Shown here piece after piece: positions 1 through 64,000 of a DNA stretch of 64,000 nucleotides. The translations under genes were made by a program, and so were the position numbers. The notes under the pieces are model-generated. The model saw nothing but the letters and a program-made list of their open reading frames with translations, searched no databases and had not been told where the DNA came from. Each line of letters starts with the position of its first letter. Position 1 is the stretch's first letter. The DNA comes from Bacillota bacterium (GTDB lineage: Bacteria; Bacillota; UBA994), in NCBI GenBank assembly GCA_018333655.1, contig JAGXTJ010000023.1, forward strand, positions 62,001-126,000. The letters run 5' to 3'.

Positions 1-294
1 CTCGTTGAACTCATTTACATGCCAGAGTGGGAAGCCTACGTGGTTGACACCCCCGGCTTCAGTAAGTTTGATCTGCCAGTTGAGCTATCGAGCCTGGCTC
101 TGTCCGACTATTTTCTTGAGATGCGGGGACTACGGATGCACTGCAAATTCGGCCACGACTGTAGACACCAAGACGAACCAGGCTGCCGTGTAGGGCAAGA
201 AGTTCAGGCGGGGACTATATCCGCGGAGCGCTACCAAAGTTACATCATGCTGCTAGGGGAATTGAAAGAGCGCGAGAGGAGTCAGTATAAGTGA
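1..294 (+). CDS. rsgA: Ribosome small subunit-dependent GTPase A, 3' part only
   Basis: The window opens inside this gene; the frame is open from base 1 and 97 codons remain. The visible part starts just before the G3 motif DTPGF (about visible residue 16) and ends with the family's C-terminal zinc-binding segment (Cys-x4-His/Cys-x-His pattern followed by EPGC). RsgA is a circularly permuted GTPase that acts on the maturing 30S subunit in the cytoplasm. The stop codon overlaps the GTG start of rpe by 4 nt, so the two genes are probably co-transcribed and translationally coupled. The N-terminal OB domain and the P-loop lie outside the window. Confidence 0.9.
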   Translation, partial: LVELIYMPEWEAYVVDTPGFSKFDLPVELSSLALSDYFLEMRGLRMHCKFGHDCRHQDEPGCRVGQEVQAGTISAERYQSYIMLLGELKERERSQYK

Positions 295-941
295 CCATTG
301 TCTCACCTTCCGTACTTGCGGCCGACCTCTTATTCTTGCGAGAAGAATTTGAGAGTGTGGTACAGGCCGGCTTAACATCGGTGCATTTAGATATAATGGA
401 TGGGCATTTTGTGCCCAATCTTTCGTATGGTCTGAACATGGTTCATGCTGTAAAGCGTTTCGGCCAACTTAAATTTGATGTTCACCTGATGGTGACTGAA
501 CCGGAGCGTTATGTAGTTGAGCTGGCAGCGCTACGCCCGGAGTTTATTACTGTCCATTACGAGGCCACGAACCACTTGCATCGGCTTATCTACCGCATCA
601 AGGAGCTAGGGTGTAAGGCAGGGGTATCGCTTAACCCTTCTACCTCTCCAGAGGTTTTAAAATACGTCTGGCCCGACCTTGATGGAGTGTTGATCATGAC
701 AGTCAACCCTGGGTTTGGCGGGCAGCAATTTATCAGCACCATGTTGCCAAAAATTGCGGCAGTAAAAGAGGTAACTAGTGACATAGAGCGTCCCTTCTTT
801 ATTCAAGTCGATGGGGGCATCAATCTAGAGACGGGCATGGCCGCGGCAATAGCTGGGGCGACACATCTGGTGGCCGGGGCAGCTTTCTTCCAAAGTCCCG
901 ATCGTGCCGCTTTCGCGCAGGCTTTGCAGTTAGCTCCGTAA
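291..941 (+). CDS. rpe: Ribulose-phosphate 3-epimerase
   Basis: A 216-residue protein, full length for the family. It interconverts D-ribulose 5-phosphate and D-xylulose 5-phosphate in the pentose phosphate pathway, as a cytoplasmic metal-dependent TIM barrel. Visible family motifs are SPSVLAAD at the N-terminus, HLDIMDGHFVPN (metal-binding His and Asp), DVHLMV, MTVNPGFGGQ and QVDGGIN. The start is GTG at 291, overlapping the rsgA stop; no separate promoter is needed. The rsgA-rpe order is common in Bacillota. A strong hairpin follows the stop immediately. Confidence 0.95.
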   Translation: MTIVSPSVLAADLLFLREEFESVVQAGLTSVHLDIMDGHFVPNLSYGLNMVHAVKRFGQLKFDVHLMVTEPERYVVELAALRPEFITVHYEATNHLHRLIYRIKELGCKAGVSLNPSTSPEVLKYVWPDLDGVLIMTVNPGFGGQQFISTMLPKIAAVKEVTSDIERPFFIQVDGGINLETGMAAAIAGATHLVAGAAFFQSPDRAAFAQALQLAP

Positions 942-985
942 TAGAAAAGAGCTAACTCATGGAGATGAGTTAGCTCTTTTCTATA
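942..985. terminator. Bidirectional rho-independent terminator between rpe and rpmB
   Basis: A perfect 19-bp stem (942-960 pairs with 965-983) around a GGAG loop. Both arms carry A/T-rich outer ends (AGAAAAG and CTTTTCT), so it can end transcription from rpe rightward and from rpmB leftward. The rpmB stop codon (981-983 on the minus strand) forms the base of the stem. Confidence 0.85.
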
Positions 986-1181
986 CGGCGCGGGTTACAC
1001 GATTTGATTTCAGACAAGTTGTACAGACATTGAGTCGCGTGGGTGTGCCATTGGCAATCACTCTTACTCTCTGCACATTGGGGAAACGAGTGCGCTTGCT
1101 GCGTTTCGTTAATTGTGACCCTTTGTAACTCAGTTTATTGCCAGAGGACTTGTTCTTGCCACAAACCTCACATCTAAGCAT
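981..1181 (-). CDS. rpmB: 50S ribosomal protein L28
   Basis: A 66-residue basic protein with the L28 sequence pattern: an N-terminal CEVCGK pair and a C-terminal CTTCLKS pair, which is the zinc-binding (C+) form. It is a structural component of the large ribosomal subunit. It lies opposite to its neighbours, between rpe and the Asp23-family gene, as in many Bacillota. Upstream on its strand are a GAAAAGGAGGTGCGG-type ribosome binding site and a SigA-like promoter. The gene ends in the shared terminator hairpin. Confidence 0.95.
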   Translation of the reverse strand: MLRCEVCGKNKSSGNKLSYKGSQLTKRSKRTRFPNVQRVRVIANGTPTRLNVCTTCLKSNRVTRAV

Positions 1182-1210
1182 TTTGACCGCACCTCCTTTT
1201 CACGCAAGTA

Positions 1211-1240
1211 ATTCTACCATATGATAAGAGAGGCTGGCAA
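1211..1240 (-). promoter_or_regulatory. SigA-type promoter of rpmB
   Basis: Read on the minus strand: TTGCCA (plus coordinates 1235-1240), an 18-bp spacer, then TAGAAT (1211-1216), about 30 nt before the rpmB start. Good match to the SigA consensus; assigned by eye. Confidence 0.55.
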
Positions 1241-1337
1241 GGCTGCCTGTAAGTTCACAGAGACTTGGCGAGGCAGGAATAATACGAGTTCAGTCGAATA
1301 ATAAATAATTGTACGTGGACAAAAGGGAGGAAGCCTT

Positions 1338-1703
1338 GTGAGCCAGACTATTGTAACTGAGTTCGGCAAGATAATCATCACTGAGGAGGCTGTCTCTACA
1401 GTCGCGGGCGTGGCGGCCCTCGAATGTTACGGCCTAGTAGGGATGTGCAGCCGTAGTCGTATTCGTGATGGCTTTATCGAGCTCTTGGGGAAAGAAAATC
1501 TTTCTCGGGGCGTCGAAGTACAGATTAAAGACGGCAATGTAATCATAGATCTATTTGTCATTGTAGGCTATGGGACCAAAATTTCTGAGGTTGCGCAAAA
1601 CATCATGGAGAAAGTAAAATATGTAGTCGAGACCTTTGTTGGTATGCCTGTGGAACACGTGAATGTCAACGTGCAAGGTGTGCGTGTTAACAGCGGCAAG
1701 TAG
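1338..1703 (+). CDS. Asp23/Gls24 family envelope stress response protein (YloU-like)
   Basis: A 121-residue protein with the whole Asp23/Gls24 domain: the TEFGKIIITEEAV start, AGVAALECYGLVGM, a VIIDLFVIVGYG strand and the C-terminal VNVNVQGVRV strand. The family is abundant in Bacillota and some members are tied to the membrane and to envelope stress; the exact function is not settled. The start is GTG at 1338 after GGGAGGAA. It is followed 18 nt later by fakA, the same pairing as yloU-yloV in Bacillus. The 156 bp before it show no clear promoter. Confidence 0.9.
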   Translation: MSQTIVTEFGKIIITEEAVSTVAGVAALECYGLVGMCSRSRIRDGFIELLGKENLSRGVEVQIKDGNVIIDLFVIVGYGTKISEVAQNIMEKVKYVVETFVGMPVEHVNVNVQGVRVNSGK

Positions 1704-1721
1704 TAGCGAGGAGGAAAGTAG

Positions 1722-3374
1722 TTGACAGCAAAGCACATCGATGCCGCGCTCCTCAAGCAAATGTTCATTTCCGGCACACGAAACTTGGAAATGAGAAAAG
1801 AGCAAGTGGACGCGCTAAACGTATTTCCAGTCCCCGATGGTGATACCGGAACTAACATGAATCTGACTCTGCAAGCGGTTCTAAAATCTCTTGACAAGCC
1901 TAACCTTAACACGTGTGGACAGGTAGCACAGGCTGTGGCTTCTGGCTCGCTCATGGGCGCTAGGGGAAACTCCGGCGTTATACTTTCACAGCTGTTTCGT
2001 GGCTTTGCTAAATCATTAGAGCGTAAGGACGTTATCACTGGCCTAGAATTTGCGCAGGCCCTCGCCGCAGGAGTAGAAACTGCCTACAAGGCTGTGGGGA
2101 GACCGGTCGAAGGTACTATCCTTACCGTAGCCAAAGATGCTGCTAAAATTGCCCAAGCAAAAGCTAGAGGCGAGGCGGACATGGCGAAGCTTATGCGGGC
2201 AATTATTGAACAGGCAGAAAAGACGCTGGCCAAGACCCCTGATTTACTACCTGTTCTGAAGCGAGCCGGGGTAGTCGATGCAGGTGGACAGGGCTTAGTC
2301 TTCATATACCAGGGGTTCCTGCTTGCTCTTTTAGGGCAGCCACTTACGCTTGACACGGCCGGAGCCGTCGCTGTGGCACCTCCCCCGTCCCGGGTAGAGG
2401 CAGAACCGTTTGCGGCCTTAGAGATAGAGTTTCTCTACTGCACGGAATTCTTAATAAATAAATCTAAAATTGACGAAGATAAACTGCGTCCGCAGTTTGA
2501 GCCTCTTGGCGACTCCTTGCTAGTCGTGGGCGATAGCGATGTTATCAAAGTACACATGCACACCAATCACCCGGGGCGGGCGATGGAGATCGCACTGCAG
2601 TACGGTGTTTTGAGCGACATTAAGATCGAAAATATGATGGAGCAACATGCCGAAACGCAGTGGGTGTCGGAAGCTCTACCAGAGGTCGAGGTCGCGCCCA
2701 TACCCGGAGAAGGTAAGGGCATCGGCGTAGTTGCCGTGGCTGCAGGAGCTGGTATCGCGACGGTACTCAAAAGTCTAGGCGTCGACGTTATCGTCGAGGG
2801 TGGGCAGACCATGAATCCGAGTACGGAAGATTTGGCTGCAGCTGCCAACAGTATAGCCTGCGATAAAGTCATTATCTTGCCAAACAATAAGAACATCATT
2901 ATGGCGGCTGAGCAAGTCAAGGAATTGACCAAGAAAGAAATCGTCGTGGTAAGAAGTCAGAGCATTCCCCAAGGACTAAGCGCCATGCTGTCTTATGAAT
3001 CGGTCTCACAGGACCTAGATAGGGTAGCTAAGGCTATGACACGGCGGATGCAGGGAGTTAAGACGGGCCAAGTTACTTACGCCGTCAAGTCTTACCAGAG
3101 TGATGTGGGTGAGATTAAAGAGGGAGACATCATCGGCTTGCACGACAAGGGTATCGCCACGGTAGGGCAAGATGCGGCCTTAGTGGCGCTATCTCTTTTA
3201 GAAGAAATCGTCACTGATGAGGACGGGGTCATTTCTTTGTTCTATGGCAGCGATGTCCCAGAACCCACTGCTCGTGCGCTAGCCGACATGATCGAAGAGC
3301 GATACCCTAACTGTGCACTAGACTTCTTCCCGGGTGGGCAGCCGTTTTACTACTATATTTTTGCGGTAGAGTAA
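1722..3374 (+). CDS. fakA: Fatty acid kinase catalytic subunit FakA (DhaL-domain protein, YloV-like)
   Basis: A 550-residue protein, the family's usual length. Residues 1-200 are a DhaL (dihydroxyacetone kinase-like) ATP-binding domain with DGDTGTNM (Mg-ATP aspartates), ARGNSGVILSQ, PVEGTIL and VDAGGQG. A middle domain and a DegV-like C-terminal domain (about 320-550) follow. FakA phosphorylates a fatty acid held by a FakB (DegV-type) partner, giving acyl-phosphate for PlsX/PlsY. A candidate FakB is encoded in this window at 10999-11853. The start is TTG at 1722 behind GAGGAGGAAAG. Two nt separate it from sdaAB. Confidence 0.9.
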   Translation: MTAKHIDAALLKQMFISGTRNLEMRKEQVDALNVFPVPDGDTGTNMNLTLQAVLKSLDKPNLNTCGQVAQAVASGSLMGARGNSGVILSQLFRGFAKSLERKDVITGLEFAQALAAGVETAYKAVGRPVEGTILTVAKDAAKIAQAKARGEADMAKLMRAIIEQAEKTLAKTPDLLPVLKRAGVVDAGGQGLVFIYQGFLLALLGQPLTLDTAGAVAVAPPPSRVEAEPFAALEIEFLYCTEFLINKSKIDEDKLRPQFEPLGDSLLVVGDSDVIKVHMHTNHPGRAMEIALQYGVLSDIKIENMMEQHAETQWVSEALPEVEVAPIPGEGKGIGVVAVAAGAGIATVLKSLGVDVIVEGGQTMNPSTEDLAAAANSIACDKVIILPNNKNIIMAAEQVKELTKKEIVVVRSQSIPQGLSAMLSYESVSQDLDRVAKAMTRRMQGVKTGQVTYAVKSYQSDVGEIKEGDIIGLHDKGIATVGQDAALVALSLLEEIVTDEDGVISLFYGSDVPEPTARALADMIEERYPNCALDFFPGGQPFYYYIFAVE

Positions 3375-3375
3375 A

Positions 3376-4026
3376 ATGGCCGGACTTCTCGATATTATTG
3401 GCCCGGTGATGATTGGGCCCTCTTCTTCTCATACCGCGGGTGCGGCGCGAATCGCCAAATTAGCACTGCGACTACTAGGTGAGCCCGTCAAATCGGCCGA
3501 AATCATACTTTATGATTCCTTTGCCCATACTTACCTTGGTCACGGCACGCATCTAGCGGTCCTTGGTGGGCTTCTAGGTTTTGCTCCCGATGACGTTCGG
3601 CTGCGCCACGCTGATGCCCTGGCTCGCGAATCCTTCAGCTACACCCTAGCCACAGAGGAGGGCATGGCGCATCCCAATACGGTGCGACTACTGCTAACTG
3701 GTAGTAGTCAAGCCGTGGAAGTCGTCGGTGTGTCGCTAGGTGGCGGCAGGGTTACAATAGTAGAGATAGATGGCTTTCCCACGCAAATAGATGGCGCCAG
3801 CCATGTAATCATCGTCTTTTCTGCCGATCGTCCGGGGGTTATCACTTTTCTTACCTCCCTTATCGCCGGCGCTGCCGTGAATATTGGCAATATGAATGTT
3901 TCACGGCGTGCCAAAGGTGACTCTGTAGTAATGACTATTGAGCTAGATCAGCCGCTTAAGAGAGCCGTCTTGACTGAAATGTTGCAGGGTAGCGGGGTGT
4001 ACAAAATTGTCCAGATCTCGCCGTGA
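3376..4026 (+). CDS. sdaAB: L-serine ammonia-lyase, iron-sulfur-dependent, beta subunit
   Basis: A 216-residue protein with the beta-subunit catalytic part (GPSSSHTAGAARIAK near residue 15) and a C-terminal ACT domain starting around residue 145 (VIIVFSADRPGVI). With the alpha subunit encoded next, it deaminates L-serine to pyruvate and ammonia in the cytoplasm. It begins 1 nt after the fakA stop codon, so it shares that transcript. The two-subunit form is the typical Bacillota arrangement. Confidence 0.93.
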   Translation: MAGLLDIIGPVMIGPSSSHTAGAARIAKLALRLLGEPVKSAEIILYDSFAHTYLGHGTHLAVLGGLLGFAPDDVRLRHADALARESFSYTLATEEGMAHPNTVRLLLTGSSQAVEVVGVSLGGGRVTIVEIDGFPTQIDGASHVIIVFSADRPGVITFLTSLIAGAAVNIGNMNVSRRAKGDSVVMTIELDQPLKRAVLTEMLQGSGVYKIVQISP

Positions 4027-4036
4027 CGGTGCTACG

Positions 4037-4891
4037 TTGAGTTTTGCCGCGCTTTTGTCGGCAGCGGAGGACGCGACCCTGCCTGAAGTGATACTGGCGA
4101 GGGAAGTAGCCAAGGGTAACTTGACGGCTGCGGATATCTGGGAGAGTCTCTCGCAGAGTCTTGTGGTCATGAAAGAAGCTGTAGCCAGTGGTTTAAAGAA
4201 GACCGAGCTCTCGCCTAGCGGCTTGTCGGGCGGCGACGCAGCACGGCTCTATCGTTCACCGCACAGTATTTTAGGTGAAGTAGGCAAGAGAGCCGCGGCC
4301 TACGCCTTGGCCACTGCCGAGGTGAACGCCAGCATGGGGCGCATAGTCGCGGCACCTACAGCGGGTTCAAGTGGCGTTCTGCCGGGTGTCTTGCTGGCGC
4401 TTTCCGAGGTACACCTGATTGATGACGAGCAGTTGGTTAGGGCCTTAGTTGTGGCGGGTGGCATTGGGCAAGTGGTTAGTGCGCGCGCTACTTTGGCCGG
4501 GGCCGAAGGCGGGTGCCAGGCTGAATGCGGAGCGGCAGCGGCCATGGCCGCCGGTGCGACTGTTTTTCTCCTAGGTGGTGACACCGAGGCAGTTTTTCAC
4601 GGCGCGGCTATGGCGATCACTAACCTGCTCGGGTTAGTGTGCGACCCGGTGGCAGGCCTAGTAGAAGTGCCTTGTATTGCTCGAAACGCGGGTGCATCAG
4701 CTATAGCGCTGCTCTCTGCGGAACTAGCGCTAAGTGGTATTCGCAGCCTTATACCGCCCGATGAAGTGGTCGATGCCATGCGTGAGGTCGGGCGGCTTCT
4801 GCCAGCGTCTCTACGTGAGACGGCTGTTGCTGGGCTGGCCAATACGCCGACAGCGCGAGCGCTCGAAAAAAATCTGTTGGGGCGACAGTAA
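4037..4891 (+). CDS. sdaAA: L-serine ammonia-lyase, iron-sulfur-dependent, alpha subunit
   Basis: About 284 residues. Cysteines expected to hold the [4Fe-4S] cluster are visible in CQAECG and in the VCDPVAGLVEVPC segment; other family motifs are APTAGSSGVLPG and the Ala-rich AAAAMAAGA. The frame is open to a TTG at 4007, but the TTG at 4037 gives the family's usual N-terminus (MSFAALLSAAE) and sits just after the sdaAB stop, so I prefer it; neither has a strong ribosome binding site. It works only as a complex with SdaAB. Confidence 0.9.
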   Translation: MSFAALLSAAEDATLPEVILAREVAKGNLTAADIWESLSQSLVVMKEAVASGLKKTELSPSGLSGGDAARLYRSPHSILGEVGKRAAAYALATAEVNASMGRIVAAPTAGSSGVLPGVLLALSEVHLIDDEQLVRALVVAGGIGQVVSARATLAGAEGGCQAECGAAAAMAAGATVFLLGGDTEAVFHGAAMAITNLLGLVCDPVAGLVEVPCIARNAGASAIALLSAELALSGIRSLIPPDEVVDAMREVGRLLPASLRETAVAGLANTPTARALEKNLLGRQ

Positions 4892-4912
4892 GCAAGAGGA
4901 AAGTAATACCGG

Positions 4913-4941
4913 GAATACCTCCTTCGCGGTGGAGCATACTA
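4913..4941 (+). promoter_or_regulatory. SigG-type forespore promoter of the SASP gene
   Basis: GAATA at 4913-4917, a 17-bp spacer, then CATACTA at 4935-4941. This fits the SigG pattern (GHATR, 17-18 bp, CATXHTA), and alpha/beta-type SASP genes are classic SigG targets. The SASP start codon is 53 nt downstream. Confidence 0.7.
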
Positions 4942-4994
4942 TGCTCAGCAGGATCGATTTACACCCTGCAAGTAACCAAAGGAGGTGAATCAAG

Positions 4995-5222
4995 ATGGCA
5001 AGAGGTAGTGATACTAGTAGCCAAATTGTAGTCCCCCAAGCCAAGAATGCCATGGAGCAGTTCAAGTATGAGGTAGCTTCAGAGCTTGGCATACAGACCC
5101 CAGCAGACGGATATTGGGGAACCATGACCACGCGTGACACCGGCGCCATCGGTGGCCACATGGTACGTAAAATGATCGAAATGGCTGAGCGTTCTCTCGC
5201 TGGCCGTGGCAACACGCGCTAA
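4995..5222 (+). CDS. Alpha/beta-type small acid-soluble spore protein
   Basis: A 75-residue SASP. The family blocks are present: an ELGI segment at about residues 30-33 where the GPR protease normally cuts, GYWGTMTTRDTGAIGG, and MVRKMIEMAE. These proteins coat and protect DNA in the dormant spore and are degraded at germination. A strong AAAGGAGGTG site precedes the ATG, a SigG-type promoter lies upstream and a hairpin terminator follows, so it is a single-gene unit. It is direct evidence that the organism makes endospores. Confidence 0.96.
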   Translation: MARGSDTSSQIVVPQAKNAMEQFKYEVASELGIQTPADGYWGTMTTRDTGAIGGHMVRKMIEMAERSLAGRGNTR

Positions 5223-5246
5223 GCTTCCATAAGAGAACATTTTTCG

Positions 5247-5275
5247 AGAAAGTGGGCGCTTGCCCACTTTCTTCT
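5247..5275 (+). terminator. Terminator of the SASP gene
   Basis: An 11-bp perfect stem (5247-5257 with 5262-5272) around a four-base loop, ending in CTTTCTTCTAATTT. The T-tract is interrupted but the stem is strong and the position right after the SASP stop fits. Confidence 0.7.
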
Positions 5276-5276
5276 A

Positions 5277-5420
5277 ATTTCTCCCCACTTCTTGCTTCTT
5301 GCTCCTTGCCTCTTGCTCCTTGCCTCTTGCTTCTTGCTTCTTGTCTCCTGCCTCTTGCATCTTGTTTCTTGCCTCTTGCATCTTGTTTCTTGCCTCTTGC
5401 TCCTTGTCTCCTCACTCCCG
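5277..5420. repeat. Degenerate 7/14-bp tandem repeat (CTTGCCTCTTGCTC-like)
   Basis: About 140 bp built from units such as CTTGCTC, CTTGCCT, CTTGTTT and CTTGCAT. It is the same kind of sequence, on the opposite strand, as the larger array at 26812-27075. It lies in the intergenic space between the SASP terminator and rsmD. Open frames across it encode only Leu/Ala/Ser/Cys-rich low-complexity sequence and are not genes. Confidence 0.85.
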
Positions 5421-5478
5421 TTCTCTTATACTCAAAGGGTAAGGCGTATTTTTCTAACATAGGGAATCGAGGTGTGCG

Positions 5479-6039
5479 ATGCGCGTTATTGCCGGGACAC
5501 TTGGTGGACGAGCCATCGGCATGAAGGATAGCCTGCCGATCAGACCCACATCAGATAAGGCGCGCGGCGCCGTTTTCTCGAGCTTGGCCCCCCGCATCGC
5601 AGGCGCAAAATTTCTCGACATTTTCGCGGGCACAGGGGCCATGGGCATCGAGGCTATTTCGCGTGGGGCACATCGGGTGACGGCCGTTGAACTGTCTCCG
5701 CAGGTGGCTAGGCTAATCAAAGAAAATTTGTTGTCTCTAGGCATAACTAGTGATGAGTTCGAAGTCAAAGTGGGGTCCTTCCAAGCCGTGCTGCCCATTC
5801 TGGCTGCAGAAACCTACGACCTAATCTTTGCCGACCCCCCTTATGGGCAAGGTTACCCCGCTGAAGTTCTACGCCTGATTGCGCACCATGACTTGCTTAA
5901 AACAGAGGGCTTGTTGGTCATTGAGCACTTTTCTAAGGAGAGTGTGCCGCAAAGGCAAGGCAAGTTGCGTTTGTTTAAGATTAAAACCTATGGCCAAACA
6001 CAAATGTCCTTCTTCATGGCCGAAAGGGAGTGCACTTAG
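5479..6039 (+). CDS. rsmD: 16S rRNA (guanine(966)-N(2))-methyltransferase
   Basis: A 186-residue Rossmann methyltransferase of normal family length. It shows [11 protein letters not shown] at the N-terminus, [15 protein letters not shown], the SAM-binding [14 protein letters not shown] loop and the catalytic DPPYGQGY motif. It uses S-adenosylmethionine to methylate G966 of 16S rRNA (E. coli numbering) during 30S assembly. The stop shares 1 nt with the preferred start of coaD, the common rsmD-coaD pairing. The ATG at 5479 follows GAATCGAGGTG. Confidence 0.94.
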
Positions 6040-6527
6040 TGATTAAGGCAGTTTATCCAGGTAGTTTTGATCCGGTTACTAATGGACATTTAGACATTAT
6101 CGAAAGAGCCTCGCGGGCTTTCGACCTTCTCGTCGTCGCCGTAGTAAGAAACCCTGCCAAAGATGCCATGTTCTCTATCGAGGAGCGAGTAGAACTGCTT
6201 AGGCAAGTGACAGCGCACCTGCCTAATGTTTCTGTAGGCCATTTTGAAGGCTTACTCATGGAATACATGTACCTGTTAGATGCCAAGATAGTTATTAAGG
6301 GCCTGCGAGCAATTTCAGATTTTGAGTCTGAGTTTCAGATGGCACTCATGAATCGCACCCTAGACAGCTCTATTGAGACCATGTTCATGATGACTAACAG
6401 CCGATACTCCTACCTCTCATCTTCTCTGGTTAAAGAAGTCGCACGTCTAGGGGGGGCCATCGATGAGTTAGTTCCTGCAGAAGTAGCTGAGGCGGTGGAA
6501 GCTAGGCTTTTACACGCCAGACGCTAA
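6039..6527 (+). CDS. coaD: Phosphopantetheine adenylyltransferase
   Basis: About 162 residues. It catalyses the fourth step of coenzyme A synthesis, 4'-phosphopantetheine plus ATP to dephospho-CoA. Motifs seen: [16 protein letters not shown] with the nucleotidyltransferase T/HxGH signature, [23 protein letters not shown] and [13 protein letters not shown]. An upstream in-frame GTG at 6030 exists, but GTG 6039 gives the canonical [10 protein letters not shown] start and a proper spacing from AAAGGGA. The 3' end overlaps the converging ylbJ gene by 26 bp. Confidence 0.93.
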
Positions 6528-7743
6528 TCTTTATTCTCGTGAGGCCAATCACCAGCGCCGAGAATACTACCGCTATCCCTAGGAAGGCTGCCGCTCTTAT
6601 CCCGGTGAAGTAGAGGCGATGCCAGAAGAAGTAGGGGCTAGGGCTAGGTATGGTGGTGAGAAAGGCCGGAACGGCTAGGTTAATGTTAAAGGCGGCAAAA
6701 ACATTCCACAATAATATTGTGGCCACAAAGGCCAGTACCGCATGCAACAAGCGTGCGAATAGGTAGGGAGTCAGCCTAATATCGGTGTCGTTGATAATGC
6801 TGGCCACTTGGCCATGTACCGATAGGCCGCTCCAGGCAATAACTGCCCCCGCCATGGCCACTCTCTGCTGCAGGGGGGCAAGGGCCGTAGAACACATTTG
6901 TGTGCCGATAGTGATTTCAAATATGCCCGCCACGGCGGCAGGCGCGAGGGCAGCGGCTACCCCGAGTGGCGCTAGTAGAAAGGCAATTAGTCTGCCCAGA
7001 AAGTCTACTGCCCCCACAATAGTTGCCAACCTTATAAGAACAGAGAAAATTATAATAAACCCCCCGATGGTCAAGAGGCTCTGTACAGAATTGCGAATGG
7101 CATCCCCCATTAGCTGACCTAGTGGTCTGCCGTCCCGTTTCCGGGCACGGTGCAGTTCGACGAGAGAATTGACGATGATGTTACCGCTATGATGTGAATC
7201 CTTCGTGCGCGGGGCATGGCGGCGATAAAAGCGCATACATACGCCGACCCCTAGGCTCGCTAAGTAATGAGCCAGCGCCATAATGGTGCCTAAGGTAGCA
7301 TCTCCGAACATGCCTACCGCGACCGCACCAAACATAAATAAAGGGTCAGCCGTGTTGGCGAAGGAGATGAGACGCTCGGCCTCAACTTGCGTACAAGCGT
7401 TTTGCCGGCGCAACTTGGCCGTCAGGATAGCGCCGAGTGGGTAGCCCGAGGCTAGCCCCATGGCCATGACAAAGGAGCCCACACCCGGCACATTAAAGAG
7501 CGGCCGCATGAGAGGCTCCAGTAGTACTCCCATGGCATTAACCACCCCGAGGCCCATCAGGATCTCTGAGAAAACGAAAAAGGGCAAGAGGGCGGGAAAG
7601 ACAATCTCCCACCAAACTCGTAGGCCTTTCAAGGCGGCAGAGAAAGTATCCTCAGGAAAAAGTACCATGGCGATGGTGAGTATTACCGCCACGCTGGCCA
7701 GTAGAAGTGATCCCCCAACATCTTTGCGTCCTCGCCGTCCCAT
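6502..7743 (-). CDS. ylbJ: Sporulation integral membrane protein YlbJ-like
   Basis: A 413-residue polytopic membrane protein with many hydrophobic segments across its whole length, the YlbJ pattern ([39 protein letters not shown], nucleoside-recognition/gate-like repeats). In Bacillus subtilis ylbJ is needed for proper spore formation; the transported substrate, if any, is not something the sequence tells. It is encoded against coaD, with 26 bp of 3' overlap, and diverges from ackA. A SigE-like promoter is possible upstream. Homology assigned from recognised sequence blocks. Confidence 0.85.
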
Positions 7744-7779
7744 AGTTTTCGCTCTCCTATCCGTCTCTGCACGTAGTAC

Positions 7780-7807
7780 AATATATGCGTTCTTGGTAAG
7801 GCTATTC
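7780..7807 (-). promoter_or_regulatory. Possible SigE-type promoter of ylbJ
   Basis: On the minus strand: GAATA (plus 7803-7807), 15 bp, CATATATT (7780-7787), 37 nt before the ATG. The -10 fits the SigE pattern CATAnAnT; the -35 is a partial match. The sporulation role of YlbJ makes mother-cell control plausible. Confidence 0.35.
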
Positions 7808-7834
7808 TGACATAGCCAAGCCCCTCTAATATGC

Positions 7835-7863
7835 TTGTGAGTCGCGTTTTTTGCCTATATAAT
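7835..7863 (+). promoter_or_regulatory. SigA promoter of ackA
   Basis: TTGTGA at 7835-7840, a 17-bp spacer and a perfect TATAAT at 7858-7863. The start codon of ackA is 38 nt downstream of the -10 box. Confidence 0.8.
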
Positions 7864-7900
7864 GAATGGGGTCTCAAAAAGCCACAAGGAGGTTCTGCCA

Positions 7901-9100
7901 GTGAAAGTTCTTGTCATCAATTGCGGAAGTTCATCTCTCAAGTATCAAGTGTTTGATATGGCAAACGAAAGTGTTCTCGCCAAAGGCCTCGTAGAGAAAA
8001 TCGGCCTCGAGGGGAGTTTTCTCAAGCATCGCCGGGGTGAGGAGGACAACAAGCTTATCGAAGCATCCATCGACAATCACGAAGTAGCCATTAACTTGGT
8101 TATCGACGCACTGACGAGCACTGAACATGGTGTAGTGAAGACCATGGCCGAGATAGAGGCCGTGGGGCACCGCGTTGTGCATGCTGGCGAAAAATATGCC
8201 ACCTCTGTACTTATTAACGCCGAAGTGATGCAGGCCCTGCATGAATGCGTGGAACTTGCTCCCTTGCACAATCCGCCCAACATTATGGGCATTGAAGTCT
8301 GCAGCAAGCTGATGCCCGCGGCCAAGCATGTGGCTGTCTTTGACACCGCTTTCCATCAGACCATGCCTGAGCATGCCTATCGTTACGCCTTGCCGCATGC
8401 CTTTTACGAGAAATACGGCATTCGCCGTTATGGCTTTCACGGTACGTCACATCGTTACGTCTCAGAGCGTGCCGCAGCCATGCTGGGTAAGCCGCTCACC
8501 GAACTCAAGCTCATCACTTGCCACCTTGGCAATGGCGCCTCCGTGGCGGCTATCGCGGGGGGTAAATCCGTGGACACCAGTATGGGTTTTACACCTCTAG
8601 AAGGTCTCATCATGGGTACGCGCTCGGGTGACTTAGACCCGGCCATCGTAACTTTCCTTATGGAAAAAGAGCAAATGACGCCTGAACAAGCCAGCAACTT
8701 TTTTAACAAGAAGTGTGGCATGGTCGCACTTTCTGAGGTAAGTAGCGATTTTCGCGTCATTGAAGATGCCGCGGCGGCGGGTGACCGCAAGTCTAAGCTA
8801 GCGCTCGACATGTACTACTACCGCGTGCGTAAGTATGTGGGGGCCTATGCTGCCGCTCTCGGTGGTGTAGATGCCATCGTCTTTACAGCGGGACTTGGTG
8901 AAAACTCGCCTGAAGTGCGCGAGGAAGTTTGCCAGCACTTAGGCTTCATGGGCGTAGAAATCGACCCCGCCAAGAACAGGGTGCGCGGTAAAGAAGTCGA
9001 CCTGAGCACAGCTAAGGCCACAGTCAAGGTTCTCCTTGTGCCAACAAATGAGGAGTTAATCATTGCACGTGACACTAAGATGTTAGTCGGCATACACTAA
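7901..9100 (+). CDS. ackA: Acetate kinase
   Basis: A 399-residue enzyme, standard length. It interconverts acetyl phosphate plus ADP and acetate plus ATP, the last step of acetogenic ATP formation. ASKHA-family motifs are visible: [49 protein letters not shown] and [13 protein letters not shown]. The open frame extends to an ATG at 7862, inside the -10 box, so that start is excluded; GTG at 7901 follows CAAGGAGG with good spacing and gives [12 protein letters not shown]. No pta gene is adjacent. It is a single-gene unit followed by a new promoter. Confidence 0.96.
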
Positions 9101-9104
9101 TCGT

Positions 9105-9133
9105 TTGACAGTAGAGTAACCCCTGTGTATAAT
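9105..9133 (+). promoter_or_regulatory. SigA promoter of the yceD-rpmF operon
   Basis: Perfect TTGACA (9105-9110), 17-bp spacer, perfect TATAAT (9128-9133). This is the strongest SigA promoter in the window. The expected transcription start near 9140 leaves only a very short leader before the yceD start at 9151. Confidence 0.88.
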
Positions 9134-9150
9134 CTATGAGGTGATAAGTG

Positions 9151-9720
9151 ATGTGGCTTACCTTTGCTGAGCTCGGTAATATGCACCAGGCCCAAAAATT
9201 CGCCGTTACTCTCCCTTTTGAGGTTGTGGAGATGCAGGGCGAGGTTTTTACGCCACTTGTGCCAGCCGTAATCACCCTCGCTCTCACTCGCGCTCTAGAC
9301 AAAATTGAGGTAACGGGCGAGATCTCTGGCCGGTGGTTAGTCGCGTGTGTGCGCTGTCTCACACCGGCAGAAGCCGTCCTTGAGAACAGTTTCGATGACA
9401 TGTGGTGGCCGTTTGGTCAAGGTGAAGAGAGCGAAGATTTCTTGGCTTCTGACTTTGTAGACAACGACCGTCAAATGGTTAACCTCGAAACATATGGCAC
9501 AGAGATAGTCTTGGCACATTTACCTTTGCGAGTCTTGTGTGCTCCTGACTGCCTAGGGATATGTGAATCTTGTGGGCAAAATTTGAATGAAGCCGAATGC
9601 AACTGCGCTAAGCGTGACATAGATCCGCGGCTGGCGGTGTTGGGGCGTTTGCTGAATGACAAAGGAGGTGTGTTAGATGGCACTACCAAAGAGAAAAACT
9701 TCAAAGTCTCGCCGCGATAA
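9151..9720 (+). CDS. DUF177 domain protein (YceD family)
   Basis: About 189 residues. The YceD/DUF177 family nearly always precedes rpmF; plant and bacterial members are linked to 23S rRNA or large-subunit assembly, but no reaction is assigned. Seen here: VSCVRC-like WLVACVRCLTPAEA, the acidic middle, and the C-terminal Cys cluster CAPDCLGICESCGQNLN ... CNC, likely metal-binding. An ATG at 9151 fits GAGGTG better than the GTG at 9148. The last 44 nt overlap rpmF in another frame, so translation of the two may be linked. Confidence 0.85.
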   Translation: MWLTFAELGNMHQAQKFAVTLPFEVVEMQGEVFTPLVPAVITLALTRALDKIEVTGEISGRWLVACVRCLTPAEAVLENSFDDMWWPFGQGEESEDFLASDFVDNDRQMVNLETYGTEIVLAHLPLRVLCAPDCLGICESCGQNLNEAECNCAKRDIDPRLAVLGRLLNDKGGVLDGTTKEKNFKVSPR

Positions 9721-9853
9721 GAGGCGCGCCAATTGGAAGCTAACCTCCCCTGGGATGGTACTATGCCCCCAGTGTCATGAGGCCAAGCTCCCCCATCACA
9801 TTTGTAAGGCCTGCGGGTTCTACAAAACCAGAAAAGTTTTGGCTGTTAAGTAG
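9677..9853 (+). CDS. rpmF: 50S ribosomal protein L32
   Basis: A 58-residue basic protein starting MALPKRKTSKSRRDKRR, with the L32 zinc ribbon (CPQC followed by CKACG). It is a large-subunit structural protein. The start ATG lies inside the yceD coding sequence, preceded by AAAGGAGGTGTGTTAG; its ribosome binding site is therefore read through by yceD translation. A clear terminator follows, so part of the transcript ends before plsX. Confidence 0.95.
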   Translation: MALPKRKTSKSRRDKRRANWKLTSPGMVLCPQCHEAKLPHHICKACGFYKTRKVLAVK

Positions 9854-9864
9854 CCGCAAACTCC

Positions 9865-9894
9865 TAAAAAGGCGGAATTTCCGCCTTTTTTTGC
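9865..9894 (+). terminator. Terminator after rpmF
   Basis: A compact hairpin, AAAAAGGCGG-AATTT-CCGCCTTTTTTT, with a run of seven T residues. It stands between rpmF and plsX and would separate, or attenuate, expression of the lipid genes downstream. Confidence 0.85.
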
Positions 9895-9978
9895 ATCCCG
9901 CTGGCCTGGCGAAATTGTTGCCTAGGAATCTAGGTCTAGAGTATACTGAGGGCAGAATATGACTGTAGAGGTGTAGTT

Positions 9979-10968
9979 ATGCGTATAGCAGTGGATGCTT
10001 TGGGTGGCGACCATGCCCCAAGTGAGATTGTTGCCGGAGCCATAGCCGCGGTGCGGGAGAAGAAGGGGCTACAGCTTGCCCTTGTTGGCCCCGAAGACAA
10101 GCTTCGCGTAGCCTTGCGCCAAGAAGGCATGTCATCTGCTATAGGCATTGTCCCGGCTGCAGATACAATTGGCAACGACGAGGCGCCGGTTATCGCTTTG
10201 CGCCGCAAGCCTAACTCCACCCTCGCTGTAGGTGCGAGACTCATCAAGGATGGACAGGCTGATGCCTTTGTGACGGCGGGGAATACAGGTGCCTTTATGG
10301 CTGCGGGGCTTTTAATCGCTGGCCGTATCGCCCATGTGGAAAGGCCCGCCCTAGCACCTCTCCTGCCTACTGTGAAAGGCAATGGGGTGGTCCTGCTAGA
10401 TGTGGGCGCGACCATGGATGCCAAGGCCGAGAATCTCGCCCAGTACGGCCTGATGGGCTCTATTTATGCCGAACGAGTGCTTGGCAAAGTAAGGCCACGT
10501 GTTGCTCTGCTTAATGTCGGCAGCGAAGAGGGGAAGGGCAATCAGGTGAGCAAGGACGCCTTTTCGCTTCTTGCTGCGAGTGGCATAAATTTTGTCGGCA
10601 ATATGGAGGCGCGAACCCTGCTCAGCGGAGAGTTTGATGTCGTAGTGTGCGACGGTTTTACCGGCAATGTCTTACTCAAAATGATGGAGGGCGTAACCGG
10701 AACCATGTTCGAACTCTTGCGCGAGGCCTTCTTGGCAGATTACCGCGGCAAGCTAGGTGCCTTACTGCTTAAACCTAGTTTACGCCAACTGAAGCGTCGC
10801 TTCGATTATGCCGAGCATGGTGGGGCACCGCTACTTGGCATCAATGGTGTTTTCGTCAAGTGCCACGGCTCGTCTAGGGCCTTAGCTATAAAGAACGGTA
10901 TTTTTCAGGCCGAAAAATTCATCACCCAGGAGGTGATCAAAAAAATCACTGGCCTGGCGGAAAAGTAG
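9979..10968 (+). CDS. plsX: Phosphate acyltransferase PlsX
   Basis: A 329-residue protein, family length. It makes acyl-phosphate from acyl-ACP (and the reverse), feeding PlsY in phosphatidic acid synthesis at the membrane face. Motifs: MRIAVDALGGDHAP, NDEAPVIALRRKPNSTL, FVTAGNTGAFMAAG, LLNVGSEEGKGN, DGFTGNVLLK and EHGGAPLLGINGVFVKCHGSS. It opens a plsX-degV-acpP-rnc run. No FapR gene precedes it, unlike the Bacillus arrangement. Confidence 0.95.
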   Translation: MRIAVDALGGDHAPSEIVAGAIAAVREKKGLQLALVGPEDKLRVALRQEGMSSAIGIVPAADTIGNDEAPVIALRRKPNSTLAVGARLIKDGQADAFVTAGNTGAFMAAGLLIAGRIAHVERPALAPLLPTVKGNGVVLLDVGATMDAKAENLAQYGLMGSIYAERVLGKVRPRVALLNVGSEEGKGNQVSKDAFSLLAASGINFVGNMEARTLLSGEFDVVVCDGFTGNVLLKMMEGVTGTMFELLREAFLADYRGKLGALLLKPSLRQLKRRFDYAEHGGAPLLGINGVFVKCHGSSRALAIKNGIFQAEKFITQEVIKKITGLAEK

Positions 10969-10998
10969 AATTTCTTTGAATATGAAAGGATGATTGCC

Positions 10999-11853
10999 AT
11001 GACACGCCAAAAGATTGCCATTGTTACGGATAGCACCGCTGACATTCCACAAGCATTAGCCCAAGAATTAGGTATCGTGGTTGTTCCTCTTAATGTTATC
11101 TTCGGAGAGAGGAGCTATAAAGACGGGGTCGACATCGGCAGTAAAGAATTTTTCGAGATGCTGCCGCAAGCTACCGTGCATCCTCGTACCTCACAGCCTT
11201 CGCCGGGAGAATTTGTCGATGTCTACAACAAAGTCCTGGAAGAATCAGCAGAAATAATTTCTATACATATCTCCTCTGGCATGTCTGGCACCTACCAATC
11301 TGCTGTTTTGGCAGCAGAAATGGTCGGCAAGGGCAGAGTCACCCTCATAGATAGCCTGAACGCTTCCCTTGGTCTTGGCCTCGCCGTCATTTTAGCGGCG
11401 CGGGCACGTAATGAAGGGGCGAGTAGGCCAGAGATCGTCGAAAAAGCCAAGGCCGTATGTGACAAGCTCGCTTACTTTATCTCGGTCGAGAGCTTAGTCT
11501 GGCTTGAGCGCAATGGGCGCATTGGCAAGGCGAGTGCCCTGCTTGGGGCCTTGCTCAATGTGCATCCTATCCTGCGTCTTAAGGATGGCGGCATTGTAGC
11601 CCATACCAAGGTGAGGGGCAAGATGAGTAAAGTGCTAACTAGCCTAGTAGAGTCAGCGGGTGAGTTTGTGCCCCATGGTTCGCGTGTTCGTGTGGCCATC
11701 ATGCATGGTAATTGCCCCGAGCGGGCGGCAGACTTAAAGAAATTAGTCGAGGCGGCGTACAAAGTCGAAGAGACAATTACCAATCAAATTGGCCCTGTTG
11801 TCGGCGTTCACGTTGGTCCGGGAACCATAGGCTTAGTGGTTGTTCCTTACTAG
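10999..11853 (+). CDS. DegV family protein, candidate fatty acid-binding subunit FakB
   Basis: About 284 residues with the complete two-domain DegV fold: VTDSTADIP at the N-terminus, RTSQPSPGEF, the HISSGMSGTYQSA loop and IDSLNASLGLGL that line the fatty-acid pocket, and a C-terminal VGVHVGPGTIGLVV. FakB proteins hold a fatty acid for phosphorylation by FakA. Its place directly between plsX and acpP supports that role; in many Bacillota fabD and fabG stand here instead. ATG 10999 fits the GAAAGGA site better than ATG 10990. Confidence 0.88.
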   Translation: MTRQKIAIVTDSTADIPQALAQELGIVVVPLNVIFGERSYKDGVDIGSKEFFEMLPQATVHPRTSQPSPGEFVDVYNKVLEESAEIISIHISSGMSGTYQSAVLAAEMVGKGRVTLIDSLNASLGLGLAVILAARARNEGASRPEIVEKAKAVCDKLAYFISVESLVWLERNGRIGKASALLGALLNVHPILRLKDGGIVAHTKVRGKMSKVLTSLVESAGEFVPHGSRVRVAIMHGNCPERAADLKKLVEAAYKVEETITNQIGPVVGVHVGPGTIGLVVVPY

Positions 11854-11869
11854 AAGGGAGAGAGGTAGC

Positions 11870-12103
11870 ATGAAAGACGTTTTTGCCATAGTGCGCCGTA
11901 TTACCGCGCGAATTTTGCGAGTCGATGAGGCCCGGGTGGAAATGGGCTCTCGGTTTAAACAGGACCTCGCGGCAGACTCCATTAACTTGGTGGAGATAGC
12001 CATGGCCATCGAGCAGGAGTTTGACATCACTCTTGAGGACGATGAGGTCACGAATATCACTACAGTTGCCGATGCCGTCAACTACATCCTGAAAAGGCCT
12101 TAG
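11870..12103 (+). CDS. acpP: Acyl carrier protein
   Basis: A 77-residue acidic carrier protein. The phosphopantetheine attachment serine is Ser37 in the ADSINLVE motif, and the recognition-helix and C-terminal VADAVNYI pattern match fatty-acid ACPs. The open frame extends upstream to 11840, but ATG 11870, behind AAGGGAGAGAGG, gives the normal start MKDVFAIVRRI. It carries acyl chains for fatty-acid and phospholipid synthesis. Neighbours plsX and rnc are the usual ones. Confidence 0.93.
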   Translation: MKDVFAIVRRITARILRVDEARVEMGSRFKQDLAADSINLVEIAMAIEQEFDITLEDDEVTNITTVADAVNYILKRP

Positions 12104-12114
12104 GAGAGAAAATC

Positions 12115-12792
12115 TTGCCAGTAGTAATTGAATTGGCCACGAAGCTTGGGTTTACCCCCCAGGATGAACCACTGCTCAAGCAGGCGCTTACGCATTCTTC
12201 CTACATCAATAATCATGCTGGCGTCTCGGACAATGAGCGCCTGGAGTTTCTGGGTGATGCGGTGCTGTCCTTGCTATGTAGCCAAAGTCTTTATGCTAAA
12301 TTCCCCCACTACGCGGAGGGGCAGCTCAGCAGATTGCGGGCTAACCTTGTCTGCGAGGCCGCTCTAGCAGAGATCGCCAAGCGGTTTGGCCTTGCCAGGT
12401 ACATCTTGCTCGGCAAAAGTGCTGCTGGTAGTGGAGGCTATGAAAGGCCAAGAATCTTAGCCGGTTGCATAGAGGCACTACTCGGGGTGGCCTTTCTTTC
12501 GGGTGGTCTGCCAAGGGCGCGGCAGTTGTTCGACCTATTCTATGGCGACCTAATGACCGAGGTCACCGAGTCGTGGTCGGAGGCTGACGCCAAGAGTGCC
12601 CTGCAAGAGCTAGCACCCGAATCTATAAAATATGCCCTGGTGCAAGAGAGTGGCCCCGATCATGATCGCACCTACCAAGTCGAAGTGTTCGTCCGCGGCA
12701 CGGCCTACGGGCTAGGCGAAGGCAAGAGCAAAAAGCAGGCAGAACAAGCCGCCGCACTCCTCGCTCTACGCAAATTGCGCGGTGAAAAGTAA
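12115..12792 (+). CDS. rnc: Ribonuclease III, with an altered active-site residue
   Basis: A 225-residue protein with the RNase III domain (NERLEFLGDAVLSLL, holding the first Glu and Asp of the active site) and a C-terminal double-stranded RNA-binding domain from about residue 155 (ESGPDHDRTYQVEV, GKSKKQAEQAAA). It processes rRNA precursors and structured RNAs. Oddity: the second metal-binding motif, normally ADxxEA, reads AGCIEAL, so the Asp equivalent to E. coli D114 is Gly while the following Glu is kept. The start is TTG at 12115 after AGGAGAGA. Confidence 0.92.
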   Translation: MPVVIELATKLGFTPQDEPLLKQALTHSSYINNHAGVSDNERLEFLGDAVLSLLCSQSLYAKFPHYAEGQLSRLRANLVCEAALAEIAKRFGLARYILLGKSAAGSGGYERPRILAGCIEALLGVAFLSGGLPRARQLFDLFYGDLMTEVTESWSEADAKSALQELAPESIKYALVQESGPDHDRTYQVEVFVRGTAYGLGEGKSKKQAEQAAALLALRKLRGEK

Positions 12793-12851
12793 CAACTTGG
12801 GCGTTTCCCTCGCATATGAAGTAGAGATAGTTGGCGAGGGAGGAATTGGGC

Positions 12852-13112
12852 TTGGAGGTCTTGAAAGTATCGGCGCACTCAAATCCAAAATCGGTCGCGG
12901 GCGCCTTAGCAGCAGTACTGCGCGAGCGAGGGACGGCAGAACTACAGGCGGTTGGGGCGGGGGCAGTTAATCAGGCAGTGAAGGCGATTGCCATCTGCCG
13001 CGGCTATGTGGCCTCCAATGGGGTTAACTTAGTGACTATTCCCGCCTTTGCCGATATCTTCATTGATGGACAGGAACGCACAGCCATGCGTTTTATTGTT
13101 CACCCGCGGTAG
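12852..13112 (+). CDS. spoVS: Stage V sporulation protein S
   Basis: Exactly 86 residues, the length of Bacillus SpoVS, starting MEVLKVSAHSNPKSVAGALA and containing RERGTAELQAVGAGA, NQAVKAIAICRG and PAFADIFIDGQERTA. It is a small Alba-like protein needed in Bacillus for late sporulation and also affecting septation; its biochemistry is unclear. In-frame TTG codons occur at 12831 and 12846, but TTG 12852 lies 8 nt after GAGGGAGG and gives the family start. It sits between rnc and smc. Confidence 0.93.
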   Translation: MEVLKVSAHSNPKSVAGALAAVLRERGTAELQAVGAGAVNQAVKAIAICRGYVASNGVNLVTIPAFADIFIDGQERTAMRFIVHPR

Positions 13113-13161
13113 ACTAACGACAGAGTGGACCAACAGAAGGGCGACCGACAGAGGGGGCGTT

Positions 13162-13250
13162 GCGACAGAGGGGACGGTTCTTTTTGTCGCAGAACATCTG
13201 ACAAAAAGAACCGTCCCCTCTGTCGCCTAAAGAACCGTCCCCTGTGTCGC
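13162..13250. repeat. REP-like GGGACGGTTCTTTTTGTC palindrome
   Basis: A perfect 27-bp inverted repeat (13162-13188 with 13200-13226, 11-nt loop) followed by a third partial copy (13229-13250). The core reads GAGGGGACGGTTCTTTTTGTC. Elements with this core recur in intergenic regions of many clostridia; I know them by sight, not from a search. It lies between spoVS and smc and could also slow or stop transcription. No transposase gene is nearby. Confidence 0.85.
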
Positions 13251-13291
13251 ATGTCGCAGTTACCTAATGGTAGCGTTGGAGGACGAAAAAG

Positions 13292-16200
13292 ATGAAAATT
13301 AAACGCGTCTTGGTGCATGGTTTTAAGTCATTTGCCGACAAAACCGAAGTTGAGTTTGGTGAGGGCCTGACGGCGATCGTCGGGCCTAATGGCAGTGGCA
13401 AAAGCAACATTGCGGATGCCGTCAAATGGGTTTTAGGAGAGCAGTCTGCTCGTGCTCTGCGTGGTAGCCGTATGGAAGATGTCATTTTTGGCGGGACGGC
13501 CAAACGCAAAAGTATCGGTTTTGCCGAAGTGACCATAATATTCGATAACGAGTCTTTACGCTTGCCCACGCCTTTTACCGAGGTAGCCATTACTCGCCGT
13601 GTCTATCGCAATCTCGAAAGCGAATACTTCATCAATAAGAGGCCGTGCCGTCTTAAAGACATTACGGAGCTCTTTCTCGATACGGGCATAGGACGTGACT
13701 CCTACTCTTTTGTGGGGCAGGGCAGAATTGAAGAAATGTTGAGCGCCGACCCTCGCAGTCGCCGCGTCATTTTCGAAGAGGCAGCTGGCATTTCGCGTTA
13801 CAAACTGCGTAAGCGCGAAACGGAGACTAGGCTGGCCGAGACGGCCGCTAATTTACTGCGCATAAAAGATGTAACCGCCGAGCTAGAAGCTCAGCTCGGG
13901 CCACTCGCCGCGGAATCCGAGCGGGCCAAGTCCTACCAAGGGCTCGCGGTACGGCGTCGCAGCCTAGAGCAAAGCCTACTAGATTACGAGCTTACATTGA
14001 ATGAGCGGCAGACTCAAAGCCTTGGGCAGCAAGCAGAGCGCCTGCGCGATGACCTTTTGCGAGGCGAACTCGCGCGCAGTAGTCTACTGGCACAGCAAGC
14101 AGCGCAGTCCTTGCTCGACAGCGAAATCCAGGCGCGGCTGCAGGATGGCGAGAGGAGTCTTTACGAGAAGCGCTTGGTCCTGCGACAAAAGGATGAACGC
14201 AGGAGCGAAGCCGCCACTCAGCTAGAAAAGCTCGGAGCCCAGCGAAATCTTTTACAGGAGCGCCTACAGGATTCTCGCGTGGAGCAGCAAAAAATTGCGC
14301 TACGCCTCGCGCACATGCGCGAAGATGAAGCCGCCGCTACTTCACGCCAGAAAGAAGCTCGCAGTGAGATTGCCGAGCTAGATAGCGCCGAGGACGCCCC
14401 TACCTTAGGACGCGAGGCTCTGCTAAAAGAAGCGATGGAAAGCCTATCGTCCACTCTCTTTCAGCACGAGCGCGAGCTCACTGCCCAAACAAAGCAAGTA
14501 GTTTTGCTAGAAGAAAGGCTGTCGGCGCATTGTGTCACGCAGCAGGCGCTAAAGACGCAGGGTGAGTTAGAGCTAAAGCGCCATCAGGAGCAAGAAGCCG
14601 CCGTGTCCGCCGAGAAGATTCGGCTTGCAGAGCTCGTTCTAGAAGAACAGGCAGTAAAGTCGCACCTCGCTGACTTGCGCCAGAAGCAAAAACAGCTCGA
14701 AACAGCGCTGAGCGCGAAACAATCAGAGCTTTTTCGTGCCGAGAACCGTCTTCGCGCCCAGAAGGCGAGTGAAGAGCAGATGGAAGGCCTAAGTCGCGGG
14801 GTTAAGTTTATTCTTAAGGCACGCTTGCCGGGCGTACTAGGAGTCGTGGGCGACCTGATTTCCACCTCACCTAAGTTAGAGACGGCTATTGAAGTCGCGC
14901 TAGGCGGGGCTGTAGCCGATATTGTCACCTTCACTGAAGGACAAGCCAAAGAGGCCATTAAGCGACTAAAGGACAGCAACCAGGGGCGGGCAACCTTTTA
15001 TCCTCTCGACTCCCTGCGTCCGCGGTCAGCGCGCGAAGTGCCAACCGGCTTACGAAACCACGAGGCTTTCATGGGCCGGGCCGTTGACCTTGTATCGAGC
15101 ACGCAGGAACTGCGCCCGCTAGTCGAGCAGCTCCTAGGCAATGTACTCGTGGTAGCTAATCTTGACACAGCATCCTTCGTGGCCAAGGAAACGGGTCATA
15201 TATGGCGCATTGTCACCCTAGAGGGCGATATTCGCCTGCCTAGCGGATCGCTTACGGGCGGTAGCCGACCTGAACGCCAGGCTTGGCTCCTGGCGCGAAA
15301 GAGAGAGAGCGAAGACAGTGCCAAGGACGCCTTGCGCTTACGGCAAGAACTCCAGTTGCTTGAAGGGGAGCAAGCCTCCTGGCAAGCGACCATGGCCCTA
15401 GCCTTAGCTCGCGTCGAGAACTTGCGTGCCACAATTGATGGGGCGAAGCGTACTTTGCTCGGCTACGAGTTATCTCAAGCCAAGACCGCCGCCTTAATAG
15501 AGCAATATACCAGGGAAAGCGAAGGGGCCCATAAAGCGGAGCAGGCCAATGTTTACGAGCAGGCCGAATGCAGACGTCAAATTGCGTACTTAGAGCAAGC
15601 TATTGCTGCAGCCAGAGCGGAGCAGGCCACATTAGCTACGGAGGCAGAGGAGTTAGCGCGGGTAAACGCCGAGTTAGGCCATAAGCGTGTCATCAGAGAA
15701 CAGCGCCGCATGGAGCTAAGACTCGATTTGGCCAGAACTGAAGCCCAAGTTGCTGGCTTGGCCGCCCGCCTCACCGAACACGAAGGTTTGCTAGCAGACG
15801 CTCTCAAGCGCACCACAGAGCTTGCTCTAGAGTGCGCTACCCTAGAGAGCGAAGGTATTCGCCTAGAGAATTTACTTGCCGAACTGAGAGTAGAAATGGG
15901 CAATTTTGCGGCGGAGGTAGAGCTTCTCTCCGAGTTAGTTCTGCAGTTACAGCAGGAGCGCCTAGCTATGCAAGCTAGGCACCAAGAAATTGTCGCTGCT
16001 TTAGAGAATAATACGCAAGAAAGTAACGCCCTGCGCCTTAAACTACATAATATGGAGTTACGTTTAGAGCGCCTCAAAGTCGAAGCCGAACACCTTCTCG
16101 CCAAGCGAGCCGAATATGGGCCGGCGGGTGAAACAGAAGGGGTCAACATCTCGAGTCGCGCGGAGGCGGAGTCGGCCATAGAAGTGCTCGACCAAGAAAT

Positions 16201-16816
16201 ACTGGCCCTAGGCCCTGTGCGTCTCTCCTCCATCGAAGAGTTTACCCGCCTTAGCGAACGAGTCACCTTTCTTTCGCAAGAAGAAGAAGACCTTACGCGT
16301 TCATCAGAGAGACTTAAAGAAGTCATTGCCAGTCTTGACTCCGTAATGGGGGAGAGATTCTTAACAGGCTTTCAGGAGGTAAAGTCTGCCTTTCAAGACA
16401 TGGTTAACCGTCTGTTTGGCGGTGCCTCCTCGCGGCTTAGCCTAACCGACAAAGACAAACCCCTTGAGTCGGGCATCGAGATAGATGTGCAACCTGTCGG
16501 CAAGCGGCTACAGAATATCAGCCTGCTCTCCGGCGGTGAGCGCACCTTGGTGGCTATCGCCTTAATCTGTGCCGTGCTTAAAGTTAAGCCCACACCTTTC
16601 TGTGTGCTAGATGAAACTGATGCCGCCCTTGATGATGCCAATGTGGGCCGCCTTATCGGCGTCCTACGCGAGCTTAGCCTGAGCACGCAGTTCTTGCTTA
16701 TCACCCATACCAAGGGGACGATGTTAGCAGCCGACATGCTCTACGGCGTGACCATGCCTGAGCAAGGCGTCTCCAAGGTACTGACGGTGCGGGTGTCCGA
16801 GTTAGCTTCGTCTTAA
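13292..16816 (+). CDS. smc: Chromosome segregation protein SMC
   Basis: A full-length 1174-residue SMC ATPase. N-terminal Walker A GPNGSGKSN (about residues 31-39), long Ala/Glu/Leu-rich coiled coils, a hinge around residues 490-660 (LPGVLGVVGDLI, SGSLTGGS), and C-terminal signature LLSGGERTLVAIALI with Walker B FCVLDETDAALDDANV. With ScpA and ScpB, not in this window, it organises and segregates the chromosome. The ATG is preceded by TTGGAGGAC. smc-ftsY-ylxM-ffh is the conserved Bacillota order. Confidence 0.97.
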   Translation: MKIKRVLVHGFKSFADKTEVEFGEGLTAIVGPNGSGKSNIADAVKWVLGEQSARALRGSRMEDVIFGGTAKRKSIGFAEVTIIFDNESLRLPTPFTEVAITRRVYRNLESEYFINKRPCRLKDITELFLDTGIGRDSYSFVGQGRIEEMLSADPRSRRVIFEEAAGISRYKLRKRETETRLAETAANLLRIKDVTAELEAQLGPLAAESERAKSYQGLAVRRRSLEQSLLDYELTLNERQTQSLGQQAERLRDDLLRGELARSSLLAQQAAQSLLDSEIQARLQDGERSLYEKRLVLRQKDERRSEAATQLEKLGAQRNLLQERLQDSRVEQQKIALRLAHMREDEAAATSRQKEARSEIAELDSAEDAPTLGREALLKEAMESLSSTLFQHERELTAQTKQVVLLEERLSAHCVTQQALKTQGELELKRHQEQEAAVSAEKIRLAELVLEEQAVKSHLADLRQKQKQLETALSAKQSELFRAENRLRAQKASEEQMEGLSRGVKFILKARLPGVLGVVGDLISTSPKLETAIEVALGGAVADIVTFTEGQAKEAIKRLKDSNQGRATFYPLDSLRPRSAREVPTGLRNHEAFMGRAVDLVSSTQELRPLVEQLLGNVLVVANLDTASFVAKETGHIWRIVTLEGDIRLPSGSLTGGSRPERQAWLLARKRESEDSAKDALRLRQELQLLEGEQASWQATMALALARVENLRATIDGAKRTLLGYELSQAKTAALIEQYTRESEGAHKAEQANVYEQAECRRQIAYLEQAIAAARAEQATLATEAEELARVNAELGHKRVIREQRRMELRLDLARTEAQVAGLAARLTEHEGLLADALKRTTELALECATLESEGIRLENLLAELRVEMGNFAAEVELLSELVLQLQQERLAMQARHQEIVAALENNTQESNALRLKLHNMELRLERLKVEAEHLLAKRAEYGPAGETEGVNISSRAEAESAIEVLDQEILALGPVRLSSIEEFTRLSERVTFLSQEEEDLTRSSERLKEVIASLDSVMGERFLTGFQEVKSAFQDMVNRLFGGASSRLSLTDKDKPLESGIEIDVQPVGKRLQNISLLSGGERTLVAIALICAVLKVKPTPFCVLDETDAALDDANVGRLIGVLRELSLSTQFLLITHTKGTMLAADMLYGVTMPEQGVSKVLTVRVSELASS

Positions 16817-16848
16817 GATTACTTGCAGAGGCATGAAGGAGAGAAACT

Positions 16849-17757
16849 ATGGGTTTTTTTCAGCGCATAAAAGAAGGCCTCGAACGCACTCGACAAGGCT
16901 TCATGGCCAAACTGACCGAGGTAATTACCGGGCGTAAAATTGACGAAAGTTTGTTCGAGGAAGTAGAAGAACTGTTTCTACTCCACGATGTGGGCGTCCT
17001 GGCCACCTCCCACTTGCTAGCGGAATTGCGGAAGCAAGTAAGGGAGCGTAGACTGACCGACGGCCAGGAACTGCGTGGCGTAATGAAAGAAATAGCCGCG
17101 CGCGAACTAGGGCAAAAACAGCCCTTGCGCTACGTTCCAGGCACACTTAACGTCTTCTTAGTGGTAGGCGTTAACGGAGTAGGTAAGACGACAACCATTG
17201 GCAAGCTAGCCGAACGCTACAAGCAAGAGGGTGCCAAAGTAATGGTAGCGGCCGGAGACACTTTTAGGGCAGCTGCCGCATCACAGCTACAGGTCTGGGC
17301 TACGCGGGCTGGTGTGCCAGTGGTTAGCCATGCCGATGGTTCCGACCCCGCCGCGGTCGTTTTTGACGCTCTGCATGCCGCGCGCGCGCGAGGAGTCGAC
17401 CTACTTATTATCGATACTGCGGGCAGGCTGCACAATAAGTCGAACTTGATGCAGGAACTAGGTAAGATTAAGCGCATCATCGACCGTGAGGCGGCTAACG
17501 CCCTGCAGGAGGTGCTCTTAGTCATCGATGCCACCACCGGGCAAAACGCCCTCGTACAGGCGCGGGAATTCGCGCAAATAGTACCCCTTACGGGCATCGT
17601 GCTCACCAAGCTCGACGGTACGGCCAAGGGCGGCATCGTCCTTGCCATCGCCAAAGAGCAGAATATCCCCATCAAATTAATCGGCGTGGGTGAAAAAATC
17701 GCCGATCTGCGCGATTTTGACCCCGCAGAATTTACGGAAGCGCTTTTTGCCGAGTAA
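16849..17757 (+). CDS. ftsY: Signal recognition particle receptor FtsY
   Basis: A 302-residue SRP-type GTPase with N and G domains and no long acidic A domain, normal for Gram-positives. P-loop GVNGVGKTTT with Lys113; also DTFRAAAASQLQ, DTAGRLHNKSNLM, TKLDGTAKGG and IGVGEKIADLRDFD. It docks ribosome-SRP complexes at the membrane and hydrolyses GTP with Ffh. It follows smc by 32 nt with its own GAAGGAGAG site. Confidence 0.96.
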   Translation: MGFFQRIKEGLERTRQGFMAKLTEVITGRKIDESLFEEVEELFLLHDVGVLATSHLLAELRKQVRERRLTDGQELRGVMKEIAARELGQKQPLRYVPGTLNVFLVVGVNGVGKTTTIGKLAERYKQEGAKVMVAAGDTFRAAAASQLQVWATRAGVPVVSHADGSDPAAVVFDALHAARARGVDLLIIDTAGRLHNKSNLMQELGKIKRIIDREAANALQEVLLVIDATTGQNALVQAREFAQIVPLTGIVLTKLDGTAKGGIVLAIAKEQNIPIKLIGVGEKIADLRDFDPAEFTEALFAE

Positions 17758-17768
17758 ATCACCTTTGC

Positions 17769-17813
17769 TGTCAAGTATTTTGCCTTGACAAGAGCGAATC
17801 TTCTTGGTATCCT
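17769..17813 (+). promoter_or_regulatory. SigA promoter of ylxM-ffh, with an inverted repeat over the -35 box
   Basis: TTGACA at 17785-17790, 17-bp spacer, TATCCT at 17808-17813. The -35 box is the right arm of a 7-bp inverted repeat (TGTCAAG 17769-17775 and CTTGACA 17784-17790), which could be a protein-binding site or a weak hairpin at the end of the ftsY transcript. Confidence 0.7.
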
Positions 17814-17845
17814 AGAGCAGGTCAAGGACTTGAGGTGAGGGGTAA

Positions 17846-18163
17846 ATGGAACATTTCGTACGTGCCAACCTCTTGTTGGACTTTTACGGCCAATTGCTTA
17901 CCGCGCGTCAGGTTTTGGCGTGCCGCTTGTACTACGAGGAGAACTTCTCCTTGGCAGAAATTGCCGATGAGCTCGCCATCTCTCGCCAAGGCGTGCATGA
18001 CACCGTGCGCCGCGCTGAGAGACAGCTCGAGCTTTACGAGAGCAAGCTCTCGCTGGTGGCACGTTTTCTTGAACAGCAGCAAGAGTTAAGGCGTTTAAAG
18101 GAGCTTGTTCTAAGCGGTCATACAGATGAAGCGCTTTCACTTATAGAAAAACTTACTTACTAG
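17846..18163 (+). CDS. ylxM: YlxM-family SRP-associated DNA-binding-like protein
   Basis: A 105-residue protein with a sigma-70 region 4-like helix-turn-helix (NFSLAEIADELAISRQGVHDTVRRAE). YlxM/p13 proteins are encoded directly before ffh in many Bacillota and are thought to act with SRP; the mechanism is not firmly known. The HTH begins at about residue 32. The ATG at 17846 follows GAGGTGAGGGG. The gap to ffh is 6 nt, so they share the promoter at 17785. Confidence 0.9.
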   Translation: MEHFVRANLLLDFYGQLLTARQVLACRLYYEENFSLAEIADELAISRQGVHDTVRRAERQLELYESKLSLVARFLEQQQELRRLKELVLSGHTDEALSLIEKLTY

Positions 18164-18169
18164 GGGGCT

Positions 18170-19507
18170 GTGCCATTGTTTGCAGGGCTCGGTGACAAAC
18201 TTCAAGCCGCCCTTAAGAAGTTGCGCGGCAAAGGAAAGCTGACCGAAAAAGATATTGCCGAGGCCTTGCGCGAAGTACGCATGGCTTTGCTGGAGGCCGA
18301 CGTGAGCCTCGCCGTAGTCAAGGACTTTGTAGCGGCTATTAAAGGCAGAGCTATCGGGGCAGAAGTGCTCGAAAGCCTCACCCCTGGCCAGCACATCGTC
18401 AAGATCGTGCATGATGAGCTTATCTCCTTGCTCGGAGGCACCTCAAATCGGCTCAGTATGGCGCCTAAGCCGCCTACCGTGATCATGCTTGTGGGCTTGC
18501 AGGGTGCCGGCAAGACGACCCAGGCGGGCAAGCTCGCCTTACTACTGCGCAAGCAAGGGCGTTTTCCACTGCTGGTAGCCTGCGACGTCTATCGACCGGC
18601 GGCCATATTGCAGCTAGAGACTCTGGGCAAGCAGCTAGATATCCCCGTTTTTTCAGTGGCGGGGGAAACGAATGTGGCTGATATCGCGCGCCAAGGCAAA
18701 GAATATGCTATGAGGCAAGGGCGCGACTTGGTAATTATAGATACGGCAGGTCGCCTGCATATCGACGAAAGACTTATGCAAGAACTTAAAGATGTGCACC
18801 GGGTAGTTTCGCCCCACGAAGTGCTACTGGTCGTCGATGGCATGACTGGGCAAGACGCCGTCAATGTAGCTACGACATTTAACAACGCTCTCGGTATCGA
18901 CGGCATCATTATGACCAAGCTAGATGGTGACACGCGCGGCGGTGCTGCTCTTTCGGTCAAGGCCGTCACCGGCAAGCCGATTAAGTTTATTGGGGTGGGT
19001 GAGAAGCTCGATGCGCTCGAGGTCTTCCACCCGGACCGCATGGCCTCGCGCATACTCGGCATGGGTGACGTGCTGTCCCTAATTGAAAAGGCGGAGCAAG
19101 CCTTCGACCAAAAGAAGGCCGAAGAGCTAGAGCGCAAGATGCGTACCCAGGGCTTTACTCTCGAAGACTACCTCGAGCAGATGCAGCAAGTGAAGAAGAT
19201 GGGCTCGCTAGAACAGCTTATGGGTATGATTCCGGGCTTTTCGGCGGCTAAGCAGGTCAAAGATTTAGAGCTAGGCGAGAAGAAGCTCCAAAGCATCGAA
19301 GCCATCATTTGTTCCATGACCATCAAGGAACGCCGCAAGCCAGATATTATCGACGGTAGCAGGCGGAGGCGCATCGCCATGGGCAGTGGCACCTCAGTGC
19401 AAGAAGTCAATCGCATGCTCAAAGAGTTCGACCAAGCCCGCAAGCTAGTCAAGAGCCTTACCGAAAAGGGCAAGCGCGGCGGTAAAATGAAGTTTCCCTT
19501 TATGTAA
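18170..19507 (+). CDS. ffh: Signal recognition particle protein Ffh
   Basis: A 445-residue SRP54 protein. N domain (GKLTEKDIAEALREVRMALLEADV), G domain with GLQGAGKTTQ, DVYRPAA, DTAGRLHIDERLM and TKLDGDTRGG, then from about residue 300 a methionine-rich M domain (MQQVKKMGSLEQLMGMIPG; GSGTSVQEVNRMLKEF) that binds the 4.5S/scRNA and signal sequences. It targets membrane proteins co-translationally. GTG start at 18170 after AGGGGGC. Confidence 0.97.
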   Translation: MPLFAGLGDKLQAALKKLRGKGKLTEKDIAEALREVRMALLEADVSLAVVKDFVAAIKGRAIGAEVLESLTPGQHIVKIVHDELISLLGGTSNRLSMAPKPPTVIMLVGLQGAGKTTQAGKLALLLRKQGRFPLLVACDVYRPAAILQLETLGKQLDIPVFSVAGETNVADIARQGKEYAMRQGRDLVIIDTAGRLHIDERLMQELKDVHRVVSPHEVLLVVDGMTGQDAVNVATTFNNALGIDGIIMTKLDGDTRGGAALSVKAVTGKPIKFIGVGEKLDALEVFHPDRMASRILGMGDVLSLIEKAEQAFDQKKAEELERKMRTQGFTLEDYLEQMQQVKKMGSLEQLMGMIPGFSAAKQVKDLELGEKKLQSIEAIICSMTIKERRKPDIIDGSRRRRIAMGSGTSVQEVNRMLKEFDQARKLVKSLTEKGKRGGKMKFPFM

Positions 19508-19512
19508 CATGC

Positions 19513-19560
19513 AACCTGTTACCTGTAGCAGATAACCTGTTACCTGTAGCAGGTAACAGG
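19513..19560 (+). repeat. Direct repeat and hairpin upstream of rpsP
   Basis: AACCTGTTACCTGTAGCAG occurs twice in tandem (19513-19531 and 19534-19552, with one-base difference), and the second copy forms a perfect 10-bp hairpin (19536-19545 with 19551-19560). There is no T-tract, so it is not a simple terminator. It lies in the 87-bp gap between ffh and rpsP and may shape the leader of the ribosomal protein mRNA. Confidence 0.7.
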
Positions 19561-19594
19561 GGGTATCAGGGTATTTTGAAAGGGGGTGACACAT

Positions 19595-19846
19595 ATGGCA
19601 ACAAAGATAAGATTAAAGAGAATGGGTGCCAAGAAAGCGCCTTTCTACCGTTTAGTCGTGGCTGATTCCCGCGCTCCCAGAGATGGTCGTTTCGTCGAAG
19701 AAATAGGCTACTACAACCCCACGCAGAATCCTCCCGCAGTGAAAGTAGACCATGAGAGGGCTACTTACTGGCTAGGGCAGGGCGTACAAATGTCTGACAC
19801 GGTGCGCAGCATTTTCAACAAAGCAGGCCTGCTAGAGAAGTCCTAG
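19595..19846 (+). CDS. rpsP: 30S ribosomal protein S16
   Basis: An 83-residue ribosomal protein with the S16 sequence [40 protein letters not shown] and a C-terminal [11 protein letters not shown]. The frame opens at 19586, but ATG 19595 is the family start and follows AAGGGGGTGA. It begins the conserved rpsP-khpA-rimM-trmD-rplS cluster for ribosome assembly and tRNA modification. Confidence 0.97.
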
Positions 19847-19852
19847 GCGGGG

Positions 19853-20086
19853 GTGACTAAATTGCGAGATCTCGTTCTGTTTATCGCCAAGCATTTGGTC
19901 GAGCATAAAGACCAAGTCGAAGTGACTATGGAGCAAAGCGCGGAGGGGCTAATCTTTCGCCTGACAGTAGCACCGGAAGACGTGGGCAAAGTTATCGGCA
20001 AGCAGGGGCGCATCGCCAAAGCCTTCCGCACCGTGCTTAAGGCCGCCAATAGCGGCGACGAGAAAGTGTTTTTGGAGATCGGCTAA
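19853..20086 (+). CDS. khpA: KH-domain RNA-binding protein KhpA (YlqC)
   Basis: A 77-residue single KH domain with the GxxG loop in GKVIGKQGRIA and the flanking VAPEDV and AFRTVLKAA segments. KhpA forms an RNA-binding complex with KhpB (Jag) in several Bacillota, acting on small RNAs and cell elongation. GTG start at 19853, 6 nt after rpsP. Its place between rpsP and rimM is standard. Confidence 0.93.
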   Translation: MTKLRDLVLFIAKHLVEHKDQVEVTMEQSAEGLIFRLTVAPEDVGKVIGKQGRIAKAFRTVLKAANSGDEKVFLEIG

Positions 20087-20110
20087 GTAACTGGGGAATT
20101 AGGTGAGAAA

Positions 20111-20632
20111 ATGGAATCTCGACTCATTTGTATTGCGGAGATTCTCGGAGTACATGGACTGAAGGGCGACCTTAAAGTCCGGTCCCATTCGGATCACCCC
20201 GACAGATTTGCGAACTTGCCGGGGGCGAATTTGTTTTGGCGTGGCAGAGGGGTAGAGAAAGAAATTACCGTTCTCTCCGTCCGGCCTTTCGGGCGCTTCT
20301 TTATCCTCGCCTTACAGGGAGTCGACTCGCGTGAGCAAGCAGAAGCTTTTCTTGGCGGGGATATCCTCGTCAAAGAAAGCGAAATCCTGCCTTTGCCATC
20401 TGGGAGCTTCTATGTCTACCAGCTGATTGGGCTTACAGTTAACGACGAAAAAGGCAGTTTTCTCGGCACGGTAAAAGAGGTACTTCACCTTGGTAGCAAT
20501 GATGTCTATGTCGTTAAGACCCCTAGTGGTGACCTTCTTCTACCCGCTTTAAAAAGCGTAGTCCACCATATCGACCTAGAAACGAAGGAAATGCAGGTCA
20601 CACTGCCTCTCGGGTTGGTGGACGAAAAGTGA
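20111..20632 (+). CDS. rimM: Ribosome maturation factor RimM
   Basis: A 173-residue protein with the RimM N-terminal barrel (AEILGVHGLKGDLKVRSHSD, FILALQGVDSREQAEAFLG) and C-terminal PRC-like barrel (VYQLIGLTVNDE, GSNDVYVVKTPSG, LLPALKSVVHHID). It helps assemble the 30S head region by interacting with S19. The stop overlaps trmD by 4 nt. Confidence 0.95.
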   Translation: MESRLICIAEILGVHGLKGDLKVRSHSDHPDRFANLPGANLFWRGRGVEKEITVLSVRPFGRFFILALQGVDSREQAEAFLGGDILVKESEILPLPSGSFYVYQLIGLTVNDEKGSFLGTVKEVLHLGSNDVYVVKTPSGDLLLPALKSVVHHIDLETKEMQVTLPLGLVDEK

Positions 20633-21390
20633 GAGTAGATGTACTAACGCTCTTCCCAGAAATGTTCGCGCCGGTAACAGCGGCGAGTATCCTCAAGCAT
20701 GCCATAGCCAAGGGTGTTCTGCAGGTCTGCCTGACCGATGTGCGCAACTTCGCCTTTTCTAAGCATCGCGTTGTCGACGACACCCCTTTCGGCGGAGGAG
20801 CAGGCATGGTCATGAAAGTGGAACCCGTTGTTCTCGCCGTCGAGGATGTGCTAAAGCAGGGCGGTGACATCGAGCCGACGCGCCGCAGGGTGATTATGAT
20901 GAGCCCCGCAGGGCACACTTTCAATCAAGCTAAGGCTGTCGAGCTGTCGGGGTATAGCCAGCTGGTCCTTATTTGCGGGCATTACGAAGGGATCGACCAG
21001 CGTGTGGTCGACCTTGTGGTTGACGAAGAGATATCTATTGGTGACTATGTTTTGACGGGCGGCGAATTGCCGGCTATGGTGCTAGTAGACTGCGTGGCGC
21101 GTCTTTTGCCGGGGGTGCTCGGTAGTGAGCTTTCTGCGGCGGAGGAGACTTTTTCGGCAGATGGCTATCTTGAATATCCCCACTACACGCGGCCGCGCGA
21201 GTTTCGCGGTTTAGCTGTTCCCGAGGTGCTTTTGTCAGGAGACCATGCCCGCATTGCCAAGTGGCGCCGTGGGCAATCTATCAAGCGAACGATGTGCAGG
21301 CGTCCCGAGCTTTTCACTCGGGGTTTGACTAAGCATGATCAACAATGTTTAGGTACCGTCACCAGTGCAGACGGAAAGGAGGGCTATTAA
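20629..21390 (+). CDS. trmD: tRNA (guanine(37)-N(1))-methyltransferase
   Basis: A 253-residue SPOUT methyltransferase. It methylates G37 next to the anticodon, preventing +1 frameshifting. Motifs: [53 protein letters not shown] with the knotted SAM site, and [14 protein letters not shown] start at 20629; the final base of the stop is the first base of rplS. Confidence 0.97.
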
Positions 21391-21734
21391 TGGAAATTAT
21401 TAAAGGCTTAGAAATGATGCAGTTGCGTCAAGACTTGCCAAGTTTTAGAGCAGGGGACACCGTTAAGGTTCACGTTAAAGTTGTCGAAGGCGGCAAAGAA
21501 CGTATTCAGATCTTCGAAGGTATGGTTATTTCTCGCCACGGCGGGAGCGTGCGTGAGACATTCACCGTGCGCCGCATTTCTTACGGCGTGGGTGTAGAAA
21601 GAATCTTCCCCGTGCATTCTCCACGCATTGAGCGGATCGAAGTAATGCGCCGTGGGCGTGTACGCCGCGCTAAGTTGTACTATCTCAGACACCTCACCGG
21701 TAAAGCTGCCCGTATTCGCGACTTACGCAAGTAA
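21390..21734 (+). CDS. rplS: 50S ribosomal protein L19
   Basis: A 114-residue protein with the L19 pattern: [52 protein letters not shown] and the C-terminal RRAKLYYLR. It sits at the 30S-50S interface. The frame is open from 21345 but ATG 21390 after GGAAAGGAGGGC is the family start. A probable terminator follows. Confidence 0.97.
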
Positions 21735-21742
21735 ACAGGGGG

Positions 21743-21768
21743 GGGGCCGATTAGCTTGGTCCCTTTTT
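21743..21768 (+). terminator. Probable terminator after rplS
   Basis: Stem GGGGCC (21743-21748) with GGTCCC (21758-21763), one G-U pair, nine-base loop, then TTTTT. It lies in a run of nine G residues (21738-21746). Short stem, so moderate confidence. Confidence 0.5.
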
Positions 21769-21792
21769 CGCTAGGCAGCAAGGAGGCAATAC

Positions 21793-22320
21793 ATGACAAG
21801 CTCGTGGCGTAGAGAATTATTTGAGTGGGGCAAGGCTTTTGCTCTGGCAGTTATACTGGCACTTATTATCCGCATGTTCTTGGTTGAAGTCTATGTCGTA
21901 GATGGTCACTCCATGCAGCCCACCCTCCTTGATCAGGAGCGTGTGCTGGTGAACAAACTTACCTACCGTCTCGGCGGGCCAAGGCCCTCTGATGTCATAG
22001 TGTTCCGCTACCCACAGGAACCTTGGCGTGACTTTATTAAACGTGTGGTCGCGGTCGGTGGGCAGACGGTAGAGGTGCGCGACGGACAAGTATTTGTCGA
22101 TGGCGCGGCGCTGCCAGAACCCTATCTTAAGGCGCCCACGCATGGGGTCTTTGGGCCGGAGGTAGTACCCGAGGGTACAGTCTTTGTGCTGGGGGACAAC
22201 CGCAACTTCAGTCTTGATTCGCGTGATGCAACGGTCGGTTTTGTGCCCCTCGCCAACGTCAAAGGAAAGGCCATGGCCGTTTTTTGGCCCCTGCCGGCGC
22301 TTCGTTTGGTACGGCACTAG
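21793..22320 (+). CDS. lepB: Signal peptidase I
   Basis: A 175-residue type I signal peptidase, the short Gram-positive form with one N-terminal transmembrane helix (about residues 14-31). The catalytic Ser40 is in GHSMQPTL and the general-base Lys83 in DFIKRVVAVGG; the GDNRNFSLDSR box is also present. It removes signal peptides on the outer face of the membrane. A GCAAGGAGGCAAT site precedes the ATG. It is followed closely by rbgA. Confidence 0.96.
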   Translation: MTSSWRRELFEWGKAFALAVILALIIRMFLVEVYVVDGHSMQPTLLDQERVLVNKLTYRLGGPRPSDVIVFRYPQEPWRDFIKRVVAVGGQTVEVRDGQVFVDGAALPEPYLKAPTHGVFGPEVVPEGTVFVLGDNRNFSLDSRDATVGFVPLANVKGKAMAVFWPLPALRLVRH

Positions 22321-22331
22321 AGGAGGTTTGC

Positions 22332-23189
22332 ATGACAATTCACTGGTTTCCCGGCCACATGGCCAAGGCGCGACGCCTGCTCGAAGAGAACCTAGGCCTA
22401 GTCGATGCCGTCATTGAGCTTCGGGATGCGCGTATGCCACTCGCCAGTGCTAACCCTCTGCTTTCCGCCATCATGGGCGACAAAGTGCGCCTTATCGCCC
22501 TCACTAAGCCCGACCTGGCGGCAGAGGTGGCCACAGAGCGTTTTGTGGCCTACTTTGCACACTTGGGGACACCCGCTATTAAGGTAAATGCCCGCGATGG
22601 CCGTGGCACAAAAGAGCTCTTAAAAGAGGTCAAAGCAAAAGTCACCCCTAAACTTCCGCGCGACAAGGCGGGGGGGCAGGCCTTGCGCGGGGTTCGTGTC
22701 ATGGTGGCGGGCATACCCAATGTGGGTAAGTCCAGCCTTATTAACAGCCTAAGTGGTAGAGCGGCGGCACGTACCGGGGCCTTGCCGGGGCTGACGCAAG
22801 CTAAGCAGTGGATCAACCTGCCGGATGGTACGCAGGTGCTCGACACCCCAGGCCTACTCTGGCCCCGTCTTGATGACCCGGCCGTGGCCTTCAAGTTAGC
22901 CGTAACCGGCGCTATCAGTTCGGCAGGCTTCGATGTGCTCGACTTAGCTGGCAGCCTAGCCGCTTTCGCGGTAGAAATGTACCCCGAGGCCTTTAAGCGG
23001 CACTTCCGATTAGAAGGTACTATGCCCTCTGCCGGGCATGAACTGCTCGAACTCCTAGGGCGTAAGCGAGGATGCCTAATCGGCGGAGGTAAAGTAGACC
23101 TTAACCGCATCGCCGATATTTTACTGCGCGAATTCCGCGAAGGCAAAATCGGGCGCTTCACTCTCGACCAAGTACCCGACCATGCCTAG
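22332..23189 (+). CDS. rbgA: Ribosome biogenesis GTPase RbgA (YlqF)
   Basis: A 285-residue circularly permuted GTPase. It starts IHWFPGHMAKARR; the G4 motif (TKPD) comes before the P-loop GIPNVGKSSLIN and the G3 DTPG, as the permuted order requires. It acts in late 50S assembly. The open frame runs to 22284, but ATG 22332 behind AGGAGG is the real start. The last 8 nt overlap rnhB. Confidence 0.95.
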   Translation: MTIHWFPGHMAKARRLLEENLGLVDAVIELRDARMPLASANPLLSAIMGDKVRLIALTKPDLAAEVATERFVAYFAHLGTPAIKVNARDGRGTKELLKEVKAKVTPKLPRDKAGGQALRGVRVMVAGIPNVGKSSLINSLSGRAAARTGALPGLTQAKQWINLPDGTQVLDTPGLLWPRLDDPAVAFKLAVTGAISSAGFDVLDLAGSLAAFAVEMYPEAFKRHFRLEGTMPSAGHELLELLGRKRGCLIGGGKVDLNRIADILLREFREGKIGRFTLDQVPDHA

Positions 23190-23823
23190 CGACCCCGCCT
23201 CGCGCCACAGATGCCAAGAAGAGCAACACAAAGCTCTCCTTTTGTATGAAAGGGAGCTTTGGGCTCAGGGCTACCAGCGTGTACTCGGTATGGACGAAGT
23301 CGGGCGTGGTTCCCTGGCCGGCCCCGTTATGGTGGCCGGCGTTATCTTACCCCGAGATGCCAGGCTTATCGGCGTAAATGACTCTAAGCTCCTTACGGCG
23401 AAACAGCGTAGTACCTGTGCTGCCGAAATCCGCGCTGTCGCAGTCGACCTAGCTGTAGCAGAGAGAGACCAGCGCTTTATTGACCAATATGGCATAGTAG
23501 CCGCAGTAGAGAGTTGTCAGCATGAAATTATCGCGCGGCTTTGTCCTGACTACCTCCTGCTTGACGCCTTTGCCTTGCCTAACGTGCAAGTGCCGCAGCA
23601 AGCCTTAGTCAAGGGTGATCAAAAATCTCTCTCTATCGCCGCGGCGAGCATCATCGCCAAAGTAACGCGCGACGCCTACATGGTCGAGATGGACAGAGAG
23701 TATCCTCTCTACGGCATGGCCTCGCACAAAGGCTATGGCACAGCAAAACACCGCGCCGCACTAGAGCAGCACGGGGCGAGCGCGCTCCATCGCCATTCTT
23801 TTCTAAGGTTTCTCGAGGGCTAA
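23182..23823 (+). CDS. rnhB: Ribonuclease HII
   Basis: A 213-residue RNase HII. The DEVGRG catalytic motif is at residues 38-43, preceded by a short basic/polar extension; further motifs are INDSK-like VNDSKLLTAKQR, DYLLLDAF and KGDQKSLSIAAASIIAKVTRD, and GMASHKGYGTAKH. It cuts RNA in RNA-DNA hybrids, including single ribonucleotides in DNA. The lepB-rbgA-rnhB order is the Bacillus one. It ends the housekeeping block. Confidence 0.95.
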   Translation: MPSDPASRHRCQEEQHKALLLYERELWAQGYQRVLGMDEVGRGSLAGPVMVAGVILPRDARLIGVNDSKLLTAKQRSTCAAEIRAVAVDLAVAERDQRFIDQYGIVAAVESCQHEIIARLCPDYLLLDAFALPNVQVPQQALVKGDQKSLSIAAASIIAKVTRDAYMVEMDREYPLYGMASHKGYGTAKHRAALEQHGASALHRHSFLRFLEG

Positions 23824-23853
23824 TGCCTGTGGTGTAATCGGTTGTATTATTCC

Positions 23854-23883
23854 TTGACACCGCATGAGCCACCATGGTATGTA
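23854..23883 (+). promoter_or_regulatory. Possible SigA promoter of hicA-hicB
   Basis: Perfect TTGACA at 23854-23859, then after 18 bp TATGTA (23878-23883), a weak -10. The hicA start is 24 nt further on. HicB-type antitoxins usually repress such promoters. Confidence 0.45.
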
Positions 23884-23906
23884 TTGTCTAGGGGGGTATT
23901 CTGCAC

Positions 23907-24161
23907 GTGTCGCAGTGGGAGAAATTATTGTCGCGCATATGTTCCATGCCGCGAGACGTTCGCTTCTCTGAGGTCAAGAAGGTGCTTGAAGGTTACGGCT
24001 ACATTGGTCGTAGGCCAGGCAGTGGCAGTAGCCACTGGACATTCCGTAAGCAGGGTAGTGCACCTATCACCGTGCCAGTAGATGAGCCCATCAATTTGGC
24101 ATACGTTAAACTAGTGAAAGCCATGATTGAAAGGGAGGTGCCCTCGAGTGAAGAATCTTGA
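23907..24161 (+). CDS. hicA: HicA-type mRNA interferase toxin
   Basis: An 84-residue protein with the HicA double-stranded RNA-binding-like fold: VRFSEVKKVLEGYGY, then RPGSGSSHWTF with the catalytic-type His43, and ITVPVDEP near the end. HicA toxins cleave mRNA and tmRNA when not bound by HicB. The start is GTG at 23907. Its 3' end overlaps hicB by 14 nt. The length fits the family. Confidence 0.88.
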   Translation: MSQWEKLLSRICSMPRDVRFSEVKKVLEGYGYIGRRPGSGSSHWTFRKQGSAPITVPVDEPINLAYVKLVKAMIEREVPSSEES

Positions 24162-24552
24162 TTACTACATGCGTCAAAACTACAGGGTACAGGTTGTCAG
24201 GGATGAAGCGGAGGGAGGGTATGTACTCTCTATCCCAGAACTGCAGGGATGTTTAACTTGTGCGTTTGATGTGGGTGTTGGTATGAGCATGCTTGAGGAC
24301 GCAAAGAGAGAATGGATTCAAGCGGCCTTGGAAGACGGCTATGAAGTGCCCAAGGCGGACACCAACGATAGCTACTCAGGACAGTTTAAGCTTAGGATAC
24401 CAAGATCGCTACACAAAGAACTGGCAGAGCGGTCTAAGCATGAAGGGGTCAGCATGAATCAGTATTGCTTATACCTATTATCAAATCATGGGCGAGTGGC
24501 TAGGGTGCGTCGGAAATTGTCATCTCTTTCTCGGACGGAGAGGGGCTCATAG
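24148..24552 (+). CDS. hicB: HicB-type antitoxin with a ribbon-helix-helix C-terminus
   Basis: About 134 residues. The N-terminal half is the degenerate RNase H-like HicB domain (YRVQVVRDEAEGGYVLSIPEL, QGCLTCAFDV); the C-terminal half (FKLRIPRSLHKELAERSKHEG, SMNQYCLYLLS) is an Arc-type ribbon-helix-helix DNA-binding domain, expected to repress its own operon. GTG 24148 follows AAGGGAGGTG and is preferred over an earlier TTG at 24127. Partner of hicA. Confidence 0.88.
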   Translation: MKNLDYYMRQNYRVQVVRDEAEGGYVLSIPELQGCLTCAFDVGVGMSMLEDAKREWIQAALEDGYEVPKADTNDSYSGQFKLRIPRSLHKELAERSKHEGVSMNQYCLYLLSNHGRVARVRRKLSSLSRTERGS

Positions 24553-24660
24553 GTATATTCACACATAGAGGGGTATAGAGCAGTCACCTTGCACCTCCTT
24601 GGTCGAAAACACCTCTTCTCTGCTCTTGGCATACAATGGAGCAGCAAAGGGGGAGAGACT
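24553..24660. other. Intergenic stretch after hicB
   Basis: The gap between hicB and the M28 peptidase gene is 397 bp (24553-24949). Apart from the small ORF at 24661 and the hairpin at 24874, this part shows no RNA gene, repeat or strong promoter that I can recognise. Confidence 0.4.
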
Positions 24661-24855
24661 GTGGGAGGACGACGCTGCCGCCCGGCGCGACCGGGCAAAC
24701 GATGGAACTCACAAGCCTATGACACCGAGTTTTATGCCATGGCAGTAATCGTCGGAGTGCAGGGTGTGCGCCTCTTGGTGCGGCCGACCATAGTGGATGG
24801 TATCATTTTTGTGGCCTGTGTCGTAGCCATGGCCCCTTGGGAGCGGTGGCTCTAG
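24661..24855 (+). CDS. Small unrecognised ORF with a hydrophobic C-terminal half
   Basis: A possible 64-residue product starting GTG at 24661, 6 nt after AAAGGGGGAGAG, a strong ribosome binding site. The first third is Arg/Gly-rich; the second half has hydrophobic stretches (AVIVGVQGVRLLV and GIIFVACVVAMA) that could span the membrane. I recognise no family. A CATACAAT sequence at 24630-24637 resembles a SigE/SigK -10 box, but no convincing -35 was found. A terminator hairpin follows. Whether it is a real gene is uncertain. Confidence 0.3.
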   Translation: MGGRRCRPARPGKRWNSQAYDTEFYAMAVIVGVQGVRLLVRPTIVDGIIFVACVVAMAPWERWL

Positions 24856-24873
24856 GGCTAAGAAAATGGACTT

Positions 24874-24905
24874 AAGTTCTGCCTTTGGCAGGACTTCTTT
24901 GTTTT
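24874..24905 (+). terminator. Probable terminator before the M28 peptidase gene
   Basis: A 10-bp stem with one G-U pair (AAGTTCTGCC 24874-24883, GGCAGGACTT 24887-24896), a three-base loop and a T-rich tail (CTTTGTTTT). It ends whatever transcript comes through from hicAB or the small ORF. Confidence 0.6.
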
Positions 24906-24949
24906 GTGGTGAAGAAAGGTACAAGGCAGCAGAACGGGAGAGTGCAACC

Positions 24950-26077
24950 ATGGTTAAGGATCACATAGACATGCTAGCTAAAGTTATCGGCCCGCGCGGC
25001 TCTGCCACCCAAGGCGAGAAAAAAGCGGCCGATTACGTCGCTGCGAAGCTTTCCGAGTGGGGTTACGAGGTACAAGTGCAGCCATTCCGTGCCCTTACTA
25101 CTTTTGGTTGGCTCTATATCGTCTTTTATCTCTGGCCCCTAGTAGCGTGGCTTCTCGGTTGGTGGTGGTTTGGCGCTCTTGGCGCTGTGTTGTTCTTTCT
25201 CGAGCTAAACACGGTGGCGACCCTGAGCAGGTTACTGCCCACCGGGCAAAGCCAGAATATTATAGCCAAGCACCGCGAGGGCAGTGGGCAGCAAGTAGTC
25301 TTGGTCGCCCATCTTGACAGCAGCAAGGCAGGGCTTAATTTTAGTCCACAAATGGTGCCGCACTTTCGCACCTCTTTTTTGGCCATGGTAGCTGCTATGG
25401 CCTCTGCCCCGGTCTTACTCGCCCTAGGCCTTGCACTAGGGGGTTTCTGGCATTTCGCCGCCTTAATCCCCTGTCTGTACCTGCTGACTATTTGTGGCAC
25501 CCTGCTGCACCGCGAACTATGGAACAACTACACCAGAGGTGCTAATGACAATGCCTCGGGGGTGGCTGCCGTGCTGGCCGTGGCCGAGAAAGTAAAAGCA
25601 AAACTGCCCGAGGGCGTTGCTTTAACTATTTTGCTCACCGGCTGCGAAGAGTCGGGCACCTATGGCATGGTGCGCTTTCTCGAACAACAGGGTGGGGAAT
25701 ACCGTCAGGCCTGGTTTGTTAACTTAGACAATATCGGCGCGGGCACCTTGCACTACATGTCAGGTGAGGGCATGTTTCCTACTTTTCGCTCCACGCCCGA
25801 AATTTTAATGGCCTGCCAAGCTGTAGCCAAGGCTAGACCCGACCTCGATGTCCGCCAAGGCGTCTACAACTTGCTCTCTACCGATGCCTTGCCCGCGCTA
25901 CAGAGGGGCTACAAAGCCATCAGCCTACTAGCCCTAGACGAAAACGGGCTCCTGCCTAACTGGCATTGGCCGACCGATACAGTAGACAATATAGACGAAA
26001 AGACCGTAACCACTGCCGTCGAGTTCTGCCTGGAACTCCTAGAGCAGATTTACCGCCGGCACCATAGGGGGGAGTAA
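24950..26077 (+). CDS. M28-family metallopeptidase with internal membrane helices
   Basis: About 375 residues. M28 zinc ligands are visible: AHLDSS (His121, Asp123), GANDNASG (Asp190), GCEESG (Glu223/224), VNLDNIG (Asp250) and a late HWPTDT His. Hydrophobic pairs at about residues 50-87 and 139-175 look like four membrane helices, the second pair lying between the first and second zinc ligands. Aminopeptidase activity is likely; the substrate is unknown. The frame opens at 24866 but ATG 24950 gives the family-like start. It is followed 3 nt later by the MntA gene. Confidence 0.8.
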   Translation: MVKDHIDMLAKVIGPRGSATQGEKKAADYVAAKLSEWGYEVQVQPFRALTTFGWLYIVFYLWPLVAWLLGWWWFGALGAVLFFLELNTVATLSRLLPTGQSQNIIAKHREGSGQQVVLVAHLDSSKAGLNFSPQMVPHFRTSFLAMVAAMASAPVLLALGLALGGFWHFAALIPCLYLLTICGTLLHRELWNNYTRGANDNASGVAAVLAVAEKVKAKLPEGVALTILLTGCEESGTYGMVRFLEQQGGEYRQAWFVNLDNIGAGTLHYMSGEGMFPTFRSTPEILMACQAVAKARPDLDVRQGVYNLLSTDALPALQRGYKAISLLALDENGLLPNWHWPTDTVDNIDEKTVTTAVEFCLELLEQIYRRHHRGE

Positions 26078-26080
26078 GTA

Positions 26081-26410
26081 ATGATTAGCAAGTGTTTGTC
26101 GAGTGGGGCAGAGGGAGGACGTGCGGAACTCTTGTCTGGGGTTAAGGCCGTGGTCTTGTCCTTCCTACAAGGGACGTCCGCTAAAGTTTATTTGTTTGGT
26201 TCCTTTGCCAAGAGCGAAGAAAGGCACAGCTCGGACATTGACCTTGCCGTCGACCATGCAGGGCAAGTCTCCCCACACATGTTTGCCACGCTGCGCGAGT
26301 TACTGCACGAGTCGTCCATACCTTACCAAGTAGATGTTGTAGACCTCTATCATGTGGCAGAGTCTTTCAGGACCAAAGTCAGGCAGGAGGGAATCCTATG
26401 GAGCGAGTAG
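26081..26410 (+). CDS. MntA-type nucleotidyltransferase antitoxin
   Basis: A 109-residue minimal nucleotidyltransferase. The active-site pattern is LFGSFAKSEERHSSDIDLAV (GS followed by DxD), with a later Asp in YQVDVVDL. In MntA-HepT systems such a protein modifies and neutralises the HEPN toxin by adding AMP to it. It starts with ATG 26081 and overlaps the HEPN gene by 13 nt. Assignment of the antitoxin role rests on the gene pair. Confidence 0.82.
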   Translation: MISKCLSSGAEGGRAELLSGVKAVVLSFLQGTSAKVYLFGSFAKSEERHSSDIDLAVDHAGQVSPHMFATLRELLHESSIPYQVDVVDLYHVAESFRTKVRQEGILWSE

Positions 26411-26811
26411 AAGAACGCCTTAACCAGGCCGTGAAGGCTGTAGCGGCTTTGTCTGAGGTAGTGGTCATTGACCAGGCTAGCGCTATCTGGCGCGACTCCG
26501 CGATTAAGCGCTTTGAGCTCGCCTTTGAAGCCACGTGGAAGGCCGCCAAGTTGGTCTTGCTCGTGCGTGAAGGCATCGAGGTCAGTAGCCCAAAAGGCGT
26601 GATCCGGTCATGTCGCGAAGTAGGCTGCCTCAGTGACGCACTTGCGACTGAGGCCCTCCTCATGGCTGACGACCGTAATTTAGCTGTTCACACCTATAAC
26701 GAGGAACTCGCAGAGCAAATTTATGGCAGACTAAAGAGCCATCTCACCGTGCTGCGTGCTTGGGTGGCTTCATTATCTGTAGGGGATAACGAGAAGCAGA
26801 CTGGAGGGTAG
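26398..26811 (+). CDS. HEPN-domain toxin (HepT/HI0074 type)
   Basis: A 137-residue helical protein with the HEPN RNase motif R-x4-H followed by Tyr: Arg93 to His98 in DDRNLAVHTY. Other family blocks are AIKRFELAFEATWKAAK and SPKGVIRSCREVG. HepT-type proteins are RNases held in check by their MntA partner, encoded just upstream. The C-terminal end runs into the repeat array: the last codons (GDNEKQTGG) are next to its first units. Confidence 0.85.
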   Translation: MERVEERLNQAVKAVAALSEVVVIDQASAIWRDSAIKRFELAFEATWKAAKLVLLVREGIEVSSPKGVIRSCREVGCLSDALATEALLMADDRNLAVHTYNEELAEQIYGRLKSHLTVLRAWVASLSVGDNEKQTGG

Positions 26812-27075
26812 AGGCAAGAAACAGGAAGCAAGAAACAGGAAGCAAGAAACAGGAAGCAAGAAACAGGAAACAAGAAGCAAGAAGCAAGAAACAAGAAGCA
26901 AGAAACAGGAAATAAGAAACAGGAGGCAAGAAACAGGAGGCAAGAAACAGGAGGCAAGAAACAGGAAGCAAGAAACAGGAAGCAAGAAACAGGAAATAAG
27001 AAACAGGAGGCAAGAAACAGGAAGCAAGAAACAGGAAGCAAGAAATAGGAGGCAAGAAACAGGAAGCAAGAGAGG
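26812..27075. repeat. Tandem array of 14-bp AGGAAGCAAGAAAC-like units
   Basis: About 260 bp of imperfect copies of AGGAAGCAAGAAAC, itself two 7-bp halves, with variants such as AGGAGGCAAGAAAC and AGGAAATAAGAAAC. Roughly 18 copies. There are no spacers, so it is not a CRISPR array. Frames across it are open only because the unit has no stop codons on the minus strand; they encode Phe/Leu/Pro/Ser/Cys repeats and are not genes. The complement of the 5277-5420 array is built from similar units. With the next repeat and terminator it fills the 427-bp gap to the MCP gene. Confidence 0.92.
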
Positions 27076-27114
27076 AACAAGGAGTTTGGTTGCGCGGCCG
27101 CACGTTTTCCATCT

Positions 27115-27160
27115 CTCTCTTTTCCACGCCTCTGTGTCCTCTGTGGTTGAAATCGTCTCC
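27115..27160 (-). repeat. 46-bp dispersed repeat, copy A (CCACAGAGGACACAGAGG core)
   Basis: Read on the minus strand this is the same 46 bp as 38729-38774 on the plus strand, with one mismatch. The core AACCACAGAGGACACAGAG recurs in non-coding DNA of many bacteria, to my knowledge. The two copies are inverted and bracket the chemotaxis and flagellin region. Confidence 0.85.
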
Positions 27161-27174
27161 TAAATCCTTATGGT

Positions 27175-27215
27175 AAAAAAAGACCCTCCCCGTTTATCGT
27201 GGGGAGGGTCTTTTT
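27175..27215. terminator. Bidirectional terminator after the MCP gene
   Basis: A perfect 10-bp GC-rich stem (GACCCTCCCC 27182-27191 with GGGGAGGGTC 27201-27210), T5 on one side and A7 on the other. It can end the MCP transcript (minus) and anything from the HEPN gene (plus). Confidence 0.88.
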
Positions 27216-27238
27216 GCTAGAGGTAAGGTGAGCTTAGT

Positions 27239-29077
27239 TTAGGTGCGGAACTTGCTCGCTGCGGTGTAAAGTGACTTGGCGAGCTCGCCTAGTTGCTGCC
27301 CTGCGGTGGCGCTCTCTTGGGAAGAGGCGGCGACTTCTTCGGTGATGGCGCCCAGATTTTCCATAGAGGCCGAGACTTCGTTGGCGGCTGCCGCCTGTTC
27401 TTCACCCGCTGCGGAGATGCCCTCGACCATGAGCGCGATATTGTTTATCTGCGCCACGATGTTCTCTAGGGCCTCTTGCGCGCTCTTGGCTCCCGCGGCG
27501 CCCTGCGTGCTGATAGTTACTGCGCCGTCTATCTGCCCCTGTATAGAGGCGATGAGCTTGGTAATCTCCTTAGTCGACTGCCTGCTTTGCTCAGCTAGGC
27601 TACGCACCGCGTCGGCCACGACGGCAAAGCCTCGGCCGTGCTCGCCCGCCCGCGCGGCCTCGATAGCGGCGTTTAGTGCCAGTAAGTTCGTTTGGTCCGA
27701 GATATCGTCAATGGCAGAGACAATGCCACCGATTTGCTTGGAAACAGTAGAAAGCGCTAAGACGCTTTCTTGCACCGTCTTTAAGGAATTTATGGAGTTA
27801 CCTACCCTGGCGGTTCCCTCGGCGGCAGCGGTGCGAGCATTAGAGCTGGCAGCCGTGGCGCTCTGGGCATTAGCGGCAATTTCCTCGGTAGCGGCGGCCA
27901 ATTGCTCGAGCGTGCGCGAGATTTCTTGGGTAATTCCTGCTTGGCTGTCGTTACCAGCGGCGACTTCTTTAATGCTGCCGCTAATAAGGCCCGATTTGTC
28001 TGCCAAGGCAAAGGAAGCAGCCTGTGCTCCTGAAATCATGGTGCGCAGGTCGCCAATCATCTGGGCGAAAGCGCGCGAGAGATCGCCTAGTTCGTCTGTA
28101 TCATTACCGGCTGTGTAGGCATAAGTCAGGTCACCGCCAGCCACGGCCTGCACTCCCTTGACGACGGGTACTAGGCGCGAAGTGAGACGCGAAGCATAAA
28201 CCCAGGCCCCGATGCTAGCAGCAGCAATGAGAAACGGGAAGGCAATCGCCATAAACCAAACTACTGACATGGCGTCGGCGCGTATCTCCCTTACGCCAAC
28301 CTCGGCCACCACCACTAGGTTTGGCCCTGGCACCAACTCCATTTTACCAAAGACATCTAGTCCCTGGTAGTTTATGTAACGGCCAAAGAACTTGCCCTCG
28401 GCTCCTGGCGCAAAGCGTTCTAGCGCTGGGGCGGAGGCCTGCAAGGCTAGAGGAGCCTGTTCTACAAAGCGGCTGGCAGTGACAAACAAACCCTCGCGAT
28501 TGACGAGGTAGCGCTCGCCGGTATGTTCAAAATGGCTCAGGGGCAGGTAGGGATCAGTGGCCAGCGGGGTGGCAATGGTTACTGCTCCGACGATGGCATT
28601 CCTTTGGTTGCGCACCGGCGCGGCAAAAACCCAGACTAACGAGCCATCAATAGCAGATTTGCGAATGGCACTCGAGGGCACCCCCCTGAGGGCACCCTGT
28701 ACATGCTCCTGGGCTGAGAGGTCAAGCACGGCGTTAGCCGTGTTCAGGTTAGACACGCCCTGCGCATCGGTCAGGGTAATCGAGGCCACATTGGCCAAGT
28801 CTGCCCGCGTGCGGGTCAGTAAGTCGAATATAGCGGTATTGTTTCCCGTGAGAAGCGTAGGCGACATGGCCAACTTAGTAGCATGAGAAAGCAGTGCGTC
28901 ATGCCTTACTCTCAAAGTATTTATCAAACCCTCGTGCTTCCCCGCGAGAATTGCCTGCGCCGCTTCGTCCATGGTGTAGACATTGCGCAGTACAGTAGCC
29001 ACCCCAAAGCCCACAAGAGGCAGTGTGCATACCAGTATCATGACGAAAACAAGCTTTGCCCGTAGTGTCTTTAGCAT
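27239..29077 (-). CDS. Methyl-accepting chemotaxis protein with a periplasm-side Cache domain
   Basis: A 612-residue transmembrane receptor: TM1 about 8-30, an extracellular double-Cache-like sensor about 35-268, TM2 about 271-293, a HAMP region, then the signalling domain with the highly conserved tip [20 protein letters not shown] and the [18 protein letters not shown] segment. It relays ligand signals to CheA through a coupling protein. It is transcribed away from the CheW-Cache gene; its sensor (187-265) closely resembles residues 278-356 of that protein. ATG 29077 follows GGGGAGAGAAT on the minus strand. Confidence 0.95.
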
Positions 29078-29112
29078 AAATTCTCTCCCCTACCTGCATA
29101 TTAACTACCATT

Positions 29113-29141
29113 AGAATAATTTGCGCCATCACTATTGTCAA
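29113..29141 (-). promoter_or_regulatory. SigA-like promoter of the MCP gene
   Basis: Minus strand: TTGACA (plus 29136-29141), 17-bp spacer, TATTCT (29113-29118), 36 nt before the ATG. No good SigD match was found for this direction. Confidence 0.55.
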
Positions 29142-29190
29142 TCAGGCGCACTCGTAAACGGTCAAATTGGCAACACTTTATTTTTGCTAC

Positions 29191-29217
29191 TAAATACTTG
29201 CCACTTAAAGCCGATTA
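29191..29217 (+). promoter_or_regulatory. SigD promoter of the CheW-Cache/cheA/cheB/flgM run
   Basis: TAAA at 29191-29194, exactly 15 bp, then GCCGATTA at 29210-29217. The SigD/FliA-type consensus in Bacillus is TAAA-N15-GCCGATAA, so only one base differs. The first gene starts 42 nt downstream. SigD itself is encoded at 61020. Confidence 0.85.
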
Positions 29218-29259
29218 GACAATAATAGAAGCAAAGATAAGTGCAATTGGAGGTCGGTT

Positions 29260-30414
29260 ATGAGTCAGGATTTGCAGCTTGTAATTTTTGCCTTGGATAG
29301 AGAGTACTACGGCATTGAAACGCGGCTAGTCACCGAGATTTCGCGCCTTGAGGCGCTGACTTTTGTACCGCGCACCGCCAAGCACATCGCCGGTGTAGTC
29401 AACTTGCGGGGGAAGATTACCCCCGTCATTTGTCTGCGCGCGCGGCTCGGCCTGCCGCCGCGCGTTGACAGCAAGGAGACGCGCATAATCTTTGTCGAAG
29501 TCGAGGAAGTATTGGTCGGCCTAGTTGTCGATGCCGTGCTTGAAGTAAGTGATATCGCCGCCGCGCTCATTACCGCGCCGCCGGCGGTTATTTCTGCCCC
29601 CTTTGTGCTCGGGGTGTGCCACTACAAGCAGCAAAATGCCGAGCATTCGGCGCGAGTAACCCTAGATGCCCTCGTGCAGCAAGAGAAAAACGCCATTGCC
29701 CTGCGCCTCTCGGAGATGCAGGGGCAAGTTAAGCTGCTGGCAGAACTACCGCTCTGGCAGACAGCTGCCAATGCTCTGGCCACGGCAGAGCTGTTTACGC
29801 GCCGCATCCAACTGCGCGCTATTGAGAACATCGCCATTACCGACCTCACTGGCCACAGCCTAGTGAACACCGCGCACAAGCCGTTGGACTTGTCAAAACT
29901 CAAGTATGTCCACAAGTCGCTTACTGGCGCGCCCGCGCATGAAATAGTCGTTTCGGCTGTTGACGGCGGCATTATCCTGGCGGTATCTGAGCCTCTGCGC
30001 AGCCCGCAGGGACAGGTAGTTGGCGTCATTTTGATGACCACAGATTTGTCTAAGGACCAGAGCCTTGAGTTTGCCCCCTTTGGTCAGACGGGCGAGCGCT
30101 ACTTAGTAGACCGCAACGGGCACTTTATTACCAAAAGCCGTTTTATGGAAAACGCAGTGCTTCTAAGGCAGGCTGCCTCTGCGCCCGCCCTTGACTTGTT
30201 TGTCGATAAATCCCTGCCGAGCTTTTTTGGGCGGTATTTAAACTATCGCCAGCACGAAGTCTATGGCGCCATGAACTACTTGGCGGCTCTCGATGTGGTC
30301 GTCGTAGCAGAGCAAGAGGTAGTAGAGACGACAGGGGAGATACTGGTGGTCTTGCTTGACCCCGCCCGACTATTTACCCAAGAACTAACGGCCAGGCAAG
30401 GGGTGATTTCATGA
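29260..30414 (+). CDS. CheW coupling protein with a Cache sensor domain inserted in the CheW fold
   Basis: A 384-residue soluble protein with no transmembrane helix. Residues 1-123 are most of a CheW domain (LVIFALDREYYGIE, VVNLRGKITPVICLR, EVLVGLVVDAVLEV); residues about 124-359 match the MCP sensor encoded opposite (GERYLV, SRF, FFGRY, VVVVAE); residues 360-378 (GEILVVLLDPARLF) are the closing CheW strand and helix. A Cache domain has thus been placed in the last CheW loop. CheW links receptors to CheA. It is the only CheW-like adaptor here, SigD-controlled, overlapping cheA by 4 nt. It would sense a cytoplasmic ligand or the receptor itself; this is inference. Confidence 0.88.
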   Translation: MSQDLQLVIFALDREYYGIETRLVTEISRLEALTFVPRTAKHIAGVVNLRGKITPVICLRARLGLPPRVDSKETRIIFVEVEEVLVGLVVDAVLEVSDIAAALITAPPAVISAPFVLGVCHYKQQNAEHSARVTLDALVQQEKNAIALRLSEMQGQVKLLAELPLWQTAANALATAELFTRRIQLRAIENIAITDLTGHSLVNTAHKPLDLSKLKYVHKSLTGAPAHEIVVSAVDGGIILAVSEPLRSPQGQVVGVILMTTDLSKDQSLEFAPFGQTGERYLVDRNGHFITKSRFMENAVLLRQAASAPALDLFVDKSLPSFFGRYLNYRQHEVYGAMNYLAALDVVVVAEQEVVETTGEILVVLLDPARLFTQELTARQGVIS

Positions 30415-32357
30415 AAAGTAATGAATATCTACAGTTATTTTTAGACGAAACAGAGGAGATGGTCGACCGTTTAGCGACTAATCTTGTCTCCTTAGAGAAA
30501 AAACCTTCCGACCATGAGCTCATCTCCGTCGTCTTTCGCGACGCGCACACCATTAAAGGCTCCGCCGGAGCCATGGGCTACACCCAGATGGCGAGCATTG
30601 CGCACCATATGGAGAGTGTGCTGAGCCTTTTGCGTGAGAAAGAGCTTGCCCCCACGGCGCTAGTTTTTACGGCCCTGCTTGGCGCTCTCGACTTACTCAA
30701 AAATATTAAGCAAGATATTTATCGCTCGGGTAGCGAGGGGCAGTACAATCTCGCGCCGGTTATTGCTGAGCTAGGTTCTTTTGGCAGCAACGCACAAGTC
30801 GCGAGCGCCACCGACGCCTTGCCACCCGCCGCCAGCGCGGCGCAGAGCGCAGGTACCAACTCGGCTGCGGCTCTGGAGTACAAAGTAGAAGTGACGCTTC
30901 GCCCTGATGCCCCCATGAAGGGGGTGCGGGTGTTTCTCTTGCTACAGATCTTGCGCGGCCTAGGGTCGGTGCTAAACTGTGACCCGGCTGAAGAACAGCT
31001 CTTAAATGAAAAGTTTGAGCAGCGCTTTGCCGTGGTGCTGTCTACCGAGCGGCACAGCGATGAAGTCCTAGCCATGCTTGGCAATGACGGTGATGTTGAA
31101 GATGTACGAGTTGCCCCTGTAGCGGCCAAGAAAGTTGAAGCCGAGGGCTCTGACAAGGCAACTGTCACTAAGGCCGATACTCGTCAGCACTCGGTGCGGG
31201 TCGATGTGCGCAAGCTTGAGGCCCTAATGAACTTAGTGGGTGAGCTGGTTATAGAGCGCAATCGCCTGGCCAATGTCGCTACGCACCTAGAGCGACAAAA
31301 CAAAGAGGATGAAAATGTGCGTACCCTGATGGCTGTTTCTAGTCAACTAGGGCGCATCACGGGCGACTTACAGCGCGAAATAATGAAGGTACGCATGGTG
31401 CCCATCGCCCAGCTCTTTGGCACCTTCCCGCGCTTGGTGCGCGACTTGGCCCAGAACTTAGAAAAAAATATTGAGCTAGAGCTCGAAGGCACCGATACCG
31501 AGCTAGATCGCACCATCGTCGAAGAGGTGAGAGACCCTCTTATCCATTTAGTGCGTAATTCCGTCGATCACGGTGTCGAGACCCCCAGCGAACGCCAAAA
31601 AAAGGGCAAACCACCCACGGGGCGAGTGCTGCTCAGCGCCCGCCACGAGGACAACCAGGTGGTTATCTCTGTTAAGGATGATGGCGGCGGCATAGATGCG
31701 GCCAAAGTGGCGCGCAAAGCGGTGGCCATGGGGCTACTCACAGAAAGCGACCTAGCGGGGCTTAGCGAAGCGCAAAAGCAGCGTCTCATTTTGCTGCCCG
31801 GCTTAAGCACCGCCGCCGCCGTTAGCAATGTCTCGGGGCGCGGCGTGGGCATGGACATAGTGCGTAGTCAAATTGAAAAGCTCGGCGGCAGTGTCGACAT
31901 TGCCAGCACCCTAGGGCAGGGCACCGAGTTTACTATTCGCCTGCCCCTCACCTTGGCTATCTTCCGCGCTTTGTTAGTGAGCGCCAATAATTTAGACTAC
32001 GCCCTGCCTATCGCCACCGTTATCGAGACACGCAAGCTAAACCCCGCCGATTTACGCGTGGTTAAGGGGCGTGAATGCTTGGTGTTGCGCGAGCAAATTG
32101 TGCCCGTGGTCGCCTTGCATACCCTTTTCGCTCTGCCCGCCCCGCAGAAAAAACCGCAGAGCTTAGTCGTAGCGGCGAGTGGAGCCACTAAAGTTGGGCT
32201 ACTCGTTGACCGATTACTAGGTGAACAAGAAGTAGTGCTTAAACCCCTAGGCCCCTTTTTCGCCCAGAACAAAGAGTTGGCTGGTGCCACCATCTTGGGC
32301 GATGGGCGGGTAGTGCCCATTCTCGACATCAATGGCCTACTGGGGTTGATGTCCTAG
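30411..32357 (+). CDS. cheA: Chemotaxis histidine kinase CheA
   Basis: A 648-residue kinase with the full domain set: P1/HPt with His46 in DAHTIKGSAGAMGY, a P2-like response-regulator binding domain about 155-240, P3 dimerisation (VDVRKLEALMNLVGELVIERNRL region), P4 ATPase with the N box (HLVRNSVDHGVE), G1 (DDGGGID) and G2 (GRGVGMD), and a P5 CheW-like domain at the end. It phosphorylates CheY and CheB in response to receptors. Starts ATG 30411, overlapping the CheW-Cache gene; 2 nt before cheB. No cheY is found in the window. Confidence 0.97.
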   Translation: MKSNEYLQLFLDETEEMVDRLATNLVSLEKKPSDHELISVVFRDAHTIKGSAGAMGYTQMASIAHHMESVLSLLREKELAPTALVFTALLGALDLLKNIKQDIYRSGSEGQYNLAPVIAELGSFGSNAQVASATDALPPAASAAQSAGTNSAAALEYKVEVTLRPDAPMKGVRVFLLLQILRGLGSVLNCDPAEEQLLNEKFEQRFAVVLSTERHSDEVLAMLGNDGDVEDVRVAPVAAKKVEAEGSDKATVTKADTRQHSVRVDVRKLEALMNLVGELVIERNRLANVATHLERQNKEDENVRTLMAVSSQLGRITGDLQREIMKVRMVPIAQLFGTFPRLVRDLAQNLEKNIELELEGTDTELDRTIVEEVRDPLIHLVRNSVDHGVETPSERQKKGKPPTGRVLLSARHEDNQVVISVKDDGGGIDAAKVARKAVAMGLLTESDLAGLSEAQKQRLILLPGLSTAAAVSNVSGRGVGMDIVRSQIEKLGGSVDIASTLGQGTEFTIRLPLTLAIFRALLVSANNLDYALPIATVIETRKLNPADLRVVKGRECLVLREQIVPVVALHTLFALPAPQKKPQSLVVAASGATKVGLLVDRLLGEQEVVLKPLGPFFAQNKELAGATILGDGRVVPILDINGLLGLMS

Positions 32358-32359
32358 CT

Positions 32360-33385
32360 ATGAGTAACGAGAAGAAAGTACGCGTACTTGTTGTCGATGA
32401 CTCACCCTTTATGCGGCAGCTCATTGGCAATATCATCGGTGGCAGTGCCGACCTTGAGGTCGTGGGCATTGCCCGCGATGGCAAAGAAGCCGTAGAAAAA
32501 TGCCGCGATTTACGGCCAGACGTTTTGACCCTAGACATAGAGATGCCGGTAATGACCGGTCTCGAAGCCCTAGCCGTCATTATGCGCGAAACGCCGACCC
32601 CCGTGGTCATGGTCAGCAGCCTTACTAAGGCCGGCGCGAAAGAGACCCTGCAAGCGCTAGAAATAGGCGCGATTGACTTTATTGCTAAGCCAGAGCGCGC
32701 CGCCAATACCTTCGATTTAGCGGCCACCATCTTGCCGAAACTCCGCGCCGCAGCAGGCGTGGTGTGGCCTCGGGCAGCGCGTCGCCTCGAAGTAGGCGTA
32801 CCTGCGCCGCGCACCTACGACCTAGTACTTATCGGTTGCTCTACCGGGGGTCCGGCCGCCCTGCAGCACATCGTGCCCGCCTTGCCCGCGAATAGCTCCC
32901 TGCCAGTGGTAATCGCGCAGCATATTCCGGGTACCTTTACGGGGCCCATGGCGCAGCGGCTAGGGCAGCTGGGCAAGGTCAAAGTGGTAGAGGCGCAAGA
33001 CGGCATGCCGCTTACAGGCGGGGTAGTCTACATCGCCCCGGGCGGGCTTCATACAGTGGTGCGTAAAGATCGCCTGCGCTGCTACTTGCAGGTTCTACCT
33101 GCCGAACATGTAGCGACACCCTTTCGCCCAAGTGTCGACGTACTCTTTAAGAGTGCCGAGGAATATGGCAGCAGTGTCTTGGCCGTAATCCTTACGGGCA
33201 TGGGGCAGGATGGCTTAGAAGGTGCTAAGGTGCTGCACCGCGCAGGCGCCCATATACTGGCCGAATCCGAAGAGTCCGCCATCATTTACGGCATGCCCCG
33301 CGCGGTAGCCGAAGCCAACTTAGCACACGGAGTGCTTAGTCTACGTCAAATTACGGAGTTTTTGCAAAAAGCCATGCAAAGATAG
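32360..33385 (+). CDS. cheB: Protein-glutamate methylesterase/glutamine deamidase CheB
   Basis: A 341-residue protein: an N-terminal receiver domain with phospho-acceptor Asp59 (VLTLDIEMPVMTG) and acidic DDS pocket, then the esterase domain with the catalytic triad in IGCSTGGP (Ser), AQHIPGTFT (His) and TGMGQDGLEG (Asp). It removes methyl groups from receptors, giving adaptation. No cheR lies in the window, so the methyltransferase must be elsewhere. Confidence 0.96.
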   Translation: MSNEKKVRVLVVDDSPFMRQLIGNIIGGSADLEVVGIARDGKEAVEKCRDLRPDVLTLDIEMPVMTGLEALAVIMRETPTPVVMVSSLTKAGAKETLQALEIGAIDFIAKPERAANTFDLAATILPKLRAAAGVVWPRAARRLEVGVPAPRTYDLVLIGCSTGGPAALQHIVPALPANSSLPVVIAQHIPGTFTGPMAQRLGQLGKVKVVEAQDGMPLTGGVVYIAPGGLHTVVRKDRLRCYLQVLPAEHVATPFRPSVDVLFKSAEEYGSSVLAVILTGMGQDGLEGAKVLHRAGAHILAESEESAIIYGMPRAVAEANLAHGVLSLRQITEFLQKAMQR

Positions 33386-33396
33386 AGGTGTGCCCA

Positions 33397-33681
33397 GTGA
33401 AAGTAAACCCCAAGCTCGATTTGTACTTGCGAAGTGTAGAGACGCGCCCGGCCCCTAAGCGCGATGTCGCCGCCGCGCCAGAGGTGCAGGGTGACAGCAT
33501 TGCCATTTCGACCACCGCGCGGCTCTTGCAGGCCGCCCTAGAGACGGAGGAGCCCTATGCCGCCGCTAAAGTAGCACGAATCAAAGGAGCAATAGAGCAG
33601 GGCGGGTATGAAGTAGACATAGGGCGCTTGGCAGCAAGCCTAGCTGATGAAATGGCTGCCGGGCGGGGGCGGAGCAGATGA
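33397..33681 (+). CDS. flgM: Anti-sigma factor FlgM
   Basis: About 94 residues. The C-terminal half shows the FlgM helices (RIKGAIEQGGYEVDIGRLAASLADEM) that bind SigD/FliA; the N-terminus is polar and probably disordered, as usual. It holds SigD inactive until the hook-basal body is complete and FlgM is exported. GTG 33397 after AGAGGTG is preferred over GTG 33388. It overlaps flgN by 4 nt and sits in a SigD-driven transcript, giving feedback. Confidence 0.88.
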   Translation: MKVNPKLDLYLRSVETRPAPKRDVAAAPEVQGDSIAISTTARLLQAALETEEPYAAAKVARIKGAIEQGGYEVDIGRLAASLADEMAAGRGRSR

Positions 33682-34016
33682 GAGAGGGCCTCTCTCTATT
33701 ACATGCAAACCTAGAAAAGCAGCGGCAAGCCATGCAGGGCGACGACTTAGTGGCCATGTCGGCGCTAGTGGCAGAACAGCAAAGCCTGTGGTCAGCCCTG
33801 CTAGAGAGCACAGCGGGGCTTACCACTTTGTCACCCGAGGAAGCGCAGCTCCTAGGGGAGCTTAAAGACCTAGTGGCTAGCAATCAGCTTTTGGCGCAGC
33901 AGAGCCTGCATTTTGCGCGGCGTGTGCTCGGCGCACTGACGGGGGAGACCCCCTACGGCGCACAACCCCTCGCTGCCCCGACTTGGAGCGGCAAAGCTCT
34001 AGATAGACGCGCTTAA
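33678..34016 (+). CDS. flgN: FlgN-family flagellar export chaperone
   Basis: A 112-residue, mainly helical protein rich in Leu, Ala, Gln and Glu, with the FlgN position between flgM and flgK. FlgN chaperones the hook-filament junction proteins FlgK and FlgL to the export gate. Sequence identity to the family is low, so the call rests on length, helical pattern and gene order (flgM-flgN-flgK-flgL). Confidence 0.8.
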   Translation: MREGLSLLHANLEKQRQAMQGDDLVAMSALVAEQQSLWSALLESTAGLTTLSPEEAQLLGELKDLVASNQLLAQQSLHFARRVLGALTGETPYGAQPLAAPTWSGKALDRRA

Positions 34017-34028
34017 GGAGGTCTTACC

Positions 34029-35444
34029 ATGGCATCGACATTCTTTGGCTTTAGCATTGCCAGGCGCGGCATGAGCGCCCATCAGGCGGCGCTCAGCGTT
34101 ACCGCCCACAATATCGCCAATGCCTCTACCGCTGGCTTCTCGCGCCAGCAGGCCGTCTTTCACGCCACCACCCCCTCTGGGGCGGCCACCGGCAACCGTG
34201 CCGCTGGCGCAGGGCAGGTGGGCACCGGGGTGCATATCGCCGAAATTCGCCGCGTGCGCGATGGCTTCTTAGATTTTCAGCTGCGGCAGCAGCTCAGCAA
34301 GCAGACCGCCTGGCAGGAGCGCCACGAGGCTCTATCTACCGTCGAGATGATACTGATGGAGCCTAGTGAAACTGGGCTTAGCAATGTTTTTGACCGTTTT
34401 TGGGGCGCCTGGCAGGAGCTCGCTAAAAACCCCACTTCTGGTGCAGTGCGAGCCGCTGTAGTCGAGACGGCCTCTACCCTGGCCTCGTCGCTCAACAGCC
34501 TCGCCGCGCAGTCCGAAGTGCTCTTGTCTGACCTTAATGTTAAGGCCGAAATCGCCGTGGTAGACATTAACTCTTTGTCCTCGCAGCTAGCCGTCTTAAA
34601 TGAGCAAATCGTTACTAACTTGGGTGCGGGCTTAAACCCAAACGATCTACTTGACCGCCGCGATATCTTGCTCGACGAGCTTTCTAAAATAGTAGATTTT
34701 CGCGCCTTAGAGCAGCCTAATGGCGCTATCAATGTGGCCGTGGGTGGCAGACACCTGGTGCAAGAGAGCAGGGCGATAGCGCTGACTAGTGGTCTCGTCA
34801 ACGGCGAAATGGTAGCTACCTGGCCAGATGGACAGAGGCTAGCCTTCAGCGATGGTAAACTCGCTGGCATAGCTGCCGCTCGCACCTTTATTGCCACTGA
34901 CTTTTTAGGCCGTTTAAATACCTTGGCCTCCGAACTGCATGAGAGCGTTAACAGGGCGCATGCCAATGGGCGGTCGCTTGACTCTGCGAACCCACTACTA
35001 GGGGCAAACTTTTTCGAGTTGCCCGCCACCGCCACCGGGCAGGAGGCGCGTCATATTCGCGTCGACCGCGACATAGTGGCCAACCACAACCTGCTACGCG
35101 CGGCGGGGCCTGCTCCGGCGGGGCTCTCTGACGGCAGCAATGCGCTAGCCATCGCCCGTCTGCGCAATGCCCTTATGCCGAGCGGCACGGCCTCGCTCGA
35201 GGGCTACTTTGCCGGCATCGTCACCGACCTTGGCGTCGAGACCCAGCAGGCAGAACGCATCATGCTAAACCAAGAGTCGCTCATGAGTCAGCTACAAAAC
35301 CGCCGCGAAGAAGCGGCCGGGGTTTCGATAGACGAGGAGCTCGCCTACATGGTGCAGTTTCAGCATGGCTACCAAGCCTCGGCGCGCCTCTTGGCTACCC
35401 TCGACGAAATATTGCAGACCATAATTAACTTAGGGAGGCAGTAG
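34029..35444 (+). CDS. flgK: Flagellar hook-associated protein FlgK
   Basis: A 471-residue protein, ordinary length. The N-terminus has the rod/hook family motif AHNIANASTAGFSRQQ; the C-terminus has the coiled segment EELAYMVQFQHGYQASARLLATLDE. It joins the hook to the filament together with FlgL. ATG 34029 after AAGGAGGTC. It is exported without a cleaved signal by the flagellar type III system. Confidence 0.95.
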   Translation: MASTFFGFSIARRGMSAHQAALSVTAHNIANASTAGFSRQQAVFHATTPSGAATGNRAAGAGQVGTGVHIAEIRRVRDGFLDFQLRQQLSKQTAWQERHEALSTVEMILMEPSETGLSNVFDRFWGAWQELAKNPTSGAVRAAVVETASTLASSLNSLAAQSEVLLSDLNVKAEIAVVDINSLSSQLAVLNEQIVTNLGAGLNPNDLLDRRDILLDELSKIVDFRALEQPNGAINVAVGGRHLVQESRAIALTSGLVNGEMVATWPDGQRLAFSDGKLAGIAAARTFIATDFLGRLNTLASELHESVNRAHANGRSLDSANPLLGANFFELPATATGQEARHIRVDRDIVANHNLLRAAGPAPAGLSDGSNALAIARLRNALMPSGTASLEGYFAGIVTDLGVETQQAERIMLNQESLMSQLQNRREEAAGVSIDEELAYMVQFQHGYQASARLLATLDEILQTIINLGRQ

Positions 35445-35446
35445 CC

Positions 35447-36367
35447 ATGCGCATTTCCAACGCCACCCTGCGCAATAATGTGATGCGTAACCTACATAGT
35501 AGCCTGCGCGAAATGAACGAGGCACAGCGGCAAATGGCCTCTGGCCGCACCGTACAAGTGCCCTCCGACAACCCCATCGTGGCGGGGCGTCTCTTAAATA
35601 TTAATGCCACCATGGCCGAAAGCGCGCAGTTTCAAACCAATGTGCAGGACGGCATCGCCTGGCTTAATATGACAGACGTCACCCTTGACGCCGTGGGCGA
35701 GGCGCTGCACCGCGCCAGAGAGCTAGCCATCGCCGGAGCGAGCTCCACCTTGCCCCCCGATGTGCGCGCCTACAACGCCACCGAGGTCGACCAGCTGCTG
35801 CGCCATGTCGTCTCACTGGCGAACTCCTCTTTTGACGGTAGCCGTCATTTGTTTGGCGGCACGCACCATGGCGGCATACCCTTTGCCTCTAGCGAGGCAC
35901 CAGATGGTACTTTGCAGCTGCCTACTGTTGTGCCCGGCGCACCCGAGGGTAGGGGCGCCATCAGCTACGAAGTGCTGCGCAATATTGAGATGCAGGTCAA
36001 TATCCCCGGGGCGGAGCTCTTTCAAGACGGCGCTAACAGTGTTTTTGGCGCCCTAACTATGGCGCGCGACGCACTGCGGGCCACTCCCACGGCGGATGTA
36101 CAGGTCTCCTTAACGGCCCTGCAAGATGCGCTTAGCGCAGTGCTTGACGCCCGCGCTACGGTGGGGGCACGCCAAAACAGGCTCGACATGATGGATGCGC
36201 GCTACAACGACGAGCGCACCACTCTAAGCGAGCTTAGATCTAAACTGGGCGATGTCGACATGGCCGAGGCCATTATGAATTTTAATGTGCGCGAGAGCGT
36301 CTACCAAGCCGCCCTAGGCGCCGCCGCGCGCGTCATGCAGCCCACCTTGCTGGACTTTTTGCGCTAG
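35447..36367 (+). CDS. flgL: Flagellar hook-associated protein FlgL
   Basis: A 306-residue flagellin-like protein beginning MRISNATLRNNVMRNLH and ending with the flagellin-type C-terminal helix (DVDMAEAIMNFNVRESVYQAALGAAARVMQPTLLDFLR pattern). It forms the second layer of the hook-filament junction. Starts 2 nt after flgK; the next gene, fliW, begins 3 nt after its stop. Confidence 0.95.
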   Translation: MRISNATLRNNVMRNLHSSLREMNEAQRQMASGRTVQVPSDNPIVAGRLLNINATMAESAQFQTNVQDGIAWLNMTDVTLDAVGEALHRARELAIAGASSTLPPDVRAYNATEVDQLLRHVVSLANSSFDGSRHLFGGTHHGGIPFASSEAPDGTLQLPTVVPGAPEGRGAISYEVLRNIEMQVNIPGAELFQDGANSVFGALTMARDALRATPTADVQVSLTALQDALSAVLDARATVGARQNRLDMMDARYNDERTTLSELRSKLGDVDMAEAIMNFNVRESVYQAALGAAARVMQPTLLDFLR

Positions 36368-36370
36368 AAG

Positions 36371-36805
36371 ATGCTGATGCAAATCGTAAGTAGCCGCCTA
36401 GGTGAGCTAGAAGTATCTGCTGACGAAGTTATTAATTTTAGCGACGGCTTCCCAGGCTTGCCAAGCTGGCAGGCCGCCGTGCTACGCCAAACGCAGGTCG
36501 CGCCCTACCTGCTGTGGCTGCAGTTTGTGCACGACAGCGAGGCCGCTTTTTTATTGGTCGACCTAGCTATAGCTTTGCCCGACTACGACCTCGCCCTAGC
36601 CCGTACCGCCGCCGAGTTAGGCGAGCAGGCGCAGGTCTACGCCATCGTCTCCGTGCCAGGCGGCACCTTAATCCGCGCCACCGCCAATCTTTTAGCGCCC
36701 GTCGTCATCACCTTCACCCCCGCGCTAGCAGGCCGGCAAGTAATATTGCACGACAGTGGCTACCCTCTGCGACACACCCTCTTTATTGAGGACGAGCCAT
36801 GTTAG
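36371..36805 (+). CDS. fliW: Flagellar assembly factor FliW
   Basis: A 144-residue protein with FliW features: VINFSDGFPGLP near the N-terminus, LLWLQFVHDSEAAFLLVD and the proline-rich strand pattern. FliW binds either flagellin or CsrA; when free of flagellin it blocks CsrA and so lets flagellin be translated. It overlaps csrA by 7 nt, the usual arrangement. Confidence 0.93.
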   Translation: MLMQIVSSRLGELEVSADEVINFSDGFPGLPSWQAAVLRQTQVAPYLLWLQFVHDSEAAFLLVDLAIALPDYDLALARTAAELGEQAQVYAIVSVPGGTLIRATANLLAPVVITFTPALAGRQVILHDSGYPLRHTLFIEDEPC

Positions 36806-37053
36806 TCCTAGCGCGCAAAGTGGGCGAGAAGCTACGCATCGGCGACCATATCGAGGTGGTGGTAGTCGAGGTCAAGGGCGACACCGTGCGCCTAGGCATT
36901 AAAGCCCCGCGCGGGGTGGCTATCTACCGCCAAGAGCTCTACGAGGCCATACAGCGCGAAAACGTGGCGGCTAGTCAGCTGCCGGCGAATCTATCTCTAA
37001 AACAAAATGAGAATTTACCCCTAAAGTACCCACCACCCCTGCCGATAGAGTAG
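36799..37053 (+). CDS. csrA: Translational regulator CsrA
   Basis: An 84-residue CsrA with MLVLARKVGEKLRIGDHIEV, VKGDTVRLGIKAPRGVAIYR and the EL.EAIQREN helix; the tail after residue 65 is variable. It binds GGA motifs in mRNA leaders; the flagellin leader just downstream has two. The 3' end of the gene also contains the SigD promoter of flagellin. Confidence 0.96.
   Translation: MLVLARKVGEKLRIGDHIEVVVVEVKGDTVRLGIKAPRGVAIYRQELYEAIQRENVAASQLPANLSLKQNENLPLKYPPPLPIE
37022..37048 (+). promoter_or_regulatory. SigD promoter of the flagellin gene
   Basis: TAAA at 37022-37025, 15-bp spacer, GCCGATAG at 37041-37048, one base from consensus. It lies inside the last codons of csrA. Expected transcription start near 37054 gives a leader of about 75 nt. 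Confidence 0.85.
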
Positions 37054-37088
37054 ACGAGGGGCCCGGCGCGCGACGAGCCAAAACTCAA

Positions 37089-37122
37089 GCGGCAAGGAAG
37101 CCGCCGAGAAAATCAAGGAGGA
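37089..37122 (+). promoter_or_regulatory. CsrA-binding leader of the flagellin mRNA
   Basis: A hairpin GCGGC-AAGGAA-GCCGC (37089-37104) shows GGA in its loop, the preferred CsrA site; a second GGA is in the Shine-Dalgarno AAGGAGGA (37115-37122). Two such sites, one over the ribosome binding site, are the known design of the Bacillus hag leader. Confidence 0.75.
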
Positions 37123-37128
37123 ATAGAA

Positions 37129-38646
37129 ATGAGAATTAACGCCAATATGTCCGCCCTTAACACCCATCGTCAACTGAGCGCCAACCAAGCTAGCACCGGC
37201 CGCTCGGTAGAAAGGCTATCTTCGGGTCTCCGCATCAACCGTGCCGGCGACGACGCCGCAGGCTTGGCCATCAGCGAAAAAATGCGCGGCCAAATCCGTG
37301 GTTTGTCACAAGCCTCGCGCAACGCGCAAGACGGCATCTCCATGATTCAAACTGCCGAAGGCGCGCTGAACGAGACACATGCCATTCTGCAAAGAATGCG
37401 TGAGCTTGCTGTTCAGTCGGCGACAGATACCAATACTACTGACGACCGCCACAAGATTCAGTCTGAAGTAGACGAACTCGCCAGAGAAATCACCCGTATC
37501 TCTAACACGACGGAGTTCAACACCCAAAATCTTTTGGCCGGCGGCCTTAACAACAGATTCCACATTGGCTCAAACGCCAACCAATTCATGGATTTGTCGG
37601 TCGTGGCAATGGATGCGCAATCTCTAGGCGTTGCTGGTTCTGTTTCGGTTTTGTCTGGTGCGTTTGGCGCCCGTAATTCTGGCATTACTAGCGTGACGAA
37701 CATTGGGCGGAACTTGGCCGAGCGCCATGATTACAACATTGATGTGGTTCGGAGGGCGGCAACTGGGTCGGCTATAACAGCTAGCCCCAGCACCCCGGCC
37801 CCACCCGCCCTTGCTGCTGCTCCCGCTGATCTCGTTGTTACTGGATTTAACCGCACTTCTGATACGGCTTATTTGTTGCGTGTAGCTGGAGTAAATGCGA
37901 CACCCGGCGACAATCACGTTACAAGCTTGGAGTTCTCTCGCGATGGTGGTGCGACATGGGGAACGGCAGGAGTGGGAGGAACAGCCGCGAACATAGTATT
38001 TACGTTTGATGGCATTACCCTCAACACTAGTGATGGTGCTGGTATAAGCCATGCTGTCGGCAACACTTATAGTTTCACAGCCACCGTAGCCAGTGCGACT
38101 TTGCAGTTGCAGGCTGGAGAAACAAATATTGGCAGTGCAGTAACTGTGCGCGCAGGCATGACTAGTGCTGAGCTTGGTAATGAAGTGACAGGGCAAACGC
38201 TTACTGCGAACTTTAATTTTAACGACCTTTTCGTCGCGACTACAGGGCCTTTTGGTACAGATAATTTTATCATTAGCCAGGGACAATCTAGTGCGGCGGT
38301 CACTTCTGGGGGAGTAGTCTCAACAGAAGCCGTTGCGAGGGCAGGTATTCTTGTTAACACGCAAGTTACTGCAAATAATGCGATTACCGTTATTGACAAT
38401 GCACTTACTTCGGTCTCTACCGAGCGCTCTAAATTGGGTGCTATCCAAAATCGCCTCGACCACACCATCGCTAACCTAGGCACCTCGGCTGAGAATTTAA
38501 CCGCCGCCGAGTCCCGCATTCGCGACGTTGACATGGCAGAAGAGATGATGGAGTTCACCAAGAACAATATCCTCTCCCAGGCTGCCCAGGCCATGCTCGC
38601 GCAGGCTAACCAGCTGCCCCAAGGCGTGCTGCAGCTCCTCCGTTAG
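37129..38646 (+). CDS. fliC: Flagellin
   Basis: A 505-residue flagellin. The D0/D1 N-terminal part (about 1-165; MRINANMSALNTHRQL, SSGLRINRAGDDAAGLAISEKMR, FNTQNLL) and C-terminal part (about 420-505; DVDMAEEMMEFTKNNILSQAAQAMLAQANQLPQGVLQLLR pattern) are well conserved. The middle 250 residues are variable, Thr/Ala/Val-rich beta-type surface domains with more relaxed base use than the neighbours. It builds the filament. Own SigD promoter, CsrA-type leader and terminator, so it is a single-gene unit. Confidence 0.96.
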   Translation: MRINANMSALNTHRQLSANQASTGRSVERLSSGLRINRAGDDAAGLAISEKMRGQIRGLSQASRNAQDGISMIQTAEGALNETHAILQRMRELAVQSATDTNTTDDRHKIQSEVDELAREITRISNTTEFNTQNLLAGGLNNRFHIGSNANQFMDLSVVAMDAQSLGVAGSVSVLSGAFGARNSGITSVTNIGRNLAERHDYNIDVVRRAATGSAITASPSTPAPPALAAAPADLVVTGFNRTSDTAYLLRVAGVNATPGDNHVTSLEFSRDGGATWGTAGVGGTAANIVFTFDGITLNTSDGAGISHAVGNTYSFTATVASATLQLQAGETNIGSAVTVRAGMTSAELGNEVTGQTLTANFNFNDLFVATTGPFGTDNFIISQGQSSAAVTSGGVVSTEAVARAGILVNTQVTANNAITVIDNALTSVSTERSKLGAIQNRLDHTIANLGTSAENLTAAESRIRDVDMAEEMMEFTKNNILSQAAQAMLAQANQLPQGVLQLLR

Positions 38647-38684
38647 TTCGCCCTTCGTCGCTAAGTCACACCTCGTAATTACTC

Positions 38685-38710
38685 GCCTCCACCTCGGTGG
38701 AGGCTTTTTT
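38685..38710 (+). terminator. Terminator of the flagellin gene
   Basis: Perfect 8-bp stem GCCTCCAC (38685-38692) with GTGGAGGC (38697-38704), four-base loop, then TTTTTT. Confidence 0.88.
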
Positions 38711-38728
38711 CTTACCACAGAGGAGTTG

Positions 38729-38774
38729 GGAGACGATTTTAACCACAGAGGACACAGAGGCGTGGAAAAGAGAG
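38729..38774 (+). repeat. 46-bp dispersed repeat, copy B
   Basis: Inverted copy of 27115-27160 with one mismatch. Further partial copies of the CTCTGTGGTTGATAAACG end follow at about 38837-38855 and 38906-38926. Copy B is the first part of a 500-bp repeat-rich spacer (38711-39150). Confidence 0.85.
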
Positions 38775-39150
38775 GAACAAGGTGTGGGTGTAGCTTGCAT
38801 TTAGGTCCTTGTTTCTCTCTTGCTTTTCTCTGTGACCTCTGTGGTTGATAAACGGTCCTCCCCACTCTAACTTCTTCCTTCCAACCTCCAACCTCTAATT
38901 CAGGTTCTCTGTGGTTGATAAACGTTCCTTCCCCGTGGCGAGGGCTTGGGAAACGGTTGCGCGGCAGAGGGGACGCTGCGACAGCGGGAGCGCTGTCGCC
39001 TTCCTGTCGCCTCTCTTCCGCCTCTCCACCTCTTCTAACCTCTCACCTCCAACCTCCAGTTTCCCGCCTCTAGTTTCCTGCTTCCAGTTGCTTACTTCTG
39101 ATTTCTTGTTTCTGACTTCTATTTTCTTGCTTCTATTTTCTTGTTCCTCC
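38775..39150. repeat. Repeat-rich spacer between flagellin and fliD
   Basis: The remaining gap contains partial CTCTGTGGTTGATAAACG copies, a GC-rich hairpin (perfect 9-bp stem GCGACAGCG 38978-38986 with CGCTGTCGC 38991-38999) beside a GCAGAGGGGAC fragment of the REP-like element, and C/T-rich degenerate repeats (39030-39150) similar to the arrays at 5.3 and 26.8 kb. No gene is evident; the frame from 38911 is low-complexity. Confidence 0.75.
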
Positions 39151-39178
39151 TAAAGTCCCCCCCTCTACTCGCCGACTA
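39151..39178 (+). promoter_or_regulatory. SigD promoter of fliD-fliS
   Basis: TAAA at 39151-39154, 16-bp spacer, GCCGACTA at 39171-39178, two bases from GCCGATAA. The fliD start is 35 nt downstream. Confidence 0.7.
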
Positions 39179-39213
39179 CTTAAGCGAGACTATGTAGTAA
39201 GTGGGGGCTTAGC

Positions 39214-40755
39214 ATGAACGAAATTCGCACTGGCATGCGCTTTGGGGGCCTGGCCACGGGGCTTGACACCACCACCATGGTGCGCGACCTCGTGCGGGCG
39301 GAGCGCATACGCGTAGACAGGCTTACGCAGAACCGCACGCAGCTTGAGTGGCGGCGCGAGGACATGCGCACGCTCAACACCCAACTAACCACTTTGCGCA
39401 ACCGCGCCTTTGATATGACGCTGCAAGGTAGCTACCGCCGTTTTACCGCCACCACCACCAACGACCGCGCGGTAACTGCGGCACCCACTGGCGCTGCCTC
39501 GGCCATGGGTTTTGAGTTTACGGCCATTAACCGCTTGGCCTCCTCAGCCACGGCCACCTCGGCGGGTAGCATTGTGGTGGCACCGCATACACGCATAGAC
39601 CCTACTGTTCCCCTTAGTCAACTGATCTCCGCCGGGCAAATTGATGGCGCCCCGCTCGCCGGGGCGACCAGCCTTACGGTCACTCTCTTTAACCACAACC
39701 AAGCCGGCACAAGGGTGAGCGAGACTTTAACAATAAATACTGCGACAGATAGCTTAAATACCGTACTAAACAGCATCAACTCCTCGGCCACCCTAGGGCT
39801 GCAGGCCTTTTACGACGAGTTTTCGGGGCGGGTGAGCCTGACCTCGCGCTTTACGGGTAATAACAATGCCGCCGGCGCAGATATAGGCTTTGAAGGCGGG
39901 CATGCCTCGTTCTTTACACAGACCTTGCGCCTAAGCCCCGTGCAAGACGGGCAGAACGCGCAGTTTACGCTCAATGGCCTAGCGACCGAGCGCGCCGGCA
40001 ATACCTTTACCCTGAATGGGGTGGCCTTTACTTTGCGCAACACCCTGCCCGCGGGGGAGAGGGCCACGGTTACGGTGGCCACAGATCGTCAGAGCGTAGT
40101 TAAAAATATCAGCGACTTTGTCACTTTGTACAATGAAACGCTCGACCGCTTTAACACGCAACTAACAGCCCCACGTCACCGCGAATTTCTGCCCTTGACC
40201 GACGAGCAAAAGAAAGAAATGGGCGACGACGAAGTGACGCGGTGGCAAGAGCGCGCCCGCAGTGGCTTGCTCCGCGGTGATGACCTGCTAGAGCGCGTCG
40301 TAGGGCGCATGAGGCGCGATTTTACCGAACCTGTGGCTGACGCGACTCTGACTCTGCGTCAAATGACCGCCATTGGCATTACCACTAGGCACCACACCGA
40401 GCGCGGCAGGCTGCACCTAGACGAAAATGTGCTGCAGCGAGAGCTTGAAAAAGATGCGGGTGCCGTAGAGGCCCTGTTCAGGGGGATAGCCACGCGCCTG
40501 CGCACCGCGCTAGACAGTGGCGTGCGCGAAATTAATTTACAGGCCGGTGGCACCTCCGGCTTTAACTTGGCTGATAACAGTGTCATTGGCCAGCAAATGC
40601 GGCGCCTAGATGAGCGCATCGGGCGCGAAAACGACCGCATCGCGCGGGTGGAAGAGCGCCACTGGCGGCAGTTTACAGCCCTTGAACGCGCTATGGACCG
40701 TATGAATTCGCAGAGCGCGTGGTTGTCGCAGCAGTTTGCCGCTCCTAGCCAGTAG
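39214..40755 (+). CDS. fliD: Flagellar filament capping protein FliD
   Basis: A 513-residue cap protein. N-terminal FliD domain (MRFGGLATGLDTTTMVRDLVRAE, RRFTATTTNDRAVTAAPTG), middle flagellin-hook-like part, and C-terminal domain (VKNISDFVTLYNETLDRF, LRQMTAIGITT) ending in a coiled coil (RRLDERIGRENDRIARVEE). It sits at the filament tip and folds incoming flagellin. The ATG at 39214 follows AAGTGGGGG. Own SigD promoter. Confidence 0.94.
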   Translation: MNEIRTGMRFGGLATGLDTTTMVRDLVRAERIRVDRLTQNRTQLEWRREDMRTLNTQLTTLRNRAFDMTLQGSYRRFTATTTNDRAVTAAPTGAASAMGFEFTAINRLASSATATSAGSIVVAPHTRIDPTVPLSQLISAGQIDGAPLAGATSLTVTLFNHNQAGTRVSETLTINTATDSLNTVLNSINSSATLGLQAFYDEFSGRVSLTSRFTGNNNAAGADIGFEGGHASFFTQTLRLSPVQDGQNAQFTLNGLATERAGNTFTLNGVAFTLRNTLPAGERATVTVATDRQSVVKNISDFVTLYNETLDRFNTQLTAPRHREFLPLTDEQKKEMGDDEVTRWQERARSGLLRGDDLLERVVGRMRRDFTEPVADATLTLRQMTAIGITTRHHTERGRLHLDENVLQRELEKDAGAVEALFRGIATRLRTALDSGVREINLQAGGTSGFNLADNSVIGQQMRRLDERIGRENDRIARVEERHWRQFTALERAMDRMNSQSAWLSQQFAAPSQ

Positions 40756-40793
40756 TAGGCTGCACGCGCAGAGCAATGTAAGGAGGAATACAC

Positions 40794-41171
40794 ATGGCCA
40801 TGCCTAACCCCTACCAAGTTTACCAGCAACAAAGCGTAATGACGGCCTCACCCGGAGACTTAACTTTGATGCTCTTTAATGGTTGCCTTAAGTTTATGGG
40901 GCGCGCCGAGCTAGCCCTAGAGAAGAAGGACTTAGCGGGGGCGCACGAGGCCTTGCTGCGCGCGCAAGACATCATTGCCGAGCTTATGTCTAGCCTCGAC
41001 ATGCAGTACGAGCTTTCGGGTAATCTACTGGCCCTCTATGAATTTATTTACCGCCACCTTGTGCAGGCCAATATTAAGAAGGACCCGTCGCTTATTGCCG
41101 AAGCTGTGGCCTTGGTGGCAGAGCTGCGCGACGCCTGGGCGGAGGCTGTGCAGGTGACCCGTGCCCGCTAA
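40794..41171 (+). CDS. fliS: Flagellin export chaperone FliS
   Basis: A 125-residue four-helix protein with the FliS pattern: NPYQVYQQQSVMTASPGDLTLMLFNGCLKFM at the start, AHEALLRAQDIIAELMSSLD, and LYEFIYRHLVQANIKKD. It binds the flagellin C-terminus and keeps it unfolded until export. Overlaps the next gene by 11 nt. Ribosome binding site TAAGGAGGA. Confidence 0.95.
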   Translation: MAMPNPYQVYQQQSVMTASPGDLTLMLFNGCLKFMGRAELALEKKDLAGAHEALLRAQDIIAELMSSLDMQYELSGNLLALYEFIYRHLVQANIKKDPSLIAEAVALVAELRDAWAEAVQVTRAR

Positions 41172-41616
41172 AAAAGAGGCCGCTGGTTTTCTTGACCTGA
41201 GCGCCCTTTTGGGCGAAGAAAAACAAGCCGCGGCAGAATTTATACGCCTGACAGGGGCCATGTATGACCTCTTGCTCACGGGCGAGTACGAAGCCCTAGA
41301 GGCTCTGCTTAATGAAAGACAGTCCTTTATCTCGCGCACGGACGAGCTTAAGGCAAGGGCCGATTTACTTTACTTAGAGCTTCGCGGCGGTCTCTCTAGC
41401 GAGGGCTTGGCAGTTTTTTACGCGCGAAAGGATGAAGTTGCTAAGCTGTGGCAGGAGGCGCGCCAACAGGACAAAGTAGTGGCCGAAAAAATGCATGCCC
41501 TGTTGCTAGAGCTACGGCAAAAGCTCTCGGATGTCAGCAGCTCCAAAAAAGGTCTCATGGCCTACGCGGCCAGCAGCCGTCCCGACATTGCTCGCGCACT
41601 AGACGATAAATTTTGA
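41161..41616 (+). CDS. FliT-like flagellar chaperone
   Basis: A 151-residue helical, Leu/Ala/Glu/Lys-rich protein following fliS directly, the place of fliT in Bacillus. Helical segments such as EYEALEALLNERQSFISR fit the FliT/FlgN chaperone style. FliT-type proteins bind FliD. Similarity is weak, so the call rests on position and helix pattern. Start GTG 41161 within fliS. Confidence 0.6.
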   Translation: MPAKKEAAGFLDLSALLGEEKQAAAEFIRLTGAMYDLLLTGEYEALEALLNERQSFISRTDELKARADLLYLELRGGLSSEGLAVFYARKDEVAKLWQEARQQDKVVAEKMHALLLELRQKLSDVSSSKKGLMAYAASSRPDIARALDDKF

Positions 41617-41631
41617 GGGGAAGGGATTTAG

Positions 41632-42003
41632 GTGAAAGTACAAGGCACTGAGCCAGTGGTAATGGCCAAGGTAGTGGATTTGACCGCGCGCCAAGAAGTA
41701 AAGGATACTCGTCGTACCGCCATTGACATGAGCCTGCATTCGGAGCCGCAAGGCGGCGCTCCCGCCGAAGCGTTGCCCCGTGACCTCACTAGCGACGAGG
41801 TTGTCGACCGTTTAAACATGGCCATGCGGGCCCTTTCGACCCGGTTGAAGTTCCAAAAGCATGAGGGTAGTGGCCAATTTATGGTGCGCGTCATCAATGA
41901 GCAGACGGATGAAGTTATTAGAGAGATACCCGCCGAGCGCCTGCTCGATCTCTTGGTGCATTTGCGCCGTATGGTGGGGGTTTTGGTTGATGAAAGGGCC
42001 TAA
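41632..42003 (+). CDS. flaG: FlaG family protein
   Basis: A 123-residue protein whose C-terminal half is the FlaG domain: RLNMAMRALSTRLKFQKHEGSGQFMVRVINEQTDEVIREIPAERLLDLL pattern (only parts quoted). FlaG affects filament length in some bacteria. The N-terminal half is variable. Start GTG 41632 after GAGGGGAAGGG. A terminator follows and ends the fliD-fliS-fliT-flaG unit. Confidence 0.88.
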   Translation: MKVQGTEPVVMAKVVDLTARQEVKDTRRTAIDMSLHSEPQGGAPAEALPRDLTSDEVVDRLNMAMRALSTRLKFQKHEGSGQFMVRVINEQTDEVIREIPAERLLDLLVHLRRMVGVLVDERA

Positions 42004-42019
42004 AACGCGCCTTACCCCG

Positions 42020-42057
42020 TTAGTTCCGCATTTTTTAATGGGGAACTAATTTTTTTT
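42020..42057 (+). terminator. Terminator after flaG
   Basis: Stem TTAGTTCC (42020-42027) with GGAACTAA (42042-42049) and a run of eight T residues. It separates the late genes from the flgB operon. Confidence 0.85.
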
Positions 42058-42123
42058 GCAGGAACAGGCGTTCTCCTTGTCGAAATATGTCTGCATAGCG
42101 CGATAAGGGGAGGTTGTTGCCGT

Positions 42124-42480
42124 TTGACTGTAAATATCAACGAATTGCTACATAGAAGTCTTGATGTCGCGGCCTTGCGTCAGCGCACTATTGCTAACAA
42201 TGTAGCTAATGCCAACACACCTGGCTTTAAGCGCAGCTTTGTCAGTTTTGAGGAGCATGTACAGAGTGCTATCGCCCGCCGCAGCCTGTCGGAGCACGAT
42301 TTGCAGCCACGCCTACATCAAGACCGCTCTACCAGTATGCGCGAGGATGGCAACAATGTCAGCGTGGAGCATGAGATGGTGCTGATGGCGGCTAACACTG
42401 TGCAGTACCAAGCTTTAGCCCAGCAGCTCAGCGAAAGGTTTTCGCTCTTGCGCTATGTCATTAACGATGGGAGGCGCTGA
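42124..42480 (+). CDS. flgB: Flagellar basal body rod protein FlgB
   Basis: A 118-residue proximal rod protein with RQRTIANNVANANTPGFKR near the N-terminus and the HEMVLMAANTVQYQALAQQL C-terminal helix. TTG start at 42124 behind GGGGAGG. It opens the long fla operon; the 66-bp gap after the terminator must hold its promoter, but I could not settle which sigma factor reads it. Confidence 0.93.
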   Translation: MTVNINELLHRSLDVAALRQRTIANNVANANTPGFKRSFVSFEEHVQSAIARRSLSEHDLQPRLHQDRSTSMREDGNNVSVEHEMVLMAANTVQYQALAQQLSERFSLLRYVINDGRR

Positions 42481-42482
42481 TA

Positions 42483-42923
42483 ATGCGAATTTTTGCCAGT
42501 ATGGCCACCAGTGCCTCGGCGCTAGCTGCCGAAAAACTGCGGATGGACATGGTGTCCAAGAATGTCGCCAATATGAATACCACTCGCACGCCCGAGGGCG
42601 GGCCTTACCAGCGGCGTAAAGTCATCTTCTCTGAGTTAGTCGAGGGCGCGGCGCGTAACCGCTTTGTGCGCCTGCCTACGCGTGGGGCGAGCCGTGGGGT
42701 GATGGTGTCGCAAGTGGTGGTAGACGATGCCCCGCCGCGCATGGTACATGACCCAAGTCACCCTGACGCTAATGCCGAGGGCTTTGTGGCTATGCCCGAA
42801 ATCAACTTGGTTAATGAGATGGTCGACCTTATTACGGCCACGCGTGCCTATGAGACCAATGTGCAGGTGCTAAACGCCAGCAAGTCGATGCAGCTACGCG
42901 CTTTAGAAATAGGAAGAGGGTAG
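42483..42923 (+). CDS. flgC: Flagellar basal body rod protein FlgC
   Basis: A 146-residue rod protein. AAEKLRMDMVSKNVANMNTTRTPEGGPYQRRKV at the N-terminal side and MPEINLVNEMVDLITATRAYETNVQVLNASKSM at the C-terminal side are the family signatures (partly quoted by position). Starts 2 nt after flgB. Confidence 0.94.
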   Translation: MRIFASMATSASALAAEKLRMDMVSKNVANMNTTRTPEGGPYQRRKVIFSELVEGAARNRFVRLPTRGASRGVMVSQVVVDDAPPRMVHDPSHPDANAEGFVAMPEINLVNEMVDLITATRAYETNVQVLNASKSMQLRALEIGRG

Positions 42924-42932
42924 GTGGAGTAG

Positions 42933-43235
42933 ATGATTAGAGCCATTCCCCCCATAGCTCCCTTGCAGCAGCTTGGCGCAGCCCCGCAGGTGGCCAACAG
43001 TGACCGGGCAGCGGGGGGTAGTTTCGCGGCACAGCTCAACGAAGCACTAAATGAAGTTAATGCCCTGCAGCTTAAGGCCGATGACATGGCTACGAAGCTT
43101 GCCTTAGGGCAGATTGACGATGTGCATCAAGTCACCATCGCCATGGAGAAGGCGGCACTGTCACTGCAGTTAGCAGTGCAAGTGCGCAACAAAATGGTGG
43201 AAGCCTACCAAGAAATTTCTCGTATGCAAGTCTAG
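42933..43235 (+). CDS. fliE: Flagellar hook-basal body complex protein FliE
   Basis: A 100-residue protein with the FliE C-terminal motif DDVHQVTIAMEKAALSLQLA and VRNKMVEAYQEISRMQV. It connects the MS-ring or export gate to the rod. ATG 42933 after TAGGTGGAG. Conserved flgB-flgC-fliE-fliF order. Confidence 0.94.
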   Translation: MIRAIPPIAPLQQLGAAPQVANSDRAAGGSFAAQLNEALNEVNALQLKADDMATKLALGQIDDVHQVTIAMEKAALSLQLAVQVRNKMVEAYQEISRMQV

Positions 43236-43248
43236 GGGGAGATAGCTG

Positions 43249-44784
43249 GTGGCTACAGGACAAAATCTGCTTAATTGGTGGACAGGGCAGGACCCTCGTC
43301 GGCGCACCATGTGGGTGGTGCTGGGGCTAGCTATCGTGGTGGCAGGCTCGTCGATGCTCTTCTACACGACGCGCGTTGACTTTGCACCACTCTTTACTGG
43401 CATTGAAGCTGAGCAGGCGCACTCGATTGTGGAGTCACTGCGGCAGCAACAAGTTAACTACCAGCTCGCCGATGGCGGAACCTCGATCTTGGTGCCGCGC
43501 GAGCAACTGCATGAACTGCGCATACGAATTGCGGGCGAGGGGCTGTACAACAGCGGTCTTGGTTTTGAGCTGTTTGACGAGGCTCGCCTCGGCTTAACGG
43601 ACTTCGAGCGCCGTATTAACTACCAGCGCGCCCTGCAAGAAGAACTGCGCCGCACCATTGCCGCCTACCCGGAGGTAGACCAGGTGCGAGTGCACCTAGT
43701 AATCCCGGAACGCACCGTCTTTGTGCAGCAGGCTGAGGAGTCTAGTGCCTCGGTCACGCTTAAATTGCGGCCCTTTAGCACTCTGTCGCAGGAGCAGGTA
43801 AAGGGCATGGTCTACCTAGTGGCCCTAAGTGTGCCGCGGCTTAAGCCCGAAAACGTGACCATTGTCGATGTGGGCGGGCGTATACTTACGCAGGGCCTTA
43901 ACTTAGGCGAGGGCCAAGTCAGCCCCACGGTAGCTAGGCAGGGTGAATTACAGCGCGGCTTTGAAAGAGAGATAGAGGTCAAGCTTCTCGGCATGCTAGA
44001 GCGCATCTATGGACCCGGGCAGGCGGTGGCCGTGGTGACCGCCGACCTTAATTTTGACCAGCAATCGGTGACCCAGATTGTCTTTGACAGCGCGGGGCAG
44101 GTAGTGCGGAGCGAACAGGTGCGCGAAGAGACCTTCACCGGCCCTGCGGGGCAAGTGGGCGGGGTGGCCGGCTCGGCCTCTAATGTACCAACTTACCCGA
44201 CCGGCAGCGGCCAGGAAGGCACCTCTACTTACAGCAATGTAGAGACCACGCGTCAGTTTGAAATAGGCACGACCGAAACAACGACGGTAATCGCCCCTGG
44301 GCAGGTGCAGCGCCTTTCTGCCGCCGTAACCGTTAATGCCGAGCTGTCGGAGGCGCAGCGCACGGAGCTTGGCAACATGGTGCGGGCGGCCATTGGCTAC
44401 GATGAAGAGCGCGGTGATTCCATATTGATTTCGGCTTTAAACTTCAGCCTCGCCCATGTGGAGGAGGCACGTCTCGAAATGGCTGAATTCGCCAGACAAG
44501 AGCAGCTGCGTCAGTACATAGAGTGGGGCATGATGGGCGCGGGTGGCTTGCTCGGGTTTATATTGTTACTTGTAGTGATGGGCCGCATGAGGAAGGCGTC
44601 ACAGTTTGAGGTGGCTAAGACCCAGGCTGTGAACTTAGTGCCGCTCGAGCAGGCCTTAGCCGAGGCCGCCGCGGCCAAGACCATTATTGAGTCTGATGAA
44701 GCCTTGAACAAAGTTAAAGAAATTGCCAAGCAGCAGCCCGAAGAGGTGGCCTTGCTGATTAAGGCATGGTTCAATGAAGGATAG
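43249..44784 (+). CDS. fliF: Flagellar MS-ring protein FliF
   Basis: A 511-residue protein with two transmembrane helices (about 20-42 and 420-445) around periplasmic ring-building motifs (YQRALQEELRRTIAAYPEV, VRVHLVIPE, PENVTIVDVGGRIL) and a short cytoplasmic tail (EQPEEVALLIKAWFNEG-like end) that binds FliG. It is the platform on which the motor and export gate assemble. GTG start at 43249. Confidence 0.95.
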   Translation: MATGQNLLNWWTGQDPRRRTMWVVLGLAIVVAGSSMLFYTTRVDFAPLFTGIEAEQAHSIVESLRQQQVNYQLADGGTSILVPREQLHELRIRIAGEGLYNSGLGFELFDEARLGLTDFERRINYQRALQEELRRTIAAYPEVDQVRVHLVIPERTVFVQQAEESSASVTLKLRPFSTLSQEQVKGMVYLVALSVPRLKPENVTIVDVGGRILTQGLNLGEGQVSPTVARQGELQRGFEREIEVKLLGMLERIYGPGQAVAVVTADLNFDQQSVTQIVFDSAGQVVRSEQVREETFTGPAGQVGGVAGSASNVPTYPTGSGQEGTSTYSNVETTRQFEIGTTETTTVIAPGQVQRLSAAVTVNAELSEAQRTELGNMVRAAIGYDEERGDSILISALNFSLAHVEEARLEMAEFARQEQLRQYIEWGMMGAGGLLGFILLLVVMGRMRKASQFEVAKTQAVNLVPLEQALAEAAAAKTIIESDEALNKVKEIAKQQPEEVALLIKAWFNEG

Positions 44785-44796
44785 AGGGGGATTTTC

Positions 44797-45807
44797 TTGC
44801 CAAGGGAAAAGCGCGCCAGTGGGCTACGGAAAATCGCCGCCCTACTGATATCTTTGGGCCCGGAGGCCTCGGCCAAGGTGCTGAAGTTGCTGCCGGACGA
44901 GGACATAGAGGTTATAACCGCCGAGGTGGCCAATACGAGCCGTATCGAGCCTGAGTTTAAGGCCCAGGTTTTATCTGAATTTATGGACGTACACCAGGCG
45001 CATTCATACTTGCTCGAGGGCGGCGTCAAGTACGCCCGCGAAATGCTAGACCGTGCCCTAGGTCCGTCCAAATCGACAGAGATTATGCGCCGCCTGACGC
45101 AATCTACGGCCCTCAAGCCCTTTACTTTTGCCCGCAAGATAGACCCCAAGCAACTAGGTGGAGCCATTGCCGAGGAGCACCCGCAGACGATTGCCCTAGT
45201 TATGGCCTACCTAGAACCGGAGCAGTCCTCCATCATTATGTCGATGCTGGCTCCTGAAGTCCGTGCCGAAGTAGCCAAGCGCATCGCCACCATGGAGCGC
45301 GTCTCGCCCGAGGTAATAAACGAACTCGAAGGCGTTTTGTCGAGCAAGTTTTCGGCCTTTTCGCAGCAAGACTTTTTTGTGGCGGGCGGCATGAAAGCCC
45401 TGGTGAATATTCTTAACCGCGTGGATCGCGCCTCAGAGAAGCTTATTTTTGAGCATCTGGAGCGCGAAGACCCCGCCCTAGCCGAAGAAATTCGCAAGCG
45501 TCTCTTTGTGTTTGAAGATATTATTGTGCTCGACGACAGCGCCATTCAAAGAGTCATCCGCGAGATTGAAAACCGCGAACTGGCCATGGCCCTTAAGGGG
45601 GCTGGCAGCGAGGTCAACCAGCGCATTATGAAAAACATGTCAAAACGCGCCGCGGAAATGCTTAAGGAAGACCTCGACTTTTTGGGCCCCATTCGTTTGC
45701 GCGACGTGGAAGAAGCGCAGGCGCGCATCGTGGCTGTTATTCGCAAGCTAGACGAGGCGGGAGAAATAGTCATAGCGCGAGGTGGGGAAGATGCCATCAT
45801 TGTATAA
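44797..45807 (+). CDS. fliG: Flagellar motor switch protein FliG
   Basis: A 336-residue C-ring protein with N, middle (EEHPQTIALVMAYLEPEQ) and C domains; the torque helix region with its charged residues (VLDDSAIQRVIREIENRELAMALKGA) is intact. It couples stator motion to rotation. TTG start at 44797. Its usual partners FliM and FliN/FliY are not encoded in this window. The 3' end overlaps fliH. Confidence 0.96.
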   Translation: MPREKRASGLRKIAALLISLGPEASAKVLKLLPDEDIEVITAEVANTSRIEPEFKAQVLSEFMDVHQAHSYLLEGGVKYAREMLDRALGPSKSTEIMRRLTQSTALKPFTFARKIDPKQLGGAIAEEHPQTIALVMAYLEPEQSSIIMSMLAPEVRAEVAKRIATMERVSPEVINELEGVLSSKFSAFSQQDFFVAGGMKALVNILNRVDRASEKLIFEHLEREDPALAEEIRKRLFVFEDIIVLDDSAIQRVIREIENRELAMALKGAGSEVNQRIMKNMSKRAAEMLKEDLDFLGPIRLRDVEEAQARIVAVIRKLDEAGEIVIARGGEDAIIV

Positions 45808-46489
45808 AAATGCAGTGGTACACGATAACCAGGGGCGCACTATTCCGGTCTCGCATGTAACCATGCCGGCTCCGCAGCTCGACCAAGAGGGGCTCCAAGA
45901 GGCCCGCCTCGCCGAATTGCTTAAGGCAGCACGCGAGGAGGATAAGCGCAAACTAGACGAACTGCTGCTCGCCCATAAAGAGGAGCTAAACACCCTGATG
46001 GAGGCCGAACGAAAGAGAGTCTACGAAGTAGCTAAGCGGAGTGGCTATGACGCTGGCCTGGCCTTGGCACAAGTTGAGGCCGAGCAGTTGATGGCCGAAG
46101 TACGGCACTGCTACCATCAATTAGAAGTTGACCGCAAGGTTTTTGTCGAGTCCTGCCAGCAAGAAATTTCGGCGCTCATACTTGGTGTCACCGAGCATCT
46201 CTTGCGGCAGGAATTAACGGCCTCCTCGGCCGCACTGCCTGGACTAGTGGCCTCGGCCATTAGCGAACTCGTGGTGCGCCGACAAGTCGTGGTCTTTGTG
46301 CACCCTAGCCGTGTGGCCGAGGTGAACGAGGTTTTCACCCAGTGGCCCTTGCCGCTAGATGGGCAAGCGCTGTTAGTGAGGGGCGACCCTACCCTAGACA
46401 AAGCCTCGTTTCGTGCCGAGGACGACTTGGGAGCTGTGCTGGTCGACTTGCCGGTGCTTACGGCTAAGCTCAAGCTAGCACTGACATGA
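45791..46489 (+). CDS. fliH: Flagellar export ATPase regulator FliH
   Basis: About 232 residues with a long charged coiled region (EARLAELLKAAREEDKRKLDELL) and a C-terminal FliH/HrpE domain (VFVHPSRVAEVNEVF). It tethers and restrains FliI. ATG 45791 after GAGGTGGGG is preferred over an upstream GTG at 45782. It overlaps fliG by 17 nt and fliI by 4 nt. Confidence 0.88.
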   Translation: MPSLYKNAVVHDNQGRTIPVSHVTMPAPQLDQEGLQEARLAELLKAAREEDKRKLDELLLAHKEELNTLMEAERKRVYEVAKRSGYDAGLALAQVEAEQLMAEVRHCYHQLEVDRKVFVESCQQEISALILGVTEHLLRQELTASSAALPGLVASAISELVVRRQVVVFVHPSRVAEVNEVFTQWPLPLDGQALLVRGDPTLDKASFRAEDDLGAVLVDLPVLTAKLKLALT

Positions 46490-47802
46490 ACAATTTTTCT
46501 TACGATTTTACCGGTTCTCTCGTGCGCACCAAGGCTAATGTCACTTGGCAGGCCAGAGGCCGCGTGACCGAGGTCGTTGGTCTTACCGTAGAGGCGAGGG
46601 GCTTTCGCGCCTCTATCGGCGAACTCTGCCGCATTGGGCAGGGGGAGGAGGCCATCGAGGCCGAGGTAGTCGGCTTTAGTGGGGACAAGCTTTACTTATT
46701 TCCGTTTCGTTCTCTTTATGGTATCTCGCCGGGCAGTGTAGTCGAGCCTTTGCGGCAAAAATTGGTTGTGCACTGCGGCGAGCATATGCTCGGCCGGGTG
46801 ATTGATGGGCTGGGGCGTCCCCTGGCGGGGATAAGTTCTATGCCTTTAGGCCAGGCCTACCCCTTAGACCAAGCGCCGCCTAACCCTATGAGCCGTACGC
46901 GTATCGAAGATGTACTCGAGACAGGTGTTAAGGCCATTGATTTATTTCTCACTGCGGGGCATGGGCAGCGCCTGGGGATTTTTGCCGGCAGCGGTGTCGG
47001 TAAGAGCACCATCCTCGGCATGATTGCGCGTGGCAGTACCGCCGACTGCAATGTTATCGCCTTAGTGGGGGAGCGCGGCCGCGAAGTGCGCGACTTCCTC
47101 GAGAAAGACCTTGGCCCCGAGGGGCTACGACGTTCTGTGGTGGTGGTGGCCACCAGCGACCAGTCGGCACTGCTACGCATCAAGGCGGCGCTTACGGCAA
47201 CTGCGGTGGCCGAGTACTTTCGCGACCAGGGGAAGAATGTCATGCTCCTTATGGATTCGGTCACGCGTTTTGCCATGTCACAGCGCGAAATCGGCCTCGC
47301 CATTGGCGAGCCGCCCACCACGCGCGGCTACCCGCCCTCCGTTTTTGCCCTGCTACCCAAGCTCTTAGAGCGTTCGGGCACCGGCGAGCGCGGCGCCATC
47401 ACCGCCCTGTACACCGTCTTGGTGGAGGGGGATGACATGAATGAGCCCATTGCAGATACGGTCAGAGGCATTTTAGACGGGCATATCGTGCTGTCGCGCC
47501 ACTTGGCGGAGCGTAACCACTACCCTTCGATCGATGTGTTGCAGAGTGTGAGCCGTTTGGCGACGGAATTGGCGGCGACAGAACATTTGAAGTTAGTGTC
47601 CGAGTGCCGCTCGCTGCTGGCGGTGTACAAGCAGAACGAAGATTTGATTAATATTGGCGCCTACATCAAGGGTTCTAGCCGCGAAATAGACGAGAGTATC
47701 GACAAGGCACCCCGCATTATGGCGGTGCTCGCGCAAGGTATTGACGAACGCTACTCGCTCGAGGAAGCATTGTCTGAGCTACGAAAAGTTATGGCGAGGT
47801 GA
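46486..47802 (+). CDS. fliI: Flagellum-specific ATPase FliI
   Basis: A 438-residue F1-beta-like ATPase. Walker A GSGVGKSTILGMI, GERGREVRDFLE, Walker B LLMDSVTRFAMSQRE and YPPSVFALLPKLLERSG. It powers or assists export of flagellar subunits at the membrane base. Located between fliH and fliJ as usual. Confidence 0.97.
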   Translation: MNNFSYDFTGSLVRTKANVTWQARGRVTEVVGLTVEARGFRASIGELCRIGQGEEAIEAEVVGFSGDKLYLFPFRSLYGISPGSVVEPLRQKLVVHCGEHMLGRVIDGLGRPLAGISSMPLGQAYPLDQAPPNPMSRTRIEDVLETGVKAIDLFLTAGHGQRLGIFAGSGVGKSTILGMIARGSTADCNVIALVGERGREVRDFLEKDLGPEGLRRSVVVVATSDQSALLRIKAALTATAVAEYFRDQGKNVMLLMDSVTRFAMSQREIGLAIGEPPTTRGYPPSVFALLPKLLERSGTGERGAITALYTVLVEGDDMNEPIADTVRGILDGHIVLSRHLAERNHYPSIDVLQSVSRLATELAATEHLKLVSECRSLLAVYKQNEDLINIGAYIKGSSREIDESIDKAPRIMAVLAQGIDERYSLEEALSELRKVMAR

Positions 47803-47806
47803 AAGT

Positions 47807-48238
47807 ATGGCAAAGCGCTACCGACTGGCCCAAGTTCTAGAGCTAAAAAAGCAACTGGAGCAACAGCAAATGCTGGTGTTATCTCGCGCCGAAAAAGCGC
47901 GGCAAACGCAGGAGCAGCACCTTGATGAACTGGTCACCTGTCTCGAAGGGCAGATTGACTTGTGTCTTTCACCCGAATTTATAGAGCACAGAAGTATGTA
48001 CTTTGCCTGCAAGCACAGCGAAGTGAAGGCCGCACACGCAGATCTCTGCGAGCTGACCGAGGCGCGCGAGGAAGCTCGCCTAGATCTTGTTTCCGCGGCC
48101 ATGGAGCGCCGTAAGATTGAGCTTCACCATGAACAATTCGTGGCCACTTTGCGCTACGAGACAGAGGCGCGCGAGCGTGCGCACGCCGATGAAGTGGGGT
48201 CGCAAATATACCTGCGGCAAAGGGTGGCAGCGCGATGA
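47807..48238 (+). CDS. fliJ: Flagellar export protein FliJ
   Basis: About 143 residues, almost wholly coiled coil (LAQVLELKKQLEQQQ and later Glu/Arg-rich heptads), the FliJ build. It is the stalk of the export ATPase ring. The frame is open from 47741 but ATG 47807, 4 nt after the fliI stop, gives the family start MAKRYRLAQVLELK. Overlaps fliK by 4 nt. Confidence 0.87.
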   Translation: MAKRYRLAQVLELKKQLEQQQMLVLSRAEKARQTQEQHLDELVTCLEGQIDLCLSPEFIEHRSMYFACKHSEVKAAHADLCELTEAREEARLDLVSAAMERRKIELHHEQFVATLRYETEARERAHADEVGSQIYLRQRVAAR

Positions 48239-49662
48239 GAGTAGAGCCTTTGAAGGTCACTGCAGTCGCGGTCTCCCCATCTTCGCTCACCGAGCTCGGA
48301 CTCGAGAAGGGCAAGGAGGGTGTTTCGTTTGCGCAAACTTTGGAGAGCGTGGTCGGCCATCTTGCTAAAACTGCCGTCGCCGTGGAGCCAGAAGAGCCAC
48401 GCGAGACCGCCAGTGCTGCTAGCCTAACCTACTCTCCAGACTATTGTCTGCAAATGATTTTACAAGCAGAACTAGCCGCAGGGGGAGTAAACCCGCTGCC
48501 CGCAGTGCCACAAACGCAAGCGCAAGCTACACAAGCTCAAGATGCCTCAGCTGCCATTGTGGAACAGGCCACGCTTACTGTAGTAGAGCCTGCTAAGGGC
48601 GAAAGTTACGTAATCGACTCGTTTGCTAATCCTATCGAGCCGTGGCCAAGGGAGGGTGCTCGTTTTATACCACCAGAGTGGCGACGAACGGCCTCGCTTC
48701 CGGTAGACACGATTTTGCCGCCTGGCTTAGCCCCTCGCCCGCATACAGAGCTGTCGCTGCCGCAAGTGACGCCGGCAAGCGTAGAGCTGCCTATCGCCTC
48801 AGACGTTTTACTGCAGCCCAAGGTGGCAGAGCAAGCTAATTTCTCTGCAGTAGCGAAAAGTGAAACGATACCACTGCCTGCTGAACCAACTCTTTCAGCG
48901 CTCCACACGGGCTTTGCGGCGCAGACAGGTACGCCTATGCTTGTGGCCGAGCAAGTACCTTTGGCCAGAGTAGAAGTGCAGAGCGCCCCAGAGGTTTCGC
49001 TACACCCCAAGGTGGCAGAGCAAGCTAATCTCTCTGCAGTAGCGAAAAGTGAACCGCTACCACTGCCCGCTGCCCAGGTGGTCGTAGCACCAAGTAATGA
49101 TTCTGTCGCGCAACCAAGTGCGCAGGTACCAGTGGCAGAATATGTAGCGTCCGCGCCCGTAGTTCCCGCACCCGTAGTGCCAGCGCGTGAGGGGTTTAGA
49201 ATAACAAGACCCGCACTACAGACAGCACCTGATACCAATATCTCGGATTTAAGCGGTACTAACGCTACCACTAGTGCCCCCACCCCGCCCACACCAAGAG
49301 AAGTAGTGGCCCCGGCGTTTGTGCAGCGACTGAATATGGAGATTATTTCTTTCGCCGCGCATCCCACCCGCCCCGAGTTGACTCTTGAAATTACTCCGCC
49401 TGAATATGGCAAAGTAATCGTCAGCGCGGAAAGAGAAAGGGGAGGGCAGGTCGTAGTGCGCTTGGTAGCCGAGACGCCACAAGCTAAGATGGCCTTAATT
49501 GAGCAACTGCCAAAGAGTACGCCAAGCCTAGAGGTGCGGGTGTACACAGCCGATGAATACAGAGAACAACATGAGGCAAAGCACCGCGAACAGAGCCGCG
49601 AGCGCCAAGAGCAACCAGAGCGGCAAGGCAGGCGAGAGGACAGAGTGGAGTTTAAGATATAG
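48235..49662 (+). CDS. fliK: Flagellar hook-length control protein FliK
   Basis: A 475-residue Ala/Pro/Val/Gln-rich protein with a compact C-terminal domain (FVQRLNMEIISFA, ELTLEITPPEYGKVIVSAERE) followed by a highly charged tail. FliK is the molecular ruler that switches export from hook to filament subunits. Its middle contains a near duplication of about 35 residues (PKVAEQANFSAVAKSE and PKVAEQANLSAVAKSE at about 48820 and 49000), which may set ruler length. Confidence 0.85.
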   Translation: MRVEPLKVTAVAVSPSSLTELGLEKGKEGVSFAQTLESVVGHLAKTAVAVEPEEPRETASAASLTYSPDYCLQMILQAELAAGGVNPLPAVPQTQAQATQAQDASAAIVEQATLTVVEPAKGESYVIDSFANPIEPWPREGARFIPPEWRRTASLPVDTILPPGLAPRPHTELSLPQVTPASVELPIASDVLLQPKVAEQANFSAVAKSETIPLPAEPTLSALHTGFAAQTGTPMLVAEQVPLARVEVQSAPEVSLHPKVAEQANLSAVAKSEPLPLPAAQVVVAPSNDSVAQPSAQVPVAEYVASAPVVPAPVVPAREGFRITRPALQTAPDTNISDLSGTNATTSAPTPPTPREVVAPAFVQRLNMEIISFAAHPTRPELTLEITPPEYGKVIVSAERERGGQVVVRLVAETPQAKMALIEQLPKSTPSLEVRVYTADEYREQHEAKHREQSRERQEQPERQGRREDRVEFKI

Positions 49663-49673
49663 GGGGTTTGGCC

Positions 49674-50084
49674 GTGAAAGTCGAAGCAACAGGGGCACAG
49701 GAGCAAGTAAGGACATCGACCGCATTGCGACCGGGGGGGGAGCTAGGCAAGGATGCCTTCCTAAAGATTTTGCTCGCCCAGATTCAAAATCAAGACCCGC
49801 TTAAGCCGACGGATAGCACGGCCATGGTGGCGCAACTGGCGCAGTTTAGTACCCTAGAGCAACTGCAAAATCTTAATACCAAACTAGACCAACTGGTAGA
49901 GGGGCAGCTCCTTGGCGATTTTAGCTCCGTCATTGGCAAGACCATCGCCTACTTGGGTGAAAATGATGAGCCTAAAGTCGGTCTAGCTGAGTCGCTGCTC
50001 TGGCGCGGCAGAGAGAGCCTGCTACGGATAAATGGAGAACTGGTGCCCTTAAACAGGCTACTAGAAATAGGAGGAGGTAAGTAG
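49674..50084 (+). CDS. flgD: Flagellar hook assembly protein FlgD, short form
   Basis: About 136 residues, carrying the conserved N-terminal FlgD part (LGKDAFLKILLAQIQNQDPLKPTDSTAMVAQLAQFSTLEQ, by position about 24-63). It caps the growing hook. The Tudor/fibronectin-type C-terminal domains of proteobacterial FlgD are absent, as in Bacillus. GTG 49674 after AGGGGG preferred over TTG 49668. Confidence 0.92.
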   Translation: MKVEATGAQEQVRTSTALRPGGELGKDAFLKILLAQIQNQDPLKPTDSTAMVAQLAQFSTLEQLQNLNTKLDQLVEGQLLGDFSSVIGKTIAYLGENDEPKVGLAESLLWRGRESLLRINGELVPLNRLLEIGGGK

Positions 50085-50085
50085 G

Positions 50086-51330
50086 ATGTTACGCTCTTTA
50101 TTTGCGGCCATCTCTGGCATTCGTGGCCAGCAGGCCAAGCTCGATACTATCGGCAACAATATCGCTAATGCCAGTACCACTGGCTTTAAGGCCAGTAGGG
50201 TGAGGTTTCAAGACATGCTGAGCCAGACATTGCGTGTGGCTAGCGGGCCTACGAACGGTAGGTCAGGCACTAATCCCTCGCAGGTCGGCCTCGGTATGTC
50301 GGTGGCTGGCATAGATACCCTGCACACCCAGGGGTCACTACAGGCCACCGGTCGCCTCACCGACCTCGCCGTGCAGGGCAGCGGCTTCTTTGCCATGTCT
50401 GATGGCCAACGCACCCTCTTTACACGGGACGGCGCGTTTTCTATATCTAAAGATAACCAATTGGTCAATGCCTCTACCGGCATGACGGTCATGGGCTGGC
50501 GAGCCGATGCCGCGGGGGCAGTCAATAGCCAGGGAGCTATTTCGCCGCTCTCCATCCCCCTCGGTGCGCAGGTGCTTACCCAGGCGACAACCCGCGTCGA
50601 CTTTACCGGTAATCTGTCGAGTGAGGCACCAGCCGGCACCACGCACAGTACAACAGCTACCATCTACAATTCACTGGGAGCGCCACTCGACGTGCAGATT
50701 ACTTTTACGCGCAGTACGGGGGTCAATTCTTGGGATTTTGCCGTAGCATGGCCCGCAGGTTCGCCACACAATGCCGTGACTATCACCGGAGGTACAGGCG
50801 CGGTGGCTTTTGATACCTTTGGCCGTCTTATTCCTGCTGTTCCTGCCCTTGCCCCAGTAAGTTTCACTATTCCGTTGTCAGAGCCGATGAGCTTTAATTT
50901 AGACTTCGCCGCCTTTAGCATGGTTGCTGGCCCGAGCACCGCCCTGGTGCGCTCGCAAGATGGTTTGTTCCCCGGCGAATTAGCCACCTTTAGCATTGGC
51001 CGCGATGGCGTTATTACTGGTACTTTTACCAATGGCGCGGTACGCGACTTAGGCCAAATAGCTATTGCCCATTTTGCCTCCCCCGAGGGATTGATGAAAA
51101 CCGGTAGCAATCTCTACGAAGCTTCTTCTAGCTCCGGTGAAGCTATTATTGGTGGTGCCGGTATCGACGGGCGCGGCACAGTGGAAACAGGCACGCTCGA
51201 GATGTCAAATGTCGACCTCGCCTCAGAGTTTACCGAGATGATAACGACTAGCCGCGCCTTCCAAGCCAATTCACGCGTGGTCACGACCTCGGACGAAATG
51301 CTCCAGGAACTAATTCAGCTCAAACGATAG
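50086..51330 (+). CDS. flgE: Flagellar hook protein FlgE
   Basis: A 414-residue hook subunit. N-terminal LDTIGNNIANASTTGFKASRVRF, middle beta domain, and C-terminal LEMSNVDLASEFTEMITTSRAFQANSRVVTTSDEMLQ (by position near 375-410). It builds the universal joint. Starts 1 nt after flgD. The small flbD gene that often follows flgE in Bacillota is missing; motA follows instead. Confidence 0.95.
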   Translation: MLRSLFAAISGIRGQQAKLDTIGNNIANASTTGFKASRVRFQDMLSQTLRVASGPTNGRSGTNPSQVGLGMSVAGIDTLHTQGSLQATGRLTDLAVQGSGFFAMSDGQRTLFTRDGAFSISKDNQLVNASTGMTVMGWRADAAGAVNSQGAISPLSIPLGAQVLTQATTRVDFTGNLSSEAPAGTTHSTTATIYNSLGAPLDVQITFTRSTGVNSWDFAVAWPAGSPHNAVTITGGTGAVAFDTFGRLIPAVPALAPVSFTIPLSEPMSFNLDFAAFSMVAGPSTALVRSQDGLFPGELATFSIGRDGVITGTFTNGAVRDLGQIAIAHFASPEGLMKTGSNLYEASSSSGEAIIGGAGIDGRGTVETGTLEMSNVDLASEFTEMITTSRAFQANSRVVTTSDEMLQELIQLKR

Positions 51331-51341
51331 AGGTGTAATAA

Positions 51342-52136
51342 ATGCAGAAATCGGGCCTAATTACTAATATTGGCATTCTGGCTGGTATCGTGGCCATTGT
51401 GCTGGCCATTGTTATGGGTGGGGATGCCTCGCAGTTTATCGATATCCCCTCCGTGCTGATAACAATTGTCGGCTCCTTTTCTGCGCTCTCCATCAACTAT
51501 GGTTGGGGGGATGTCACCTCTTCCTTCACGGAGATGCGCCAGTTATTTCGCGAAAAAACGCCTGACCCTGTGGAGACGATTGAGCAGTTTACCGCTCTGG
51601 CTACTAGGGCGCGACGCGAAGGGTTGCTCGTCTTAGAGGACGAAATACCCAAGATGGACCCCTTCTTGGGCAAGGGCCTGCAGATGGTCATCGACGGCAT
51701 GGACAGCAGCGCGGTGACGAGTGTGCTTGAAATTGAGATGTCGCAAGTGGAGTCGCGCCATTCTATGGCCTCTAACTTGCTCGGCACCTGGGCGAACCTC
51801 GCGCCGGGTTTCGGCATGATTGGTACATTAATCGGGCTGATTCAAATGTTGGCCGCGCTTGATGACCCCGATGCTATCGGCCCGGCCATGGCAGTCGCCT
51901 TGATCACGACGCTTTACGGGGCCATAATGGCGAACTGGGTCTTTACGCCTTTAGCCGGTAAAGTCATGGTCAAAAGCAAGCAGGTGATGCTCTACCGCGA
52001 GATGATACTCGAGGGTCTGACTTCGCTGCAGGCTGGTGTCAACCCGCGCGTTATAGAGCAGAGGCTGCGCTCCTTTATTGCCCCCCCTAGTCGCAAGGCG
52101 GAAATGAAGGGCAAGCAGGCGGCCGCCGATGACTAG
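51342..52136 (+). CDS. motA: Flagellar stator protein MotA
   Basis: A 264-residue four-helix membrane protein with the MotA pattern: two N-terminal helices, a cytoplasmic loop (ALATRARREGLLVLED), and two later helices (APGFGMIGTLIGLIQML, GPAMAVALITTLYGAIMANWVFTPLA). With MotB it forms the ion-conducting stator. Embedded in the fla operon rather than standing alone. Overlaps motB by 8 nt. Confidence 0.95.
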   Translation: MQKSGLITNIGILAGIVAIVLAIVMGGDASQFIDIPSVLITIVGSFSALSINYGWGDVTSSFTEMRQLFREKTPDPVETIEQFTALATRARREGLLVLEDEIPKMDPFLGKGLQMVIDGMDSSAVTSVLEIEMSQVESRHSMASNLLGTWANLAPGFGMIGTLIGLIQMLAALDDPDAIGPAMAVALITTLYGAIMANWVFTPLAGKVMVKSKQVMLYREMILEGLTSLQAGVNPRVIEQRLRSFIAPPSRKAEMKGKQAAADD

Positions 52137-52839
52137 ACGAAGAAGAGGCGGGTCTACAGTGGCTGCAGCCAGCTGGCTGACGACTTACTCGGACTTGGTC
52201 ACACTGCTCCTATGTTTCTTTGTGCTTCTGTATAGTTTTTCCGCTATTGATATTCAGAAATTTCGCCGTTTTGTGATGTCTTTTCAAGGGCAAGGGGTGC
52301 TCGATGGGGGAGATGTTCCAGACACTGTTAGTCCGATACCAGAGCAGCAGGTTGGAGAAGTAGCGACCGAATCCGATGAGCCCTTTTGGGAAGATAGCGG
52401 ACGTCTTATGGTGCATGTGCAAGAGTTTCTTGATACGCATGATATCGATGCCGAGGTGCAGGTGTACCAAGAAGTGCAGGGAGTCGTGCTAGAGCTTAAA
52501 GACCACCTGCTTTTTGACTCGGGGCGCTCATCCATACGGGCGGATGGCATGGGCTTACTTAACACCTTGAGCCTGCTCTTTAATCAATTTCCGAACCAGG
52601 TTACGGTGCAGGGCCACACCGACAATGTGCCCATTAGCACAGTGGAATTCCCTACGAACTGGGAGCTTTCTACCTCGCGTGCTACACGTGTGGTGCGTTA
52701 CTTTGTCGAGGTGCGCGAGTTAAATCCGCACCGTTTCTCGGCTGCAGGATACGGCGAGTTTCAGCCGGTGGACAGTAATGAGACTAGTGAAGGCCGCAGC
52801 CGAAACCGCCGCGTTGTTTTTTTATTACGAGGATTTTAG
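52129..52839 (+). CDS. motB: Flagellar stator protein MotB
   Basis: A 236-residue protein: a basic N-terminus, one transmembrane helix with the ion-carrying Asp in TTYSDLVTLLLCFFVLLYSF, then an OmpA-like peptidoglycan-binding domain (VTVQGHTDNVPI, NWELSTSRATRVVRY, RNRRVVFLL). It anchors the stator to the wall. Whether protons or sodium flow cannot be told reliably from this sequence. Confidence 0.95.
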   Translation: MTRRRRGGSTVAAASWLTTYSDLVTLLLCFFVLLYSFSAIDIQKFRRFVMSFQGQGVLDGGDVPDTVSPIPEQQVGEVATESDEPFWEDSGRLMVHVQEFLDTHDIDAEVQVYQEVQGVVLELKDHLLFDSGRSSIRADGMGLLNTLSLLFNQFPNQVTVQGHTDNVPISTVEFPTNWELSTSRATRVVRYFVEVRELNPHRFSAAGYGEFQPVDSNETSEGRSRNRRVVFLLRGF

Positions 52840-52858
52840 ACTAGCGAGGTAGATCATT

Positions 52859-53275
52859 ATGGTAAAGAAAGTAATTATCGGCGTGGTAGTGGTCGCACTT
52901 TTGGCCGTGGCTGTGCTCTTTGGGCAGCCACTATTTTCGAGCGTGATGAACATGGTTAATCCGCCACCGCAGCTTGTGGTTGCCCCCTCGCAGGAGTTTA
53001 CCGTGAACTTGCTCGACTCAGGTATGCGGCGCTTTCTTCGTCTGCGCATGTCTTTTGAGTACTACGATAACAGCAAGTTGGTGGCTGAGCTAAATAGTAG
53101 AGATGCCCAAGTGCGTGATACTGTTTTCGCGGTCCTACGAACTAGAAGCGTTAGCGACCTTGTTACTAATGACCATATTGCCACGCTGCGGCAAGATCTA
53201 ATTACTGCTCTCAACGAGATTTTAGAACATGGCGATATAGTTAATGTTTACTTTGTGGAGTTTGCGATTCAGTAG
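52859..53275 (+). CDS. fliL: Flagellar basal body-associated protein FliL
   Basis: A 138-residue protein with one N-terminal transmembrane helix (VIIGVVVVALLAVAVLFG) and the FliL domain (EFTVNLLDSGMRRFLRLRMSFEY by position, then DLITALNEILEHGDIVNVYFVEFAIQ). It stabilises the stator. In Bacillus fliM, fliY and cheY come next; here fliO follows at once. Confidence 0.93.
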   Translation: MVKKVIIGVVVVALLAVAVLFGQPLFSSVMNMVNPPPQLVVAPSQEFTVNLLDSGMRRFLRLRMSFEYYDNSKLVAELNSRDAQVRDTVFAVLRTRSVSDLVTNDHIATLRQDLITALNEILEHGDIVNVYFVEFAIQ

Positions 53276-53286
53276 GGGGTTTGGTC

Positions 53287-53646
53287 TTGCCGGCTAGTGA
53301 TTTTTTTGGCGTACTTGTGAACACGATTTCTTCTCTCGCGCTGGTCCTTGGTCTTTTATTTTTGCTGCGCTACTACTTGCTGCGCGGGGTGGGGGGCAGT
53401 GCGCCGAGGAGGGCAGCGCAGCTTAGAGTGCGTGAACAATTAATGCTTGGCCCACGGGCCCGCGTAGTGCTTATAGACGTCGCCGAACGCACTTACCTCG
53501 TAGGGATGAGCGAGCAGGCGGTGACCATGGTCGAGCTTAAGGATTTGGCTGCTCCCTCAGGCGAAGCATTGCCACCAACATCTTCTACTTTTACCACCCA
53601 TCTACAAGATGTTCTGACCATGCTACGACAGGGGGGCAAGCGCTAG
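53287..53646 (+). CDS. fliO: Flagellar biosynthetic protein FliO
   Basis: About 119 residues with one N-terminal membrane helix (TISSLALVLGLLFLLRYYLL) and a small domain (LGPRARVVLIDVAERTYLVGMSEQAVTMVEL) typical of FliO. It helps assemble the FliP export-gate ring. TTG 53287 fits the AGGGGGT site better than TTG 53281. Its stop shares 1 nt with the fliP start. Confidence 0.85.
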   Translation: MPASDFFGVLVNTISSLALVLGLLFLLRYYLLRGVGGSAPRRAAQLRVREQLMLGPRARVVLIDVAERTYLVGMSEQAVTMVELKDLAAPSGEALPPTSSTFTTHLQDVLTMLRQGGKR

Positions 53647-54323
53647 TGTTGCCGATTCCTCTTTTTGATTTGACGGTGCGCACTCCCGGTTCGCCTGCCG
53701 AGGTGGTGGAGAGCGTGCGCCTACTCGTACTACTTACCGTACTAAGCCTGGTGCCGGCCATTATGATGATGGTGACTTCATTTACGCGCACGGTGATTGT
53801 GCTCTCGCTCGTGCGAACCGCCGTAGCGGCGCAAAATGTACCCCCCAACCAAGTGATTATTGGTCTCGCGCTTTTCATTACTTTTTTTACCATGACACCG
53901 ACCATTACCGCCCTGAACGACAGTGCTCTGACACCGTTTCTAAACGGCGAGATCAACCAAGAAGTGGCGCTAGAAAGGGGAGCGGTGCCCCTGCGCGAAT
54001 TTATGCTGCAGCACACGCGGGAGGCCGACCTAGCTCTTTTTCTCATGGCGACGGATAGCCCGGCCCCGCAGACACCGCAAGATGTTTCGCTTAATGTGCT
54101 TATACCCGCCTTTATGATTAGCGAGCTTAAGACGGCTTTTCAGATGGGGGTCATTCTCTTTATCCCCTTTATGGTCATCGACATGGTGGTGGCCAGCACC
54201 CTTCTCTCCATGGGCATGTTTATGCTACCCCCCGTCACCATCTCCCTGCCCTTTAAACTACTGTTGTTTGTTATGGCTGATGGTTGGCACTTAGTTGTTA
54301 AATCTCTGATCGAAAGTTTTTAA
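53646..54323 (+). CDS. fliP: Flagellar export gate protein FliP
   Basis: A 225-residue membrane protein with the FliP signatures MMMVTSFTRTVIVLSLVR, PPNQVIIGLALFITFFTM, LIPAFMISELKTAFQMGV and LPFKLLLFVMADGWHL. It forms the core pore of the flagellar type III export gate with FliQ and FliR. GTG start at 53646. Confidence 0.96.
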   Translation: MLPIPLFDLTVRTPGSPAEVVESVRLLVLLTVLSLVPAIMMMVTSFTRTVIVLSLVRTAVAAQNVPPNQVIIGLALFITFFTMTPTITALNDSALTPFLNGEINQEVALERGAVPLREFMLQHTREADLALFLMATDSPAPQTPQDVSLNVLIPAFMISELKTAFQMGVILFIPFMVIDMVVASTLLSMGMFMLPPVTISLPFKLLLFVMADGWHLVVKSLIESF

Positions 54324-54353
54324 CGATACTACATGAGAAGTGGGGGTTTGTAA

Positions 54354-54623
54354 GTGACAGAGGGTACGGCGTTACACCTAGCGCGCGAAGCCATTGCGCT
54401 CACCATGCTTTTGTCGGGCCCGCTTCTTATTGCTAGCCTCATTGTTGGCTTGCTCATCTCTATCTTTCAAGCGGCGACGCAGATTCAAGAGCAGACGCTC
54501 ACCTTTGTGCCCAAGCTCGTGGCAATAATGTTTACCTTGCTTGTGCTCGGCAGCTGGATGCTTAACACCATGATTTCTTACACAGTCGAGCTGCTATCCA
54601 CCTTGGGGCAGATGGCGCGATGA
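54354..54623 (+). CDS. fliQ: Flagellar export gate protein FliQ
   Basis: An 89-residue protein with two transmembrane helices and the family segment LIVGLLISIFQAATQIQEQTLTFVPK (by position 30-55). Part of the export gate. GTG 54354 follows GTGGGGGTTTG; a 30-nt gap after fliP. Overlaps fliR by 4 nt. Confidence 0.95.
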   Translation: MTEGTALHLAREAIALTMLLSGPLLIASLIVGLLISIFQAATQIQEQTLTFVPKLVAIMFTLLVLGSWMLNTMISYTVELLSTLGQMAR

Positions 54624-55381
54624 CTGTTATGGCACCATGGCTGACCTTTCTCTTGATTTTGGGGCGCATTATGTCTATGCTCGTCACGGCACCGCTCTTT
54701 GGCCGCCGCGACATACCGCTCATGCCTAAGCTTGGGCTGGGCATGTACATGAGCCTGTTGACCATGACCACGGTAGAGACGTCCTTTAGTGGCAGTAACG
54801 CCGCCTTTATACAAGCCTTCTTGGCTGAAGTCGTGGGCGGCTTGGTGGTTGGCTTGCTGGCGTCGTGGCTGCTGTCTAGCTTTGCCATGGGGGGGCAGCT
54901 GATGGACCAGCAGGCTGGTTTCGGCACCGCCTCGGTGCTTGACCCCGGGACGGCAACGACGGTCACCCTCATCGGCAACTTGCTGCTCTATGTGGGCCTT
55001 TTGCTTTTTTTGGAGCTCAATGGTCACCATCTGCTCATTATGGGACTAATGCGTAGCTTTGCGGTCGTGCCTGCCGGTAACCTAGGCTTGCCGCTCTCCC
55101 TCACTGAATGGGCGGTACGCACTCTGACCATTTCTACGGTTCTGTTTTTACGCTTGGCCATGCCTCTACTCGCGGTCATTGTCATCACCGACATTGCTCT
55201 GGGTATGATTGGGCGAGCCGTGCCGCAACTTAACGTCTTGATGCTCGGCCTGCCCCTTAAGGCGGGTGTCGCCCTGCTTTTGCTCGGGGTATTATCGCCC
55301 TTATTTCTGGCTATTGGCCACGAGGTGGTTATGCAGGTCGAGAATAGCATGGGCTTGCTGCTCGGAGGTATGGTTAGATGA
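54620..55381 (+). CDS. fliR: Flagellar export gate protein FliR
   Basis: A 253-residue polytopic membrane protein with FliR blocks: LILGRIMSMLVTAPLFGRRDIP, VVGGLVVGLLASWLLSSFAMGGQLMDQQAGFG and FLELNGHHLLIMGLMRSF (by position). Single-copy component of the export gate. Overlaps flhB by 4 nt. Confidence 0.95.
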   Translation: MTVMAPWLTFLLILGRIMSMLVTAPLFGRRDIPLMPKLGLGMYMSLLTMTTVETSFSGSNAAFIQAFLAEVVGGLVVGLLASWLLSSFAMGGQLMDQQAGFGTASVLDPGTATTVTLIGNLLLYVGLLLFLELNGHHLLIMGLMRSFAVVPAGNLGLPLSLTEWAVRTLTISTVLFLRLAMPLLAVIVITDIALGMIGRAVPQLNVLMLGLPLKAGVALLLLGVLSPLFLAIGHEVVMQVENSMGLLLGGMVR

Positions 55382-56445
55382 GCCCAGAGCAAGGCAATGA
55401 GGAACGCACCGAACAAGCGACGCCTAAGCGCCTGAGCGAGGCGCGAGACAAGGGGCAAGTGGCCAAGAGCACGGATCTCATCGGGGCCATGGGTTTCTTT
55501 GGTGTTTTTCTGGCCTTTGCCGCGACGGCAGGGGGCTTTGTCAGCCAGACGCTCGCCTACCTTATGCGCTCGCTTTCTACCTTTGGCGATCCTGCCCTGC
55601 TACAAGGCGGCTACGGCCAGTTATTTGGCGGGGCACTGACCATGTATGCCAGCCTCGTTTGGCCGGTGCTCTTGGCTGCCCTCGTCATTGGTGTGGCGGC
55701 AAACCTTATGCAAGTTGGTTTTATCTGGAGCATGGACCCCATCAAGCCCGAACTGAGCCGTCTTGATCCCCTTGCTGGGCTCGGACGCATGTTTTCCATG
55801 CGAGCTCTGTTTGACCTGATTAAGGCCCTCGTAAAATTACTACTAGTGGGTTGGGCTGCCTACTCGGGGGTGCAAGGGGAGCTAGACAGTTTGCTACAGG
55901 TGGGCTTTGCCGAAGGAACAGCCGCCATTGTGCTGGTCGGGCGCGTGCTTTGGACCTTGGCCCTACGCGTGGGCTTGGTATATGTCCTTATCGGCACGGT
56001 TGATTTTCTTTACCAAAGGTATGAGCACAGCAAGAACTTGCGCATGAGCAGGCATGAAGTAAAAGAGGAACACAAGCAAATGGAGGGCGACCCGCAGGTT
56101 AGAGCCAAGCAAAAGGAACGGCAACGCCTGCTGGCCACGCGCCGTATGTTTAGCGATATCCCCAAGGCGACGGTGGTCATCACTAACCCCACGCATTATG
56201 CTGTGGCCTTAAAGTACGAAGAGGCTAGTGGGGGTGCTCCGGTCGTCGTGGCTAAGGGCAGCGACTACCTGGCGCAGCGCATTATTGCCGCGGCCAAGGC
56301 AGCCAAGGTGCCCATTATGCCGCAGCCGGAAGTAGCTCGCGCCCTGTATGCCAAAGTTGATTTGGGCCGCGAGATTCCCATCGAATTGTATCGTTTAGTG
56401 GCCGAAGTCTTGGCCGCCGTATTTTCCCGCAAAGGAGGACTGTGA
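55378..56445 (+). CDS. flhB: Flagellar export switch protein FlhB
   Basis: A 355-residue protein with four transmembrane helices and a cytoplasmic C-terminal domain holding the autocleavage motif NPTH (VVITNPTHYAVALKYE). Cleavage switches substrate choice from hook to filament together with FliK. N-terminal ERTEQATPKRLSEARDKGQ is diagnostic. Overlaps flhA. Confidence 0.96.
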   Translation: MSPEQGNEERTEQATPKRLSEARDKGQVAKSTDLIGAMGFFGVFLAFAATAGGFVSQTLAYLMRSLSTFGDPALLQGGYGQLFGGALTMYASLVWPVLLAALVIGVAANLMQVGFIWSMDPIKPELSRLDPLAGLGRMFSMRALFDLIKALVKLLLVGWAAYSGVQGELDSLLQVGFAEGTAAIVLVGRVLWTLALRVGLVYVLIGTVDFLYQRYEHSKNLRMSRHEVKEEHKQMEGDPQVRAKQKERQRLLATRRMFSDIPKATVVITNPTHYAVALKYEEASGGAPVVVAKGSDYLAQRIIAAAKAAKVPIMPQPEVARALYAKVDLGREIPIELYRLVAEVLAAVFSRKGGL

Positions 56446-58487
56446 TGTTAAAGACGCTACTCGGCCAGAGTGACATGATAGTTGCCTCCCTAGTCATTGG
56501 CATTATTATTATAATTATTGTGCCCCTGGCCCCATGGGCCTTAGATTTGCTGCTCATTGTTAATATTGCCATTAGCCTAATCGTCTTTCTGACCACCTTC
56601 TTTACCACTAATATCCTACAGCTCAGCGTTTTTCCGACCCTGCTCTTGGTGACGACACTTTTGCGCTTGGCGCTCAACATTTCGTCTACGCGCCTTATCC
56701 TCTCGGCGGGGGAGGCCGGGGCGGTTATTACAGCCTTCGGCTCCTTTGTTATCGGTGGCAACTACGTGGTCGGTCTGGTCATCTTCATTATTATTACAGT
56801 TATTCAGTTTGTCGTTATCACCAATGGCGCGGGGCGCGTGGCGGAAGTAGCGGCGCGTTTTACTCTTGATGCCATGCCCGGCAAGCAAATGGCGGTGGAT
56901 GCCGACTTAAACGCGGGGTTAATCAATGATGTGCAGGCGAGAACGCGTCGACGTGAATTGCAGCGAGAGTCGGATTTTTATGGGGCCATGGACGGTGCCA
57001 GCAAATTTGTTAAAGGCGACGCCATTGCCGGTATTGTCATCACTTTGATTAATATTTTTGGCGGGCTAGTTATCGGCATGCTGCAACTTGGTATGTCCAT
57101 CCAAGAGGCCGCCGTAGTGTATGTCATGCTGACGGTGGGCGATGGCTTGGTCAGCCAATTGCCGGCTCTCTTAATCTCCTCTGCCACCGGTGTTTTGGTG
57201 ACTCGCGCCAATACCGACCATAGTTTTGGCACAGAATTGACCGCCCAACTGTTTTCTATGCCTAAAGTTCTCGGCATGGTGGCTGTGCTCTTGGCAGGTA
57301 TCGGCCTAGTGCCGGCTCTTCCTGCCACCCCCTTCCTGGCAGTTTCAGGCGCGATTGGGTATGCCGCCTATGTGTTGACGCAAGAGGCACAGGAAAAGGT
57401 CAGGACGGCAGCGAAAGCGACCCAGCAAGCGCCGCCAAGACCTAGTGAGCCAGAAAATGTGCTCAATCTAATCTCGACAGAACAACTAGAAGCCGAAATT
57501 GGCTTTGGCTTAGTGCGCCTAACCGACGGCAGCAAGGGCGGCGACATGCTCGAGAGATTGGCTGCTCTGCGCCGCCGGGTGATGGCCGAGCAGGGGATCT
57601 TTATTCGGCCGATTCGCATCCGCGATAATCTGCAGCTTAAGCCCAATCAGTATGTCTTCAAAGTGCGTGGCAATCAAGTGGCGGAGGGGGAGCTAATGCC
57701 GAACCACTACCTGGCCATGGACTATGGGGGAGGGAAGGTAGACCTGCCGGGCACGGATACCCTAGAGCCGACCTTTGGCCTGCCCGCGCGCTGGATTGCC
57801 CAGTCAGAACGAGAGCGCGCCGAGCTCATGGGACTTACAACTGTTGATGCCACGACCGTGCTTATTACGCACTTGAGCGAGGTGGTGCGACGCTACGCAC
57901 ACGAGCTCTTGGGCCGCCAAGAGGTCAAGGAGCTGGTTGAAAAAGTAAAGGAACAGAACCCGGCCGTAATTGAAGAGCTAACCGCGGAACATGTCACGGT
58001 GGGCGAGCTGCAGAAGGTACTACAGGGGCTCTTGCAAGAAGGGGTACCGATTCGCGACCTGGTCACTATTTTAGAGGCCGTAGCGGACAATGTACGAGTG
58101 TCTCGCGATAGTGATGTACTACTTGAGAAAACACGCCAATCTTTAAGCAGAACAATTAGCCAAAATATAGCGACACAAGGTACAATATATGCAGTGACTT
58201 TGCACCCGCGCACCGAGCAGGGGATGCTAGAGTCCGTCGGAGCGAGCGGCAATGGGCACATACTGCTTGAGCCCGGCAAGCTCAGCACTTTTTTTGATCG
58301 CCTAGCCAAGCAGGGTGAAAAGCTGCAGGCACAGGGCAGGCAGCCCGTGGTGCTTTGTCCCTCGCGTTTGCGTCTACCACTCCGCAGGCTTACGGCACGA
58401 CACTTTCCGCATTTTATTTTTATATCTCCCGGTGAAGTCTCCAGCGGCATGAGTATAGAAACTATAGGCGTGGTAGGTGTGGAATGA
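56445..58487 (+). CDS. flhA: Flagellar export protein FlhA
   Basis: A 680-residue protein: eight predicted membrane helices in the first half (FPTLLLVTTLLRLALNISSTRLIL, DAMPGKQMAVDADLNAGLI, by position) and a large cytoplasmic domain in the second half that receives chaperone-substrate complexes. ATG 56445 has the better spacing from AAAGGAGG than GTG 56442. Overlaps flhF by 4 nt. Confidence 0.97.
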   Translation: MLKTLLGQSDMIVASLVIGIIIIIIVPLAPWALDLLLIVNIAISLIVFLTTFFTTNILQLSVFPTLLLVTTLLRLALNISSTRLILSAGEAGAVITAFGSFVIGGNYVVGLVIFIIITVIQFVVITNGAGRVAEVAARFTLDAMPGKQMAVDADLNAGLINDVQARTRRRELQRESDFYGAMDGASKFVKGDAIAGIVITLINIFGGLVIGMLQLGMSIQEAAVVYVMLTVGDGLVSQLPALLISSATGVLVTRANTDHSFGTELTAQLFSMPKVLGMVAVLLAGIGLVPALPATPFLAVSGAIGYAAYVLTQEAQEKVRTAAKATQQAPPRPSEPENVLNLISTEQLEAEIGFGLVRLTDGSKGGDMLERLAALRRRVMAEQGIFIRPIRIRDNLQLKPNQYVFKVRGNQVAEGELMPNHYLAMDYGGGKVDLPGTDTLEPTFGLPARWIAQSERERAELMGLTTVDATTVLITHLSEVVRRYAHELLGRQEVKELVEKVKEQNPAVIEELTAEHVTVGELQKVLQGLLQEGVPIRDLVTILEAVADNVRVSRDSDVLLEKTRQSLSRTISQNIATQGTIYAVTLHPRTEQGMLESVGASGNGHILLEPGKLSTFFDRLAKQGEKLQAQGRQPVVLCPSRLRLPLRRLTARHFPHFIFISPGEVSSGMSIETIGVVGVE

Positions 58488-59521
58488 AAATAAAAAAAGT
58501 CGTAGCTAAAGATATGCAAGTCGCTCTGCACCTACTGCGTAAAGAGCTTGGCCCTGAGGCGGTAATAGTTAGCTCGCGTACCATACGTGAGCCGGGGTTT
58601 TGGGGTTTGTTCAAACCCCCGCGCGTTGAGGTCACGGCGGCCGTGGAGCGCATGCCAGAAAAAGAGCCGCATGAGGATTCTTTGCGCGCGGAATTACATG
58701 AAATTAGGGCCTTGATACATCAGATTGGCGTGACAGAGCATAAGACCTCGGCGAAGGGCGGCTTAACCCCGAAGTGGGCGGAGCGTTTTAGGGCGGCAGA
58801 TCTTAGCCCCGAAATCGTTTCTTTACTAAGCGAACAATTAGGGAACGGAGCCGGAGGCAGGGCGGAAGAGGAGAGTCGCGTCTTAGAGCGTCTAGCTAAG
58901 TACTTCACCCTGCCGGCGCCTCGCGGCAAGGGTAAGCGTATTTCTGTATTTGTCGGCCCTACGGGCGTGGGCAAGACTACAACCATCGCTAAATTGGCGG
59001 CCCGTCGTGCGCTACAAGAGAAAAAGAGAGTTTCTCTAATTACTATCGATACTTTTCGTATCGGGGCGGTGGAGCAGCTTAAGATTTACGGCGATATTAT
59101 CGGCGTACCGGTGGAAGTAGTTACGTCCCCAAGCGAATTTCGCGAAGTGCTAAAGCTACAGAAGAACAAAGACGACATCTTTGTCGATACCACCGGGCGC
59201 TCTGCTAAGAAACCCTTGCAGGTGGGTGAGCTTAAGGCCTACTTCGACGATATACCTGACCTAGACAAGTACTTGGTCGTGAGCGCGACAACGAAGAGTC
59301 GTGACTTACTTAGCATCTATCGCGCCTTTTGCGACCTTAATCTTTACGCGGCCATTGTCACAAAATGTGATGAAACGGAGAACCTCGGTGGCATTGTTGA
59401 CCTATGCTATCGAACTGCTTTACCTGTGGCCTATGCTACCAATGGGCAGAATGTGCCGGAGGATATCCGCGTAGTCGACCCCATGGAAATGGCGAGAATG
59501 GTCTTGGGGGTGCAGGGTTGA
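58484..59521 (+). CDS. flhF: Flagellar SRP-type GTPase FlhF
   Basis: A 345-residue protein: N-terminal B domain (VVAKDMQVALHLLRKELGPEAVIVSSRTI, by position), then N and G domains with GPTGVGKTTTIAKLAA, IDTFRIGAVEQLK, VDTTGRSAKK and TKCDET. It is the third SRP GTPase and fixes the site of flagellar assembly. Shares 1 nt with flhG, its regulator. Confidence 0.96.
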   Translation: MKIKKVVAKDMQVALHLLRKELGPEAVIVSSRTIREPGFWGLFKPPRVEVTAAVERMPEKEPHEDSLRAELHEIRALIHQIGVTEHKTSAKGGLTPKWAERFRAADLSPEIVSLLSEQLGNGAGGRAEEESRVLERLAKYFTLPAPRGKGKRISVFVGPTGVGKTTTIAKLAARRALQEKKRVSLITIDTFRIGAVEQLKIYGDIIGVPVEVVTSPSEFREVLKLQKNKDDIFVDTTGRSAKKPLQVGELKAYFDDIPDLDKYLVVSATTKSRDLLSIYRAFCDLNLYAAIVTKCDETENLGGIVDLCYRTALPVAYATNGQNVPEDIRVVDPMEMARMVLGVQG

Positions 59522-60378
59522 TGGCAGACCAAGCCCAGAGCTTGCGCAAGTTAGCGGCCAAGGACCGTGCAGGGCGCCGCACCAAGGTGATTACCGTGGC
59601 CAGCGGCAAAGGCGGCGTCGGCAAAACCAATTTAGTGGTCAACCTAGGTATTGTTTTGGCTCGCCTCGGTAAAGTAACCACGCTGGTGGATGCCGACCTC
59701 GGGATGGCCAATGTCGATGTGGTGCTCGGGCAGTTTTTTGAGTTTGACCTCGAGCATGTTCTCAAGGGGCAAAAGACCCTTGAAGAAGTTATCGGTATCG
59801 GACCGCATGGCTTACGCATTGTGCCTTCGGCCTCGGGGGTGCCCGAAATGGCCAATATGGAGAATAAGCAAAGAAGCCGTTTGATTTCGGAGCTGGCCAA
59901 GCTCGAGCACACCACGGACTTTCTCTTAATTGATACTGGTGCGGGTATCTCACGTAATGTCTTGGCTTTTGCCAACTTGGCCGATGAGGTGCTTATCGTG
60001 GTTACCCCTGAGCCAACCTCTTTGGCAGACGCTTACGGCCTGGTCAAGCTGCTTGTTAAAAGCAAGGCGGTACGAAATATAGCTTTGGTGGTAAACAGGG
60101 CGCAGGGTGCGCAAGAGGGGAAGTTAACGGGGGAGCGGTTTTTAGCCTTGGTGGAGCGGTTCTTAAGTTTTAAAATGCGTTTCCTTGGTTATATAGCCGA
60201 TGACGCCGTAGTCGGGCAAGCGGTTCGTAAGCAGCAGCCCTTTGTCATGGGACACCCCGAGTCTTGGCCAAGTCGGCAAGTTGAGAAAATTGCCAGAGAA
60301 CTCCTGGGCGAGGTGGCGAGCCCAGAGCCGGAGCGTGGGCTCTTGGCTGGATTGATGAGGCTGTTTGGAGGTCGCTAG
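59521..60378 (+). CDS. flhG: Flagellar number regulator FlhG (MinD-like ATPase, YlxH)
   Basis: A 285-residue MinD-type ATPase. The N-terminal DQAQSLRKL matches the DQAxxLR motif that activates the FlhF GTPase. Deviant Walker A ASGKGGVGKTNL, switch LVDADLGMANVDVVLG and LLIDTGAGIS. A C-terminal amphipathic helix (LLAGLMRLFGGR) probably binds membrane. The frame is open to 59404, but ATG 59521 is the family start. Confidence 0.95.
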   Translation: MADQAQSLRKLAAKDRAGRRTKVITVASGKGGVGKTNLVVNLGIVLARLGKVTTLVDADLGMANVDVVLGQFFEFDLEHVLKGQKTLEEVIGIGPHGLRIVPSASGVPEMANMENKQRSRLISELAKLEHTTDFLLIDTGAGISRNVLAFANLADEVLIVVTPEPTSLADAYGLVKLLVKSKAVRNIALVVNRAQGAQEGKLTGERFLALVERFLSFKMRFLGYIADDAVVGQAVRKQQPFVMGHPESWPSRQVEKIARELLGEVASPEPERGLLAGLMRLFGGR

Positions 60379-61023
60379 ATGATTAACCCCTCACTCCATA
60401 TTGGGCTGCGGCTTGAGCTTACCCGCAAAGACGATTTAAGAGTCTATGTGACGCGAGTGGAAGATATCTCACACCTAGAGTTTGCGGTGGGCGTCCCCTT
60501 TGGCTCTACTAGCGCAGAAGTTTTTCATCCCGGCGAGGAAATCTTCTGTTGGTTTGGCGATAAGGAAGATCAAGCCTTGTGGGGTTTTGCCGCGCGCGTG
60601 CTGCGCCGTGAAGTGCGTCGCATACCTTTGTACTATATTTCCATGCCAACAAACTTTGAACGCGTGCAGCGGCGCAATTTCTTCCGCTTGCCGACTCTGA
60701 TTCAGGCTCAGTATCGCTTGCTAGGGGAAAATCACTGGTACAAGGCTTTTGTCATTGATATTAGCGGCGGGGGCGTGCGGCTATCTCACCGCGACCCCTT
60801 AGCTCACCTAGATATGGTCCAAGTTACTTTCGCTCTACATAAATCTGACTCTCACTTTCTCTTGCAGGGGCAGGTGATGCGGGTGGAGAGGGTAGATTCA
60901 GCCGGAATTCTCATGTATCATACGGGTATAAAATTCATTAACCTGCCGATGAGCACGCAAGACCGACTCGTGGGCTATGTCTTTGCCCGCCTGTCGGAAA
61001 CAAAACGCTTTAGAGGGGAATGA
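60379..61023 (+). CDS. PilZ-domain c-di-GMP-binding flagellar brake-like protein (YcgR family)
   Basis: A 214-residue protein with an N-terminal YcgR-type split barrel and a C-terminal PilZ domain whose c-di-GMP ligands are intact: RVQRRNFFR (RxxxR) and DISGGGVRLS (DxSxxG). YcgR-like proteins slow the motor when c-di-GMP rises. It lies between flhG and sigD, starting right at the flhG stop, and overlaps sigD by 4 nt. Confidence 0.92.
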   Translation: MINPSLHIGLRLELTRKDDLRVYVTRVEDISHLEFAVGVPFGSTSAEVFHPGEEIFCWFGDKEDQALWGFAARVLRREVRRIPLYYISMPTNFERVQRRNFFRLPTLIQAQYRLLGENHWYKAFVIDISGGGVRLSHRDPLAHLDMVQVTFALHKSDSHFLLQGQVMRVERVDSAGILMYHTGIKFINLPMSTQDRLVGYVFARLSETKRFRGE

Positions 61024-61748
61024 AAGTGCAAGTCCTAACATCAGTTGAGACCGAGCGCGAAACGCTACTGCTCTCTTTCTTGCCCTTGGTGCGGCGTATT
61101 GCCGGTCGCATCTACATCCCTAGCCCAGGTGTTTTAGACAAGGAAGACTTAATATCCCATGGGCTGGTGGGACTTATGGAAGCAGTAGACAAGTATGACC
61201 CCTCTCGCGAGATAAGTTTCGAGAGTTATGTGTATCGCCGCGTGCGCGGGGCCATGATTGACGCCATCAGAACCATTAGCTTTAGCCCACGCACCGTCAA
61301 TGAACGCGTCAAGCAATTTCGCGAAGTAGAGGACAAACTTAGAGCGCAGGGGATGGACATCAGCGATGAACAGGTAGCCAGAGAAATGGGTTTGTCGGTG
61401 GCGCAAGTGCGTGAAGTTTTGGGGCATATCGCGTTACGATCCTTAATCTCCCTAAATCGTGTTCTTTACTCGGAGGAGGGCGAGGAAGTACCCGTGCTAC
61501 AGGCAGTGGGCTCTAGCTCAAGCCCAAACCCCGAGGCAATCCTCGAAGAGGCAGATTTGCAGGCAAAATTAGCCGAGTCGCTAGACAAATTACCAGCCCG
61601 CGACCGACAATTGCTCAATCTCTACTATGTGGAGGAGTTAACTCTCAAGGAGATTGCCGCTGTTTTTGGTGTTACAGAGGGCCGTGTGTCGCAGTTACAT
61701 GCCCGAGCTATAATTAGATTAAGAGAAGTAATGGATTACAGGACATAG
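61020..61748 (+). CDS. sigD: RNA polymerase sigma factor SigD (FliA type)
   Basis: A 242-residue sigma factor with region 2 (LVRRIAGRIYIPSPGVLDKEDLISHGLVGLMEAVDKYDP, by position 23-62), region 3 (DISDEQVAREMGLSVAQVREV) and region 4 HTH (TLKEIAAVFGVTEGRVSQLHARA). It directs late flagellar, chemotaxis and flagellin genes; three matching promoters are seen at 29191, 37022 and 39151. FlgM (33397) is its anti-sigma factor. Confidence 0.96.
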   Translation: MKVQVLTSVETERETLLLSFLPLVRRIAGRIYIPSPGVLDKEDLISHGLVGLMEAVDKYDPSREISFESYVYRRVRGAMIDAIRTISFSPRTVNERVKQFREVEDKLRAQGMDISDEQVAREMGLSVAQVREVLGHIALRSLISLNRVLYSEEGEEVPVLQAVGSSSSPNPEAILEEADLQAKLAESLDKLPARDRQLLNLYYVEELTLKEIAAVFGVTEGRVSQLHARAIIRLREVMDYRT

Positions 61749-61758
61749 GAGGGCGCAA

Positions 61759-62100
61759 GTGCTGAATTTTGTTTTCTTTATTTTGGGCGGTGTAATCGGT
61801 GTACTGACTGCTTACAGCTATTTTAGGCTGAACGATAACCGCGCCCAGTTTAATTTAGTGGCCCTAGAGTCACGGGTGGAGTCGCTTGAGGAGCAATTAG
61901 CCTACCTCTCCTTGCGAGCAGAGGAGGACAAAAAAGTCACTACGACCCCTCGCGGCAAGCGCCCGGCGACAAATGTAGGCAACCATCAGCGGATCTTAAA
62001 TCTCTTGGCTGAGGGCTCTGACCCAGAAACTGTGGCGCGGACCACTAATGTGCCGCTCGGGCAGGTGGAACTTCTTTATCGATTGCATCGGAGGGAGTGA
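61759..62100 (+). CDS. SwrB-like membrane-anchored coiled-coil protein
   Basis: A 113-residue protein: N-terminal membrane helix (LNFVFFILGGVIGVLTAYSYF, by position 2-22), a coiled coil (ALESRVESLEEQLAYLS) and a C-terminal HTH-like segment (LLAEGSDPETVARTTNVPLGQVELLYRL). This layout and the place right after sigD match SwrB/DUF6115 proteins; Bacillus SwrB promotes basal body and export assembly. The assignment is by architecture and position, not by strong identity. Confidence 0.7.
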   Translation: MLNFVFFILGGVIGVLTAYSYFRLNDNRAQFNLVALESRVESLEEQLAYLSLRAEEDKKVTTTPRGKRPATNVGNHQRILNLLAEGSDPETVARTTNVPLGQVELLYRLHRRE

Positions 62101-62105
62101 GTAGG

Positions 62106-62846
62106 ATGTTGAGGGGTTTGTACCAGGCGACAGCGGCGATGGTCGTTGCCAAGGCTAAACAAGAAAATATCTCTGGCAATATATCCAATGTAGAGACGGT
62201 GGGTTTTAAACGCCAAGTTCTCAGCGAAGAAATCTTTTCGCAGGCCATGCTGATGGCCAATGTCGGAACGAACTCTACCGCACTTGGTGGAGCCACGGCC
62301 AGAGCGGCCGTTAGTGAGCCCGAGCTTGATTGGACGCGCGGCCAGGTTACCGCTTCAGACTCGCCCTACCACCTAGCTTTGGTGGGCAGGGGGCTCTTTG
62401 CGGTGGAAAGAGACGGAGAAGTTCGTTTTACGCGCGCCGGTGATTTTCGTCTCGATGCTTCTGGTTACATAACCGATGCTTTTGGTGGACGGCTTCTACT
62501 AAGCGATGGCAATCCGTTGCGTACTGCGGGTGAGAGTTTTCGCGTGGCGGAAAATGGCGAGGTTTTTCTTAATGATACTTCTGTAGGCTTCGTGCAGGTA
62601 GCTGACTTTGCTGAACTAGGCGACCTTACCAAGGACGAAAATGGTCAGTTTATCGCCGCGGGAGCGGCAACACCGGCCGCCGAGGTACAAATTAAGCAAC
62701 ATCATCTAGAGCTCTCTAATGTTGACCTGGCCAAAGAAATAATGGACATGCTCCTCGTGAGCCGCGTGTTTCAGAGTGCACAGCGCATTGTGTCCGCGTA
62801 CGATCAGCTTATGGAGCGGACGAGCAATATTGGTAGCGCGAGATAG
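62106..62846 (+). CDS. Flagellar basal-body rod protein, FlgF/FlgG family
   Basis: A 246-residue rod/hook family protein: NISNVETVGFKRQ near the N-terminus, YHLALVGRGLFAVERDGEVRFTRAGDF in the middle and LELSNVDLAKEIMDMLLVSRVFQ at the end (by position). It is the first of two such genes, so it probably plays the FlgF/FlhO (proximal) role. ATG 62106 fits GAGGGAG better than GTG 62097. Confidence 0.88.
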   Translation: MLRGLYQATAAMVVAKAKQENISGNISNVETVGFKRQVLSEEIFSQAMLMANVGTNSTALGGATARAAVSEPELDWTRGQVTASDSPYHLALVGRGLFAVERDGEVRFTRAGDFRLDASGYITDAFGGRLLLSDGNPLRTAGESFRVAENGEVFLNDTSVGFVQVADFAELGDLTKDENGQFIAAGAATPAAEVQIKQHHLELSNVDLAKEIMDMLLVSRVFQSAQRIVSAYDQLMERTSNIGSAR

Positions 62847-62858
62847 GAGGATGAGGCC

Positions 62859-63608
62859 TTGATAGCTGGAATTAAGCGCAGTTTTAGTGGCTTGCTCGCA
62901 CAGCTTGGTCGACTTTCGGCTACGGGCGCGAACATCGCTAATGCCACTACCCCAGGCTATAAACGCACTGCGGGGACATTTAGCGAGATACTACTAGCGG
63001 GTCTGGACCGGGGCAATGTGCCGGTGGTCCCCGGGGAGGAGAGGCAGCTAGCACTCGGCGTAGAATTCCGCAGTGAGATGCTCTTCACACAGGGCGGGCT
63101 ACTGGCCACCGGTAGACCTTTAGACATCGCCATTGAAGGTAACTCCTGGATTGAGCTGGAGCACGAAGGAGGACGCATTAGCTTTACGCGTGAAGGTTCC
63201 TTCACGCAGGACGCCATGGGGCGGCTGGTGCATGGCTCGGGAGGGTGGCTGCCGGGCATCCTGATTCCACCACAGACCTCGGTCATCGATATCGATCATG
63301 CCGGAAGAGTCTCGGTGGGGCAAGAAGGCGTGGTGACAGAGGTAGGGCAGGTACGCCTAGTGGCCTTTATTAATCCTAGCGGTCTGTTAAACGAGGGGCA
63401 GTCAACTTTTGCGCCGAGCGAGAACTCCGGCCCGGCACAACCCAATGTAGAAGGACGCCTCCACCAAGGATACTTGGAACTTTCTACGGTGTCGTTATCA
63501 GATGAAATGACCTCGCTGATCAGGGCGCAGCGGGCCTACCAGGCCAGTAGCCAGGCTGTGCGAACCTTAGATGAGATGTGGGAGAATGTGAATGCTTTGC
63601 GCAGGTAG
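62859..63608 (+). CDS. Flagellar distal rod protein, FlgG family
   Basis: A 249-residue paralogue of the preceding gene: NIANATTPGYKRTAGTF, LDIAIEGNSWIEL, FTREGSFTQDAMGRLVH and the C-terminal LELSTVSLSDEMTSLIRAQRAYQASSQAVRTLDEM (by position). Likely the FlgG/FlhP role in the rod. TTG start at 62859 after AGGAGG. Confidence 0.88.
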   Translation: MIAGIKRSFSGLLAQLGRLSATGANIANATTPGYKRTAGTFSEILLAGLDRGNVPVVPGEERQLALGVEFRSEMLFTQGGLLATGRPLDIAIEGNSWIELEHEGGRISFTREGSFTQDAMGRLVHGSGGWLPGILIPPQTSVIDIDHAGRVSVGQEGVVTEVGQVRLVAFINPSGLLNEGQSTFAPSENSGPAQPNVEGRLHQGYLELSTVSLSDEMTSLIRAQRAYQASSQAVRTLDEMWENVNALRR

Positions 63609-63620
63609 TCGGGAGGATTT

Positions 63621-64000
63621 ATGGGTATGGAGTATCATGTGGGCATTGGGGAGTTACGAGCCGCGCGGGCCCCAAGCACAATTATCACTCGCGGCCTAGG
63701 TTCATGTGTCGGTGTCATGTTGTGTGACTTCGGACAAGGTGTTGGGGGTTTAGCACATGTGATGTTGCCCCGTAGCTCAGAATTCACGAGTTTTACTAAC
63801 CCCTACAAATTCGCAGATCTAGCGCTTCCGGCCTTACTCGAGGAGCTACGAGCCCTAGGTGGGCGAAATTTTAAGGCCAAGCTCGCCGGCGGGGCCAAGA
63901 TGTTTGCCGCCGCCACCGAACGCGCCGGCTTTGACATCGGTCTGCGCAATGTGGAACAGGTGCGTTTGACTTTGCGTCAACTCGCTATTCCCATAGCCAA
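63621..64000 (+). CDS. cheD: Chemoreceptor glutamine deamidase CheD, 5' part
   Basis: About 126 codons before the window ends. CheD motifs: GIGELRAARAPSTIITRGLGSCVGVML with the catalytic Cys in LGSC, the His of LAHVMLP, YKFADLALPALL and KAKLAGGAKMF (by position). It deamidates receptor glutamines and, with CheC, tunes adaptation. ATG 63621 after GGGAGG. The C-terminus lies beyond the window. Confidence 0.93.
   Translation, partial: MGMEYHVGIGELRAARAPSTIITRGLGSCVGVMLCDFGQGVGGLAHVMLPRSSEFTSFTNPYKFADLALPALLEELRALGGRNFKAKLAGGAKMFAAATERAGFDIGLRNVEQVRLTLRQLAIPIA

Follow-up and report, generated by a model that had tools for sequence, protein, structure and literature searches.

Chemotaxis sensing is assigned to receptors, and CheW is mainly seen as a scaffold, with CheV as the main exception. 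In the window, that is, the whole stretch of 64,000 nucleotides analyzed here, a receptor (MCP) gene and a gene for a CheW-type coupling protein lie back to back, and a double-Cache sensor is found in both products; we asked how a receptor-type sensor came to be part of a coupling protein, and what it might do there. The divergent arrangement proposed in the first-pass annotation, with the MCP on the minus strand, the CheW-Cache protein on the plus strand and 182 bp between their starts, was confirmed by both open reading frames. The features of the locus are as follows.

27239..29077, minus strand: transmembrane MCP, 612 aa (ORF; Pfam MCPsignal and HAMP)
28997..29053, minus strand: MCP membrane segment 1, residues 9-27 (hydropathy 2.6 over 19 residues)
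28262..28978, minus strand: MCP double-Cache sensor, predicted outside, residues 34-272 (AlphaFold model; PDB matches)
28208..28264, minus strand: MCP membrane segment 2, residues 272-290 (hydropathy 2.17 over 19 residues)
28043..28198, minus strand: MCP HAMP domain, residues 294-345 (Pfam PF00672)
27344..27850, minus strand: MCP signaling domain, residues 410-578 (Pfam PF00015)
29078..29259, no strand: divergent intergenic region, 182 bp, separating the MCP start from the CheW-Cache start
29260..30414, plus strand: CheW-Cache coupling protein, 384 aa (ORF; Pfam CheW and dCache_1, both above the curated cut-off)
29269..29625, plus strand: CheW, first part, residues 4-122 (Pfam 6-123; strands up to E116-123 in the AlphaFold model)
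29626..30339, plus strand: inserted double-Cache sensor with long N-terminal helix, residues 123-360, replacing a two-residue turn (plain-CheW alignment; model; DctB, KinD and PctA folds on about 124-355)
30340..30387, plus strand: CheW, last strand and helix, residues 361-376 (matches the final strand of plain CheW in the alignment; TtCheW alignment spans model 3..379)
30411..32357, plus strand: CheA (Pfam Hpt, P2, H-kinase_dim, HATPase_c and CheW)
32360..33385, plus strand: CheB (Pfam Response_reg and CheB_methylest)

The CheW-Cache gene is the first of the che run, and its stop is overlapped by the cheA start by 4 bases (ATGA). The window represents a flagellar and chemotaxis cluster with cheW-Cache, cheA, cheB, flgM and a FlgN-like gene (weak match); among the genes tested farther along are those for FliW, flagellin, FliD, FlgD, a MotA-type and a MotB-type protein, FliL, FliO, FliP, a family-1 export protein, an SRP54-type GTPase, a PilZ protein, a sigma factor and two rod/hook proteins. 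For comparison, we used 15 genomes of the class, 8 of which belong to the family of the window and fall into three genera: g1 (G000, the genome of the window, with G001 and G002), its sister genus g2 (G003, G005, G006 and G007) and g3 (G004).

In Pfam, the window MCP matched MCPsignal (137.9 bits) and HAMP (41.0 bits), and its dCache_1 match (PF02743; 24.6 bits) lay below the curated cut-off of 45. The coupling protein matched CheW (PF01584) with 96.8 bits versus a cut-off of 23.5 over residues 6-123, corresponding to profile positions 1-120 of 138, and dCache_1 with 48.4 bits, above the cut-off of 45. No Pfam receiver (Response_reg) match was obtained for it at E values up to 1, which sets it apart from CheV. 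R50 is invariant in all three CheW-Cache proteins of g1 and occupies the position of R62 in E. coli CheW (offset 12 in the 2ho9 alignment), Arg62 being a conserved residue of that protein (PMC3828127, partial text).

According to sequence alignment and the predicted model, the Cache domain is inserted into CheW rather than appended to it, and the CheW fold closes around the insert. Where plain CheW has a two-residue turn in its last beta-hairpin, the window protein has about 236 residues. MAFFT opened one large gap in all 22 plain CheW sequences from the family and the phylum, with GV.HH.. before the insert and.LI.LLD after it; the plain CheW proteins of the family read GV.HH, a two-residue turn and then TLISLLDPVRLF, whereas in the window protein GVCHY leads into the Cache domain of about 236 residues, which is followed by ILVVLLDPARLF. 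In the AlphaFold model (mean pLDDT 88.0, pTM 0.69), the Cache part of which was built from eight alignment rows, five of them misaligned in the N-terminal part, a CheW strand (116-123) is followed by a helix (127-161), the double-Cache body, the last Cache strand (346-353) and a CheW strand (360-366). TtCheW (2qdl_B) was superposed on this predicted model by VIA-align with Z 20.5 and rmsd 1.9 for 140 of 146 residues over the range 3..379, which corresponds to a complete CheW fold, and DctB (3by9_A) with Z 19.3 and rmsd 2.7 for 216 residues over the range 124..355. The MCP sensor, modeled separately with AlphaFold (mean pLDDT 90.1), matched DctB, Mlp24, PctC and others in the PDB, and the models of both sensors have the double-Cache fold with a long N-terminal helix. 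A terminal fusion of Cache to CheW was discarded, because CheW resumes after the Cache domain in the alignment, the model and the TtCheW superposition.

The usual, although not universal, place of dCache_1 is outside the cytoplasm, between two membrane helices. The MCP copy has this placement, its sensor being bracketed by two strongly hydrophobic 19-residue stretches (residues 9-27 and 272-290), but the CheW-borne copy does not: hydropathy analysis revealed no membrane segment flanking it, and the best hydrophobic stretches of the protein were strands of the CheW core. As the first-pass annotation had proposed, one sensor is thus predicted from the sequence to lie outside and the other inside, and the CheW-borne Cache is probably cytosolic, since it combines the lack of a membrane segment with a CheW and cheA context. 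The second MCP of G000 provides another case of an outside-type binding domain placed inside; it carries an SBP_bac_5 domain and lacks a clear membrane segment, the best 19-residue stretch (hydropathy 1.71) lying right at the beginning of the longest frame.

We addressed the origin of the CheW-borne sensor by sequence comparison and phylogeny. The relatedness of the two window sensors, claimed in the first-pass annotation, held: they shared 43% identity over 169 aa in BLASTP (E 2e-37), and the real sensor scored 136 bits, far above the 30 bits of the best among 1000 shuffles of the CheW-borne sensor. The other two dCache_1 matches of G000 (on C8 and C2) reached at most 22.7 bits to either window sensor, and thus the window Cache domains are mutual closest relatives in the genome; the C2 kinase gave a weak match of 24.9 bits to the Cache profile, well short of the scores of the family members. 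In a 24-domain tree, the three CheW-borne and five family MCP-borne Cache domains grouped in a single clade (100/100) that left out the 16 Cache domains taken from elsewhere in the phylum, and within this clade the CheW-borne copies formed one of their own (100/100). The outgroup was drawn from 23 loci (L096-L118), 16 of which were used; L099, L109, L110, L111, L113, L114 and L118 were left out because their profile match was too short or missing. L117, a 421-aa frame with a Cache match, was considered as a CheW fusion and rejected, as by eye it looks like a membrane protein with a Cache domain and a HAMP-like tail. In AU tests, grouping of the CheW copies with the outgroup domains L096 (p 0.0001) or L105 (p 0.0004) was rejected, in agreement with the earlier proposal that the sensor was duplicated and transferred into the CheW frame. 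As sister to the CheW copies, the window MCP (p 0.48), the G003/G005 pair (p 0.34) and the G006/G007 pair (p 0.30) were all accepted, and whole-domain identity of the window CheW copy was 37% to the window MCP and 33-37% to the g2 MCPs. The expected tree position was therefore recovered as far as the common family clade and the lack of another close Cache in the genome, but no exact sister was singled out among the MCP copies. Because the CheW-borne and family MCP-borne domains form one fully supported clade, these sequence data support a duplication that was local in origin but old, with the window MCP as one of several candidate donors.

CheW-Cache was present in all three g1 genomes, and full-length identity to the window protein was 71% for G001 and 70% for G002. 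A search for related loci returned four, of which the two full-length ones were these two congeners; the other two were dismissed as examples of the same architecture, since they contain several CheW domains without Cache. Among the best matches listed in a search of 398 genomes of the phylum, those spanning both CheW and Cache were the three of g1; a fusion of CheW to some unrelated sensor would be hard to notice in such a list, and other sensor insertions may exist. In g2, a plain CheW of 148-149 aa was found in 4/4 genomes, each adjoining a divergent Cache-MCP, with 180-184 bp between the two starts in the three genomes measured; for G006, the adjacency derives from two contigs overlapping by 228 bp at 98.7%. 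The g3 genome encodes a plain CheW of 155 aa, the next long frame upstream resembles by eye the M28 peptidase of the window, and no MCP lies between them. In G001 and G002, the divergent neighbor is an MCP with a four-helix-bundle sensor, the 4HB_MCP_1 match of which was over the cut-off of 27 in G001 (29.0 bits) and just under it in G002 (25.4 bits). The G002 neighbor and the window MCP shared 76% identity in their signaling halves; the contig of the G001 neighbor ends after the first 203 residues of this protein. Each of these two genomes has a single match to this Cache family, the CheW copy. Since 4/4 g2 receptors at this locus carry Cache, we propose that the Cache-MCP came first, that a copy entered CheW in the line to g1, and that the receptor sensor was later exchanged in the line to G001 and G002; by parsimony, this order would be the simplest history. 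Three CheW domains above the cut-off were found in G000 (in CheA, in CheW-Cache and in a plain CheW on C6), together with two MCPs. A second, unlinked plain CheW occurs in all 8 genomes of the family, and G002 has a fourth CheW match below the cut-off. The number of MCPs per genome is 2, 2 and 2 in g1, 4-6 in g2 and 3 in g3.

To compare the ligand pockets, columns were taken from a profile alignment with PctA, the D173 column being read one position before the script-labeled letter, from the printed strand strings. At the R126 column, which holds the PctA/KinD arginine, the window CheW-Cache has L, its congeners in G001 and G002 have R and the window MCP has Q; the other MCPs have Y (G003), R (G005 and G007) and S (G006), giving R in four of the eight domains. 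At the D173 column, all three CheW copies have T and the window MCP has A; the four remaining MCPs have G, G, G and S (D in 0/8). As both columns deviate in both window copies, neither carries the dCache_1AA amino-acid motif, the residue roles of which have been described (PMC10104139, partial text). KinD was the best sequence match among solved structures, and PctA was also detectably related; by its title, the KinD entry 4jgp is pyruvate-bound, and by analogy small carboxylates are a possible guess for the ligand.

We propose that CheW-Cache, as the coupling protein encoded in the flagellar che operon, has probably become a sensor of the cytosol through which receptor-kinase coupling is tuned. 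This reading is based on the nested architecture, purifying selection, the operon with cheA and cheB, the few MCPs (two per g1 genome) and the lack of a membrane segment. In receptors, a Cache domain has its first helix and its last strand on the membrane side, so the two ends lie near each other; ends this close would fit an insertion into a turn and could pass ligand-driven movement to the hairpin. A copy of the double-Cache found in the adjacent receptor lineage entered the turn of the last hairpin of CheW, and in the predicted model the CheW fold around it is complete. The further steps would be that CheW-Cache takes its place in the array between receptors and CheA, as any CheW would; that a small cytosolic metabolite binds the Cache pocket and moves the insert; that the hairpin shifts, as the insert is joined to CheW by its first helix and its last strand; and that contacts of CheW to the receptor, to CheA-P5 or to the adjoining CheW may thereby be altered. 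The output might be the strength or cooperativity of receptor control over the kinase, or the contacts between core units. In E. coli CheW, the interface 2 replacements R117 and F122 are located in subdomain 1 (PMC5181776, partial text). The CheW-borne Cache does not depend on an outside partner, because the receptor next door has another sensor in two of the three species. We put forward more tentatively, with somewhat less than even confidence, that the protein acts as a domain-insertion biosensor at the array base, in which a cytosolic metabolite gates the coupling of any array receptor, so that in two of the three species, after the swap of the neighboring receptor's sensor, the original sensing task would be left to the coupling protein, on the inside. 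Two observations count against the cytosolic sensor: the pocket arginine of the window copy is Leu and its D173 column Thr, and the second, plain CheW could perform routine coupling, leaving CheW-Cache a minor role.

Between G001 and G002, dN/dS (NG86) was 0.078 for the first part of CheW, 0.20 for the helix, 0.126 for the distal and 0.067 for the proximal Cache module, and 0.098 for CheA residues 250-640; between G000 and G001, it was saturated in most parts, and identity was 75% for CheW, 77% for Cache and 56% for the linker-helix region. By these sequence measures, selection keeps the Cache modules about as well as CheW and CheA. We therefore give little credence to a functionless insertion tolerated in a redundant CheW, to which the second, plain CheW of the genome might point, as the insert is under purifying selection, is kept in 3/3 g1 genomes and has an intact frame at about 30% protein divergence. 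The same values speak to a structural or dimerizing module, in which the inserted Cache would bind no ligand but hold CheW copies together and alter array packing. Cache helices often pair, the model retains a long N-terminal helix (127-161) and the pocket arginine is absent from the window CheW copy; moreover, CheW-CheRlike sets a precedent for an extra domain that matters for array order (PMC7666581, partial text). However, conservation is lowest in the helix region and higher in the two Cache modules, and a pure dimer helper would predict the opposite; we thus regard a purely structural role as unlikely, though it deserves serious consideration.

The first-pass annotation had further suggested a paired readout, in which the MCP-Cache outside and the CheW-Cache inside compare two concentrations of one metabolite. 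Homologous sensors on divergent genes, and one genome with both, are what such a comparison would employ, but the pairing was not kept in the relatives: in G001 and G002 the neighboring MCP has the 4HB sensor, and the sole Cache of this family is the CheW copy. The pocket comparison also spoke against it, as the aligned positions of the window copies differ (L vs Q; T vs A), and the 37% whole-domain identity of the two copies is no higher than that of MCP copies across genera. A paired readout of one metabolite is therefore quite improbable. Although the genomes are drafts in many contigs, an assembly chimera or annotation artifact is refuted for practical purposes, since three assemblies carry this fusion with identical junctions, at 70-71% identity over the full length.

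CheW-like domains have reportedly been classified by Vass and colleagues. In the literature searched, which covered few subscription journals, we found neither a Cache or other sensor inside CheW nor the term "CheW-Cache". CheV resembles CheW-Cache as a coupling protein with an extra regulatory domain, and a phospho-mimetic form of CheV binds some receptors but not others (PMC12691637, partial text); however, its extra domain is a receiver tuned by phosphorylation, whereas CheW-Cache has an inserted double-Cache and no detected receiver, and would by analogy be a ligand-tuned counterpart of CheV. The spirochaete F2 CheW-CheRlike protein likewise has a second domain on a coupling protein, with a classical CheW also in the array, but there a methyltransferase-like domain is fused C-terminally, rather than a sensor inserted (PMC7666581, partial text). 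In some Desulfobacteraceae CheA, the CheW domain is split by a 50-residue insertion, which differs in being short, without an identified sensor and in CheA rather than CheW (PMC10542144). The dCache_1 domains of PctA, KinD, DctB and Mlp24 have the fold in common with the CheW-borne copy; these are extracytoplasmic sensors, whereas the CheW-borne copy is predicted to be cytosolic and is joined to CheW strands at both ends. A Cache survey, the text of which never mentions "CheW", confidently assigned 78% of Cache domains to the outside of the cell by prediction and found two small families, YkuI_C and Diacid_rec, to be principally intracellular, which shows that domains of the Cache type can function intracellularly (PMC4822843); these two are other Cache families than the CheW-borne dCache_1. 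Taken together, coupling proteins with extra domains are already known, and a receptor-derived sensor nested in CheW, not found in the literature searched, is apparently new.

CheW is a nearly universal signaling protein. The model predicts that the turn of its last hairpin accepts a folded domain, which may be useful for engineered ligand control of arrays, and the sister genus preserves the state before the insertion, so that the steps of domain insertion in CheW can be rebuilt and tested. If the proposal holds true, a sensor inside CheW would act on all receptors at once and would provide a simple tie of swimming to metabolic state.

Two sets of overlapping genes resembling toxin-antitoxin pairs were observed in the window:

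23907-24552, HicB-type protein with an overlapping 84-aa ORF ahead of it
26081-26811, nucleotidyltransferase (Polbeta) gene with an overlapping NTase_sub_bind/HepT-like gene

The latter looks like an MNT-HEPN toxin-antitoxin pair. The former is a probable HicAB pair: the HicB-type protein was matched at 43 bits, and the 84-aa ORF, for which no Pfam match was obtained at E 0.001, resembles HicA by eye. A tandem array of a 14-bp unit (26814-27071; consensus GCAAGAAACAGGAA; 18.4 copies, 90% matches) separates the HEPN-type gene from the MCP gene of the window, and the repetitive minus-strand ORFs that arise from this array are unlikely to be genes.

Beside the window MCP, the genome carries only one other MCP (L044:5626-8160, contig C55), which combines an SBP_bac_5 solute-binding domain with an MCP signalling domain in one protein and in which no clear membrane segment was found. 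Its counterpart in the congener G002 (L130) looks similar by eye. Frames of 803-870 aa bearing MCPsignal were present in all eight family genomes, with likeness to this MCP in the six genomes other than G000 and G002 assessed from frame length alone. The two congeners (loci L050 and L051) are MAGs, Peptococcaceae bacterium isolate CROMO_A_245 and Bacillota bacterium isolate BS524, names that we take to hint at serpentinising, high-pH springs as their source.

In G003, a sister-genus genome, MCP and CheA (L038:7636-9317 and 4829-7015) are each broken into two frames, which may reflect real decay or an assembly error. The third genus, represented by G004, encodes an MCP (L039:2096-3619) in which a hydrophobic N-terminus is followed by the signalling domain and then by a C-terminal Cache/PDC-type match (residues 332-479), with the MCP-like_PDC_1 match exceeding its cut-off. 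This protein apparently provides a further cytosolic Cache within the chemotaxis proteins of the family to which the window genome belongs.

Follow-up and report, generated by a model that had tools for sequence, protein, structure and literature searches.

The locus described here raises the question of whether a CheW adaptor, normally the link between chemoreceptors and kinase, may itself sense an intracellular signal, since one of its genes, here called cheW-Cache, encodes a CheW with a sensor domain inserted into it. The gene lies in a window (the whole stretch of DNA analysed) of 64,000 nucleotides from a Bacillota bacterium, together with the following features:

27239-29077, reverse strand: membrane chemoreceptor of 612 aa, the divergent neighbour, with TM1, Cache sensor, TM2, HAMP and MCP signalling domain
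29260-30414, forward strand: cheW-Cache open reading frame, 384 aa, with an ATG start and no internal stop
30411-32357, forward strand: cheA, with Hpt, P2, dimerisation, HATPase and CheW domains (Pfam)
32360-33385, forward strand: cheB (NCBIfam NF001965, 378 bits, over the cut-off)
34029-38646, forward strand: flgK-, flgL- and flagellin-like genes downstream, named by reading their translations

A ribosome-binding site (GGAGG) precedes the start codon of cheW-Cache, and the stop codon shares bases with the cheA start (ATGA). The gene thereby overlaps cheA and is followed by cheB, i.e., it stands beside cheA in a chemotaxis locus, as is expected of a cheW, and the flagellar-like genes downstream assign that locus to flagellar chemotaxis. 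The genome complement comprises one CheA, two CheW proteins and two MCPs. We consider it probable (roughly two chances in three) that cheW-Cache provides the principal CheW of the array for flagellar chemotaxis and that its dCache domain works as a cytoplasmic sensor within the scaffold.

The rest of this complement lies elsewhere in the genome. The second CheW is an ordinary one (~137-140 aa, 31% identical, G000:C6 L003:1504-1914), is encoded far from the che locus, and has a counterpart in all eight of the eight genomes of the order. The only other receptor (G000:C55, L132:5626-8160, forward strand) is a soluble MCP with no clear TM segment and a C-terminal SBP_bac_5 domain (255.8 bits), which is an oligopeptide-binding protein domain; apparently, this is a second sensor of extracytoplasmic type used in the cytoplasm. 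Most genomes of the order encode receptors of about this length, and the ones that were read (L113-L115) close with a similar sequence. Immediately downstream of the membrane receptor gene in the window is a tandem array (26814-27071; 18.4 copies of the 14-base unit GCAAGAAACAGGAA) that yields long spurious frames of FLASCFL repeats, and two short genes at 26081-26811 look, by reading, like an MNT/HEPN-type nucleotidyltransferase and its partner.

Within cheW-Cache, two segments of CheW enclose the inserted domain:

29260-29625, forward strand: CheW part 1, residues 1-122, strands 1-9 with the NLRG motif at 48-51 (Pfam CheW, E 1e-27)
29626-30333, forward strand: inserted double Cache domain, residues 123-358, in the turn between strands 9 and 10 (by Pfam dCache_1, Foldseek and its clade), laid out as a long N-terminal helix (127-161), a distal lobe (~190-262) and a proximal lobe (~263-353)
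29932-29994, forward strand: the longest stretch of the insert that is invariant in the three orthologues, residues 225-245, PAHEIVVSAVDGGIILAVSEP, in distal-lobe strands
30334-30411, forward strand: CheW part 2, residues 359-384, with strand 10 (361-366) and a helix (368-371) that complete the fold

The original prediction, made from the sequence, had proposed that residues 1-123 are CheW-like and that the residues after the insert supply the missing last strand and helix of CheW, and profile comparisons bear out both halves of this claim. The full protein scores 96.8 bits against Pfam CheW (PF01584; curated cut-off 23.5), with a match at residues 6-123 (model positions 1-120 of 138, E 1e-27) that, in the intact protein, ends 18 positions early. 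The N-terminal part alone scores 98.7 bits (model 1-118), and joining it to the tail with the insert removed raises this to 110.6 bits and extends the match to model positions 1-136 of 138. Against a profile made from 15 CheW proteins of the ordinary type, the N-terminal part joined to its real tail scored 152.2 bits, a value that none of 5,000 random 27-residue tails, drawn from other reading frames in the window, attained. Since the tail lifts the CheW score and no random tail equals it, residues 359-384 form the C-terminal end of CheW. The NLRG motif and other invariant CheW positions are retained. Profile searches of the protein matched neither a receiver domain (the feature of CheV) nor the MCP signalling domain PF00015, and the CheR domain that characterizes CheWS is also absent, the protein stopping 13 residues past the helix at 368-371. 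By the features tested, the cheW-Cache protein is therefore a member of the CheW family.

An AlphaFold model of the protein (pLDDT 91.5, pTM 0.79) was compared at the level of DSSP with a predicted ordinary CheW from a sister genus (pLDDT 87.9). Nine strands fall at equal positions in the two proteins (4-12, 15-20, 24-29, 43-49, 52-58, 75-81, 84-90, 92-100 and 116-122). In the control, strand 9 is followed by a two-residue turn, strand 10 (125-130) and a helix (132-135), whereas in cheW-Cache the whole dCache domain is modelled between strands 9 and 10, after which strand 10 (361-366) and the helix (368-371) follow. The predicted strands thus match the control up to and including the last strand and helix of a complete CheW fold, and residues 361-371 close the CheW strand order, as the structure prediction suggested for this protein at the outset was meant to establish. 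The DSSP strand assignments, together with the unchanged register, suggest that strands 9 and 10 pair. The alignment given to AlphaFold consisted of the three orthologues, CheW fragments and Cache fragments of receptors, and its CheW tail came from the three orthologues with no ordinary CheW contributing; closure of the fold was therefore not imposed by the alignment. Foldseek searches of the PDB with the model recovered both components, namely CheW (2qdl, TtCheW; E 4.5e-13, TM-score 0.76 to the target) and many dCache sensor domains, among them 3lif as well as 6mni, 5t65, 8bmv and 7k5n (E about 1e-8 to 4e-7). A sequence search of the PDB, by comparison, matched CheW structures only and left the Cache part without a match.

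The insert belongs to the dCache_1 family (PF02743), in agreement with the proposal that residues 124-359 resemble a chemoreceptor sensor. Its match at residues 131-336 (E 1.2e-12) exceeds the curated cut-off (48.4 bits against 45), and it has the two PAS-like lobes and long N-terminal helix of the family. Cache domains are, in 78% of cases, extracytoplasmic and placed between two TM helices (PMC4822843). The insert is not in this usual dCache_1 setting: it holds no transmembrane-like stretch (its maximum mean hydropathy over 19 residues is 1.47, compared with 2.6 in TM1 of the neighbouring receptor) and is flanked on both sides by CheW strands. As the whole protein lacks a signal peptide and TM segments, it is assigned to the cytoplasm, which was also predicted from the sequence. 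The insert is, hence, a dCache_1 domain in a place that departs from the usual location of its family. The motifs that identify amino-acid, amine and purine ligands in dCache domains (dCache_1AA, dCache_1AM and dCache_1PU) include an aromatic W-[FY] pair (PMC11245519). At the site of W128-Y129 of PctA, the insert has K215-Y216, as placed by hand through a conserved xYxxxL.G segment. Because the W of the motif is replaced by K215, no ligand specificity of the known motifs applies to the insert.

Such an arrangement could in principle arise if a sequencing or assembly error had merged two genes, which was named at the outset as an outcome that would overturn the prediction. Each of the three species examined in this genus has the nested architecture, with full-length orthologues of 70-71% identity in two further assemblies (JAGXSS010000052.1 from the MAG Peptococcaceae bacterium CROMO_A_245, and QLUC01000074.1 from the MAG Bacillota bacterium BS524). 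The same joint in three independent metagenome-assembled genomes, at ~70% identity and with extensive synonymous divergence, excludes a frame artefact or chimera, and the chance that an error created the gene is negligible. Conservation across these orthologues also bears on a second alternative, in which the domain entered a tolerant loop by chance and is a passenger without function. Its occurrence in a single genus would suit this explanation, as would the nature of the strand 9/10 loop, which is short and exposed and may tolerate insertions. Against it, three species have retained the insert, 70% identical, free of frameshifts and stops and with its secondary-structure core intact. In a comparison of the two closest species, dN/dS is 0.08 in the CheW part and reaches 0.135 in the insert (comparisons with G000 being near saturation at synonymous sites). 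The gene is under purifying selection, and a neutral passenger is very improbable.

Where the sensor came from can be traced in the neighbourhood. Five relatives in two sister genera have, at the same place before cheA, an ordinary CheW of 148-155 residues (loci L026 and L028-L031), 49-58% identical to the CheW part of cheW-Cache. In one sister genus, all four of the four genomes have a dCache receptor, encoded divergently beside cheW wherever the contig covers both genes. The divergent receptor of the window matches MCPsignal (4e-40), HAMP (2.5e-10) and dCache_1 (2.2e-5), with TM segments recognized by hydropathy; its dCache_1 score (24.6 bits) is under the cut-off and poorer than the 48.4 bits of the insert. 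It had been estimated by eye that about half of the last 80 residues of the insert are identical to this receptor, and alignment gave 41 of 79 (51.9%) over residues 274-353, with 36% identity over the whole insert and 29% over the distal (ligand-binding) lobe. In a phylogenetic tree, the insert groups with the sensors of the sister-genus receptors and of the window's neighbouring receptor (100/100 support), separately from other Bacillota sensors; the branch order within this clade, and hence the donor lineage, is not fixed. The insert thus has its origin in this receptor family, and we infer that it is the Cache sensor of the family's divergent receptor beside cheW, probably copied into CheW in the ancestor of the genus. 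The transferred Cache would have lost both membrane helices, with two antiparallel CheW strands now holding its ends together, the role formerly played by those helices. The borders of the insert have only short, chance-like direct repeats and no insertion scar.

In the other two species of the genus, the receptor locus appears to have changed. The receptor divergent to cheW-Cache in G001 (L024:3530-5101) has a 4HB_MCP_1-like sensor (25.4 bits against a cut-off of 27), and a partial receptor in G002 (L025:7423-8033) begins like the four-helix-bundle-type receptor of G001. These sequences are consistent with an apparent sensor replacement at the conserved receptor locus, with the gene in G002 being partial. 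As the neighbouring receptors there have, or begin like, the 4HB type, the nested sensor seems to have outlived its likely source beside cheW. Retention of the insert in both species despite such a neighbour argues for its being a sensor in its own right. It also bears on the possibility that the insert detects the neighbouring receptor's molecule in the cytoplasm, which would let the array compare its concentration outside and inside the cell, a special case of a sensory role. The common origin of the two sensors and the 52% of positions that are identical in their last 80 residues are in line with such a shared ligand. The low identity of the distal lobe, the other type of neighbouring sensor in two species that kept the insert, and a tree that does not fix the donor lineage within the family all speak against it. 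We regard it as improbable, and the suggestion in the original prediction that the insert binds the receptor's ligand is correspondingly weak, with the neighbour having, or beginning like, the 4HB type in two of the three species.

Conservation within the insert helps to distinguish a sensory from a purely structural role, in which the domain would be a spacer, a dimerisation arm or a docking site on the CheW ring with a disused pocket, for example to change how the array packs or to bind a further soluble protein. Over the three orthologues, identity is ~76% in both the distal core and the proximal lobe and only 40% in the helical region (146-188). Equal conservation of the proximal lobe is compatible with a structural part, as is the lack of the known ligand motifs, and Cache domains are capable of dimerisation. 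The distal lobe, which contains the pocket, is, however, just as conserved and holds the longest invariant run (residues 225-245; an equally long run of 21 residues arose in 300 of 20,000 shuffles), and the insert passes the dCache_1 cut-off and outscores the neighbouring receptor. A structural role is thus conceivable but rather unlikely.

Taken as a whole, the interpretation in the original prediction is largely supported. Our best reading of the function remains the one proposed there, namely that this CheW may recognize a ligand in the cytoplasm and modulate CheA without an intermediary. A small intracellular molecule may bind the distal lobe of the inserted dCache and shift the ends of the domain, whereby strain would be passed into the hairpin of strands 9 and 10. 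This could alter the packing of CheW on the P5 domain of CheA or on the receptor tip and so change the output of CheA without a membrane receptor in the chain. The organisms would thereby gain an extra sensory channel in genomes with just two receptors and one CheA. Cache domains usually signal as dimers via a transmembrane helix, a route that is gone in cheW-Cache, and we know of no direct precedent for the passage of a signal through a beta-hairpin. In a dCache domain the two termini leave the fold side by side and, as a rule, continue into two membrane helices (PMC4822843). The geometry of the insertion is easily understood, because the paired ends now enter two antiparallel CheW strands. 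Whether CheW is itself the ligand receptor, with the dCache controlling CheA by straining the strand 9/10 hairpin and no membrane receptor involved, we judge to be evenly poised.

Searches for the nested layout in other genomes placed it in the three species of the genus only, a small set of uncultured Bacillota. Beyond the genus, ~435 other Bacillota genomes yielded no nested CheW; they comprised those of the class (15 genomes), a sample of the phylum (399) and another two classes (4 and 46, in part included in the sample), and searches of this kind would miss a very diverged nested CheW. Close relatives were also sought by a pattern scan in 84,980 species genomes, the one search that reached phyla beyond Bacillota, and here, too, no nested form turned up outside the genus. 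Larger CheW-matching frames turned out to be an overlong G+C-rich frame in G068, a triple CheW in G188 and a CheW of the ordinary type in G257.

Among known systems, the closest precedent is CheWS of Treponema denticola, a CheW with a CheR-like SAM sensor that was shown to be an input to chemotaxis and is placed by models below the ring, close to CheA (PMC10653840). Both proteins are a CheW with its own cytoplasmic sensor, and CheWS sits in the array, as cheW-Cache probably does. The SAM-binding sensor of CheWS is C-terminal and derived from CheR, whereas cheW-Cache has a dCache of receptor origin that lies within the fold of CheW itself. Ordinary CheW proteins (PF01584; TtCheW 2qdl and those of the sister genera, which occupy the same locus) share the fold and strand register of cheW-Cache and have a two-residue turn in place of the insert. 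Membrane receptors with dCache_1 (PF02743), above all the one at 27239-29077, share its sensor family and the common origin supported at 100/100, but carry the domain outside the cytoplasm between TM1 and TM2 of an MCP, and not in the cytoplasm between CheW strands. CheV and cheW-Cache both add a signalling domain to CheW; in CheV this is a C-terminal receiver, which cheW-Cache lacks. CheW-PAS and CheW-CZB, which are unstudied or partly studied, have a small-molecule or redox sensor fused to CheW, from sensor families unlike that of cheW-Cache (PMC10653840). The view that no CheW with an internal Cache domain had been described agrees with what we found, with CheWS, CheW-PAS and CheW-CZB being known; the available main text of PMC10653840 does not contain the word Cache and describes no nesting for CheW-PAS or CheW-CZB. 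A CheW that bears a sensor is thus a known kind of protein, and a receptor sensor nested in the CheW fold is, as far as we found, an undescribed variant.

CheW is commonly regarded as a passive linker, and CheWS suggested that it can be a site of input. A nested sensor of traceable receptor origin, with insert-free relatives as natural controls, makes the question of whether CheW can drive CheA a testable one, and the site of the insertion points to a loop of CheW that may be coupled to kinase control. If the proposed reading is true, the largest extracellular sensor family of prokaryotes would be working in the cytoplasm through a new type of connection, a receptor sensor could be transplanted into a scaffold by way of its two membrane-facing ends, and the chemotaxis array of these bacteria would read a signal from within the cell without involving a membrane receptor.
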